From contig CAIIXF020000006.1 of the NCBI GenBank assembly GCA_903813345.2, positions 14,636,348 to 14,700,347 on the forward strand: a stretch of DNA of 64,000 nucleotides. The letters are read 5' to 3'. Below are positions 1-64,000 of this stretch, piece by piece. The notes below the pieces were generated by a model. The model saw only the letters and a list, made by a program, of their open reading frames with translations, had not been told where the DNA came from and ran no database searches. A program made the position numbers and the translations under genes. The stretch comes from Owenia fusiformis (Eukaryota; Annelida; Polychaeta; Sabellida; Oweniidae). Position 1 is the stretch's first letter. Every line of letters starts with the position of its first letter.

Positions 1-330
1 TTTTTGAAAATCATCTACAAGTTGCCAGGAGTTCAAATCTGACATTAGTTTGAGGATTTGACCTTTACTTGACCTTCAGTGACCTTTGAAAGGTCAAAAA
101 AGTTGGTTGATTTTTGGATGTTTTTGGTCAGCTTAATCACAAAAGACCTTACTGAGCTCTGAATTAGTAAATTTTTCAAGGTCTAAGGTCATCAAACTAG
201 GTCACACAACTGTGCTATCTAAGTTTCTCAAAGTTCGAGACTACAAATCCAAATCAATATTTTTGTTTGAAAGTCAGTATATACATTCCTCAGAAGGTTC
301 CAAACTGTGTGAGCACAGGACCGTGGGTCC
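1..330. repeat. Diverged GACCTT/AAGGTC-type dispersed repeat
   Basis: This stretch upstream of the first visible exon is full of short GACCTT and AAGGTCA words and repeatedly mentions of the type 'ttgacctt'. The same word set forms the 145-bp tandem array at 51.4-53.1 kb. It is probably a degraded relative of that repeat lying in an intron. No coding potential is seen. Confidence 0.45.
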
Positions 331-463
331 TTCATTATTATTTGTAATGGAGTCAAGAGAAAAAGTAAAAAGTCTACCCTGTTTTCTTTGATTAAATGAG
401 TTTAAATTAAAGGATGACATCAGAAACCTTTCACTGTATAATCCTTCTGTATTTTGTCTTTAG

Positions 464-3400
464 ACAGAGATCCAACAAGCAGGTGGACAACTGGAAGAAC
501 TACATGGTGTATTGACCCGAACAAGGAGTGAAATAAGAAACAAGGACACAATAATGCAGAATATGAAAGACTCTTTAAGGTTCCAATTACATCCATAATG
601 TGTTAATTAAATAGTGAATTTGATACTGCTATTATTCAATATTTCATTGACATAACTAACATGTGCTTACTAAAAACAATAAAATACCACATTCTGTACT
701 TAAAAGTAGAAATCTACTTCTCATCTATCACTTTTAAATTTTAAGAATCTAAGGGCAATGATGATATTGATGTTTGAAACCTCCCTAAAAATCTTTAGTA
801 AACATCAACATGATTATTTCAGGCAAAGCTCAGATGAGATCCATGAGAAGGACCACCATATAGAAGAGATGGAACAAGCTTTGAAAGACAGACAATGGGA
901 ACTACAGCAAAGGGCTGCACAGGTATGTAGGACTGTAGCAAGGATTTGAGATGGGGTTGAGTTTCCTTCCTGGCCTGGGTTCATTGATCTTTCAGAAAAG
1001 GGGGTTGTTCCCAGCCGGGGTTTCGTTTTATAATGAAATGGGGGTTCAAGGTGAAGTGGTTTCGATTTCGCACAAGCCCCTTGAACCCCCTTTCACTACG
1101 CCCATGGGTATGCAACACATACTATACGAGGGGTGATCAATAAGTAATGGGCGCTTTTTTACACGGATGCTTTTTATGGACCAATCTCTTTGATTTTTCC
1201 ACCAGTGATACATCATTCAATTATCTATCAGCTCTGAAGATTTGAAAACAAGATATGTAATGCGTGTTGATATATCTTTATTTTCGTGGAGGGAGTACAG
1301 GTACCCCGGGACCGACATTTACGTCACATATTCTGAAGTAATGCCAATTTGGCATATCAGTTAGATTTGAACTTTTTGATATGCCAAAAGAGTTGTGTTG
1401 TTTGAATATCATGCTGCCTGTGGTAACACATAAAAGATTATTGTATTGTGATGTCAAAGTGTTGTATGGTCAGGGTTTGCAGGTTGATTTGAGAATGCAC
1501 TGTGGAAGAAGGGGTTAGTAAGAGGAGGTAACACCGTACTCCATGTGGACAATGCCCCTGCCCAAATATCTCAAACTTTGCAAGATACAATATCCCTTAG
1601 TCCAGATCTGGCCACACATGACTTATTTATTTCTATACTACTTATTTCTGTAGAGAAAGGATGCAGGTTTAATGACATTGATGAAATAAAACCAGCTGTG
1701 TAACTGCAGCTTGCTACCATGTCAGAGAATAGATTCAGGCTTGTCTTTCAATCTTGGGTTAAACTGATAATGAGGAGTGTGTAGCACTTAATGGAACCTA
1801 TGTAGAGGGCCTTGTTAAATGAAGGTTTTGTTCAACTTGCATTAAACTGCATTGCACGTTAAACGAGCTAAATAGCTTCAGAATGTGTGACGTTATGTCG
1901 GTCCCAGGGTACCTATACCTCCTTCACAGAAATAAAGATATATCAAAATATATTACATGCTTTGTCTCCAAATCTTCAGAGTTGATAGAAAATTGTTACT
2001 AGTTACAACACCCAGCTGAGAATTTAAAAATTACATAGCATCCTCTTCCTCTTGAATATTCATTTGCATCCAATTGACAATTTAAAAGTCACAAAAATAT
2101 ATGAATATTTTCAGCAGTCTTAATTTAAACATTTATGAGATAAAGAGAGAAACGATGAATTTTGTAGAGAAAAATTCTTTTGGTAACAAATATGACTCAT
2201 AATAATGTTGGATATGCTGAATGTATCAAACGCCACCTATTGTAGGTAACTCAGTTAGACATGACCATAAAGGAACACCGTAGTGACATGGAACATCAGA
2301 TTGTCAGACTGGAATCTGCTCTGAAGAAATCCAATGCTGAATTAAAACAACGCTCTTCACAGGTATGTTATCTGAACCTGGTCAATATTTCAGAACATAA
2401 TTCAGTTCCATTTCAGATTGAGTCTAATTTTGATAAAATTGCTCACATTTTGAAAAAATGCTTTAAGGGAGCTATGTCCTTTTCTGGCATGATCCGGGGG
2501 TGGAGGTTTCATGCAACCCCTACCAATCCCTTTCCTCATGGCTCTTTGTATGCATAGCTATATGTGAAGTGTCACAAAAATCATTTTGATAATCAATATG
2601 TTTATTTTCTACCTTATAGTTAGCAGATGTGGATGACAAATGCCAAAACTTTAAAAACCAGCTGAAAGACAAAACACTAGAACTGGCACATGCTGAACAG
2701 AATCTCAGGAAATTAAAGATTGAAGCAGAAAACAAATCAGCCAAGATTGAAGAACTAGAGCATGTGATTAGTCAGCATAAGAGCAAAGGGGAGGAGCTTA
2801 AAGAAGAAAGTCGAGAGATTGGTCAGCAACTCAGGGTAGCAAGGTACAGTGAAAAAATTTTTTGAAGTGAATTTGAAAAGTTGTTATTCCATTAATTTAA
2901 TAGAGGTTGAGACATCTCAGTATTTTCATCATATTGAAATCAATGTCTCTTATATTTTGATGCTAGAGAATTCTATTTTATTTGCCCTCATTTCAATCTT
3001 CGTCTGCTGCATCAACAGAATAAGGAAAAAATACAGATACCAGTAAAACCTGTGTACAGTGAACACTTATGGAACCATAAAAATGTAAGAAGTTGTTCAC
3101 TACAGAGGTGTCAATGGGGTATGCGCTGTGAAGAGTTTACTAGAGACTGAGACAGATATTCACTAAGACAGGTTTAACTGCGTTCAATGTGTACATGTAT
3201 TTTATAGAGAAGAGATTCAAAGAAAACACCAAGAAATCACAGAAAATCGTAAACTGCTCAGCCAATCACAAAATGAACAGGATCGTCTGGCACGAGAACT
3301 TGATGATGCAATAGTGATGTCACAGGTAGGATATCTTGTCATCTTTACTAATTTCTTTTGAAAGATCAAATGTAGAAGAATAGATAAAATTATAGCACTT

Positions 3401-6258
3401 AGTATAACTCTTTGTCATTAATATCAATTTTGGGCCCTGCTGTTGGAAGTTTGAAAATTGCACTCTATACTGTTGAAAATCAGTTTATACCTTGCCAAAA
3501 GGGTAAAATATTGTAATATTTTGATGAGGAATTCTCAAGCAACCTGTTAAGAAAAAGTAGTGAGTAAAACATTTAATAGTAATAATTATTTGCAGGTGAT
3601 AACATTATATTACATTAATGTTTGATTTGAAGAAACTTTATAGTGATGCATACTATTGAAAAGATATACACTTTCAGAATAAGGATGCTGACAATGCTAG
3701 GTTAGCTGAGGAACTGGGAGCAGCCAAGGCGAGGGAAGTCCAAGCAGACACAAGGACAGCAGCTGAGGTCAGGAGGCTCAGAAATGAGTTAGATCTCCTG
3801 CAACATCAGCATAAACAAGAAGTGAGATATTCATTTACCTAAACAATTTTTTGAAATGGATAAATATTATTTATCCTTATTTTATACATTTAGGGAGTAT
3901 GTTACCTTTATGATTCCTATTCCAATTATCTATGAAAATAAATATACTCTAAATAATTATTCCTGATTGTCTATTTCATTTTATATAAACAAGAAGTGGT
4001 ACAAATGTAGTATCATTCATAGTTATTCTGAGAGTTTTTACTTAATTATGTTGTTTTTTCACATGTTTAGATTGCAACTCTACAACAAACTTACAATGAC
4101 ACCATGACCTTGAAGGACGAGGAGGGGTCACAGTACAGGGTCAAGGTCAAACATCTCGAAGGTCAAATTGAAAACCTTCATGATGAATTAAGACATGCCC
4201 AGGGGGAAGTTATGCGCCTCAAGAATACTCTAAATGTAAAGAAGAATGATATAGATGCTTTAAATGAAACTATTGTCATCAAAGTAAGTGGCGAAATATT
4301 GTATATTCCCACATAAATGTAAAACCATTTAACTTAGATACTACAGATTATTGTGATAAGCCAGCCTGAGGTCACTTTTCTCTTGCAAATACATGTATTT
4401 TTGAAGTTTGGTTCAACACCTGTATTTTATTTGAAATTTGCAGGAATTTATATTTGACCATGTTTTTTCCTATTTCTTGTTTTCCATAATATTAACTTGT
4501 TTTATGATCAACTGATCGGAGTTCACATTGCAATTTGAGACACTAAAAGAGGACTGGGCTTCTGTCTGAAGTCATAGATTTTCTTTATATCTCATAGAGT
4601 TATATGCTTTATCTTGAGAGACCCATTAAAATACAATGCAATATTTTTAAGAACTTGTAGAAATTATTTTGACAATAATTTTAAAAATAAACCATTGTTC
4701 TGTTTCAGGAAGGTGAAATGGCAAGACTGGAGGCAAAAGTATCAGGATATGAAAGAGCTACATTTGGTGCTATGGGGTCTGCTAAAAAGACTCCACAGCA
4801 TAATCATAACAGATCATCGTCAATGAAATCATTGAATAATATTATGCAACAAAACATTCCAACTGTCGGAGAGATTTTATCCCGGAATAGTCCAAACATT
4901 ACCCATAATGCAACCAACCCAGTGATGCGTCGCAGTTCTTCCACTCATGATATATACTCACATTCCTACTCGCCAAATTCTAGTTTTGTTCTAGAAGATC
5001 CCCGAGAAACATTCCAAAGCAATAAAAGATCAAAAGATCATGATGATCGACGAACTGACTCTTTAAGAGGTCATTTATTTAATCAGTATAGGAAGAAGCC
5101 TTATCAAAGTCATTCCAACGATCAAGAGTTCTCAAATGGAGACATGACAGATAGTTCAAACATTAGTGGTGTTTATGCCTTATCATCTGACACTGAGGAT
5201 CTAGAAACTTTTCAGGGAATGCTTCAACATGTTAATAAAATGTATAGTAAAATTCCAGTGCCATCAAGAACTAGACCCCTATCAGGGGATACCGTCCAAA
5301 ATACAGCCATATCCAATGGGTCTTCAAAATCAAAAAAGACCCCTTCGCAATTTTCACTTTCACCAATGAAAGCTGTGCATTATGAGGATAATATTGTGAC
5401 TCAGGTATCTTTAGAAAATGACACGATGGCTCATGATACTCTAACAGAACCAGGTAATGAACTCAATACTCCAGGAAATGAAACTGATGAACAAGATTTT
5501 CAAAATGGACCAAGTGATAATGTTTTGGACTTTGGATACTCTGAAAGTCGGAATATGGGAGGTCAATCTGTTTATCGTGAAAAAAATGGACATGGATTAG
5601 GGCATGAAGTGTATATCTCTGATGATCTTCAATTAGGTACAGTATTGTAAAAGCAAAACAAATTGATAGCACAATGGATATATAATTTAATTAATTTCCA
5701 ACTCCAATCATGATATTAATTTCACATTTAAAAAATGGAAAACTCCTATTTTCATTTTGGTACAGTATACCATATTAGAGAAACTGTAGTCATGCATTTG
5801 TTGATTGATCTATGAATATTGAAAAACACTGAGTCAGCTAGTCTCAGCTATTCCCTATATTCCAGGAGAGGCATCAAGTTCATTAAAACAACAACTGCAA
5901 GAGCAAAAGGCAAAGTTCCACGCTGTCAGGGAAGTCCAGAAACAAGCCAGTCTAAACCCTGAACAATGGTAGGTGCTAACTAGGCTTATTCATGGATTAC
6001 TACTACTTTGTACATGGTCCACAGGACTGAACTATGGTTGTTTTTGAAACAGGGATGGGTCTATAAATTATGAAGGTTTAAGTGGGATATATGAAGTAAT
6101 TTTGCCAAAATAAATGCAATTCTTTTCAAATACTACATGTAGTTATTTATTCTAAAATGTGTTTCTCATCATATTTCAGTTTGGAAGATATGCAAAGAAA
6201 ACTTCAAGCAAATGAAAGGAGGAGACAGAAAATACAAGGAAGTTTACAAAAGACTTAG
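464..6258 (+). CDS. 3' part of a long coiled-coil protein (CCDC18-like candidate), 10 exons
   Basis: Ten phase-consistent exons: 464-579, 823-922, 2255-2362, 2620-2843, 3208-3325, 3678-3821, 4071-4283, 4709-5636, 5866-5968 and 6180-6258, ending in TAG. Each is bounded by AG and GT. The 5' end is outside the window. Exons 1-7 encode almost uninterrupted heptad-type coiled coil, rich in E, K, Q, L and R (for example LEHVISQHKSKGEELKEE). The large eighth exon (about 309 aa) changes to a Ser/Asn/Thr-rich, probably disordered region. The last two exons return to a short basic coiled coil ending GSLQKT. Structural or centrosomal proteins of the CCDC18 type have this build, but I did not recognise the family with certainty. 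Introns hold a mariner remnant and a small MITE. The gene is convergent with MS4A-like copy A. Confidence 0.8.
1137..2000 (+). mobile_element. Decayed mariner-type transposon with long inverted ends
   Basis: The left arm (about 1220-1345) and right arm (about 1865-1990) are inverted copies of about 125 bp. Both carry a 'gggaccgacat' block and a 'gatatatctttatttt'-type block. Between them, plus-strand codons from about 1530 read HVDNAPAQISQT, then SPDLATHDLF, then RFNDIDEIKPAV. These match the C-terminal DD(34)D transposase motifs of mariner (xxDNAPxH, SPDLxPxD). The N-terminal two thirds are missing and stops interrupt the rest, so this is an internally deleted fossil. It lies in an intron of the coiled-coil gene. 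Confidence 0.75.
3041..3180. mobile_element. Pogo-like MITE (short)
   Basis: The segment begins CAGTAAAACCTGTGTACAG and ends with the inverted form GACAGGTTTAACTG, enclosing about 110 bp without an ORF. The same ends are seen at 23646-24106 and, weaker, at 50457-50631. CAGTAAAACCTGT ends with TA insertion are typical of pogo-type Tc1/mariner elements. TA duplication is not preserved here. Confidence 0.5.
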
Positions 6259-7764
6259 AATTATGAATCGTCAGACCAAGTGGCCATATTGAAGTAGTGG
6301 AATTGTAGCTTGTTGCTCATGGTGGACTTCAGCTTTCCAAAACTGGAACAACATTTCCCTTTAACCTAAATGAATTGTCAGAAATAACCTTACATTGAAC
6401 TTTGAAGTGATCTGTCTCACCCAGGTGCCTCAGTATCACATGACTTGTATAAGCCAAAATTAACCATACCACGGTGAATACAGAGTTCACTGGTACTTCT
6501 TTGTCTCATGAGTAACTTAACCAATCAGATTGCTTACTTGATAGATACCCAGACAACAGTTAATATATATATAATATGATTTATTAGTACTGATTAATAC
6601 ATATAATACATACATATATAATATGTATTTTTTGAGCCAACACCATAGAATTGATGTATATTTTATGAAATACTAGTAGATACATTTGATGTAATAAATT
6701 ATATTTGTATTTATGAAATACATTTAATGTATCAATTGTAGATAACTCTTCAAAATCACTTAGATTTGTTCACTTTGTGAAATATGTCAGTCGTCATTCT
6801 GATACTCATAGCATCTTTCTGTTTCACCTGAAACATGCTCTGATATTATGAGGCATATTCTGTGATCTGAGCACATAGGATGGGAAGAGTTGTAAATGTC
6901 AATAAGTGTGATAGTTATCATTTACCTAATGTCAATACATTACATAATAGGCATTGTATTTAACAGCAGATATTAGCACAGGCATGCATAAACAAGTTTA
7001 ATGACCCCAATTAAATGAAATATGAGCTGGGATGAAAGATCTCAAAAATCCTCAATTTTGGGCTCTCCTGGATCGCCAAATCAAGCTCATTATATCATGG
7101 CATCTCAGGGCTGAGAAGAAATGAGATGTCATGGATTATCATGATGGTCAGTCGTGATCTTAAGATTCATTTTTGACCAGGTTAGGGATTGTGTCCGATT
7201 ATGTACAGTTATGGAAAATCTTAATTTTGTTTCGACCCACCCCTTCCTCTCATCTAATGAAATTTGTAAATGTTGATTGGTCTTTCACTTGAATATTTAA
7301 AAATCAACACTTTTTACCAACGAAACCATTAATTACACCCTCCCCCTAAAAAAACTAGTTCCACAACTTTTGAAATTTTTACTGATGCAAGAGCAGACTA
7401 ACCAAGATTTGATTAGGTCTTGACTATGCTTGGTAACTTACTTTGCAGTCATTTTAATCGATTGTTGAAACTTTTTGAAAATGATGTGTGTAATCAGTTG
7501 AGTATTTACTTCAACCACATGGAGCCTGTGATTGCTGAGTTACTGGATTGTTTAAGCAATTTAAGGACCTTAACAAATGTTTCTTTTTATAAAAGTCATC
7601 GATCAATTAAAGGACCTTAACAAATGTTTCTTTTTATAAAAGTCATCGATAATATCTGTTTCTCCTGGATATATATTGGCATCATTTAACTGACTACATT
7701 GTTGTTTTTTCATCATTTGCCCTAATTTGATCGAGTATATTTATTTTCCGTATCTTTAGTCCAT
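6259..7764. other. Intergenic region between convergent genes
   Basis: This holds the 3' UTR of the coiled-coil gene, with an AATAAA-like word near 6693, then about 1 kb of AT-rich sequence. A 45-bp segment is directly duplicated at about 7560-7605 and 7606-7650. A minus-strand AATAAA lies at 7740-7745, 20 bases past the stop of the MS4A-like gene. No further gene is seen. Confidence 0.6.
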
Positions 7765-10700
7765 TCAAAGTTTTTCTTTCTCTGTATATTGGGGAGGTGG
7801 GCCATCAGCAGCTTGGGCCTGTGGTACACTAGCACTATATGCAGGTGCTTGTTGTACATTGATGTTGTAGCCAGGTGAAACGTTGATGGCATGGACTCCT
7901 GAAAATAATTTTTTCAATCATTCATGAAACACTAATTTAGAACTTACTGGAATATTTTTTTCATTTGAATAATACTTAAGTATTAATTTATATCCGATGA
8001 CTTGAAGGTTAGTGATAGCTATATTACTGTTCTGTAAACAGTACTGTTTTTCCATTGAGCTAGCAGACCTGATACATGAGATACAGAACCAAGTAAAATG
8101 GCTAAAGAAGTATGTGTTTGTGTATATCACAAGTACCATATTACCTGGTTGGTTGGTGGCATGCATCTGTGATATTGGGGCAGCATTGCTTGGCTGGCCA
8201 GACACAATGATCACTTGTTGCCCATTTGTGGTCATTGCTGGGACTCCTTGTTGCCCTTGTCCAATAATATGACCATGTTGTGTGTTTGGTTCCTAGAATA
8301 TTAACATGTTTAAAAGTAAACAAGCATGTTCATTGCTTAGCATTCAGGCTACATTAATTTACTTCTTACAAGCAGATCACCTTATAGGATCACAGTCACA
8401 ATGTATTTCATTATTCTAAGTTAGTAAATATAATTTACTTACACTTGTGTTGTTGCAACAACAGACAGCCTTACAGCAGTAGGCCGAGGATGTAATACCC
8501 AGTACTGCCTGGATGATAGATGCCATCACCAGTAGAGCATTTATTGCAACTCGTCCACCCTGAATTCATGATTAAAAGCATAAATGAAAATTGACAGTGG
8601 CATCAGTTCTAGTTGCTTTGCCTAATAGACTGCATAATAGCCCTGATGATTCTGTATTCCTTCATACATAAATGAACAGCAATTATGCAATCTTCTTGTG
8701 CAACGGGACATCTGAGGGAGGTATTTATGTCTGATGGGGAATAAATAATTATATGGTGCAATGTCAGCATTTGTCAGACAGAATGTCGATGAAAATGGAC
8801 TCATCTTTGGTTTATGCTTCTATCCAAACTTGTGCAACATTTCACCGTATGAATTAGTTATCATTATTAATTCCTTAAATGGCTCTATCTATATGCAGAA
8901 TGCTCAGATAACATCATTTTATGAAGAATGTTTGTTGACTCTTCAAATGGGGAAGGTTAAGTGGGACATCTTAAAGCGAGAATCAGATCCATAGTGTCTG
9001 ACAAAATTACTAGCAACAAGTGGGACGTAGCTCTCAGTGTATTCCATATTTATTGAAAAATGAATGTATTATTGTAAAAATTCTTAGTTTTCCTCAAATT
9101 AAGTATACACTTTGGGTATTTTTAGAAAATACACATGACAAGGAATGATTTGAGCCTAAAATATTGGGTTTGTAGAAAAAACAGGTATTGGGTACTAAAT
9201 TTTACATGAAGGGTTTAAGCTGGTACCTAAACACTGGGTTTCTATTATAGAATCATTTTTAGCCAGCACATGATCGTATAATTACTGTCACATTTAATGT
9301 CTCTTTACCAGAATGAACCATAAAACCGTCATTCTGTTGTTGTCTTCATTTTAAAGTAGATACGTGTAATGCTTCATTTCTAATTTGTTAGAGGACGAGT
9401 TCAATCTGGTAAAAAGACATTAAAAGTGACAATAATAGCTTGTGCAAGCTAAAAAAGGTTCAAATAATAGATACCCAGTTTTTAGATACCCAGCTTTTAG
9501 GTACCCACTTTTTCAACATGGTATGGGGTATCTAGCTTTATTCCCACATACAGGATTTAATACCCAGTACTCTGTACTCAGTTTTTTCTACAAATCCCAA
9601 AATATTCTAAAATTGAAACAATTTTTGCCAAGAGTTCTTGTTAGGATCTTGCAAGATCTGATTTTTCTTTTACCGCGTACCTTGGTATGGCAAAAATGGT
9701 AATTATATTCATAGTTGCATTGATACTTCAGGTATTCAACATCATTTGCCAGTCCAATGGAAGAGTTGACCAACAGAGTTAGGCAGGCAATAGACACCAT
9801 CACAATTGACAAGACCATAAATGTGATGATCTGCAAAATAAAAGAAATGTGTCCAAATATCAAATCTAAATGTGACTAATAGTATTCAAAATACCGAATA
9901 TCAAACCCTCATCTTTATGTTACTTGTTGGCCTTATTTTAAAATACACAACGGAGATATGTCAGCTGTTATTGAAGGCTGCTTACCAAACATTTTGATTT
10001 TGATCTGCCTGCAGCTATGCCAAAAGATCCAGTCAGTATAAAGAACTGCAAAATATATAGATTGTTAACAAATGAGAGATAACATTGTTGAATTAACTGA
10101 AGCATTCAGTCCTCAGAAAAAGACTTCCTATGAGATAAACTTTAACAGGAGATGTACACAACTGTCTGCAAATAGATTTAATCTATAAGGTGGCCCCAAA
10201 AAACAGAACACTCCAAAAACGAAATAATTTCTAAATACACATGTAATCAGATTCATTTTTCATGTACAGAAACTGCAATCTATGGATGACAATGTGAGGC
10301 CAAATGTGTTACATAGCATTCATTTTTCTTGTTATGGTCAATTGCAAAATGTGCCCACTTTTGATAGAAAACAAAATGAAAGGTTTTCGTGTCAACCAGA
10401 AGTTTACACATCCTTTGTTTAAACCAATCACAATTATTTACTTCCTTTTTAAGCTCCATTTTGTGAGTATAGTGATTGAGATCATTAATGAGGAAGTGTC
10501 CCAGCAACCTTTAAGCCATCTTTAGGTATGGCTGCACCTTCTGAGTGATACCTTGGAACTGCGTTCACTGCAATCACACACTGTACTTTCAGATGTTCTC
10601 ATACCCCCATTTTTAGAAACCTCCCATTCAGATGTTTCACAGTTCTCCTTTCTTCCTCTTCCAACTCGTTATCAAATATTTGACACCATATTTGAAACCA

Positions 10701-13700
10701 CATGTTATGCAATCCTCTTAAGTGATCATTCTGCTGTCTTCATGATTTCTCAAGAATTCATTCAATGAAATTTCGAAGCCGTTTCAAATAAAGATAAATG
10801 ACAGAATGTTGAAAATGAAAGATTTGACCTAGTTCTTGAACTTTGACCTAGATCAAAATTTGACCCAATTTCTGAGAAACTAAATAGTCAGTACCCTAAA
10901 GGTGCAACAGTTAGTGCAGAGGGACCATCCAATGATCATCGACCACTGTCAAAATATATTTAGGTTTGGATACTTCATCAAAACTAACATATATTTTTAT
11001 TATCTACAAAGAAACCCCCTCAATGAACATTATTTCAGCTGATATTCCTCTTGCAAGGTGGTGGATCTTAAAAATCTATAAGTGGTTCTCCCTTTATAGA
11101 AGCTTTGAACTGAATTTACACTTCTTAATGCTGAAATTGATAGTTTACCCATACAATTTAAAAAAATAGGTATGTCAAAGATGTTAAGCCAAATGTTGCC
11201 CTGGATGATAGCTCAGAAAATTTTGAAAATGAATTTTCTGGAGTCTAATAATTCCTGTGTAACAAACTTGATATCGTATTATCATCCATAGATTCTGTTT
11301 TCTTTATTTCATGATAATAAGTCATACAATTCAGTAGTACAGGGCCTACACGTAGGCATTTTTGGCCCTGTTAAAATTAACGATATAACAATACAAATTA
11401 ATATAAAACATGTTTGAATAAGAAAATAATCAGTTAAACTTGAAGACAGGGTAGAGGAAGGTACATAAATATGAGTTTTGAATTGTGAGTTATTTTTTGA
11501 CTTCCCTGAAGATAGCAAGTGGAAAATCAGCTGTAAGTTCAATAACCTTTTTATTTGTAAAATGGAGTCAAGAGAGGGATCGGCTAAAAGTAAAAGATCT
11601 AGCTTGTCTTCCTGTCTCATAATTAAAGGATGGCAGTCCCCCTAGTTCTCTGTGGAAGTTGAGTCTTAAAACAGAGGGTATTGGAGTCTTAAAGAGGACA
11701 TTGGAGCAAAAGGTGTTAGGTTGATTCAGAAGATTGACCACATTTACATTTGGCATTTGTGTAAATAGGTGTTGCCTAAAAATTATATCACATCTTGTTT
11801 TATTTAGAACAATTTCCTCTTCTCTGTTAAGGTTTAATTTTGGTGTAGTAATTTCCTTCTTTTTACCGTTTAAAAAAGTTCTAATTTGATATTTAAAAGA
11901 GTTTGAGCTCACCAGATAACTAATTCCATAACTTTATACAAGATAAGACTGTGCATTTTCTTAATTTAGTTGATGCTTTAGGCATGTTAGGTGGGATCAT
12001 GAAGCTATTTGCGCGTCACAGTCTAGGATCATTTACTAGATTCCTATGCTGTTCAAAAACATTTGAGACATATGATGGAATTTTGTAATTTATTGCAACG
12101 TCATACATAAAAACCAATTTTTTCCTTCCTTCCATCAGATAAAGTTCTCCAACCTAGACATGTCATAACTTTCTCCGAATTTGACCCTTGGATGCATCCA
12201 CTTACTATAAGACTGGCTCTATATTGGACTCTATCTAAACTTGCTAAGCGGTTTAGATTTGCGCTGTCAAAATAATATTGCCATATTCAAGATGTGGGAG
12301 AATGATTGCTGTGTAACCCTACTATCACACCAAACTGCCAAACTAGTTCTCACTACGTTCACGAAAACGGGCTTAAACTGTGCACGAACGGATTTGACGT
12401 ACTAAGGACCCACTAAGAACCGTTCGGGATCTGTTTACAAACTTCATGAAATTACTAGAACGAGGAGGTCCTCCAGCACTCAGAGCATGCTCAAAATTTT
12501 CTGGTGATCGTCAAAACGTTGCCGAATCGGTTTTAAACTGTGTGCGAACTGAATGAACGTAGCTACAACGTCCTACGGTCTGTTTACGAACTTCATGGAC
12601 TTTCCCGGACGGGGTATGTGATTTAGAATTTTGAATCGATTCAAAATTCGATGGCGACCATACCGTTCTGTAATCAGGTCATGATGACCTTCAAGACTAA
12701 GGGACGGTTTATACTACGTTGCACACCGACGTGGTGCGACCTGGACGAACTGCGAATGAGATGGACGTATTGAAGACTGTTTATGAACGAAGTAGATAAT
12801 TATTTTAGACATATATCCCGACCGCAGCCAGATTGAGCCCGTTTTACGACGTTTTCGTAGGACTGGCAAGAACGGATAAGAACTAGTTTGGTGTGATAGG
12901 GGGGTTAATAGTTTGCAAATGCTTAATCTTACAGAAAACTTGAGTGCCTTAAATGAATGTAACATTTTATTGCATTTAGTAATTACAGAGTTAACTAGAA
13001 AATGGCAACTCCACAGAGTAGCAAATCCCAACGAACACTATATTAATCATCAATCTGTACAGTCACAATGTAATATTTACCATCTACTCTTACCTTCAAT
13101 AAATATTTTAAATCATTGTAATATCATGTGACCATACTTTCAAGATAACTCAAAGTAATGGTGAATTTCTGCTCTAGTCAGCTATTTTGAATTTTCAGAG
13201 GCGCAAATCAGAAAAACAATGCCATAATTGTGATCTACTCTGAAATACCTTCAATTTGAGTATAATATAGCCATACTTTTAAGAGATCAGAAAATAATTG
13301 TGAAATCCCGCATTAGCCGGCCATTTTGAATTTTTTGAGGCCAGAATCAGAAAAACGCTACAATATTTACAATCTACTCTAAATTGCCTTTCATTTGAGT
13401 ATAATAAAGCTATACTTCAAAAACATCTCAAAATCAACGCGAATTCCTGTTTTCCCAATCCCCCATTTACGGCCCCTGGGGGTCAGGGTGAAAAACCCGG
13501 GATATATGTGAAATAGATGGATATTGTTAATATACTACCAAAATTTCAAATAATAATATTTATTATTTTGGTTTAAAATGAAAAACATAAGATTTTTGCA
13601 AAAAGTTCCCGCCATTATTAAACTGGCGGCCATCTTGAAAAAAAATTTTTTTGCGTAAAATTATTCACCAATATACATCTTTCCACCAAATATGAAGGAA

Positions 13701-15137
13701 ATCTGTGGACTAGTATTCGAGTTATCTTCCGGACAGACGGACGGACTGACGGACGGACGGACGGACAGACGGACGGAGGGCTTCACTATATCCCTACAGA
13801 ACTTCGTTCGTTGGGATAATAATTGTATGTTCTCTCAAATGTAAGGTTTCTGTCTAAAATAATGCCTAAATGTTTATTGCTGTTTACAAGAGGTATCTGT
13901 TTATTGTTCACAGTTACTGGATTAGGTATTTGGGATAGGTATTTTAGAAATTATCACACTTTTAGAGGGATCTGTTTTTGGGGTCTCCCTGTAGACAAAT
14001 AGATTAGAATAATGCATATCTAATATGTGAACATTTGTAATGCCTTAAAAGATTTCCTAATGGAACATTTTTTGAAAAGCAATAATTGGACAAGTGCAGT
14101 GGGTTTCAAATAATACAAAAAATGCATTATTTGAGAATACACATTTCATGTAAAAAATCTATATGGCCTATAAAATACAGGGTGGCCCCAAAAACAGAAC
14201 CACCAAAAATTGCAATAAGCCAAATGTTGCCTTGATAACCCAGAAAAAGTTAAAATTTTCATATTTTGCCCCTTTAACAAAAATACGAAATTTCAAACTT
14301 TTTTTTAGAGTTTTTGTTAAGTTTAGACATCATTAACCTAAAAGTAATGATTATAAAGATTATTAAACAGTGAAACATCAGGTGAGATATTCTATGAGAA
14401 AAGTGTAAATTATGCAAACAATATGCGCTGATGAATGAATTATGGGGCATTTCTAGAATTTCAAAGTTTTACAAAATTTAGAATGCACCATGTAGAAAGT
14501 AGATATGTAATTTTGACATATGTGAGTAATAATGCCATACTTTGATCTCAAAGGGAAAAATGGCTTTGTTACAGTTTTGGGTTGTTCTGTTTTTTTTGGG
14601 TCACCCTGTATATCATTTGCTTGTTTAATGTTTGAACTTATTTGATTGATATCTCTGATAGAACTTGAACTATCTTAAGATGTGAAGTGTTTTATGATTT
14701 TTCAGAATTATGATTCTTAATCATTAGTAAAATAAGAATTTGGGTTCTTTCTAGAAAAAATGTTTCGTTCAAGAGATTTAACATTGAAACTTAAGTGATG
14801 AATCATTTTTAACAAAATGATGAGTCATTTTTAACAAAATCAAACTAAGGAGAGTTGAGTGTGGTTAGTTAGTAACATTCAATATATTTACTATACTTAC
14901 CAACAGCCCACACCAGATTCCTGTACCAATGAAAAACAATGATGCGTTTAAACCAATAGCTGCACCCCCAAGAGCAATAGATAGGATCCCAAACCCAATC
15001 ATCAAGGATCCCATTATGGCTGATGCTTTTCCATCGAATCTTTCAACTCTGCCACTTGGATTTGGGGGTTGAATGGTGTAAATAATTTGCTGCTGAGGCT
15101 GATAGGCACCTACTCGTGACTGGACCTGGTTCTGCAT
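7765..15137 (-). CDS. MS4A/CD20-like four-span membrane protein, copy A
   Basis: Six exons read on the minus strand: 15137-14901, 10045-9986, 9830-9681, 8559-8443, 8292-8145 and 7898-7765, giving 281 aa. All junctions are GT/AG and phases agree. The cytoplasmic N-terminus is Gln/Pro-rich, followed by SGRVERFDGKAS. Four hydrophobic spans follow: about residues 40-63, 70-92 (split across exons 1 and 2), 100-127 (IITFMVLSIVMVSIACL) and 150-172. A Cys cluster follows span 4 (AYCCKAVCCC). The Gln-rich C-tail ends PPPQYTEKEKL, which contains a PPxY WW-domain-binding motif. This topology fits the CD20-like family PF04103, whose members regulate membrane signalling or trafficking; the ligand is unknown. 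An AG lies just upstream of the ATG, and a 5' UTR exon with donor GTAAGC lies near 15.71 kb. Intron 1 (about 4.9 kb) is filled with transposons. Confidence 0.87.
12317..12905. mobile_element. Harbinger-like MITE with 3-bp target duplication
   Basis: The inverted ends are built on CTATCACACCAAACT and its complement AGTTTGGTGTGATAG, and the element is about 589 bp without an ORF. It is flanked by TAA on both sides (12314-12316 and 12906-12908), as expected for PIF/Harbinger. Copy B at about 33183 shows the uninterrupted empty site in the same LINE fragment, which confirms an insertion after the duplication. Confidence 0.75.
13024..13820. mobile_element. Non-autonomous TIR element with internal 150-bp-scale repeats and (GACG)n tract
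   Basis: The ends ATCCCAACGAAC (about 13025) and GTTCGTTGGGAT (about 13806) are exact inverse complements. The interior has about three imperfect copies of a roughly 150-bp unit (CATTTTGAATTTT... AGAAAAAC words) and a GACGGACGGAC tract at 13732-13785. It interrupts the LINE remnant. The duplicate in copy B lacks it (about 33.27 kb). Confidence 0.65.
14178..14608. mobile_element. Tc1/mariner-type MITE, 431 bp, TA-flanked
   Basis: The left end CAGGGTGGCCCCAAAAACAG and the right end, the complement of CAGGGTGACCCAAAAAA, are flanked by TA dinucleotides. There is no ORF. It lies in intron 1 of MS4A-like copy A and is not seen in copy B. The same end family encloses 31477-33438. Confidence 0.7.
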
Positions 15138-15159
15138 GTTTATTCCCTAAGATTATAAT

Positions 15160-15365
15160 AACTCCCTTGATTCATGGCAACAATTGGCAGTTTTCTTGAT
15201 TCAACAATGGGCAGTTTTCTTGATTCATAGCAACAATGGGCAGTTTTCTTGATTCATAGGAACAATGGGCAGTTTACTAGACTTATAGCATCAATAGGCA
15301 GTTAACTTGATTTATAGCATAAAAGGGCAGTTTACTTGATTCATGGCAACAAAGGGCAGTTTTGG
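15160..15365. repeat. Minisatellite upstream of MS4A-like copy A
   Basis: About seven imperfect direct copies of a 29-31 bp unit built on CAACAATGGGCAGTTTTCTT. It lies just upstream of the start codon, in the 5' UTR intron. Copy B has the same array in the same place with about four copies (33915-34035), so copy number has changed since duplication. Confidence 0.8.
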
Positions 15366-16136
15366 TGACTACCCTGAGCAAACTCATCAACTATAATACA
15401 CCACCCTCTAATTATGATTAATCAATATAACACTGACAGTTTTTTTGCTTTTTTAGGTTAGGTTAATACAAATATTCACCACTTTTTAAAAATATGAGTT
15501 GTGTACTACTCAGTTGAACTCCTTTCTCATACTAAACCAGGAGGACTTCATTTGATGTTCTAAGGAATCATTTTTCAAAATAAGAACTTAAATGTTTAAA
15601 TAAAACAAGACTTAAAATTATGAAAATATCATCAATACAAGAGGATTGAATGCTACAAAAACAAATAGACCAAACTAAAAAAGAATAATTACATGCTTAC
15701 CTCCTGTTATTCTCCTAGACAAAAACCTATGAACCACTTACTGTTGTTAACATTGAAGTTATACTGACATCTCTTAAAGCTTATCTTTGTATAAAAGTAC
15801 TGTTAGTGCATTTTATTGCTGAGTCAGGTAGGCCTATTCAATAAAAAGGAATTAATAAAGACTCGGTCTTCTCAAGTCAGAAAGAATTGTGGTACAAGGG
15901 AAGAGGTTTTAAGATGATATAATTAATGTTCATTCTGTCATTAGGGCTTTAAGATGAATTATAAATCAATGTCAGAAAAGGTGTAGCAGTGCAAATAGGA
16001 ATTCAGATTTTTTTTAATTGAATCTATTTTGATTTGGTTAATGATTAATTCAACTGAAATAACTTTCCTTATTGTGATTTTTAATCAATATATTTCATGG
16101 CTTTTACAAAGCTTTGATGTTCAAAATTCATTAATA
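15366..16136. other. Upstream region of MS4A-like copy A
   Basis: No ORF is supported. The sequence is closely matched by about 34036-34730 upstream of copy B. Both contain a probable non-coding first exon, read on minus, with donor GTAAGC (about 15.71 and 34.27 kb) and a second nearby donor-like GTAAGT or GTAAGTG site. Homology stops at about 16136, where the insert begins. Confidence 0.55.
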
Positions 16137-16819
16137 TATTGTAACAAAATATTTTTTTTGAAAAATTATTATAGTTTTCCATTTGGATAGTCTCAAGATT
16201 ATGGCCATTAAATACAACAACTTCACTTGTTCCCTTACTTTACCTGGTCCTTTGGTGATAATTATATTTATTTGTGACCTTTTACAATGTTAAAGTAGGT
16301 GGCTAGCGATCAAATTATATTTTAGTAGGTAATTTCGTTTCACGTCCATTATTGCGATATTGTAATTTCGTTCCGCAAATTAGTGCTCATTTAGAGTAAT
16401 TTCACTACGCCACAACTTCGAATATTCAAGCTCCGTACTTATCGCAAAAATACAGGTTAGTTAGTCCATTTGAATTATTAATTTAGATTTATTTAGATAG
16501 ATAACAATATTAGCGATCATTTCTGTAAATTAGGGGTAGCAATAATGTTTAGTTTTCAAGATATTTGGTCGTGAATTTGAAATGTCAATTCAATCTCGTC
16601 TGCCATTTCGGCGGTCATTTTATTTCCTGTTCCATTAAATAACTTGCTCTAGCCACCTATTGTGAATGTATTTCCACACTTTATCATTATATTTCTTATC
16701 TGTATAATTAACTCGCAATTACCAACCATATTTGTGAGTTATTTTCACGTCTGTAGGCCCGTAATCGTAATTTAAACATTTGGTTAATCAGTTTGCGCCA
16801 ATATTTTGTATTGCGCGAG

Positions 16820-16880
16820 TACGTCATCCGGGCAACCTCCTAGAGTATATAAGCTGAGAAAGTTGACACTCGAGAGAGAC
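16820..16880 (+). promoter_or_regulatory. Promoter-like block (CRE-like site plus TATA box)
   Basis: TACGTCA at about 16820 is a CRE-like half-site and TATATAAG sits at 16846-16853. A start about 30 bp downstream would fall in the CACTCGAGAGAGAC segment (about 16868-16881) and transcribe directly into the two arrays. This is a sequence-only inference. Confidence 0.45.
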
Positions 16881-17097
16881 TTGATTTAGCTTTTGACTGG
16901 TACAGAGCTCCGCTCGTGATATTTTGTAAATTTTGACAATTTTGACTTTGTTGGACTTTGACATTTTCTGTACATGATAACTTCGACTTAGAATATTTCT
17001 CACTGGCACTTGGGAATATTCTTTGACTTTGTTCTGTTCACATGTACCTGGCTGTAGACGAATCTACTTGAGGTTAAACTTTGGCAAAGTCAATTTA

Positions 17098-17680
17098 GTT
17101 GGACTTGTACATTTTTCTGTGGATGATAACTTGGACTTAGAATATTTTAATCATTTTCAATATTCTTTGACTTTGTTCTGTGATACATCTACCTGGAGTT
17201 GGACTTGTACATTTTTCTGTGGATGATAACTTGGACTTAGAATATTTTAATCATTTTCAATATTCTTTGACTTTGTTCTGTGATACATCTACCTGGAGTT
17301 GGACTTGTACATTTTTCTGTAGATGCTAACTTGGACTTAGAATATTTTAATCATTTTTAATATTCTTTGACTTTGTTCTGTGATACATCTACCTGGAGTT
17401 GGACTTGTACATTTTTCTGTGGATGATAACTTGGACTTAGAATATTTTAATCATTTTTAATATTCTTTGACTTTGTTCTGTGATACATCTACCTGAAGTT
17501 GGACTTGTATATTTTGCTGTGGATGCTAACTTGGACTTAGAACATTTCTTACTGGCACTTCGAAATATTCTTTGACTTTGTTCTGTGGTACATCTACCTG
17601 GAGTTGGACTTATACATTTTAGTCGTTTATACTAACTTGGACTTAGAATATTTCTTACTCACACTTTGAAATATTCTTCG
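17098..17680 (+). repeat. 100-bp tandem array, about 6 copies
   Basis: Units of 100 bp start with TTGGACTTGTACATTTTTCT at 17099, 17199, 17299 and 17399. The first copies are nearly identical and later ones diverge. No unit-spanning ORF is seen. The array shares TTGACTTTGT and TTGGACTTAG words with the next array, suggesting common origin. Confidence 0.85.
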
Positions 17681-17704
17681 ACTTTGTTCTATTTGAAGTT
17701 TGAC

Positions 17705-19400
17705 TTAGATAATTTATTGTGAAACTTCCTCACTGAAGACGTTCCAGTTGACTTTGTCGAACGGACTCACTGAGGCTGGGTCTTTATTTTAGCGACTTTG
17801 TCGAACGGACTTCCTGAGGAAGGTGATCCATTGGACTTACCCGGAGGAGGCTACCTGAGGGAGACGTTCCAGTTGACTTTGTCGAACGGACTCACTGAGG
17901 CTGGGTCTTTATTTTAGCGACTTTGTCGAACGGACTTCCTGAGGAAGGTGATCCATTGGACTTACCCAGAGGAGGCTACCTGAGGGAGAAGAGGATCCAT
18001 TGGACTTAGCCAGAGGCTACCTGAGGGAGAAGAGGATCCATTGGACTTAGCCAGAGGAGGCTACCTGAGGGAGAAGAGGGTCCATTGGACTTCACCGGAA
18101 GAGGCTACCTGAGGGAGACGTTCCAGTTGACTTTGTCGAACGGACTCACTGAGGCTGGGTCTTTATTTTAGCGACTTTGTCGAACGGACTTCCTGAGGAA
18201 GGTGATCCATTGGACTTACCCAGAGGAGGCTACCTGAGGGAGAAGAGGATCCATTGGACTTAGCCAGAGGCTACCTGAGGGAGAAGAGGATCCATTGGAC
18301 TTAGCCGGAGGAGGCTACCTGAGGGAGACGTTCCAGTTGACTTTGTCGAACGGACTCACTGAGGTTGGGTCTTTATTTTAGCGACTTTGTCGAACGGACT
18401 TCCTGAGGAAGGTGATCCACTGGACTTAGCTGAAGAGGCTACCTGAGGGAGAAGAGGATCCATTGGACTTAGCCAGAGGAGGCTACCTGAGGGAGAAGAG
18501 GATCCACTGGACTTAGCTGAAGAGGCTACCTGAGGGAGAAGACGTTCCAGTTGACTTTGTCGAACGGACTTCCTTAGGAAGAGGATCCATTGGACTTAGC
18601 CAGAGGCCACCTGAGGGAGAAGAGGATCCATTGGACTTAGCCAGAGGAGGCTACCTGAGGGAGAAGAGGATCCACTGGACTTAGCTGAAGAGGCTACCTG
18701 AGGGAGAAGAGGATCCATTGGACTTAGCCGGAGGAGGCTACCTGAGGGAGAAGAGGATCCATTGGACTTAGCCAGAGGAGGCTACCTGAGGGAGAAGAGG
18801 ATCCATTGGACTTAGCCGGAGGAGGCTACCTGAGGGAGAAGAGGGTCCATTGGACTTCACCGGAAGAGGCTACCTGAGGGAGACGTTCCAGTTGACTTTG
18901 TCGAACAGACTCACTGAGGCTGGGTCTTTATTTTAGCGACTTTGTCGAACAGACTTCCTGAGGAAGGTGATCCATTGGACTTAGCCAGAGAAGGCTACCT
19001 GAGGGAGAAGAGGATCCACTGGACTTAGCTGAAGAGGCTACCTGAGGGAGAAGAGGATCCATTGGACTTAGCCAGAGGAGGCTACCTGAGGGAGAAGAGG
19101 ATCCAATGGACTTAGCTGAAGAGGCTACCTGAGGGAGAAGACGTTCCAGTTGACTTTGTCGAACAGACTCACTGAGGCTGGGTCTTTATTTTAGCAACTT
19201 TGTCGAACGGACTTCCTGAGGAAGGTGATCCATTGGACTCAGCCGGAAGAGGCTACCCGAGGGAGAAGACGTTCCATTGGACTTAGCCGGAGCAGGCTAC
19301 CTGAGGGAGAAGAGGATCCACTAGACTTAGCCGGAGGAGGCTACCTGAGGGAGAAGAGGATACACTGGACTTAGCCGGAGGAGGCTACCTGCACGAGACA
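17705..19400 (+). repeat. Compound satellite with 41-44 bp subunits
   Basis: The subunits are centred on GGATCCATTGGACTTAGCC and GGCTACCTGAGGGAGA. They are interspersed at least five times with a longer block containing CTTTGTCGAACGGACT and GGGTCTTTATTTTAGC. Subunits vary between 'CCAGAGGAGG' and 'TGAAGAGG' forms. No ORF persists across units in either strand. Confidence 0.85.
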
Positions 19401-19991
19401 AGATACTGGTCCTTGTATGGAACTGGATGTTCTTTTCATCGCTTTGATTGTGTGACTTCAATCCAATCCCACAATTGATGTTTATATGTATAGACTCACA
19501 GTGAATAATAATAACAATAACAATAACAACAACAACAAACATTGGTTCTATTCAAGTTTATTGCAAGGACATTTTGCTATTTGATGTACACAATTTTGGG
19601 CCTACAGACGCCACAATATATCGTTTGTTGTGTAATAAATATAATTGAATGTTCTGTTGAATCTTTGGTGCAAACACATTTAACGTGTGTCACGTAACCC
19701 ACAAGGTATACAGAGGTCTATTAGTCCACACTACCATAATATCCACAAAAAGGCCTAACTGTTACAATATATACCCGTATACTATAGTATTTCCTGATCA
19801 GTGATTACAATAACCACTAGTTTTAGAACATTTCATCCACTGTACTTAATTAGTGAACTTTGAACCATCACATGACATTAGCTTTGGGATATCCCCGCAT
19901 TGTGTAAACACTCCCTTATTTAGCCTTTTGAAAGTGAGCTTACTTATGGTTGTGTACATTTATTGTAAGCATCTTTAATGATTTAGTTTAT

Positions 19992-22900
19992 TCAAAGTTT
20001 TTTTTTCTCTGTATTTTGGGGTGGTGGGCCACCAGCACCTTGGGTCTGTGGTACATTAGCATTGTATGCAGATGCTTGTTTTATAGTGGTGTTGTAACCA
20101 GGTGCAATGTTGATGGTATGGGCCCTGATAAAAAATTCTCACACAATTATGTTGTTCTTCACTTGTCATTGACTAGGAACCCTGAGTGAAAGAATAAGGT
20201 ACAGGAGCCCACCATTAGGTCTCCAACTTTTTTGTGGTTGCGGTTGGTTGGTGTTTGGCATTTTGCGTTCAGCATCTGACACAAATTGCTATATGATACT
20301 TGTGTATACTATACCTATCTAATTCAGATCCTGATAGTTAATTGAGATCCTGCCATCCATGACTTATAGTTATATCTACTGGGTCCTTATCTTTTTTTAT
20401 TATGATTTATTTTTTTATTATGAATTTGGCTTCTTATTAAGCCATTTTTGTTAGAATGCTCATTTTAATACAGTAATCTGAGACTAACATAAAATTTTAT
20501 GTTAGTCTCAGCTATAATGATCTTTCTTCTAATTTCTCTTTTTCAAAGTAGCACACAAAAATTACCGGGAGTACAGTATTCGAAATAAACACATTGAATA
20601 ACTTACACTTGAGTTGTTGCAACAACAGACAGCCTTACAGCAGTAGGCCGATGATGTAAAACCCAGTACTGCCTGGATGATAGATGTCAACACCAGTAGC
20701 GCATTTATTGCAACTCGTCCACCACCCTGAATTCATGATTAAAAGCATAAATGAAAATTGACAGTGGCATCAGTTCTAGTTGCTTTGCTTAATAGACTGC
20801 ATAATACCATTCTGTATTCCTTCATACATAAATGAACAGCAATTATGCAATCTTCTTGTGCAACGGGACATCTGAGGGAGGTTTTTATGTCTGATGGGGA
20901 ATAAATAATTATATGGTGCAATGTCAGCATTTGTCAGACAGAATGTCGATGAAAATGGACTCATCTTTGGTTTATGCTTCTATCCAAACTTGTGCAACAT
21001 TTCACCGTATGAATTAGTTATCATTATTAATTCCTTAAATACACGTAGCTCTATTATCTATATGCTGAATGCTCAGATAACATCATCTTATGAAGAATGT
21101 TTGTTGACTCTTCAAATGGGGAAGGTTAAGTGGGACATCTTAAAGGGAGAATCAGATCCATAGTGACTGACAAAATTACTTGCAATAAGTGGAACTTACC
21201 TCTCGATGTATTCCATATTTATTGAAAATGAATGTACTATTGTAAAAATCCTTAGTTTTCCTCAAATAAAGTATGCATTTTGGGTATTTTTAGAAAATAG
21301 ACATAGGAATGATATGAGCCTAAAATATTGGTTATATATATTTTACAAGTGGATCCAAGAGACCAAGTGGGCAAGTCCATTATTTTGCAGTGGTGGCAGG
21401 ATATTTCACATTTATTTGCGTTTGAGCAAAGCGACATTAGCAAATAAATGATTTCTTTGTGCGTTGCGTAAATGGAACAGTGTGTTGTATAGGGATAAGA
21501 GGTAATTGGTCGATGCTAGTTTAGTGAGTGAGTGATAAGGTTCGTATGATAGAGCGTCGGTTGTATAGTCATTTTGAGTTCTTGCCACGACATAAACACT
21601 CAACACATTTTTAAACACAATATAGAATTTGTATCGTTATACATTTGATATACTTTTAATTGATGGTTTATTTTTGTCAAGTTGAGAAAAATTTACTTTA
21701 TTAAACGTTATTGTATCAGGGTGCAAGTGTATTTTATAATTCTATCATTTACATGTCTTTGATAGATCGCGTACCTTTTCCTCATTTGTTTGGGTTTTTT
21801 AATGGCCGGGATCGATCAATTTCGCTAAATGTAATATTTAAGCCTTAATGATCTCGCTTAACGGTCGAGCTCTTTCATGTATTTAAAACTTTTTCAAATA
21901 GCATATTGTAGAGAACATTATTGAGCCATTAATTGTTTGTAATTCACCTATATTGTACCATGTTCGTAACACCATGATTCTTCAATAAACGAAAGTGGCA
22001 AAGCTCAAAATTTTGAGAAAAGTGAATTTTTAATATTGAAATGACCCACGTTTGATATTCTGAAGTAATGGCCTAACATTTTATTAATCCATTTTTTCGG
22101 AGTCGAAATTTCGTATTTTAAAACGCCCCAGAACGCTTCAAATGCAATCTCTTTTCAAATTTTCTTGGGGGAAAGAACCCACCCCCCTCAAAGCTAGTTC
22201 GATTTGCTCACTCGTGGCGTACACTCATAAAATACCCTAGTCCAACAACATTAGACCTAGCCTGGGCCTCTTTTCTTATCTGACATGTCTTATGGCCCGG
22301 CTAGGTCTAACCTCCATGACCATTTTGCCCTTGATGTGTTAATTTAGTCGTTCAGCAGGTTCCGACATGCGGAACTAATTAAACTCCGAAAACATGGTAA
22401 TATTACATAAAGAATGTGATTCAAGCATGCATACATACCTTATAAATACATACACACCATCCCGTACCCCCCTTAGACCATATTGATGCATAATTACGAA
22501 AATATTGGAGACAGGTTTGGAATTTTACGAAAATATCGGTCAACTCCGGTAACATCGAAATTGCAAATCGTATCAGGAATTAACCGTCATTGCGACACTG
22601 CATCAACGAACAGTAGGTTTGCAATTAATAACTATTTTTTTGTGTATACAAGCGCTATATAAATCAATCAAAGATACCTGCTATCCTCAAAAATAGTTAT
22701 TTTATCCCGAGTAATCGCGTGATAATTATCAATCTATTTGACAACAATTTCGTTTCAATAGTTTAAATTTTAACCCGGGACGAACAGACACAATGGCGGA
22801 CATGCGGAAATGTCATTTTAGAGATTGGTAAGTTTAACCTCATTTTACTTGTATAAATGACCATTTAATACAATAATATTGTGTTTAATCGCTTGATGTT

Positions 22901-25900
22901 ATGTGTTTTTATATTGTTGTCAAGTATCAGTTGCATGTTATCGCGGAAAAATGGTTTCGGTGGATCCAAAACTTGCATCAATGGAAAGAATAGTAAGGAG
23001 GTTAAACTCAATAATGGCCCCAAGAAAATTCTTAATAATAAATAACGCCGTTATTGAGTTTAACGACGTTGAACTAAAAATACCCACGCTTTTCATATTG
23101 TAATTCGTATCTTCTGTTGCATCGAGCAAAGTAAAGAAACACATATCTACTCCCACATACTCACATTGCCTTCCATTAAAGAAAACCTTCTAAAAGTTTA
23201 GTAGTCAATAAATATCAGATCTGTAAATTCCGAAATCAGAAGCAAATTCAATAAAAACCAGATTAGAATGCACAAATACCGGATCACTGATTATTTCAAT
23301 GAGGGACCTGTTAGATGTTGCACCAATAGTCCATTGGTCACTCTTAGAATGAGCCAAGTATTGGATGATTGGAGGCAGTTTTGATCAATTTTGCAAAGGG
23401 TTAATTTTATTCTCATCCGTCTCAACAAAACAGGAATATCCCAGAATTCATACAGGCATACTTTCTTATGTAAACTATATCATTGATTGGCCAAGGGTTC
23501 ATCTATAATCCTGGGAAATGACCTCTTCTGGAAGTAAAGTTTGGGAACATCTGATAATATGACCAGTTCACATGGCAGTGTGTCACCTGTCATTTCTCTG
23601 TAATGATGTACACCTTCCTCCTAAAGATTTGAAACAATTGTAGTACAGTAAAACCTGTATATCTGAACACTTGGCTAATCCGAAAGATTTAAACATTTTA
23701 TTGGTTCCGTTCTTCCTCCCACTGACTCAAATGTTAAAAAACCTTGAAATGTGAACACCTCCCAATTTGAGCAGTGTGTTTGAAAAATTAACCTATCTTA
23801 TCTGAACACTTTTCATAAAATATCACATGTCCCATTCAAAATTGCTCAAATATTTGAAAAAACCTTGAATGATCTCACTCATGGTGGGGCTTTCTAGGAT
23901 GACTAAATTCATTTGAATCAGATTTTCATGTCACTTGAGTGTAATGCCATAAAGCTATATGTAGTCAAAAGAACTATAAATATTTATTGAGAATTTGTTC
24001 CTATTTCTTCAAAATCCAAAATCTTGCAAATGCAAAACCTCAAAATGTGAACACCTCCTAATCCAAACGCTTTTAGCTGGTCTCTCGGATTAGACAGGTT
24101 TTACTGTAGGTACAATCCCCTCTAAAAGTTACTGAAATCACTGGCTAGGAATTGTTCACTTACACACAGTTGTTGAATAGCAGGCCTGTCAACTGTCCCG
24201 CAATTTGCATATTTGTCACGCATTTGCTGAAGAATTCGAAGTCACGCCAGTTATTTGTGCGTGACAAAAAATGTCACGCAAATACGCATTTTACCTGGTA
24301 ATTGTCAAGCAAAAATATTTCTGTAGAAAAATTTCTAAAAGATCGTCTACACAGCAAAAATACGAACTAAGTTGTTATTATCATGATCATGATCATACCA
24401 AGAGTCATTTCTGGCATTGAAGTCGCCATTAATAAAGATCCCGTTGTTGGGATGCAAAATAACCTGGGACAGGTTAACTTTTAAGTTAGAAAAATACTGC
24501 CTAGTTTCATTTGCACTCTGTGAGGGTGATCTGTAGAAAAACCCATATAAATAGGTTTTATGACTCACTTTAACTTCAGCTAAACAGTTAACAAGGTCGA
24601 GCGATCTAAACTGATCAAGAATTTTTATTTGAACTGAGCCATGCCCCCATCAGATTAAACCTCTTCCATGGTTTGTACAAAATTTAGGCGGTCCAAAATT
24701 ATTTAAGTCAAAAGTTTTGAATTTTAAATCGTCATCCGTAACATTGCCTGTTTCGCAAAGAGCCACAATATGCACATTTTCCTTAGCCACATACTGTTTG
24801 AGATAATCACATTTATGGCCACCGGGTCCCAACATGCCATGTTCTGCCATGTTGCCAAGTGGTACTATCTACAAGATGCAGTCACTTGGCATATACTTGT
24901 TAGTAACATGGCAATATTTTAGCAACCTTTCTGACAACATGCTACTGGTCTAGCATGTGAAAGACAGAGCAACTGGCTCAGCATGGCATGTTGAATGTGC
25001 AAGTGATTATTCAAGATTTATTCTAGATTAGAACATGTACTATTTTGGTTGGACATGGCATCTTGTTTTAGCATGTGTACATGTATCAGAATGCGAGTAC
25101 TGCCATGTTCGCATGTTGGATGTGCATGTTGATTTTACATGTTGCATTGGCATACTTGCCATCTTATATTTGCATGTGTGCCAAGTACCTTGATTCAAGT
25201 GATCCCAAGTTCACATCTTACCAAGTACAGCATGTTGTCATGTGATAAATATAGCTACTGGCCGTAGCATGGCATGTTGGATGTGCATGTTATAATAATG
25301 TCCATTAATGCTCTACATGGTTCTACTTGCCATCTTGTATTAGCATCTGTACCATGTACTAGAAATGTTGGTGGTGCCATGTGTGCATGTTACCAAGTTC
25401 AACAGACATAATCATTTATTAATCCTGGCAATGATCTTTATTCATACATTGTATATGTGTTGGATGAACATTGTGTCAATGATACATCACACTGATATTT
25501 TACATTTTCTTATGCTGTATTTTAAACTTGACTCTATAACTTATATTTTTGCATTTGTCATGTTGTTTACATTATGTATTTTGTAGTTAGTTTAGTCTAA
25601 GTTATTTTTGTATATTGTACATTGTACTGACTAATATGTCATTGTGATGACATCTGAGTCAATAAGAGATGTTCATGAACGCTGCTCCTGCCAAGTACAC
25701 ACTTTATCATAAGGGTCTGGTACATTATCGCCGCTCCTGCCAAGTGGACCTTGTATCATTAGGGTCTGGTACGCGATCGCCGCTCCTGCCAAGTGGACCT
25801 TGTATCATTAGGGTCTGGTACGCGAATTCCGCACCTGCCAAGTGGATCCTGTATCATTAGGGTCTGGTACGCGAATTCCGCACCTGCCAAGTGGACCCTG

Positions 25901-28900
25901 TATCATTAGGGTCTGGTACACGATCGCCGCACCTGCCAAGTGGACCCTGTATCATTAGGGTCTGGTACACGATCGCCGCTCCTGCCAAGTGAACCCTATA
26001 TCATTAGGGTCTGGTACGCGAATTCCGCACCTGCCAAGTGGACCCTATATCATTAGGGTCTGGTACACGATCGCCGCTCCTGCCAAGGTGACCCTGTATC
26101 ATTAGGGTCTGGTACACGATCGCCGCTCCTGCCAAGGTGACCCTGTATCATTAGGGTCTGGTACGCGAATTCCGCACCTGCCAAGTGGACCCTGTATCAT
26201 TAGGGTCTGGTACACGATCACCGCCCCTGCCAAGTGGACCCTGTATCATTAGGGTCTGGTACACGATCGCCGCTCCTGCCAAGTGGACCCTGTATCATTA
26301 GGGTCTGGTACGCGTCCTGTGTCCTCAGTGGGTTGGTCAGGGTTAGGTAATCATTTAAAACCCCATCTGGTTTAATAGGGATGGGGTTGATAATTAGGGT
26401 TAGGGTTAAGGTTACGGTTAACTCATTTCACTTTGCAGGAGCGGCGTTCATGTGCCAGAAGCTACTGATAGCGATCGCTGCTCCTGCCAAGTAGACCCTG
26501 TATCATTAGGGTCTGGTATGCAAATGCCGCTCCTGCCAAGTGGACCCTGTATCATTAGGGTCTGGTACACAATCGCCGCTCCTGCCAAGTGGATCTTGTA
26601 TCATTAGGGTCTGGTACGCGAACGCTGCTCCTGCCAAGTGGACACTGTATCATTAGGGTCTGGTACACGATCGCCGCTCCTGCCAAGTGGACCCTGTATC
26701 ATTAGGGTCTGGTACACGTCCTTTGTCCTCAGTGGGTTGGTCAGGGTTAGGTAATCATTTAAAACCCCATCTGGTTTAATAGGGATGGGGTTGGTAATTA
26801 GGGTTAGGGTTAAGGTTACGGTTAACTCATTTCACTTTGCAGGAGCGGCGTTCATGTGCCAGACCCTACTGATAGCGATCGCTGCTCCTGCCAAGTAGAC
26901 CCTGTATCATTAGGGTCTGGTATGCAAACGCCGCTCCTGCCAAGTGGACCCTGTATCATAAGGGTCTGGTACGCAATCGCCGCTTCTGCCAAGTGGATCT
27001 TGTATCTAGTACGTGATTGCCGCTCCTGCCAATTTGACCCTGTATTATTAGGGTCTAGTATGCGTCTTGTGTCCTCAGTGGTTAGGTCAGGGTTAGGTAA
27101 TCGTTTAAAACCCCATCTGGTTTGATAGGGTTGGGGTTGGTAATTAGGGTTAGGGTTAAGGTAAGAATTAATTTTTTTTATTATCTATTGACACAGAAGT
27201 TTATTGTATTTATGTAATTCATTTTTTTTATTTATTTCATATTTTTGACACACAAATCATGGTCTTAGGGTTACGTTACAGTTAAGGTTAGGGTTAAATT
27301 CATTATTTGGTGTCAAATTCATTTTTTGGATTTTTTTTACTCCCAAGTTTATTGTATTTATGGAATTCATTTCTTTATTTTTTTGACACACATATTCATG
27401 GTCTTTTTGGGATGTTTTGACACAGTTTCGTGGTCTTGATGGAATTCATCTTTTTGATTGTTTTGATATTGCACAAGTTCTGGATATACCTCGTTGAGAA
27501 AACATGCAGTCTTCACTATTTTCCTTATTTTAAAGTCCCCGTGTTAAGTTTGAAAATATCTTTTTATCATTCATTTACTATTTGTCGTGACTTTAAAAGT
27601 TATTTTAGAGATTTTTTGAAAAAAGTTGTAAGCTTTTTTTTCTCACTTCAATGTTTTAGCATATCGAAAATATTTTGCACCCTAAGTCAGATCTGCCAAC
27701 CTGAAATTGGTTTTGAACGAGGTCATGGTGACTTATACTTGATTCTGTGATATGAAGAATAGGTTTTAGTTAAATGAATAAGGAAAACAAAAGAATATGA
27801 CAAAAATTAATGAGTAATAAGGCTGATTATTTGACAAGTTGGCCCTGAACAAGTATTATGAGGGTTCCTTTGCTCGCTCAGTTTTTACAGAAAAATACCT
27901 ATATTTCCTTAAAAGAAAGAAGTCCAATAATCATAATAATTATTTTAAAATGCTGTAGATTTAGCTCAAACACGGTAGATTAAGGGAGATTTCAGTCAAA
28001 AATACGGGAGGTTATTACGGCCATTTTCACGGGAAAAAATGGATTCAAAAAAATTAAGGTACATTTTAGTAGAAGTACGGTACGGGAATTAACAGTAGTT
28101 TAACGGGTTAAAACGGTATGGGAGTTTTGTTATATTTACGGGAAAACAAAATATTTTTTCTCGCCTATTTTTGAACCAATTTTCTTAATTTTTCCCCAAA
28201 ATCATGTGAGGATGAATGCTATGCATTGGTGTGAATTATCGCTTATTAGAATGTATGTTGCTAACTGTAATATCTAAATATACAGATTTTCAATTCTGCA
28301 TGAATACAGTTATATTCTTATTTCTACTTATTCAAGAATTCAAGATGTTTCTGAGCAGGGAGCCTACATAGTGAACTAATTGACACTCAGATTAGAACAT
28401 TAGTACAAGGATACTATTATGTTCACATGTGTTTAGAATTGTGTTAGAATTGTATATGATACAGTGATATGCTGTTCATAGCTTTGTAATATTAACAAGT
28501 TAATGAACTTTACTGGACAATTATTCCATAATAAAATCATCTCTCTACATAATAATTTATTCTCTGCAATCTATTTTTGTTTTATGAGAACATAGTTAGT
28601 AATCTATTATTATCATATTGAAAATTTTTACATGTTTTAAGTCGCAGTGAATTCTAAGAAATAATGCAAAGGCAAAGTCAAATCGCTCATGGAATTCTTT
28701 AAAAACAGCCCCCCGCTTCCATCCCTGGCAAAAGCTGAATACTGGCCTGAGAGTGGCAGAATACTAATGTAGTCAGTGTAGTTAGTGTAGTTAGTGGTCA
28801 GCTAACCTAGAATATTGTAGAGGATGATTTCTTCATATGCTTACTACAAAGCTCAAACTTATATATTGTTTATTGTTTCTTTTATTCCCGAAAATTAATC

Positions 28901-31900
28901 GGAGCAACAAACATAATAATTACAATACAGTTACTTTATACAATAGAGATGTATAGTTTAAACTTTGCAAGATGCTACTCGGACATGCAACATGGCAGCA
29001 TGTCACTTGCTAACTTGGTCCACATGTTGCACATGCGAGATGTATAGTTTAAACTTGGCAAGATGCTATTCGAACATGCAACATGGTAGCATGTCACTTG
29101 CTAACTTGGTCCACATGCTGCACATGCGAGTTGTATAGTTTAAACTTGGCAAGATGCTATTCGAACATGCAACATGGTAGCATGTCACTTGCTAACTTGG
29201 TCCACATGCTGCACATGCGAGATGTGTAGTTGAAACTTGGCAAGATGCTACTCGGACATGCAACATGGCAGCATGTCACTTGCTAACTTGGTCCACATGT
29301 TGCACATGCGAGATGTATAGTTTTAACTTGGCAAGATGCTATTTGAACATGCAACATGGTAGCATGTCACTTGCTAACTTGGTCCACATGCTGCACATGC
29401 GAGTTGTATAGTTTAAACTTGGCAAGATGCTATCTGTACATGCAACATGGTACCATGTCACTTGGCAACTTGGTCGACATGCTGCACATGCGAGTTGTAT
29501 AGTTTAAACTTGGCAAGATGCTATCTGTACATGCAACATGGTACCATGTCACTTGGCAACTTGGTCCACATGCTGCACATGCAAGTTGTATAGTTTAAAC
29601 CTGGCAAGATGCTATCTGTACATGCAACATGGTACCATGTCACTTGGCAACTTGGTCCACATGCTGCACATGCGAGTTGTATAGTTTAAACTTGGCAAGA
29701 TGATATTTGAACATGCAACATGGCAGCATGTCACTTGCTAACTTGGTCCACATGCTGCACATGCGAGTTGTAAAGTTTAAACTTGGCAAGATGCTATCTG
29801 TACATGCAACATGGCACCATGTCACTTGCTAACTTGGTCCACATGCAGCACATGCGACTTGTATAGTTTAAACTTGGCAAGATGCTATTTGAACATGCAA
29901 CATGGTACCATGTCACTTGCTAACTTGGTCCACATGCTGCACATGCAAGGTTTATCATTGAGACTTTGATAAATTTAAATATGGGACATGGCAGCATGTG
30001 ACTTGTAACTTGGTCCACATGCTGCACATGCGAGTTGTAAAGTTTAAACTTGGCAAGATGCTATCTGTACATGCAACATGTCACCATGTCACTTGCTAAC
30101 TTGGTCCACATGCTGCACATGCGAGTTGTAAAGTTTAAACTTGGCAAGATGCTATCTGTACATGCAACATGGCACCATATCACTTGCTAACTTGGTCCAC
30201 ATGCAGCACATGCGACTTGTATAGTTTAAACTTGGCAAGATGCTATTTGAACATGCAACATGGTACCATGTCACTTGCTAACTTGGTCCACATGCTGCAC
30301 ATGCAAGGTTTATCATTGAGACTTTGATAAATTTAAATATGGGACATGGCAGCATGTGACTTGTAACTTGGTCCACATGCTGGGCAACGTGTATACCTCG
30401 TACTTGGCAAGATGCTAATTGTACTTGGTGCACATGGCATGTAGTACCCCGGTGGCCTTAGCTGGATAATCAAGGCGGTTTAATGAATCTGCTTTCACAC
30501 TGTTGATGTTGTTAAATAGCACCTTTAGATTATTATCTGGTCCTGGCTATTATAGAATCATTTTTAGTCAGCACATGATCGTAAGCTTATAATAATTACT
30601 GTCACATTTAATGTCTCTTTACTAGAATGAACCATAAAACTGTCATTCTGTTGTTGTCTTCATTTTGAAGTAGAAACTAATTTGTTAGAGGACGAGTTCA
30701 TTCTGGTAAAAAGACATTAAAAGTGACAATAATAGCTTGTGCAAGCTGAAAAAGGTTCAAATAATAGATACCCAGTTTTTAGATACCCAGTTTTTAGGTA
30801 CCCACTTTTTCAACATGGTATGGGGTATCTAGCTTTATTCCCACATGCAGGATTTAATACCCAGTACCCTGTATCCAGTTTTTTCTACAAACCCAAAAAA
30901 ATTCTAAAATGGAAACAATTCTTGCCAAGAGTTCTTGTAAGGATCTTGCTAGACCTGATTTTTCCTTTAGGGCCTACCTTGCTATGGCAAAAATGGTAAT
31001 CATATTCATTGTTGCATTGATACTTCAGGTAATCAACATCATTTGCCAGTCCAATAGAAGAGTTGACCAACAGAATTAGGCAGGCAATAGACACCATCAC
31101 AATTGACAAGACCATAAATGCGATGATCTACAAAATAAAAGAAATGTGTCCAAATATGTGACTACTAGTGTTCAAATACCAAGTATCAAATCCTCATCTT
31201 TATGTTATGTTTATGTCTTATTTTAAAATACACAAACAGAGATATTATATTAGCTGTTTTGAAGGTTGCTTACCAAACATTTTGATTTTGATCTGCCTGC
31301 AGCAATGCCAAATGATCCAGTCAGTATAAAGAACTACAATTATATAAATAAATTGTTAACAAATGAGAGATAACATTGTTGAATTAACTGAAGCATTCAG
31401 TCCTCAGAAAAAGTGTTCCTATGAGCTTAACTTGAACAGGAGATGTACACAACTGTCTGCAAATAGATTTAATCTACAGGGTGACCCCAAAAACTGAACA
31501 CTCCAAAAATGAAATAATTTCTTAATACACATGTAATCTTCATTTTTCATGTACTGAAACTGCAATCTATGGATGACAATGTGAGGGCAAATATGTTACA
31601 TAGCATTCATTTTTCTTGTTATGGTCAATTAAAAATGTGCCCTTTTGAAAGAAAACAAAATGTAAGGTTTTCATGTCAACCAAAAGTTTACACATCGTTT
31701 GTCTAAACCAATCACATTCATTTACTTCCTTTTTTAAGCTTTTGTGAGTATGGTGATTGAGATCATTAATGAGGAAGTGTCCCAGCAACCTTTAAGCCAT
31801 CTTTAGGTATGGCTGCACCTTCTGAGTGATACCTTGGAACTGCATTCACTGCAATCATACACTGTACTTCAGGCCTGTCAACTTGGGAACACATAACATG

Positions 31901-33892
31901 AGTGACTTGGAAATGTTGAACACCTCCCCTCAAAATGTGGACACCTTGGTCCAAATCTGAACACCTTGATCCACATTTTGAACACCTTGGTTTAAATTTT
32001 ATTACACCTTACCAAATTTTGAACACCTCAAATTTTTCGCGCTCGCTACGCTCGCGTTTCAAACATCCATCAACGGGGGGGGGGGAGGGGTTTTCAACAG
32101 AAAGATTTTTGCTTGACAATTACCAGGTAAAATGCGTATTTGCGTGACATTTTCTGTCACGCAAAAATAACTGGCGTGACTTCAAATTCTTGATATCGTA
32201 TTATCATCCATAGATTCTGTTTTCTTTATTTCATGATAATAAGTCATACAATTCAGTAGTACAGGGCCTACACGTAGGCATTTTTGGCCCTGTTAAAATT
32301 AACGATATAACAATACAAATTAATATAAAACATGTTTGGATAAGAAAATAATCAGTTAAACTTGAAGACAGGGTCGAGGAAGGTACATAAATATGAGTTT
32401 TGAATTGTGAGTATGACTTCCATGAAGATAGCAAGTAGAAAATCAGCTGTGTTCAATAACCTTTTTATTTGTAATGGGGTCTAGAGAGGGATCAGCAAAA
32501 AGTAAAAGATCTACCCTGTCTTCTATGACATTATGACATAATTAAAGGATGGCCCCCCTAAGTTCTCTGTGGAAGTTGAGTCTTAAATTATTAAAAAGAG
32601 GGCATTGGAGCTAAAGGTGTTTGGTTGATTCAGAAGATTGACCACATTTACATATGGCATTTGTGTAAATAGGTGTTGCCTAAAAATTATTGTTTTATTT
32701 AGAACAATTTCCTCTTCTCTGTTAAGGTTTAATTTTGGTGAAGTAATTTCCTTCTTTTTACCGTTTAAAAAAGTTCTAATTTGATATTTAAAAGAGTTGC
32801 GTGACCGTGCTAGTTTGAGCTCACCAGGTAACTAATTCCATAACTTAATACAAGATAATTAGGCTGTGAATTTTCTTAATTTAGTTGATGCTTCAGGTAG
32901 GATCATGAAGCTATTTGTGCGTCGCAGTCTAGGATCATTTACTTGATTCCTATGCTGTTCAAAAACATTTGAGACATAGGATGGAATTTTGTAATTTGTT
33001 GCAAGGTCAAACATAAAAAACAATTTTTTCCTTCCTTCGATCAGATCAAGTTCTCCAACCCAGACGTGTCATAACTTTCTCCGAATTTGAGCCTTGGATA
33101 TCTAAGCTTGATAAGAGGTTTAGCTTTGCGCTGTCAGAAATAATATTGCCATATTCAAGATGTGGGAGGATGAACGCCATATAAATAGTTTGCAAATGCT
33201 TCGATCTTACAGAAAATTTGAGTGCCTTAATGGATTTAATTTTTTATTCCATCTAGTAATTACAGAGTTAATATGTTCTTCAAATGTAAGGTTTCTGTCT
33301 AAAATAATGCCTAAATGTTTATGGATGTTAACAAGAGGTTATATCTGCTTAATGTTCACAGTTACTGGATTAGGTATTTGGGATAGGTATTTTAGAAATT
33401 ATCACACTTTTAGATGGATCTGTTTTTGGGTCACCCTGTAGACAAATAGATTAGAATACTGCATATCTAATATGTGAACATTTGTAATGCCTTAAAAGAT
33501 TTCCTAATGGAACATTTTTTGAAAAACAATAATTGGACAAGTGCATTTGGTTTCAACCACCGAAAATTGCATAATACAATTGTATCAGGAGATATCAAAC
33601 TAAGGAGAGTTGAGTGTGGCTAGTTAGTAACATTCAATATATTTACTATACTTACCAACAGCCCGCACCAGATTCCTGTACCAATGTCATACACTGTTCC
33701 ATATAAACCAATAGCTGCACCCCCAAGAGCAATAGATAGAACCCCAAACCCAATCATCAAGGATCCAATCCTGATTGATGCTCTTCCATTGAATCGTTCA
33801 ACTCTGCCACTTGGATTTGGGGGTTGAATGGTGTAAATAACTTGCTGCTGAGGCTGATAGACACCTTCTTGTGACTGGGCCTGGTTCTGCAT
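19992..33892 (-). CDS. MS4A/CD20-like four-span membrane protein, copy B (exon 5 missing)
   Basis: Tandem paralogue of copy A. Exons on minus: 33892-33656, 31333-31274, 31127-30978, 20726-20607 and 20124-19992. The four membrane spans and the CCKAVCCC cluster are intact, and exon 4 has one extra Gly codon. The counterpart of copy-A exon 5 (Gln-rich tail) is not found between 20.13 and 20.60 kb. The last exon is one base shorter at its 5' edge and ends PPPQNTEKKKL, so the PPxY tyrosine is lost. Joining exon 4 directly to the last exon shifts frame and stops after about 22 codons, so a working C-tail needs an unseen exon of 3n+2 bases. The third intron is expanded to about 10 kb by transposons. 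It may be a diverged gene or early pseudogene. Confidence 0.65.
20478..20511. repeat. Perfect 34-bp palindrome
   Basis: CTGAGACTAACATAAAA is followed directly by its exact inverse complement with no spacer. It lies between the last two exons of MS4A-like copy B and has no counterpart in copy A. Confidence 0.9.
21330..23645. other. Copy-B-specific intron sequence
   Basis: Homology to copy A intron 3 ends at about 21330 (TAAAATATTGG) and resumes at about 30547 (CTATTATAGAATCA). This first part is AT-rich and, apart from the possible small gene at 22793, shows no recognised element or long ORF. Confidence 0.5.
22793..23045 (+). CDS. Possible two-exon small protein (49 aa), unrecognised
   Basis: ATGGCGGACATGCGG starts a 35-base exon ending at a good donor (GTAAGT at 22828). 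An acceptor at 22930 (TATCAG) leads to a phase-matched second exon ending TAA at 23045. The predicted product is short and basic, ending GPKKILNNK. The ATGGCGGAC context resembles a real animal start and a YY1-like site. No family is recognised, and it could equally be a transposon-borne 5' exon or chance. It lies inside copy-B intron 3 on the opposite strand. Confidence 0.25.
23646..24106. mobile_element. Pogo-like MITE, 461 bp, TA-flanked
   Basis: The ends are CAGTAAAACCTGT and the complement ACAGGTTTTACTG, each followed inward by a CTAATCCGA-type block. TA flanks both sides (23644-23645 and 24107-24108). No ORF. This is typical of deleted pogo/Tc1-mariner elements. Confidence 0.75.
24183..24345. 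repeat. Dispersed repeat with TGTCACGC hairpin
   Basis: It begins AGGCCTGTCAACT and contains a stem of GTCACGCCAGTTATTT...GCGTGACA and TGTCACGCAAATACGC. The same modules, with the hairpin half inverted, occur at 31873-32190. It abuts the LINE endonuclease fragment. Confidence 0.6.
25680..27110 (+). repeat. 49-bp tandem array with telomere-like spacers
   Basis: About 20 copies of a 49-bp unit containing GCTCCTGCCAAGTGGACCCT and TCATTAGGGTCTGGTAC. The variable core alternates between ACGATCGCC and GCGAATTCC forms. The array is broken three times by a block of about 150 bp that includes TTAGGGTTAGGGTTAAGG and AAAACCCCATCTGG. In two of the blocks the unit partly inverts (GCAGGAGCGGCG). Confidence 0.85.
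27111..28960. other. AT-rich interior of the hAT-like element
   Basis: 27.17-27.45 kb holds imperfect repeats of TTTTTGACACA and GGAATTCATTTTTT words. The remaining 1.5 kb shows no convincing gene. A 106-codon open frame near 27.43 kb is composed mostly of Phe, Leu and Ile from AT-rich sequence and resembles no family I know. Confidence 0.5.
28965..30420 (+). repeat. 91-bp tandem array, about 15 copies
   Basis: Units of 91 bp contain TTTAAACTTGGCAAGATGCT, CATGCAACATGG and CTTGGTCCACATGCTGCACA. Two longer, diverged units with TTTATCATTGAGACTTTGAT recur at about 29.95 and 30.31 kb, implying block duplication. Related inverted words at 24.83-25.40 kb mark the other end of the element. Confidence 0.85.
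31873..32190. repeat. Dispersed CACGC-hairpin repeat in copy-B intron 1
   Basis: It starts AGGCCTGTCAACT and ends with the inverted form of the 24183-24345 hairpin (TGACATTTTCTGTCACGCAA). It also has three ACACCTTGG-type direct repeats and an 11-G run near 32.08 kb. It replaces a different 680-bp segment at the same place in copy A. Confidence 0.55.
32190..33430 (-). pseudogene. LINE reverse-transcriptase 3' remnant, copy B
   Basis: Minus-strand homologue of the remnant at 11300-13940 with the same frameshifts, but lacking the Harbinger-like and GTTCGTTGGGAT insertions. It provides the pre-insertion sequence for both. The shared position in intron 1 dates it before the gene duplication. Confidence 0.75.
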
Positions 33893-33914
33893 GTTTACTC
33901 CCTAAGATTACAAT

Positions 33915-34035
33915 AACTCCCTTGATTCATGGCAACAATGGGCAGTTTTCTTGATTCATAGCAACAATGGGAAGTTTTCTTGATTCATGGCAACAATGGG
34001 CAGTTTACTTGATTCATGGCAACTATGGGCAGTTT
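33915..34035. repeat. Minisatellite upstream of MS4A-like copy B
   Basis: About four copies of the 29-31 bp unit CAACAATGGGCAGTTTTCTT, orthologous in position to 15160-15365. Confidence 0.75.
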
Positions 34036-35021
34036 GAGTTGTATACTACTCAGTTGAACTCCTTTCTTGGTGCAATATAGTGAACCAGGAAGATTTCATT
34101 TGATGTTCTAAGGCATCATTTTTCAAATAAGAACTTAACTAACTAAATATTCTGATGATAGATTAAATAAAACAAGACTTAAAATTATGAAAATATCATC
34201 AATACAAGAGGATTGAATGCTACAAAAACAAATAGACCAAACTAAAAAAGAATAATTACATGCTTACCTCCTGTTATTCTCCCAGACAAAAACTTACGAA
34301 ATACTTATGAAATACTTACTGTTGTTAACATTGAAGTTATCCTGACATCTCTTAAAGCTTATCTTTGTATCATAGGTACTGTAGTTAGTGCATTTTATTG
34401 CTTTCCAGTCATTCCAGGCATTTAATAAAAAGGAATTAATAAAGACTTGGTCTTCTCAAGTCAGAAAGAATTGTGGTAAAGGGAAGAGGTTTTAAAATGA
34501 TGGAAGAGGTTTCGAGATGATAACCTGAGATCAACATCATTAATGTTCTTTGGGGCTTTAAGATGAATTATAAATAAATGTCAGATATATAAAAGGTGTA
34601 GCGGTGCAAATAGGAATTTTTATTTGGTTAACGATTAATACAACTGAACTAACTTCCTTATTGTGTTTTTTTATCAATTTATTTGATGGCATTTACAAAG
34701 CTTTGATGTTCAAAATTCATGAACATATTTCCTGATCAGTGATTACAATAACCACTAGTTTTAGAACATTTCATCCACTGTGCTTAATTTGTGAACTTTG
34801 AACCATCACATGACATTAGCTTTGGGATATCCCAGCATTGTCTAAACGCTCCCTTATTTAGCCTTTTGAAAGTGAGCTTACTTATGTTTTATCTCATAAA
34901 ACTCCTTTCAATATCTATATCTCCTGGATATATAATTGACCAAATCCTTGTTTCATCAATTTGATGCCTTTAATTTGGTTGTGTACACTTATTGTTGGTG
35001 GCTTTCATTGATTTTTTTTTA

Positions 35022-35260
35022 TTATTTAAGTTTTTTCTCTGTATTTTGGGGAGGTGGGCCACCAGCAGCTTGGGTCTGTGGTACATTAGTATTGCATGCA
35101 GATGCTTGTTTTATAGTGGTGTTGTAACCAGGTGCAATGTTGATGGTATGGGCCCTGATAAAAAATTTCTCACACAATTATGTTGTTCTTCACTTGTCAT
35201 TGACCAATAATATGGCCAACTTGTTGCAATGGTTCAGCTGGTGGGTTGGTTGGTGGGTGG
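35022..35260 (-). pseudogene. 3' fragment of a third MS4A-like copy (copy C)
   Basis: 35154-35022 is a last exon almost identical to that of copy B, ending PPPQNTEKKLK. Just upstream on minus (about 35190-35250), a sequence resembling exon 5 (VGHIIGQ) is followed at once by a stop, with no clear splice site. No exon 1-4 counterpart is found above 35.26 kb. The 3' flanks of B and C (about 19790-20160 and 34731-35190) are nearly identical, so C marks the far breakpoint of the tandem duplication. Confidence 0.7.
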
Positions 35261-35554
35261 ATGGGTCTGTCTGTCCATCTGTCAGGCCTGCTGTCAACAA
35301 TGAGCCATTGATCATGAAAAACTATCAACCCAATCTGGGAATTAATCCATTACATAAAAGTCAGTAAAATAAACATGAACAAGTATCCTTTTAAGTTACT
35401 TTTATTTATATTTTCAACTTTTAGATATAAATATCGTTAACATTATACACATACCATTCAATACAATTATATGTGTGTATATAGTATTGTTAAATGTTTT
35501 TTCATTCTCCAAAATTTGGCAACATTGATCGCATTAAATCAAGAGTTTGACATG

Positions 35555-36496
35555 ATACTCTGGGGGCCAGGACACTTAAGAAAGGAGTGGTATCGATATG
35601 GTTAACTTTTTGAACACGCGTTTCTCTTAAACCAGTCATCAAAACATTCTGAAAATTTTACACATCGTCAATTTAATGGTCATCTTTTGGATGGTAATAT
35701 TATAATTTGAAATATATTTATATACTTTTCTCTATATTGTTTTAGAAAACACAAAATACACTTCTTTTGTTCTTGGTATCGTATGTTCGGAATGAAATGA
35801 AACATCTATCCGAACCTTATTGGAACAAAATGACATAAACCCAACGTGTTTAGGTCTCTCAATATTGTAACTGTACAATGGAAAGTTTGGTTGATTTTAA
35901 AAAAGTAGCCTATCTTGTTAATGAAATAAAAGGTTGAACTTAATTTTTATCTATTTTGGGGGGGTTTTGTTTTAAGTTTTTGCATATTTATTGTAAAATC
36001 AACCAAAATTTTCTTTGTATAACTATAATATTGAGTGGTTTTAGAAAATGTTGTATATGCTATTTTGTTCCAACAAGGTTCGGAAAAACATTTTATTTCA
36101 TTCTCAAGAATTGGTAGAAAGGAACAAAAAACAATTGCACTAAAAATCAAAAAAGTTAACAAAAACAGTTATATAAAATATATATAAATAAATTTTGCAT
36201 TAAATTGTTGCCAATCATAGTCAACATTACATAAAGGACAATGTTTTTTTACAGAATGTTTTCAGTAATTGGTTTAAGAGAAAAACATTGTTGTTCATTA
36301 TATCGATACCTATCCTTTGAATATTAGCACAAAGTATGTGCCAAAAGGATCTATTTTTTACTTTTTAGGATATATAAATTTTATAATAGACAATGAGAAG
36401 TGCTGTAAACATCCATGTGGAGAGCTGGGGTAGTGATCCTGAAAGAATAAAAGTGATTCCGTTGATAATTCTGTCCTGTCCTGGCCCCTAGAGTAT
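35555..36496. mobile_element. Foldback element of about 940 bp
   Basis: ATACTCTGGGGGCCAGGACA at the left is matched by the inverse of ATACTCTAGGGGCCAGGACA at the right. Further paired segments run inward: TCTCTTAAACCA near 35.62 kb with TGGTTTAAGAGA near 36.27 kb, and ATCCGAACCTTATTGGAACA near 35.80 kb with its inverse near 36.07 kb. The two halves are an imperfect inverted repeat centred near 35.93 kb. No ORF. Confidence 0.75.
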
Positions 36497-37098
36497 AGAA
36501 GTATTTTGTAATTTCATTAAAACAAATCCCTATTTATGATATTGATCCATTTTATAATACTCTTTTGTTCACTTATATTCTTCTGTTGAAATTTATTATG
36601 CAAAACAATTGGAATACTGAACAATATTTTGGGATTGTGCCATTAACAATTTTGGATGGCATATGGTTGATGTTTTCATTTGATGGATGGCCTGCATCAA
36701 AATTTATATACCAAGTAGCTTTAAGTCGGTTATATGAATGGGTTCATAATTTCAGGCTGTTATTGAATGGTTGAAAGGTATCTCATCCATGTGAATGAAT
36801 GAAGAATTGCCTCTATTTGAGCTATTTTCTCAAATAATGCACTAGACTTATTGTTGAAAGCAAGTGCTCTCAGTTGAGAATTCAAAAATAATCCTGTACC
36901 TGGTTAAAATCAAACTTGAAATTGGAAATTCAGAAAATCTTTAAACATGGATATTTTGACCAATTTTGGAGTGAAAATTATGAACTCAATTGAGAAAACG
37001 TCTCAGGGGTAATGTTATCTTATCAATGTCTCTGCTCTAATACGATGGAGAGGTTGTTGAATGCTCTGATATTTCATCCTATAGAATAGTGTTTGTCT
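36497..37098. other. 3' flank of VPS18
   Basis: AT-rich, no gene seen. A minus-strand AATAAA lies near 36594, about 500 bases past the VPS18 stop, and is a possible polyadenylation signal. Confidence 0.45.
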
Positions 37099-40000
37099 CT
37101 ACTCCCAACTACTGATCACCTCACTGTATTCTGCAGGATCAATAAATGGTTTGTCTATATTCCTGAAACAAATCACAACATATGGAATACAATATGAGGT
37201 TGCTAAGGACCAATCATAATATACCGTGATCACCATGGATACATATAAAATTAGTCATGAAATTACTCCATGCTAAATGGGAAATAAAGAAATATAATAA
37301 TAATAATAATTAGTCTTAAGATATGTGACAATTATATAAGTATTTTGAAACATTGGACACTTACATGTAGGCCTACATATATTTGATATGACATTGAATA
37401 CTTAAAAATGTTTTAAAAAATGCTTTAAAATGGTATGTATGTATGTAGTAGAATTGAAAAAATTGATTGTCCGAATGTGTGCAAAAATATAAAAATTTGG
37501 AAATTGAAAAAATGACATCAATTTCTTTGATAATATTTACAGATACAATCTTGATAAAAAACAGGTAAAATCTTGGGAAACTGAATTCTCTTCCCAATGG
37601 TTTGCCTTGGTGCAGCTCACCTAATCATATAATCTCCACAAAATACACACTCCCCGGCAACCAGCTCATCCAGCTCCACCTGTTGAAGAAAACATAGATA
37701 TCTGTTACCATGCATGTCCACCAATGTGGAGTGTTGCTGTTGACTACAACAAATCAAGTAATTTAGTTGGACTGCTAAAAGGATGCAGCTAATTTTTCGA
37801 CATACAATTATTTAGCTTTTAAGTGTTTTTTATTTTATCTTTATCTTTATTTACCGATGAATCAAAATCATCTTTTAAAACAGGAAGTACATGTTGTTAC
37901 ATGCCTTTAAACTTTGACCTTTGCCCTGGGCAGGGGTAGATGGAGAGCTGCCATCATGGGTTCCTAACCTTCTCTGTAGCTCTATCACTTGTGATCTTTT
38001 GGCACTGGTTAAATAAGGGGTCACCTGAAGAACATTAAGCATTTACAGAATGAGATCTCAGTCTACTACAAACACAGGGATAAAAATACCATCCCCAAGT
38101 TTAAAAATAGTTCAGATATGGAATAACCTCCCTTAGTTCAAAATCCCTATGTTAAAAAATGATTTCAAGCTAAATGTTCTACCTCTGCCACGAGGCAATC
38201 TGTGTGGAAGCGATGCATACAGGGAAAAAGGTAGAAGTTGCGAGTCATCAAGGGAAAATTACAGCTTGAGCACTTATCTTGACCTTTCACAAAGGCATAT
38301 CTGGAAAAAGGATAACCATACAATGTAATTACAGTATACACTGTCGATAACAGTTAAAATGTGGAACCATTATAGTTTCAAATGTGCAGAATTCATTGAT
38401 GCATTATCACTAATGATCCTATGGTGATTAAAAAGGCTAGGAAGATTTCCTTGAACCAAGTACATGTACATACAAAGCAGTTACTTCAACAGATTTTGGT
38501 TAATCAATATAAAAGTGCATATCTTGAATTTTAAATTCTTACTTGTTCCTAAAGGCTTGTATTTCTCCCCTTATGTCTTTGGCACTCTCGGTTGCCTCCT
38601 CCATTTCTTCTTTCAGGGACTCAATATGCTGGTTATATTCTTGTAGAGAAGTACAAATTGCATCCTGAAAACATTAACGATCATAGGTGTTGTACTATAA
38701 AATGCATCAGTTACTCTGTTTGAAAGAAATCCCGAAACCATAACTTTAAATGACTTGACATTGTAACTTGCTTTTTTTTCAAATAAGTTTTATGTTAGAT
38801 TATATCGTTGGTACAAAAACTTTTTCTGTAAACACACAAATCCTTAAAACTAAAAATAGAATGGTTATACTGATTTTTATTTGGAATACACATGTACCTT
38901 GAAGTGATCTATTGTCACAAAATCAGGGAAGAATGGCAGAATATCTTCAATTTTCAATAAATCACACTCATGAAGAAATTCCATCGCACGTTTGATGTCC
39001 TTCTCTTCTTCCACTACATGCCGTGCAATTCTCAACCACAGTTTCTTGCGGAGTTCCTCAGCGTCACTGCCACCCTCCTCACTGGGTTTATTTGCATTTT
39101 GTTTGGCAAGCTCTACATCAAACTGTATAGGATAAAACAGATTATGATTTCAAATTTAATTTATAATAATTCTATGTCATAGAATCATAATACACCTAAA
39201 AATCAATTCTAGATAGATGTATATTTACAATTAAAACATATTGCTGTCAATCAGATGAAAGAGCTGATAAGTGGACCTGTTTGGAAAGATTTCAGATTAC
39301 CACTTACCAGGCCACTTACGTAGCTAGCCTTAACAATCATAGCTTATCGTACACTATACATGTATAGTACTGATAGAGATATGTGGCACTTTTTTAAAAG
39401 ACTGTTCCTTTGACTGAGAATCTTAAGAACAATACCCTTACAAGCATCTTGTGATTTTGGCAAATCTTTGACAAATTTCAGGCAGGTTGTGCTAATAAAT
39501 ATACATTAACTCTGAGATTAATAATTATCATAATAAATGTACGATGTGTAAGACTAAGAATAAATGTACATGTATATGATGTAATGATACAATTGTTAAG
39601 TCAATTTGTTATCTATTCAATTTGAAAAAATACAATGAAAAACAAATTAGGGGCTGCATCAAAATGTCAGTTTAAATTTAGTGATTTAAGTAATTTCACA
39701 AAGAATGAGACTCCTCCTCCTATTCAATAAAGCTTTAAATTAACATTATAACCCCCTCATGCATATCACTGTTTTTAGTCTTAAGAATAGGCTTGCTACC
39801 CCACCTCCAATGTAATTATAATTGACCAAGCCCCTTGTGATATGTAAGTGTGATGAGAGGAGAGTTTCTCTTTAGACAATGACGATATCAATGATCAAGT
39901 ACATCACATGTCAATTACTAGAATACACGAGAATAACATGATAGTAAAAGGTGTATGATCAAATCCACACACAGTCTCAAGACAAGGAATAGACACAAGC

Positions 40001-43000
40001 AGTGAAAATACAATAGTTATAGGCTAAGAGCAATTTTACAGACATACAATACACAGCTGACTATCACTACAATAGGCAACTTTACAATGGCGACAGCGAA
40101 AGAAGAAGAGACTTCATCTGATGACCTAAAAATGACACTTACATGTAATCATTGTAAGGAAATATACAAAGATCCAAGATATCTACCCTGTTTGCATACC
40201 AACTGTCTAGGATGTATTGAAGAATTGGGTAACAGTAATAAGGCCACAGGAGTTTTTGAATGTCTAACATGCGAGCAATTGTGCCCCATTACAGGCCCTG
40301 ATGGTAAAGGGTTCAAGGTAAATTACAAGGCAAGTGCCTGGTTGGATGTTTATCAGAATACACAGCAAAGCAATGGTGAACATAACTGTGATATATGTAT
40401 ACAGATGGGTAAAACCATCCCCGCTGTTTCCAAGTGCATGGGGGGATGTGATGAGAAATATTGTGAGACGTGCAAGGACAATCATAGACTATCTCGTCTA
40501 ACAAAAGAACATTTCCTCCTTGACCTGGGAGGTGCTGACATTGACAAAGTTATCAAACAACTTTCTGAACGAACAATTTTCTGCGAAGAACACGATAACA
40601 AAGCTCTTCAGTTCTACTGTAACACTGATCAATCTGTATTCTGCCAATCATGCCATATCACTAAACATTCAGGCCACGATTATGAGGATATCCAAAGAGG
40701 TGCAAATTCGAGATACGATGACCTTGTTGAGGTTATTAACCAGCAGGAGCAAGACTTGAAACAATATCAACATGCCATCAATGCGTGTCAACAAGCCATT
40801 GAGGACTTTGAAAATGAGACAAAATCATGCATTGAATCACTTCAGAAAGATAAAGATGAAACAATCACAAAAATAGAATCCCATTACGCAAAACTAAACC
40901 AGGAAGTAGAAGTCAAGAGCAGAATTGTTATTAAGAATATCAAGTCTGAACTTGACAATTTTAAAAGCGAACAAGATGCCATCAGAATTTCTAAAAAGGA
41001 ACTTTGTGATCTTGGCCATGTAGTCGAGATTGCTAATTTGATTCCTGAGATAAGAACCAGAAAAGAAGCATGGGTTAACTCAACCCATTTTCATATTACA
41101 AATGACTGCTATATAAAACCTATCCTCAGTGCTAATAATGATAACAATATAGAGCTCCCAAAGCTTGAAATATGCAATAGATTCAAGATAAATGAAGGCT
41201 CCAACCATTTCATTGACAATAATCAAGATATGATAAGCAATGAAGAACTATTGAACAGTGTGGATCAGACAAATTCAAATGAAGTTGAAGAAGAGACATA
41301 TGAATCAAGCGCTATGGCACAACCAAGTATATTCTTTAGGATTAAAGCTAGATTAATACCACAAAACAAAACTACAAGCTCAAAGAATCTTCCAATTGAA
41401 GAAAGGACACTCGATCAGACAACATGTATAAGATCTCTGTGTGGGGTTTTAATGCATAAAATCAGCAAAGGTAAAATAATTTCCCATATTGCTGGTTTAG
41501 GCAAGGACACAATAGTTCTGGTGAAGGGGAAAACTACAATGGAAAGTATAATACTGGATGAAAACTTTAAAGAAAAAAACAACTTTTGTAAATGTGGAAA
41601 ATGCAGGTCTGTGGTAGTCACACATGATCGATGTATTATATTGCTGCACGATGAAGGAATTGATATCTACAAGGAAAATGGAAATTGGCAACGTAGGATA
41701 GAACGTCCTAAAGGCCTTCGATGTGTGAATATTGCTATGAATAATTACTATAGTGAACTTATTGTTGCTGACACAAAAACAAACACAATTGTGTACATTG
41801 ACTATAACACTGGAGAGGTAAATCATAAAACCCAGGCCCAACCACCTATATTTGCTGAATGCAGTGAAGGAGAAAATATCGCTGTCAACCAAAACAATGA
41901 TCTCATAGTGAGTTCTATGGAAAAGAAGAGTGTTACTGGGTACAATAGCAGGGGAGTTCAGATATTACAGTATACTGGCGAGGGTGTAAATATGCTGTCA
42001 TCACCAGCTGGTATATGTGTGGACAAGAATAACAACATCATAGTTGCAGACACAAAGAAAGATAATGTACAACTTCTTTCACAAGATGGAACATTCCAGA
42101 AAATCTTACTTTCCAGTAGAGAAGGGTTACAGTGCCCATGCAGTGTTGCAGTCACTAATGATGGGTACTTATTGGTGGGTAATAGAGTTGGAGATATCTT
42201 CAGAGTCAAGTATTAAATCTGTGAAGCTTATTTTGCCATTATCAGGCAAAATAACAGTGCCAAATAAACAAGTACATGTTATATAAAGTAAATTCACAAG
42301 GTGTGTCCAATTTAAGTCCAATCAGAACACACTGTTTTACGCATTTCAATAAGGCATTTGTTGTATGAGTGCCAAGGTGTTAATGGACTCACAGATTGAA
42401 ATTGATACTTTGCCAACTTGACCCTTCCAAAAGGTTTCATTGAAAATATGTTCTTTTAGAGATTATGTTGAAAATATTTTGCAATGAGTGAAAAGCATTT
42501 AAGCCCAAGAATCAATGTATTGTGGCTGCTTCTTTCCACCCAGGTGGGTCCTAAACTTTGCATTCTTGCTGCGCAGCATTGCAAAGATTTGAAAACAACA
42601 CCTTCAATGGAATGATTCAGCATACAATGCACTGAGTCCAGGATTTATCCCTGTTAAATCAGATATAGAACAAAAATTAGCAAGGCATAAGATGCAAATT
42701 GTCACCACCTGCCATTTGTTACAGATACCACCTCTGTTAAATCAACCACCAAATGCCAAACCACTGAACACCGTCCACAAAAAAGTTTGAGACCATAACA
42801 ATATGTAACATCTTGTAGTCACATAATAAAAAGTATGTTTAGAATAAAATAACAATATTTCTGTTAACAGTAAATGTATGGTAAAGTGAAGAATCAGATG
42901 TTGAACTTAACTTTGATTGAACCTCCTAAAAATACCCCAACAGCTTAGTCAATATAAACTACGACTGGGTCAAATGGTGCAATATGTAACTCAAAATTGG

Positions 43001-46000
43001 GTTTTTGACATCAACTTATTTGGTAATTAGACACCTAAAGACAAGATATGTCAGGTCAATATTGGTGACATATTGGGGCTATTTTCAAAGAAGTTTCATT
43101 GATGCGTAACAAAAAATTTCAATTCTGATTGATGTCTGCACCCATTTCCGTGATTTTTGAAGTTAAACAATTGATTATTTTCAAAATCAGAAAGTACCTT
43201 TAGAGCTAGGTCCACAGCCTCTTCATACAGCCCCATAGTTGAGTAGATATGTACACATGCCCTCTGATGTTTGTGTTCAGCGCATAGTCTTAGGGCATAC
43301 TTTAGATCATAACACACACTGTCAGACTCCTGGAATAAAAACAAATCAGAAAGTCGAAATTTGAATTTCTAGTCAAGTTGTATCTCCAATATCCATCCCA
43401 AATTAAATCCCATTACACATTAAGCAAGAAATATCCAGAAAATCTGTGGTCAATAGCACACTTAGTCTTGCTTCAACTATCCTTGATCGAGGAACATAAA
43501 ATGGAGCATGTAATTGTGAATATAGACATGTCATCAAATATATTTTGCCAGACTGTCCATGTGTATCCAATGTGAGAGATGACCTGTTGAATGAAATCAC
43601 AAATGCACTTGATGTAATAACATCTACTTCACTTCTTAATGGGGATGAAGATGTTTTAATTAAAGAACTTTTAAGTGGCAATTCTGATGTTCAATATACT
43701 AATGATGACATCTCTGAGCAATTTATTTTGAGGAGTGTATCATATAGGTGTTAATAAATTGGATAAAATGAAAAAGTAAACAAAGCTAAAACTAACCTGT
43801 CCTTGAAAGTTCAAATAGGTCATAAGTTGTTCTGGTTTAAGTTTAGCATACAGAGAGAGTAAATAGTTGTGGATTGACTGTTCCTGGCAGTCAAGGGTCT
43901 GTACACAGAATTCAAGGTACCTTATTGCTGCATTGCCCTACAAATACATAGTCAAGAAACACTCAAGGTACCTTATTGCTGCACTGCCCTGCAAATACAT
44001 AGTCAAGAAACACTCAGGGTACCTTATTGCTGTATTGTCCTACAAATACATAGTCAAGAAACACTCAAGGTACCTTATTGCTGCATTGCCCTACAAATAC
44101 ATAGTCAAGAAACACTCAAGGTACCTTATTGCTGCATTGCCCTGCAAATACATAGTCAAGAAACACTCAAGGTACCTTATTGCTGCATTGCCCTACAAAT
44201 ACATAGTCAAGAAACACTCAAGGTACCTTATTGCTGCACTGCCCTGCAAATACATAGTCAAGAAACACTCAAGGTACCTTATTGCTGCATTGCCCTACAA
44301 ATACATAGTCAAGAAGCATATTTTATAATTCATTAGGTTTTTAAGATTGAATTTATTTTGCTTCATGAGAATTTAGTCCATCTTAGATTAAAGCATTTAA
44401 AGTAGACCAAGCAGAATGAATATTCTAATTAAGGTGGGTCAAGTATTCTGTCTCTTTAAATTATTACAATTCATGTCTTTAACAATGCAGTTATCTCCCC
44501 AGCATAAAAGCAAGTGGGCGCAGCACCCATGTGAGATTTTAAAAACAGACTTGCACCCACCTGAAAATCCATTTGCACCCACTTGAAAATGAGAGAAATC
44601 ATGAAACATTGGTATATTTTGACCAATTTTAGTCCAAATAGTGAAAATGAGAATTTTGCACACACTTGACAAAAAATCCTATGGAAACACTGCAATGTGA
44701 CACTAGAAGTAGTGAAAGAAATTAATTATTTGCAAATTAGCAACTAAAGTCACATATTAATGAAATAACAATAACCATTTAATCAGTATTCTGATGTTGT
44801 CTGGATTACGTCCTGTATTCATGTACATAGACCTACCTGTGTTTTGTATTTAAGGTGGTCATATTGGACTAGAGCTGGAATGAGGCGTTTGGGGTCTAGA
44901 TTACGTCCTGTATTCATGTACATAGACCTACCTGTGTTTTGTATTTAAGGTGATTCATGTAAATAGACCTACCTGTGTTTTGTATTTAAGGTGGTCATAT
45001 TGAACTAGAGCTGGAATGAGGCGTTTGGGGTCTAGATTACGTCCTGTATTCATGTACATAGACCTACCTGTGTTTTGTATTTAAGGTGGTCATATTGAAC
45101 TAGAGCTGGAATGAGGCGTTTGGGGTCTAGACTACGTCCTGTATTCATGTACATAGACCTACCTGTGTTTTGTATTTAAGGTGGTCATATTGAACTAGAG
45201 CTGGAATGAGGCGTTTGGGGTCTAGATTACGTCCTGTATTCATGTACATAGACCTACCTGTGTTTTGTATTTAAGGTGGTCATATTGGACTAGAGCTGGA
45301 ATGAGGCGTTTAGGGTCTAAATTACGTCCTGTATTGATCCATGCATCTACTGTAAGTTCTGGAATATTCTGCATCAAGAGAGGTGAGAACTTGTAGAGAA
45401 GCTCCTTGTCAGGCTGGAATGGAATATATTTTAATAACTGAATTGACACGATGAAGTCACTCTACTGATGCAACAAGGGTCTCCAATAATAGTATCGACC
45501 TTAGGGTACTCTGTTTTAAGCCACTATGGTGAAAATAATTACAGCTTATTTTAATTTGGTATTTTCATTAGTTTGAATAGTTTCCATACCTGTTTGACCA
45601 GGACCTCCAGTGCTTTATCATATTGCTCATGTTGCAAATGGTGGCCTATCACTCGCTCAAAATCTAAAACAAATCAAAAAATTGGTTGATGGGAAAGCTT
45701 GCAAAATGGGACTTTTTTACTTAAATGACCTACAATGTTTGAATTTCATTAGATAATGATCTGTAATTTGCACCATCAATAAACTTTGGTACAATACTTT
45801 CATCTTTGTGACGTGGATAATTGAACCGAATCTGGCCAGTTAATGAAGATTACCTTTCATAAGGACGGCAAAGTAGACCATATCCTCCACATCCCCATGG
45901 CTTGCTATCAAATCATATATTGTGTTCCTATTGCCATCTACACATTCCTATATAATGATAAAATAAAAAAGAGCAAATGATAAGTGGCCAATAACGCATT

Positions 46001-49000
46001 GGTGGAAAGTGTGTATAAACATAAATGCTTTTTCCATTTATTCTAAACAAATTTGTTAGGAAAATATCAACTTATTATAATGTCAATAAACTTGCTTGAC
46101 AAGAGAACAAATTTGAAAAAAGAGAACAAATTTAATGAATTGTAATGTCAAGACAGAAATTCATGAATTGGTTCTATTGTACAAGGAAGAAATGTCAATC
46201 AATTGGTATGACAGCAAACAAATGTCAATTAATTTAAGCCTGTAAAGAGAGAAACAATGGAATGAGAATTGTCCTGTTAAGAATGAAAGGTTCCCAAAGT
46301 GGCTAAACATTCAATGAATCAACAAATGTCAATTAATTGAAAATTAATTGGTTTTATGTGTGTTTTATGGGAGTAGTTAATTGTTGTTGCGATTGTCAGA
46401 ATTTGATGTAAACAAATCGGTTACTAGGAAGTAGAGTTGAATGTAGGTCAACGCACATGCGCAGAAGAACGCCATTTTCCATTCATTTCTTGATACAAGG
46501 AGAAAGCAGGTTGTTATCTGAGTGAATCTCGCCCGCCTTCCCTCCCCCATTTACCACCCATGAATTATCCCCCAACTAAGGTGAGATCAAGAAATGGTAA
46601 GATAGTTATTGTTAGTGGTACATGAAGGTAAGCAACCAAAGTAATCACCATGGTATTGATCAGATGTACTATTCTATTTTTAGCTAATTAGAAAAAATTT
46701 AAAAAATGTGTAACAATAAAAACTACTTCCTAAGAAACCCAAATAAACCAAAATTACAAATAAAAGAAAAATGTCAAGCAGCTGGCCCTTACCTTAACTT
46801 TAGTTTGAGCGAGGAATTTTTGGAATTCATCTTGCAGGTCCTGGTAGTTCTCAGATATGTCCTGCTGTTTCTCTTGCTCCTTTAGGATCCCTAGCTGGTT
46901 GAGATATATTTCTACTAACCATGTTACTATCATTGTCATTTGAGTCTTATCCTAAAACATGACATAATGAGTAAATGGCCATTTGATCAATTCATAATTT
47001 TATAGAAATATCTCCACAATATTGCCAATATTTTCATCGGCTTATGTTTACTCCAGAGTGTGTTTACTCAGACTTGATCAATCAATCAAATTGAATCAGT
47101 AATAAATATTTCCATCTTTAAGGTGTAACAATCTTATTTCATAATCTGCATTATCTTATATCATGAATTATTTTCACGAAAAAAGAATCTAAAGTGACCC
47201 AGGTCACAAGAGGTTGTGTATCCCAGTGTTAACTCACTTGAGGTCGTAAGCCAGACAGTTTCTTTATGAGGAATGATTTCAGGGCATTTTTCTCATCAAC
47301 TTGGATAAACTTCAGGGCAATCTCCTCAAAGCTATTCTGTGTCTGAGCATACAGCAAGGCACTCTTACCAAAACTACAAGTAAAGTGTTTAATTGTGTAA
47401 GAGATTCTGTTTAAACGTCATCAGTTGTCAGTTATGGAATGAAGAGGTTATACAGGGGTTTAAGCCATAATAAGATTAGCTTCATATTTCTCAAAACTGT
47501 CATTTTTGGACACATCCTAACAAATTTATTAGCACAGCTGATATCAAAGACTAGATGAAAAATGAATCTCTTTTAAACATCATTTCTATCAAAAAAAATT
47601 GTGCAATTTATTACTCTATCAACTTGAAAATAAACAAAGATAATCTTACTTTTTATTTTTGAAGTTGTATTCTGCTTCTTTTGTAAGGACTCTGTCCATG
47701 TTTGCTGGGTTATCCTAAAATACATAAAAAAGTTTGGATAATTTATGACACAATATTTTTATGTAAACATGTCTCATGACTTGAAACATCCAGTTTAATT
47801 TGAGATTCTTTGTGAAACAAAAAATTAACTAAAAGAACTTGTTTTCATATTTAATGTATAACACTTGTACAGTATATACTTCAAGTATTTATCAACTTCT
47901 GACAAATATTTGCCTAAATTCCCATTATTAGGGTCTAGTTACTAAAGTCTTAGGGTCCAGCATTTTATGATGTTTATATCAAGAATCTTGCTGTCATGAA
48001 TATCTATAATATCACCATTATGCTAAAAAATATCAAACATCAGGATACCAGATTTCATATAGTATACAATACAATACCTTGCAATAGTTCTTGGCTGCCT
48101 CAAAATTCTCTACATCAAGATACATTTGCCAGACGTCTCTGTAATTACACAATTCAAACTTTGTTAATAGACTACTTTTAGCCTCCAATTTCTAATCCAG
48201 AGGCAAGCATGGTGGGGTACATTTATGGGAAACATAAAGTATTATGTGCAAGTTGTATTTATTAAATGAAACACAAGTTTAGTAATCAATAATTATGCAC
48301 CTACCTTGATTCTCTAATAACCTTATACTTGAATACTGCTTGGTTGGTATATGCCCATATAGTGCCTTTCAGGGGGTCTTTACACAGACCTAGGAGCTTG
48401 CCAAACCTCTACAAATACAAGCAGATAAGAGACATATATTACAGAAATCTTCAGTTAAACATTTTGAAAAGGAAAAGCATTTGAAAACCCGAGCCACAGT
48501 CAAATTATTTCCTCTATGAAGGGAAAAATCCAAGAGAGAGGATATATGGTCGATCTGATGTTTTTGGCAAGTTAGTACAAATTTAATTGAAATCAATAGC
48601 ACACATTTTAGACAATCGTCACCATTATGTTGGCTTGCTTAATGCTGACGACCAGTGAAGCATTTAGTATTTTGTGAATATGTTTTCAATGGTTCCAAAT
48701 ATTTTTTAAATAAAGCGTACACTGAAGCTAAACACTTACATCTGTGAAAGTATCATCATATATAAGCTGGTCATTCAATACACACATGGCCTTCAATTTA
48801 TCAGGGAAAAGTATTAAAACATGGAATTCAGTCAGTACAATGGACATAGGTGGCACTGGTCTATCACCCTCATCATTGGGGTATGGCATCAACTTGGTTT
48901 CCACAGTAACAGAATCCTGGCCACTGGCTCCAGTATAATCAATGCTGCCATGGTACACACCAGGACCTGGAAACAGTCAGAAAAACAATTTTGTTACATT

Positions 49001-52000
49001 ATTAAATCACTATTTGATTTATAGGAAATGTATGAGATCTAAAACTGTAATGAGCTTTTACACATTACAACTTCACTTTTTTAATAACATATCAATGATT
49101 TTATGGAAGATTATAATTCTTATATATTTTTTATTTTTTATTTTATTTATTTCTTATTTCCTTCATATAACAATAAATCAAAATACAAATTATTTACAGA
49201 GGACACCTTATATAGGTATATATACTGCTTGATTAAATATAAATTGAATATAATAATAGCGCAAATAAATAAATAAGTATAAGTTAAAATACTATATATC
49301 CTAAATCATTAGAGGAATAAAATATATAATTAGTTGGTCGATTACATAGGTATAAGCTGTTTGCAATTTTGTCAGGTTTGAGCTATACAAAATACACCAT
49401 GCATCATCAGTTAATCAATTATTATTCCAAGTCAGAAATTGTATTGAGTTTCCCTCTCATGAAAATATCAAGGCCAACCTCTAAAACTCACCTGTCATCC
49501 AGGCAAATGATCTGGGTTGTTCCCTAAACTTTGCATGGTACATTAACAATTTACTGTAACCAAAGTTGCCTGGGAGTTCAAGGAATCTTTCTGGTACATC
49601 TTCATAATCTTGGAATACATGAGTAAACATAGGTGGCTCTGTGCTACTTGGAATAGTGCCAATAAATTGGTAAAGCCGTCTGCAAATATTGATTTGAAAC
49701 AGAATTAATTTTAGAATGTACATTGTATTAGTTTTCACTGATTAATCAATATAGGTTTTTCATAATAATGTACTCTTATCAAACATGTCAAATACTAAAT
49801 TACTTTTGATAGCAAATAAATATCTATGTAGGAATTATAGGTATCTAAATGTTTAAATTAATTGAATAGAATGAGACATAAGCACTAGATATCATCACTG
49901 AACTTTTAATAATGGCTGATTATTAAGACTTAATATGAAAATTTGCTTCCTGAATGAACGCCTTTAAATAAAGGCTCTCAAACAAGACAAGCTACAAAAT
50001 AAAACATAAGAAAATAAAACAATATGCATAACATTATTTTTAAAGTTCAAATACATCAAAACTTTACCCAGGCGTAGTCGCTATGATGAAATATTTGTAC
50101 TCATTCAGAGAAGACGTCATTTTTTCAAACTCTAATCCTGTAACTGGTTCAGTTTTGTCACGACTTAGCGAGAACAGCTGTTTACAGTATTGTTCTAAAC
50201 TGCCTTGGAAGAATCCCCTCTCTTCTCCCGAGACAATCTCTGCCTCAAATATCAACCCTAGAATGCACACAGACAGTATGATCATGTTTACAATTGCAAA
50301 TACATGTACAGAGAATTTGGCTGGGTTAACCAAAGAATTCTTTAGGATTAATAGAAGAGTAGTTACTATTTGTCACATTTTCCTTTGAACAAAGGAAATT
50401 GATTGTGTTTACAATACACAGATATTTATGCCTCATAGTGTTCAGATGTAGATTTTCACAATAAAAGCCTGTCTAATTAGAATCCAACAACTAGGACTGG
50501 CCAAACAGAGATTCCTTATAACATGGAAGTACATGTCATATTATGAAAAAGGGACCGAGAAAAGCATTCACATTGAGAGCTGTTCTGATTAGAGATGTGT
50601 TTGGATGTACAGGTTTTACTGTACATGTAATTCTAAAATCTTGTATAATGGGGAGGTCATACAGAATGCCATACCTCGACTGGTTCCTAAGAGTATTGCA
50701 CTGGTGGATGTGTTGTTTGTGTTCTGTCTATTCCAGCCTATTGAATCAATCAGATGCCCCTAAAAAGATATAAATAGAGATCGAATGTTATTATATTCAA
50801 ACAAGATCAGTGTTGCTATAAAATATAAATTTGTGCAAGGTAATTAACAGAACATAGTACTAATTAATAAAGTAAAATTAATATAATGTACAGGACAATA
50901 TACACAACTTTATGTTTGAAAGCTTATTCACAAGTTTGTTTCTTTATTCATTATATTTCATTTTCTGATCTCTCTATATGTCAAATATATCAAATTTTTC
51001 TGAAAAGGCTTTCTGAAAAGGCTTAATTCATCATGTTCTTATTGGAACCCCCTTCATCCTGCTCACAAAAATGTTTAAAAAGCCCCTTCGAAAAATGCAA
51101 TAAATTCAGATTTTTGATGGATTACCTTCATTTTGCTGAGCTGACGAGCTTTTTTCGAACTTTTTGGAAGATAATAATTTTCTTGAGAGTTCATGGAGAT
51201 AATCAGGTGGTGGCCAGTAGGATCAAGAAACATAGAATAAACTTTATCATTAGCAGTTCTGGGTAGCTCCACCTCTGCAAAACATAAACAAATCATAACC
51301 ATCATTGTAAAATATACAAGGCATTAACATGACAAAATGTCACCACCTAAAACAATTTGGTCAATTTAAAGCAAGTTGGAAAATACCTTTTGACCTTAAG
51401 AAGAACTTCTGAGAACATGTAGATGATTTTGAAAAAAAAATTAGTCAATTTGAAGCAAGTTGAAAAAAGACCTTTTTGACCTTGAGAAGGTCATTGAAGG
51501 TCAAAGGTCAAATCTAAAGTCAGATTTGAACTTCTGAGAACTTGTAAAGTCAAATTTGAACTTCTGAAAAGATGTAGATGATTTTGAAAAAAAAATTTGG
51601 TCAATTTGAAGCAAGTTGAAAACAGACCTTTTTGACCTTTTTTGACCTTGAGAAGGTCATTAAAGGTCAAATGTCAAATCTAAAGTCAGATTTGAATTTC
51701 TGAGAACATGTAGATGATTTTGAAAAAAAGAATTAGTCAATTTGAAGCAAGTTGAAAAAAGACCCTTTTGACCTTTTTTGACCTTGAGAAGGTCAAATGT
51801 CAAATCTAAAGTAAAATCTAAAGTCATATTTAAATTTCTGAGAACATGTAGATGATTTTGAAAAAAAATTTTAGTCAATTTGAAGCAAGATGAAAAAATA
51901 CCTTTTTGACCTTTTTTGACATTGAGAAGGTCATTGAAGGTCAAATGTCAAATCTAAAGTCAGATTTGAATTTCTGAGAACATGTATATTTTGAAAAAAA

Positions 52001-55000
52001 AATTTAGTCAATTTGAAGCAAGTTGAAAAAAGACCTTTTTGACCTTTTTGGACTTTGAGAAGGTCATTGAAGGTCAAATGTCAAATCTTAAGTCAAATCT
52101 AAAGTCAGATTTGAATTTCTGAGAACATGTAGATGATTTTGAAAAAAAAATTTAGTCAATTTGAAGCAAGTTGAAAAAAGACCTTTTTGACCTTTTTTGA
52201 CTTTGAGAAGGTCACTGAAGGTCAAATGTCAAATCTTAAGTCAAATCTAAAGTCAGATTTGAATTTCTGAGAACACGTAGATGATTTTGAAATTTTTTTT
52301 TAGTCAATTTGAAGCAAGTTGAAAACAGACCTTTTGACCTTTTTTGACCTTGAGAAGGTCAGATTTGAAGGTCAAATGTCAAATCTTAAGTCAGATTTGA
52401 ATTTCTGAGAACACGTAGATGATTTTGAAAAAAAATTTTAGTCAATTTGAAGCAAGTTGAAAACAGACCTTTTTGACCTTTTTTGACCTTGAGAAGGTCA
52501 TTGAAGGTCAAATGTCAAATCTAAAGTCAGATTTGAAAGTCAAATGTCAAATCTAAAGTCAGATTTGAATTTCTGAGAACATGTAGATGATTTTGAAAAA
52601 AGATTTAGTCAATGTGAAGCAAGTTGAAAAAAGACCTTTTTGACCTTGAGAAGGTCATTGAAGGTCAAATGTCAAATCTTAAGTCAGATTTGAATTTCTG
52701 AGAACACGTAGATGATTTTGAAAAAAAAATTTAGTCAATTTGAAGCAAGTTGAAAACAGACCTTTTTGACCTTTTTTGACCTTGAGAAGGTCATTGAAGG
52801 TCAAATGTCAAATCTAAAGTCAGATTTGAAGGTCAAATGTCAAATCTAAAGTCAGATTTGAATTTCTGAGAACATGTAGATGATTTTGAAAAAAAATTTA
52901 GTCAATGTGAAGCAAGTTGAAAAAAGACCTTTTTGACCTTGAGAAGGTCATTGAAGGTCAAATGTCAAATCTAAAGTCAGATTTGAACTTCTGAGAAGAT
53001 GTAGATGATTTAGAAAAAAATTGAAGTCAGTCTAAACAGTATTTGTTAAGTTATAGGAAGTTGTAAGAAATTGTTACAGACACCGGACGCCAGACGCCGG
53101 ACGCCAGACGCCGGACGCCAACCACCAACCGCCGTCGCAAAAAAACGGAGACCATAACAATATGTCACCACTTTTTTGTGGTGACATAATAATATGGCAA
53201 ACTATGTGATAAATTATACATACATATATATATTATACAATGGCACACAGATTTGATTAATACTTAAATGTGTGATAAATTTTTATTGTAACAGCCTTAT
53301 ATTTGTTATGAGAATGTATCAAGAATCTTCATTGACTAAAACCACAATAAATGTTTAATCTCTTGACTTCCCAGAGTGACGAGATTTCTTGTCACCTAAG
53401 AAATTACCTTGAAACTCAGTGTGACGAGATAATCTGTAAATTTTTTTAAACTAAAATGACTCTAATTTGAGCAAATTTCATCCAACTTACACAAACATCT
53501 TTTTAAAATGTGTAGAAATGACACAACTAATTTCACTAGATTAAGCATCAACTGTTGTACGTATGTAGCAAAATGTCAAAATTTGGCAAAAATGGAAAAT
53601 TCTCTGGTTGCTATTGATTTTGGAGCCTGGGACTCAAGAGGTAAAAACAGATGATTTTACAATTTTGATGCTGATAAGATCTTCATAATCTCAATGGAGT
53701 TTATTGGAATTTATAAATTTTACTGTGGAATGAAAGCTTTAAATGCATTATGTGCAACATAGCATGTATGATTTTCATATTCTTTTGAGTTGTTATTGCT
53801 AATTAACAGATGTCAAATACTGAATGAATGCATACATTTTTATGCTCCAGGATGGCATTATGCTGACCGTCACGTTTTTGATATACATGATTTCCGCAGA
53901 CTGAATGGTTCTATAGTTTCAACTGAACAAAGCATGGACAAAAGGCATTAAAGCATTGTTTTAACTTTATTTCAACACGATTGAATGTTCATGAATGACA
54001 CATTAAATGTCATCATAATGGTTTGAAAAGAATAACAATGTTAATCATCTATTGAAATATGCTCAGCTTTCTTCTTTGAATGAAATCGTGTGGACGTACC
54101 CCACAGCTGACATTTCAGCTACCCACTTTGTGAACACAGGTGAACTACATGGAAAGATCAAAAACATGACATCGCCATTTCAAATTCTATTTTCTATTGT
54201 TTTCAAAATGTATATAAGCTATGAGGTTCGAGGCATCTTCACTAACGTTTTATACAGCGAAATCACTGCTATCCTATCAGGGAAGTTAGAATAAGGTAAG
54301 GAGTATTTTATTCATTTATTTTCAACCATGCAGGATTAATTTAATTAATGCTTGTCTTTCCATAATTAATGCTTGTCTTTCCATGAAAGGTTGAGATTAA
54401 TATAATCATATCATGATATGTTGTCATTGTCAATAAAATAAAATAATAAAAAGTAATAGTACAATAACGTCATTTCAAAGGGCAATATAGTGAAATATTG
54501 GACCAAGGGCCGCAGGCCCAAGGTCCAATATTTCACTATTTTGCCCACAGAAATGATGTTATTACTATTATTACCACCGTTAATGCCCGGGGCTGAAATA
54601 GCAAATTTGAAATAGAAAATCTTACGCACTGAACGAAATCACTTTTCCCGGGAAACATAGCCGGGCGGATAATGTCATTATTGCCCGACTAAAGTCATTA
54701 ACACCCGACACAATATTGCTCACATCAATATAGCAATTTAAATGCCTTCTCAACTGGCAAGGTGGTAATAATATATACTATAACTATATATACATGTATA
54801 GTTGAGTGCAAATTATATATAAATGAACGATCTAGTCTGTTTTCCAAAATGTTAAATTATAATGACTTTGATATGCAAACAAATTTAGTGAAATACTGTT
54901 TGATAATGAATGAAGACTGTTCAAAGAACACTTGGTAAAACAATTATAAAAATGCAAGCCAAACGGCGTAGCATAATGTAACACTCCACTGTCTCTCATA

Positions 55001-58000
55001 GGTCGGCATCGGCCAGGCACTGTTTAATTGTTTTTTTGTATTGTTTTAACGTGATATTATGTATACAGTATCTGTTTTAGTGAGTGAGACATAAATAAAT
55101 AAAAATACTACTACTACTACTATATTATACTAGTTTATGATTGTAATTTAACTATCAAACATTATTTGATTAACATTACTGTTTACACATAGTTTATTTG
55201 CAATAAAAGAATAATTTGCAGATAATGAAAACATAACATTAAAAATTGTTTCAATATCAGAATTGTATTATATTAATTACCAATTTGAATAGACTAGATG
55301 AAAGTAGAAACAATTTTGATTTACATCATTAAATATTCAAAATTCGGTCAAAGTGATATCATTTGAAATCTACATGTAAAATTGTATCAAGAAATGTGGA
55401 TTTAAAAACTGTACAGTTTTTAAATCCACATTTCTTGATTTCGGAGTGATCACCGGTAAGAAAATCGAAGGGATTGGTTTATTATATCAACACTGAGAAT
55501 TTAATTTTCTTTGAAAATGTGACTTCTAGCTTGTGGAGATGCCCCATAAAATCACAAAAAGTGAAATAGCCTTTCTTTTATTGGACAGATGATATTTTGT
55601 TTTACTGGACATATTTTCATTTGATCATCTATCAGATACATAAGGGAAATATGAAAATCGATCCACTATAAACTGATGAATACTCAAGTTTAAGGGAACT
55701 TTCTAATATATATGCTATGTTATCTGAGCCAAATTAGCCACCTAATGGTGAAACTGGTAACAACTACTTGCATCTGGATTATTGGTACTTTATCTTATAA
55801 CATTTATTTTTATCTTGCTGCAGTGAAAAGAAAGTATCTTAGATAATACCCTCCATGTATGTTTGTATACAATACATGTATACAATACTTATTGCCCTTT
55901 ATATACTGTATATATATTACAGAAATTATAATATATGTCACAAGAATGGCTTTTTTGTATAGTTGGCTTAACTGCATTTACTTGATTTCAGAATATAAAA
56001 TTCCATAAAAATGAAGGTGTTCACTGGTTTACTAACATTAATGCTGATCTCTGCACTGGTTCTCCCAGAAGCAGAAGCAAGGGGTTGGTTCAGACGTGTG
56101 GTTGCTAGGGTGAAGTCAGTATTCTGTAGCAATGTAGTATCAAGGGTGTGTGAAAGGAATGGCGTATGTAGTTGGATCAATAGGAGAGTATGCAGCAAAC
56201 GAGACCTTGACTCAATCCAACTTGAGTTGAGAGATGTTGATGATGTAAGAATACAACTAAATCTGCATTAATCTTAGCTTGTATTTGTGAATGCAACTAA
56301 CGGCTTTGGCTACCGGATTAACCTACTATTTTATGGGCAACTGACTATTCCATTCATATTTAAACTTGTTGGTCATAAAATTCTAGGTTAATCCGCTAGC
56401 CGACAGCTGCTTTTTGCATTCCCCAAATACAAGCTTACATATTAATCAGCAAGTCAAACTAATCTCAGAATATTACATATGATTTTATAGTTTTGATTCT
56501 GACCTTAATATATTATCCAAATTTAACTTTTGTTTCTTTTTATGGGAGTTCGAATTTGAAATCAAATACTTATAAGCAGAAAATAAAGTGTTTAGATTTC
56601 AAAGAAATATAGTATCTATAATAGAAGGTGAAGAAATGGGGATTCCAAACTAAATAAAAAAATTATTGTGTTAATCTTTGTTTGCGGTTTCAAAGATATT
56701 TAAAACTTGTTTATTCCTATTTAAAATTACTTCAATTGATTCTAGGGTGATGATGAGAAACATTTGTGCCCCATGCCTGTATCATTTGATATCTTCGATG
56801 TCAATGAAGATGACCGTATTGATGCTAAAGAATTGGCAAAAACATTCAACATGAACTGGAAAGACACCCAAAAAAATGTAATTGATGGGTGTGATAGAGA
56901 TGGTAAGTTATTAATTACTACAACTAGAAAACAGGAACTCCAAGGAGTACCAAATACTGCCAAACAAAAATATATTGATCAATAGCAGCCACTTTGAAGA
57001 TTTCTTCTTGAACAGAGTATCAAAATATAAAATTTGAACCAGATTTGCCAAATAAACAGGTATTTGAGTTATCAAAAATTATGTTTTTTACGAAAAATGG
57101 CAGCCATTTTGAAATTCAGCTGCCATTTTGCAAAATGCATGAAGAAAACATTAAGGTATGATATTATGTTATCAAGTTGGAGTGAGTCCAGTTTTTAAGT
57201 GGAAAATCATGGAGTATCCTATTATCGCCCATTTATGAACCATTGAAAATCCCCAATAATTTTGTAATTTGAGACATCTCCTCCAGAAGAATTTTGGAAA
57301 CGCATTGCACATTTATTTGAATGAATACACTATGTGTAAAAATAATACATCCACCAAGGTCTATTGATTTTAATCGAATATGTAAATTTTATTTCAGGGG
57401 ACAATGCACTCAGCGAAGAAGAGTTTGAAGATTGTCCATTTGTATTTGAGGACAGATTACTGGATAGTGGTATGGACATGATTGCAACATATATTATGTT
57501 AATTTCAATCTTATTTTCTCCACATTTGTAATGATTTCAAGATTAGTTAAGAGTTCACAAAATCTCAACTGTCATCTGTTTATGAATCAATCATTCATTG
57601 CATGCTTAGGTTCATCTTATTGTTTTTTGAGTATAATAGATCTCTATTATGTATTTGTATTTAATGACATTTTTTATAGATTAAGTCTTTCCATGAGGTT
57701 GACGAACAACTTATTTGTTGTTGTTTTTTTTTCAGGTAAACAGCCACAGTTCATAGCCAAACAAAGGAAAGAAAGGAAGAAGAAAAACAAAAATGAAGAC
57801 TAAACAAGCAAGAAACAAAGACCAGAAACAAACAAGAAACCAACAATCAAACAAACACTTAAATGAACAATGCACAATAGCTTTATCAATACTCTATGTA
57901 CATTTGTTGATGTGAAATAAACAAAATTGCTTCCAAAAAAAGTTTTTTCATTCTTGTATTAGAGTTCAATCCTGTTGAAAAAATTGTCTCTTAACAATAA

Positions 58001-61000
58001 TACTAATATTTTTCATCTGTGCTTCAATGATTTTTAATCTTGACTCTAAATTTCTAAAGTTTTCTATAACTACTGTATGTCAATAACTTCTAAAATGGAA
58101 GCATCATTTAAAGAGGCTCTATGCCATAGGATAGCACAATCAAGACCCCTTTGGACTTTTTTGCATATTGAGTTTCACCACATATAGACTAATATTCACC
58201 CATCTACTTACCAAAGAATAAGTCCCAAATCACCCTTTTTCAGTGCTAATTTTGAGATTGTGCTGGCCGATCTAATCATTTTCTCAGAAATTAATTCAAC
58301 CTGAAGTTTTAATATACCGGGAAAGTCCTCCTGTTACCTGATTTGTCGTTGAATTTGTTTATCATGAACCTGATTGGCTGCCTGGTTCAAGGCGCTTGTG
58401 GGCGCTTGTGTGACTCAGTGGGGATTGTGTTTAACTGGAGGTTGGTTGTTCTGTTGATTATTTCAATATTTCGGCAATAATATACCGAAAAGTTATTCTC
58501 AAGATATATCCATGGTATGTGAGATATTATATGAGCGATAACAATAGGACATCGTTGATTGTCTGGGGGAGAAACCTATGGTATAATACATCTTTAAATG
58601 GGATGAAGTTGATAACAGAATGCTATCCATTGTTTTCTACCTAATTTTGGTTTCCAAAATTTGATGTTGTTCAAATGTTTCAAAACCATTGTATCTTTGA
58701 ATTCTTATTTGATCAAAACAAATTACTGATTCTTGACAACAAAATTTAAAAACCTTTGAAATGAGGACCATCTTCAAACATTTTCAAAGCTCTTTCAATT
58801 AGCTAAAATGGGCATAGTATGTAAAATGATTTTAGACAATCATATTTTTGACCATTAGTATTTACTTACCATAAATACAACATTTCTCTTCAAAATAATA
58901 GGATTTCCTCCAAATGACAGGTCCCCAGGATAATAAAACTATTAATCTGACATGGATCAGGACCCTACTTCAACAAATTTTTAACAACCTCAGATGTTCT
59001 TTCAAGAAGGAGGATCTTGTTTTTATCATATTTGTTGCATAAATAGATTAGGCCATACTTAATGTAACATATTTAATGCATTTATTATATTTAAAGTACT
59101 CACCATCAGGAGTATCTGGATGTTCCAAGTCTATGCGTAGTAATATATTGGTGGACATGGCCATAACCAGGAAGTTGTTACACACACACAAGTGAGTGAT
59201 TGGGTCAGGTGGACTGAAAAAATAATTTTTTCATTTTTCCATTATCTGCTTACAAGGGGATTGAGAATTATTCATTAGGGGTATTTAACCCCTCCCCCCC
59301 AGCAATCTCCTATGATTTTGATTATTTCTTTAAATCAACGAAATTCATGAAAAAAGCTAAGCAGGAATGTAGTATCCTAATAATTCAAAAATTAAGAGAG
59401 TATTTGAAGTTGATCTTTGGTGAAAAGTGAATCAAATCAAACCACTCACTTAAAGTTAATCCTCTGTTTATTGAACACTGGCGTATCATCTTCAAGCCTT
59501 GCATTTATAAATCCAGTGGCAATCTGAAAATATTGACAATATTGTTAAAAATTGTAACACCAGGCCCGTAGCCAGGGGGGAGGGTTCGATGGGCAACCCC
59601 CCCCCCCCCCCTGGCCAAAAAATCTTTCAAAATCATGCAGTTTTCACCATTCTGAGCACTTGAGTGATTTTGGCCATTTTTGGACCAAGTGAACCCCCCT
59701 GGAATTTTTCAAAAAGTGAACCCCCTTGGCAAATCCTGGCTACTGGCCTGAACACTATACATTGTTGGTAAATTGATTCAAATTAGTTTGGGAAAACACT
59801 ATGCCAGAATCAATTGTTGAAGTTACATGTACATCTCTTGTTTGCATATGTTCTATTCTACATTGTGTCTCAAAAAAATGTTACACTCACAAAAAGATCA
59901 ATATCTTTTATGATTTTGACTTTTCACCTAAAATATACTTAGATACCAAAAGACCCGTCTTTCTCAAATAAATCCACACCATCAGATTCAAAATCCATCC
60001 ATGATTGGCTGCACAGGACAGATTTTATAGACGCATGTGAAAACTGATTTGCGCCAACTTCTCAGTGGTTGGACATGTAGTGATCAATTCTTTTTTGGTA
60101 TGAATGTGGTGGACAGTGATATCTTGATATGATCAATGATCCAGTTGTTCTTTCCTGGATAGAAATACAACATTTCATTGTCCGAGGGTTCAATTTCGTT
60201 ACTTATGATGGCAACAGGATGGTCCAAAAGGCCTGTGGCAGATCGTTTGGGATTTGAATTACCCAATTGATTGGCCCCCTAGGGTCATCCCACTTTACAC
60301 CCTTGATTTTGAAGGGCCTCTGAAAGGCTTTACAGCATCACAAACTGACCTAAATAAACTTCTACAAAAATAATTGATGGAACCAGTGCAATATTACAAT
60401 GCATGCTCGCATGGGCAAAGGTACCTCAGATTCTCAGATTTGCTTTGGAGAACATGTTGAGGGGATCACATGTTTATGTGGATAGACCCAATGATCATAT
60501 GTAAGACAAATAGAAAATTACTGAATGACTCAGTTAAACCTGCACATCGCTCCAAAACGCAATATGTTGACATATATTGTTTTTACATTTTTAAGCTCTA
60601 ATATAAAGTTTATGTAAATAAAAATTGTTTTTTCTGCGTAATATCAAAGAACAATCATTTAGTTAAAAAAATAAAAAGGCGAATCTGGGATTCGAACCCG
60701 GGCCTCCCGCGTGCTAAGCGAGAATTCTACAGCTACACCACCGTGTTATTATGAATGGTGGAAGTAATTATAAAAGCTACTTATTTTGAATGCTATGATT
60801 CGGAAGTGACGTCAAGTTCTTCATTTAGAAACCTTTCCAAAATCATATCGTCGGCGCCGATCGAAGCAATTCAATGAAAAATCTTTGAAATGACACATTT
60901 ATCGTAAGTATTTCTACACAAGATTTGCCCAATTTGTTCATCATTCTATAATCTTTCATTAAGCTCAAAATGATAAAGTTCACCCCCAAAACAACCCAAG

Positions 61001-62146
61001 ATTGCGTTTTGGAGCGATGTGCAGGTTTAAAGGTCAAGCTTCTACTCAGAAGAAAATTAAATGTTAAAGAAACTGTTCCTCTTTTGTCATTTGGCCCATC
61101 CAATCACTTAGAAGTTGGCACAAGTCAGATTTTACTATGGGACACTGAAAGCTGTCCTGTGGAGCCAATCAAGAACAGATTTTGAATCTGATGGTGTCAA
61201 ATTATTCTCGAAAGATTTGTCTTTTAGTATCCAAGTATATTTTGGGGGAAAAGTAAAAATTATGAAAGATATTGAACTTTTTGTAAGTGTAACACTTTTT
61301 GAGATACACTGTAGTTACTCTTATACAATTACCAAAGACTAAAGAGAAATTGTCTGTGCTTAACAGTAAAAGAGCCACAAAATAGATTTAAAATGAAACT
61401 AGCATGAAGTTTTCATATGCAACTGACACTGATGGCATATTTGCTGTAGGATGGCCTAGACACTGATACAGCTTAGGCCATAAATAAACGAGTAGTCAAT
61501 TTTCTATCACCATTTCCAAACCATGGTGGTTTGAAAGTGTAATGACCCGAGGGTGCCCCAGGGGAATAACTAACTAACGAGCATAGTGTAACAAGCCAGA
61601 TAAAGAAATTGAAAGAAAGTGTGCTAAATTAAATGCCCCGCATTGGAATCGAACCTAGGACCCTTGGATGCGAAGTCTGATGCTCTTCCGACTGAGCTAT
61701 AAAGGCTTAAGCCACTACAGCTGGGCCGTAGTAGCAACTTGCTATCATAGGGTCGTTATAAAAGCCCATACTTTCCAATTATGTCTAGATGCATATCCCC
61801 TAGAATGTGTAGTGTATTTACATTCTGTACAATCGCATCCACTGATGTATGGTCTCTTGGAAATTTTCTTACTTTAACACAGGAAATCCTCACTTCAGGA
61901 AATCCATAATTAATTATATATGGCCCAAACTGTAGTTCAATTTGTCTGAACTGGGCCACCCTCATCTATACCCTTCCCTCATCTATACCCTACCATAAGA
62001 GGCATAATTTCCATCTTGCAATAATATAATTATTATAATATTCTTGTAAATGCAAATCTCACTGGTTCTGGCATGGCTTGTCGTTGAGTGAATGTCTTCG
62101 GCTTTCTTGATGAAGCTTGCTCATATTGGTCAAATAGCGACGCCAT
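37099..62146 (-). CDS. VPS18: VPS18, HOPS/CORVET core subunit with RING domain
   Basis: About 25 phase-consistent exons encode about 985 aa (human protein about 973). On minus: 62146-62063, 59523-59450, 59213-59104, 51274-51126, 50759-50675, 50257-50068, 49679-49492, 48966-48740, 48408-48305, 48138-48078, 47714-47650, 47373-47238, 46951-46793, 45947-45854, 45663-45590, 45413-45258, 43937-43797, 43329-43198, 39122-38898, 38664-38543, 38300-38183, 38024-37919, 37743-37709 (weak), 37679-37621, 37162-37099. The start MASLFDQYEQASSRK resembles vertebrate VPS18. The N-terminal half is the Pep3/Vps18 beta-propeller (NILLRIDLEH, ATTPGRLYQFIGT). The middle has clathrin-type helical repeats (YDLKYALRLCAEH). 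The C-terminus has a split RING: CSSC, then CMHRFHTDC, then ECVFCGDYMIR, ending KPFIDP. VPS18 holds tethering complexes together for late endosome-lysosome fusion. Two genes are nested in introns 3 and 18. Confidence 0.92.
39123..40086. other. Upstream region of the nested TRIM gene (VPS18 intron 18)
   Basis: AT-rich, without ORF. No TATA box is evident close to 40087, and a 5' UTR exon cannot be placed. The promoter of the plus-strand TRIM gene should lie here. Confidence 0.4.
40087..42216 (+). CDS. Intronless TRIM-NHL-type protein (709 aa)
   Basis: One uninterrupted frame from ATGGCGACAG to TAA. The RING finger has C20, C23, C35, H37, C40, C43, C59 and C62, typical of E3 ubiquitin ligases. 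B-box 1 lies at about residues 100-143 (CDICIQMG... CETCKDNH) and B-box 2 at about 166-198 (CEEHDNKALQFYC... HITKHSGH). A coiled coil spans about 205-310, followed by an acidic linker and a C-terminal NHL-like beta-propeller (about 460-709; SSPAGICVDKNNNIIVADT, CSVAVTNDGYLLVGN). The order matches TRIM2/3/56/71-like proteins. The family is strongly expanded in molluscs and other lophotrochozoans, often as intronless copies, some with immune roles; substrate unknown. It is nested antisense within VPS18 intron 18, and lack of introns suggests retroposition. Confidence 0.9.
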   Translation: MATAKEEETSSDDLKMTLTCNHCKEIYKDPRYLPCLHTNCLGCIEELGNSNKATGVFECLTCEQLCPITGPDGKGFKVNYKASAWLDVYQNTQQSNGEHNCDICIQMGKTIPAVSKCMGGCDEKYCETCKDNHRLSRLTKEHFLLDLGGADIDKVIKQLSERTIFCEEHDNKALQFYCNTDQSVFCQSCHITKHSGHDYEDIQRGANSRYDDLVEVINQQEQDLKQYQHAINACQQAIEDFENETKSCIESLQKDKDETITKIESHYAKLNQEVEVKSRIVIKNIKSELDNFKSEQDAIRISKKELCDLGHVVEIANLIPEIRTRKEAWVNSTHFHITNDCYIKPILSANNDNNIELPKLEICNRFKINEGSNHFIDNNQDMISNEELLNSVDQTNSNEVEEETYESSAMAQPSIFFRIKARLIPQNKTTSSKNLPIEERTLDQTTCIRSLCGVLMHKISKGKIISHIAGLGKDTIVLVKGKTTMESIILDENFKEKNNFCKCGKCRSVVVTHDRCIILLHDEGIDIYKENGNWQRRIERPKGLRCVNIAMNNYYSELIVADTKTNTIVYIDYNTGEVNHKTQAQPPIFAECSEGENIAVNQNNDLIVSSMEKKSVTGYNSRGVQILQYTGEGVNMLSSPAGICVDKNNNIIVADTKKDNVQLLSQDGTFQKILLSSREGLQCPCSVAVTNDGYLLVGNRVGDIFRVKY
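42263..42268 (+). terminator. Polyadenylation signal of the TRIM gene
   Basis: AATAAA, 47 bases after the stop codon on the same strand. Confidence 0.55.
42700..42829. mobile_element. Short GTCACCAC-type TIR element
   Basis: The left end is TTGTCACCACCT. The right side, ACCATAACAATATGT then GTCACATAAT, matches the right end of the larger element at 51337-53187. It lacks the tandem array, and lies in VPS18 intron 18. Confidence 0.55.
43430..43754 (+). pseudogene. LINE ORF C-terminal fragment
   Basis: Plus-strand reading gives NGACNCEYRHVIKYILPDCP, then NVRDDLLNEITNAL and LLNGDEDVLIKELL. This matches the C-x-C...H-x4-C zinc-knuckle-like tail after the reverse transcriptase in CR1/L2-like LINEs. 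It is short, has an internal stop and frameshift, and sits in VPS18 intron 17. Confidence 0.6.
43910..44320 (-). repeat. 51-bp tandem array that multiplies the VPS18 exon 17 acceptor
   Basis: Eight copies. Read on minus, each unit has a polypyrimidine-poor acceptor (TATTTGTAG or TATTTGCAG) followed by the first 24 bases of exon 17 (GGCAATGCAGCAATAAGGTA). Counting outward from exon 17, acceptors end TAG, CAG, TAG, TAG, CAG, TAG, CAG, TAG. The innermost copy, used by the exon model, is TAG. Units are 51 bp, so the frame is kept, but reading inward through the innermost unit meets its TAG in frame. Confidence 0.88.
44810..45345 (-). repeat. 95-bp tandem array that multiplies the VPS18 exon 16 donor
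   Basis: About six copies (one shortened) of a 95-bp unit containing the 3' half of exon 16 (CTTATTCCAGC-type region encoding GRNLDPKRLIPALVQYDH) with its donor CAG/GTAGGTC. The exon model uses the copy at 45258. Use of more distal donors would read GTAGGTCTATGTACATGA, which stops after five residues. Copies differ by a few substitutions. Confidence 0.88.
46453..46478. promoter_or_regulatory. NRF1-like and YY1-like sites in VPS18 intron 13
   Basis: GCACATGCGCAG (46453-46464) closely fits the NRF1 palindromic site, and CGCCATTTT (46470-46478) fits a YY1 core (inverse AAAATGGCG). Such pairs mark TATA-less promoters. A donor-like AATGGTAAG follows near 46595 on plus. It could be an internal or antisense promoter; inference only. 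Confidence 0.3.
50457..50631. mobile_element. Degenerate pogo-like MITE
   Basis: The left end has AAAAGCCTGTCTAATTAGAA and the right end TGTACAGGTTTTACTGTA, an imperfect inverted pair of the CAGTAAAACCTGT family. It lies in VPS18 intron 5. Confidence 0.45.
51337..53187. mobile_element. 1.85-kb TIR element with 145-bp internal array
   Basis: The ends are ATGTCACCAC and its exact complement GTGGTGACAT. Inside are about 11 copies of a unit of about 145 bp containing GACCTTGAGAAGGTCATTGA, GTCAAATCTAAAGTCAGATT and TTCTGAGAACATGTAGATGA. The right end has a GACGCCGGACGCC tract and a terminal hairpin (GTCACCAC-TTTTTT-GTGGTGAC). It lies in VPS18 intron 3. Class unknown, non-autonomous. Confidence 0.75.
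53188..54210. other. VPS18 intron 3, no gene seen
   Basis: AT-rich sequence with ordinary composition. An 80-codon plus-strand frame from 54052 ends at the putative first-exon donor of the nested EF-hand gene and is not considered coding. Confidence 0.5.
54211..54295 (+). promoter_or_regulatory. Candidate core promoter and non-coding first exon of the nested EF-hand gene
   Basis: TATATAAG at 54211-54218 is followed 30 bp later by TTCACTAACG (initiator-like, start about 54241). A donor AAG/GTAAGG lies at 54295/54296. The next acceptor with a good fit is TGATTTCAG at 55991, 19 bases before the EF-hand gene's ATG. Spacing and sites suit a TATA promoter plus 5' UTR exon. Confidence 0.5.
54450..54575. 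repeat. Inverted repeat with stem of about 50 bp
   Basis: GGGCAATATAGTGAAATATT and the following GGACC are mirrored by GGTCC and the inverse ending TTTTGCCC. The stem continues outward with AATAACGTCATTTC against GAAATGATGTTATT. The loop is about 18 bp, GC-rich. Likely a foldback/MITE remnant. Confidence 0.75.
55386..55439. repeat. Perfect 54-bp palindrome
   Basis: The left half starts ATCAAGAAATGTGGATTT and the right half is its exact inverse complement, meeting at GT/AC with no spacer. It sits between the putative 5' UTR exon and the first coding exon of the nested EF-hand gene. Confidence 0.9.
56011..57803 (+). CDS. Secreted cationic Cys-rich/EF-hand protein (176 aa), four exons
   Basis: Exons 56011-56244, 56746-56902, 57398-57469 and 57736-57803, phases consistent, GT/AG throughout. 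Residues 1-23 form a clear signal peptide ending EAEA. The next part is strongly basic with four cysteines (GWFRRVVARVKSVFC through RRVCSKR), closing with a dibasic KR. The rest is acidic and holds two canonical EF-hand loops, DVNEDDRIDAKE and DRDGDNALSEEE, then a Lys-rich tail. I recall similar small secreted EF-hand proteins in molluscs, but no function is established from sequence. Calcium binding is likely. Cleavage at KR to release a cationic peptide is speculation. It is nested antisense in VPS18 intron 3. Confidence 0.82.
57916..57921 (+). terminator. Polyadenylation signal of the EF-hand gene
   Basis: AATAAA, 113 bases after the stop codon, in a suitable AT-rich setting. Confidence 0.6.
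57960..59103. other. VPS18 intron 3, remaining part
   Basis: No ORF, repeat or RNA gene recognised. Confidence 0.5.
59561..59750. mobile_element. 190-bp MITE with 5-bp target repeat
   Basis: CAGGCCCGTAGCCAGG at the left is mirrored by the inverse of CAGGCCAGTAGCCAGG at the right. AACAC flanks it directly on both sides (59556-59560 and 59751-59755). The interior has a C13 run and CAAGTGAACCCCCC words. It lies in VPS18 intron 1. Confidence 0.65.
60678..60748 (-). pseudogene. tRNA-Gly-like pseudogene with AGC anticodon
   Basis: On minus, TAGAATTCTCGC, the CGCGGGAGGCCCGGGTTCGA block and the CCACGCGGG-like stem are those of a tRNA-Gly backbone. The anticodon loop reads TTAGCAC (anticodon AGC, Ala). 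The acceptor ends do not pair and the T stem has one mismatch, so it is probably non-functional or tRNA-derived repeat. VPS18 intron 1. Confidence 0.55.
61634..61706 (-). pseudogene. 73-nt tRNA-like sequence, anticodon position TCG
   Basis: The correct overall length and spacing are kept: acceptor GCCTTTA, D arm GCTC-AGTCGGAA-GAGC, anticodon loop CTTCGCA, T loop TTCGATT, 3' acceptor GCGGGGC plus A. A and B boxes are intact. Only 5 of 7 acceptor pairs and 3 of 5 T-stem pairs form, and the anticodon stem is weak. It resembles tRNA-Lys in the D arm and tRNA-Arg(TCG) in the loop. Probably a pseudogene or SINE head. Confidence 0.55.
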
Positions 62147-63157
62147 GATAAGTCTGTGCGATCTGTGTCACTGGCTGTTGTCAACCAACTTGGACAAACA
62201 GCTAAAATATCCCTGGAGTTAATATTCAGCCATGTACATTCTACAATGCATTCATCATACACAGGAGATAATACATGTATATAAAGTAAGCTTAGATTCT
62301 GTAGTGTATATACAGTCATTATTGATTTGAAAGAACATTGAAATATTTTTTATTCAAGACTATTACAATGATCATTAGAAATATTCTGCCTTTATCGTTG
62401 TATTATGACAATACGATACATTTTGATGAACACACCTGGCCATCTATACGCAGCATAGTAAATGTATATAGACTATAATACAAAGAATATAAGGACACAG
62501 AAACTGTTTACCTATTGGTCAATTTGGTTCTTCCTCCTTAGCTGACTAGGAGCATGTCGTATTGTATTTCATAATTCTTATCCTAAACATAAATTGTGCA
62601 TTATATTCGAATAATTCCAATTAATTTCAAGCAACTAATCATAAAATACATAATATAAATGTAGTATTTCTAGATATCATTAGAAACCATGTAAAAATAA
62701 AAAAAACAGAACCTGCTGAAAATCAATTACTCTACGATCTCAAAATGTCAGCCTCTATGTTAAAATTCTTCCGGTACATTTCTATCTTTTTAATCAGCCG
62801 TTACCCATTTGTCAATGTCGTCACACTCGCATTACTTCTTGGGGAGAGGGCTGAGAGGGAGAAGTAAGTACCGGCCATAATATTATTATCAGAGACTACG
62901 TATATTTTAGTCAGAATTCACAAATACAAATTATTTCTAAATTTTGAATGTGGGTCAAATGTGGGCGTGGCATTTTTCATGTGATTTTTATGCATTTTGT
63001 ACACAGTAGAAAAAGATATGATGAAATTGCTCTGGCACTGCATAATAAAACATTTTTCATTACGATAGTTAATTACAAATATACTGCCAATCTTCGAGAC
63101 CCTATCTGTTGCAAGACTGACGCCTGGCGTAACCGTCACCATGTTATTCAGTGTTTT
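62147..63157. other. Upstream region of VPS18
   Basis: The minus-strand 5' UTR must start here. A possible non-coding first exon ends at donor AATAG/GTAAAC near 62.51 kb. No TATA box is evident. No gene on plus is supported. Confidence 0.4.
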
Positions 63158-63985
63158 TAAGTAGCGCAAGTTTACTTCCTGCGAAAGCTATTTGGATTTT
63201 GATATAATAGCTTTCCCACGGAGCATTTGGACAGCTCAATGATCGTGACCTTTGAAATCGAATTAAGTCGATCCGCGGCTTACTTTTGGTCTCTAACTGT
63301 GTCTTACATCAGTATCATCAATCCGTGTAAGTATTGGAGCGCTGGAGTACTTCTTTTTCGATCAAGACTTGTAATTGTTAGTCGAGTGAATCGTTTTACT
63401 GCCAAATTCCAATATGGCGGTTTCTGCTCGGACATTTTGTAAATCTCCGGAGGTTGTCCGAACCTAGTCATATAAATCCGACCATCGTATGCTTTATTTG
63501 TCATTATTTTTTGATTTATTTGGATATTTATTTTTTGTTATTTTCTTGCATACTAGGGTCGCAAATGTTGAAAACAAAAATAAAAAACAAATATCCAAAT
63601 CGTCAAAAAGAAACGTGAAACAACAACATTAAGTCGAGTTCACTTGACTATCCGAACCTAACTAATTCTCAAAATTCATTTCGTTCGTTGCGTATCTCGC
63701 ACCTAGCAAACCGCCATATTGGAAATAGGTCTATAAAACTTTAACTCGATGAACAATTTACAAGTCTTGATCGAAAAAGAAGTACTCCAGCGCTCCAATA
63801 CTTACACGGATTGATGATACTGATGTAAGACACAGTTAGAGACCAAAAGTAAGCCGCGGATCGACTTAATTCGATTTCAAAGGTCACTATTGATCAGCTG
63901 TTCACTTCTCCGTTTGAGAGCCATAAGTTTCAAAATCTAACATGGCTCTCGAAGTGAGTAAGCGCAAGTTACATGTACATATGTA
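63158..63985. repeat. Large imperfect inverted repeat (about 410-bp arms)
   Basis: A core of about 130 bp is nearly identical in opposite orientation (about 63246-63375 and 63763-63890; e.g. GTACTTCTTTTTCGATCAAG and its inverse). More diverged pairing runs inward (CCAATATGGCGG near 63.41 kb with its inverse near 63.71 kb; TTTGGATATTTATTTTTTGT with its inverse) and outward (CAGCTCAATGATCGTGACC, GAAAGCTATTTGGATTTTGA). The centre is near 63565. No long ORF. Confidence 0.82.
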
Positions 63986-64000
63986 CCATATTCTATGGCC

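Follow-up and report, generated by a model that had tools for sequence, protein, structure and literature searches.

Probable mirage minisatellites at both splice sites of a VPS18 intron, with similar arrays at other exon edges of the same lophotrochozoan genome

Minisatellite-like duplications of intron-exon boundaries are described in the globin genes of lancelets and had earlier been named "mirages" at Adh3 (PMC3087553). According to that report, the number of units differs between haplotypes, Adh3 shows somatic instability, and the Adh3 and RT-PCR data suggest regular splicing, with the mechanism unclear (PMC3087553). Further lancelet mirages are described in the troponin C and PGBD5 genes, the latter having repeats at both the 5' and the 3' splice sites (PMC3902484). 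In both papers the mirages are reported as not disturbing splicing (PMC3087553, PMC3902484). Exon-edge repeats as a class also occur outside lancelets: duplicated human genes have variable tandem repeats, some of them at exon-intron boundaries, that are said to give rise to novel introns and to switch on cryptic splice sites (PMC2812944). Introns can also be gained by the tandem duplication of exon sequence bearing AGGT, for example in the potato RdRp gene (PMC4974935).

The window, the 64-kb stretch of DNA analysed here, encodes VPS18 on its minus strand. When the exons were joined, the peptide matched solved Vps18/Pep3 chains (best E 2e-10, residues 1-97), and the match spans the exon join. 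The genome searches covered an assembly of 498 Mb in 525 contigs. With the PF05131 profile at E <= 0.1, six matches were listed and all six lie inside the window; VPS18 is therefore apparently single-copy at this sensitivity. No second copy of the VPS18 locus was found among the genome matches listed (40 of 2,307 candidates scored, one assembly). The gene adjoins an intronless 709-aa open frame at 40087-42216 that is TRIM-like, with RING, B-box and NHL matches. Other large minisatellites of the window lie at 25680-27006, 28946-30304 and 17097-19391 (49 bp x 21, 91 bp x 15, and 100 bp x 5.8 with a complex array). The features of the VPS18 intron are as follows; exons carry the numbering of the original prediction, and the limits of exon 16 were set by hand from AG/GT signals and homology.

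45258 to 45413, minus strand: VPS18 exon 16, 52 codons, ending ...HLKYKTQ; peptide matches Vps18
44801 to 45335, minus strand: donor array, 95-bp units of exon end and GTAGGT donor; six donors; 78 exon nucleotides in common
45257, minus strand: putative productive donor, G of GT; the sole donor keeping the frame
43938 to 45257, minus strand: intron, 1,320 bp if the innermost sites are used
44479 to 44702, plus strand: dispersed repeat within the intron, about 220 bp, unrelated to either array
43912 to 44315, minus strand: acceptor array, eight 51-bp units, each running from the intron end through a TAG or CAG acceptor into the exon start; 26 exon nucleotides in common
43938, minus strand: putative productive acceptor, G of TAG
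43797 to 43937, minus strand: VPS18 exon 17, 47 codons, starting GNAAIRYLEFC; peptide matches Vps18

It had been predicted that about six copies of the donor in a 95-bp array and eight copies of the acceptor in a 51-bp array, unrelated to each other, flank one 1.3-kb intron, and both arrays were found as described. In the donor array, Tandem Repeats Finder (TRF) reported positions 44817-45088 with a 136-bp period (98%, score 530) and, in a second overlapping row, 44953-45335 with a 95-bp period (97%, score 731). At its intron end the array starts with a partial unit of 16 bases from 44801. All six donors share ACACAG/GTAGGT, with the G of GT at plus-strand positions 44836, 44931, 44972, 45067, 45162 and 45257, and one unit is shortened to 41 bp. 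The inner full units carry GTT and the first and last GTC, with few differences overall; compared over 33 bases, four of the five decoy donors have the same sequence as the productive one and the fifth differs by a single base. The acceptor array was reported at 43912-44315 (51 bp x 7.9, 95% matches, score 752). As had been proposed, its units share the start of the exon, but over 26 bases and not the 24 predicted. From the intron side inward the acceptors read TAG, CAG, TAG, CAG, TAG, TAG, CAG, TAG, so that five are TAG and three, all distal, are CAG while the productive one is TAG, again as predicted.

The expected reading frames were likewise borne out by hand reading. Beyond the productive donor the frame reads V-G-L-C-T-stop, the stop after five codons foreseen for the distal donors. 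The 51 bases of the acceptor unit make 17 codons and keep the frame, which from any decoy acceptor is closed no later than the innermost unit, by its TAG. Of the 48 donor-acceptor pairs (6 x 8), a single one is productive, and every decoy leads to an in-frame stop. Judged from the sequence, only the innermost donor and acceptor would give an in-frame junction with a Vps18 match spanning it. Two other sources of the repeats were set aside. Mutually exclusive exons would need a second splice site and an exon body, which the units lack. Transposon-borne repeats were considered, and neither unit matched elsewhere in a search that scored 40 of 2,307 candidates with common words skipped and hence does not establish absence. 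The dispersed repeat at 44479-44702 has at least 41 other matches listed on 12 contigs, at 82-91% identity (40 of 2,307 candidates scored).

The same structure was observed at other genes. In a search with the kinesin motor, 18 copies of one exon piece appeared at a spacing of 159 bp (locus L031, G000:C2:23266359-23269174). The DNA at this locus forms an acceptor array that passes, through its last copy, into the intact exon, and the decoy copies inspected end in an in-frame TAA. An SNF2-domain gene, which we take to be ISWI-like (L032, G000:C2:4915297-4916006), has an acceptor array of 137-bp units with five acceptors. These two were the regularly spaced arrays spotted in the match lists of five families (kinesin, at least 144 matches with 122 of 218 candidates scored; myosin, at least 93 with 65 of 210 scored; SNF2, 80; adaptin, 42; TCP-1, 66), by a method that is blind to short exon parts. 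In a TCP-1 family gene (L040, G000:C11:134450-142950), three arrays lie at exon edges (96 bp x 4.2, 53 bp x 20.2 and 28 bp x 16.6), and the 53-bp unit also forms a detached block. The kinesin gene L005 (G000:C6:34538629-34541856) has acceptor arrays of 42-bp and 93-bp units at two exons. By eye, 7 donor and 10 acceptor arrays were seen at exon edges (n = 17), with units of 28-159 bp and 2 to about 34 copies. One myosin-head exon has twelve matches at G000:C9:37986009-37994334, irregularly spaced by 300-2,000 bp; these are perhaps alternative exons of a muscle myosin rather than a minisatellite.

The frequency of such arrays was measured in loci chosen from the coordinates of protein-family matches before repeats were looked at; VPS18, L031 and L032 are outside this sample. 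The TCP-1, adaptin and SNF2 families contributed 32 loci (151,270 bp, 137 of 188 family matches), matches being left out for their size or scatter and, in the case of the SNF2 gene of L032, as already known. The kinesin family contributed 27 of 30 loci from its best matches: three that overlapped others (L011, L021 and L027) were removed, and L013 and L018 both stayed in despite an overlap of about 1 kb. In the whole sample of 59 loci (239,527 bp), 327 exon edges were mapped and 49 were unmappable. Each exon end was moved to the strongest splice signal close by, as scored with signal weights. An array was defined by a period of 25 bp or more and 2.5 copies or more, and it was scored as crossing when an exon edge lay inside it with 8 or more bases to either side. 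The null was the random placement of one unit, and the P values treat arrays as independent.

With refined ends, 11 of the 31 arrays in the 59 loci crossed an exon edge, against 2.6-2.7 expected (P about 1e-5). Counted by locus, 9 of 22 crossed against 2.64 expected (P 4e-4), and when L040 with its three arrays was removed, 8 of 26 arrays crossed against 2.46 (P 0.0017). Lowering the threshold to at least 1.8 copies gave 13 of 41 against 3.39. About 3% of the sampled exon edges carry an array (11 arrays, 327 mapped edges), so the two arrays on one VPS18 intron, striking in isolation, are less remarkable here. The excess is tied to the refined exon ends. With the unrefined profile ends of the 32 loci it was 11 of 27 against 3.39 expected at 1.8 copies or more (P 1e-4), and 7 of 22 against 2.8 at 2.5 copies or more (P 0.014). 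In the 59 loci, under a different crossing rule, unrefined ends gave 7 of 31 against 3.43 without a margin (P 0.046) and no excess with a 30-bp margin (3 of 31 against 3.76). The profile ends were replaced by splice-site-refined ones because profile hits overrun the true splice site into the array.

A replication was done with myosin genes (8 loci, 36,708 bp, 39 of 93 matches), with settings fixed when the loci were fetched. One of two arrays crossed an edge against 0.08 expected (P 0.07), which is not significant alone, and at 1.8 copies or more one of five crossed against 0.20 (P 0.19). The 13 arrays scored as crossing were all inspected by eye. At L062 the scripted edge differs from the edge judged right, both being within the array, and the 48-bp array of L036 is diverged, with GT kept in one of four copies. 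Seven of the 21 arrays scored as non-crossing across the two samples were also viewed, hand-picked rather than drawn at random. Three of these do cross an exon, one that the profile match does not cover (L005 93 bp, L026 and L069), one is the detached block of L040, and three are intronic (L016, L029, L056), as is the array of L047, which was viewed as well. The exon crossings outside profile matches make the 12 of 33 found by rule a likely undercount.

Signs of selection on the decoy sites were sought in the 17 arrays seen by eye, VPS18 included, where five of the six VPS18 donors were counted under the spacing rule. GT or AG is kept in 155 of the 161 counted copies. Letters of the splice dinucleotides were changed in 7 of 322 cases and those of their neighbours in 146 of 5,589, which gives no difference (P 0.86) among copies that are not independent; by columns, 4 of 34 were changed against 79 of 594 (P 1.0). 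These array-restricted counts replaced a looser one of 12 of 346 against 221 of 6,001, which had also taken in a small number of matches lying outside arrays. The arrays that have diverged most, L036 and the 28-bp array of L040, account for all seven changes. In the remaining 15 arrays, 0 of 284 splice letters were changed, against about 3.2 expected at the neighbour rate (about 2 of 30 by columns); this hints weakly at retention and tells against strict neutrality. Six of the 17 unit lengths are divisible by three, as by chance, which fits units that stay out of the mRNA. The exonic share of the unit (mean 0.56, P 0.29) has no significant bias; the value of 0.04 for the 28-bp array of L040 comes from a diverged neighbour copy. 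Overall, there is no clear selection on the decoys.

We consider it highly probable that the VPS18 arrays are mirage minisatellites, tolerated repeats in which the exon-proximal site wins. We infer that splicing is normal here, and expansion could have proceeded as follows. A short segment across the exon edge would be duplicated in tandem and would then grow by slippage or unequal exchange. The copy attached to the exon body would stay intact, whereas the extra copies would fall into the intron and be removed with it, so that conserved genes can carry dozens of near-perfect decoy splice sites. The inner site probably prevails through exon definition across the length of the exon itself and, in the case of donors, also through being transcribed first. 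Decoys equal or nearly equal to the productive site may, on sequence grounds, be used to some degree. The original prediction had offered two readings of the arrays, slippage that is tolerated and a splicing rheostat. The former is favoured by the recurrence at unrelated genes and by the lancelet reports, and the latter found no positive support; the VPS18 arrays are real, but locally ordinary where such arrays are common.

In a rheostat, the number of decoy copies would set the share of productive transcript, the remainder being lost to nonsense-mediated decay. This could explain why all decoys lead to early stops and yet keep consensus sites, why the decoy donors are so close to the productive one (four of five identical over 33 bases, one with a single difference) and why the 15 less diverged arrays have no change in 284 splice letters. 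However, early stops are likely to arise by chance in intron sequence, the splice dinucleotides overall are not retained better than their neighbours, and multiples of three are not over-represented among the unit lengths (6 of 17). The structure is also found in unrelated genes, at donors as well as acceptors and in copy numbers from 2 to about 34, and the lancelet counterparts are reported as not disturbing splicing (PMC3087553). We therefore regard a rheostat at VPS18 as improbable. About equally improbable is that the units are on their way to new exons or introns. Such an intermediate is suggested for the lancelet mirages (PMC3087553), the 51-bp unit preserves the reading frame, and CAG replaces the stop-making TAG in three of the eight units. 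But the innermost unit keeps TAG, so no decoy gives an open reading frame, and the lengths of the 17 arrays are not biased to multiples of three. That the assembler produced the repeats is scarcely credible, since the units differ by point changes and one shortened copy, and arrays of the same kind are present at many loci on different contigs.

Tolerance does not by itself account for the position of the arrays. A neutral model with random placement fails to predict the edge excess, and a further bias, mutational or selective, is needed. We lean slightly towards exon edges in this genome being preferred sites where minisatellites arise or persist, with a few percent of conserved-gene boundaries carrying arrays of near-perfect competing sites. 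A mutational cause, in which tandem duplication favours edges (for instance by way of chromatin or of breaks linked to transcription) and selection purges fully exonic arrays, is a tentative possibility that falls somewhat short of this. It would agree with the 11 of 31 arrays at edges against 2.7 expected and with the hits on both edge types (7 donor and 10 acceptor arrays of 17), and is not favoured by the exonic share of the unit, which has no clear bias (mean 0.56, P 0.29). Such a cause adds to the explanation by tolerated mirages rather than competing with it.

In the literature searched, mostly outside subscription journals, we found such arrays reported neither in annelids nor in any other lophotrochozoan, nor any tally of where arrays lie relative to exon edges; as far as this literature shows, the lineage and the excess at exon edges are new. 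In the Hox region on contig C1 a homeodomain is followed by EKLTGP, the Lox5 signature of lophotrochozoans, and amphioxus was set aside as the source of the DNA partly on this ground. The presence of mirages in a lophotrochozoan suggests that they are no lancelet peculiarity. If the edge excess is true, a process links exon boundaries to tandem amplification, and if it holds genome-wide, it points to an unknown link of exon boundaries with the birth or survival of repeats. The choice between identical splice sites is usually studied with engineered duplications. The natural arrays lie at both kinds of splice site in conserved genes and have from 2 to about 34 copies; they are splice-choice experiments in themselves and offer a test of how the spliceosome chooses among up to about 34 near-identical sites. 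If only the innermost sites are used, this would be direct evidence for site choice across the exon. In annotation, such arrays yield false exons and isoforms. Worth following up are the edge excess and the opportunity that these genes give to study splice choice in natural experiments.

The minisatellite of the human interferon-induced gene 6-16 (IFI6, G1P3) resembles the VPS18 donor array in that each unit holds a donor site. It differs from the present arrays in its short units, its restriction to a single gene and a repeated donor that is said to be used in the transcript. The human variable tandem repeats lie in recent paralogs within segmental duplications and have units that average 30 bp in about four copies, half of them coding (PMC2812944). 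Intron gain through AGGT duplication is similar in that a tandem duplication copies splice signals (PMC4974935); there a new intron is made, whereas here the edge of an existing intron is amplified and no new intron is implied. The lancelet mirages (Adh3, troponin C, BflGb6/BflGb9, PGBD5) come closest, and the VPS18 arrays, as far as their anatomy can be read, appear to share four features with them. The units likewise span the exon-intron boundary. In mirages the 5' or the 3' boundary of the intron is affected, and VPS18 has both. The authentic copy adjoins the exon body, which at VPS18 is apparent from sequence alone, and the reported units of 10-160 bp include those of VPS18 (51 and 95 bp) and of the 17 arrays (28-159 bp). 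Boundary units that escape homogenisation are a further trait of mirages; in the 95-bp array of VPS18 the first and last units are set off from the inner full ones by GTC against GTT, with few differences overall. The lancelet examples are from cephalochordates; those described here are from a lophotrochozoan, reach about 34 copies and come with a measured excess over random placement.
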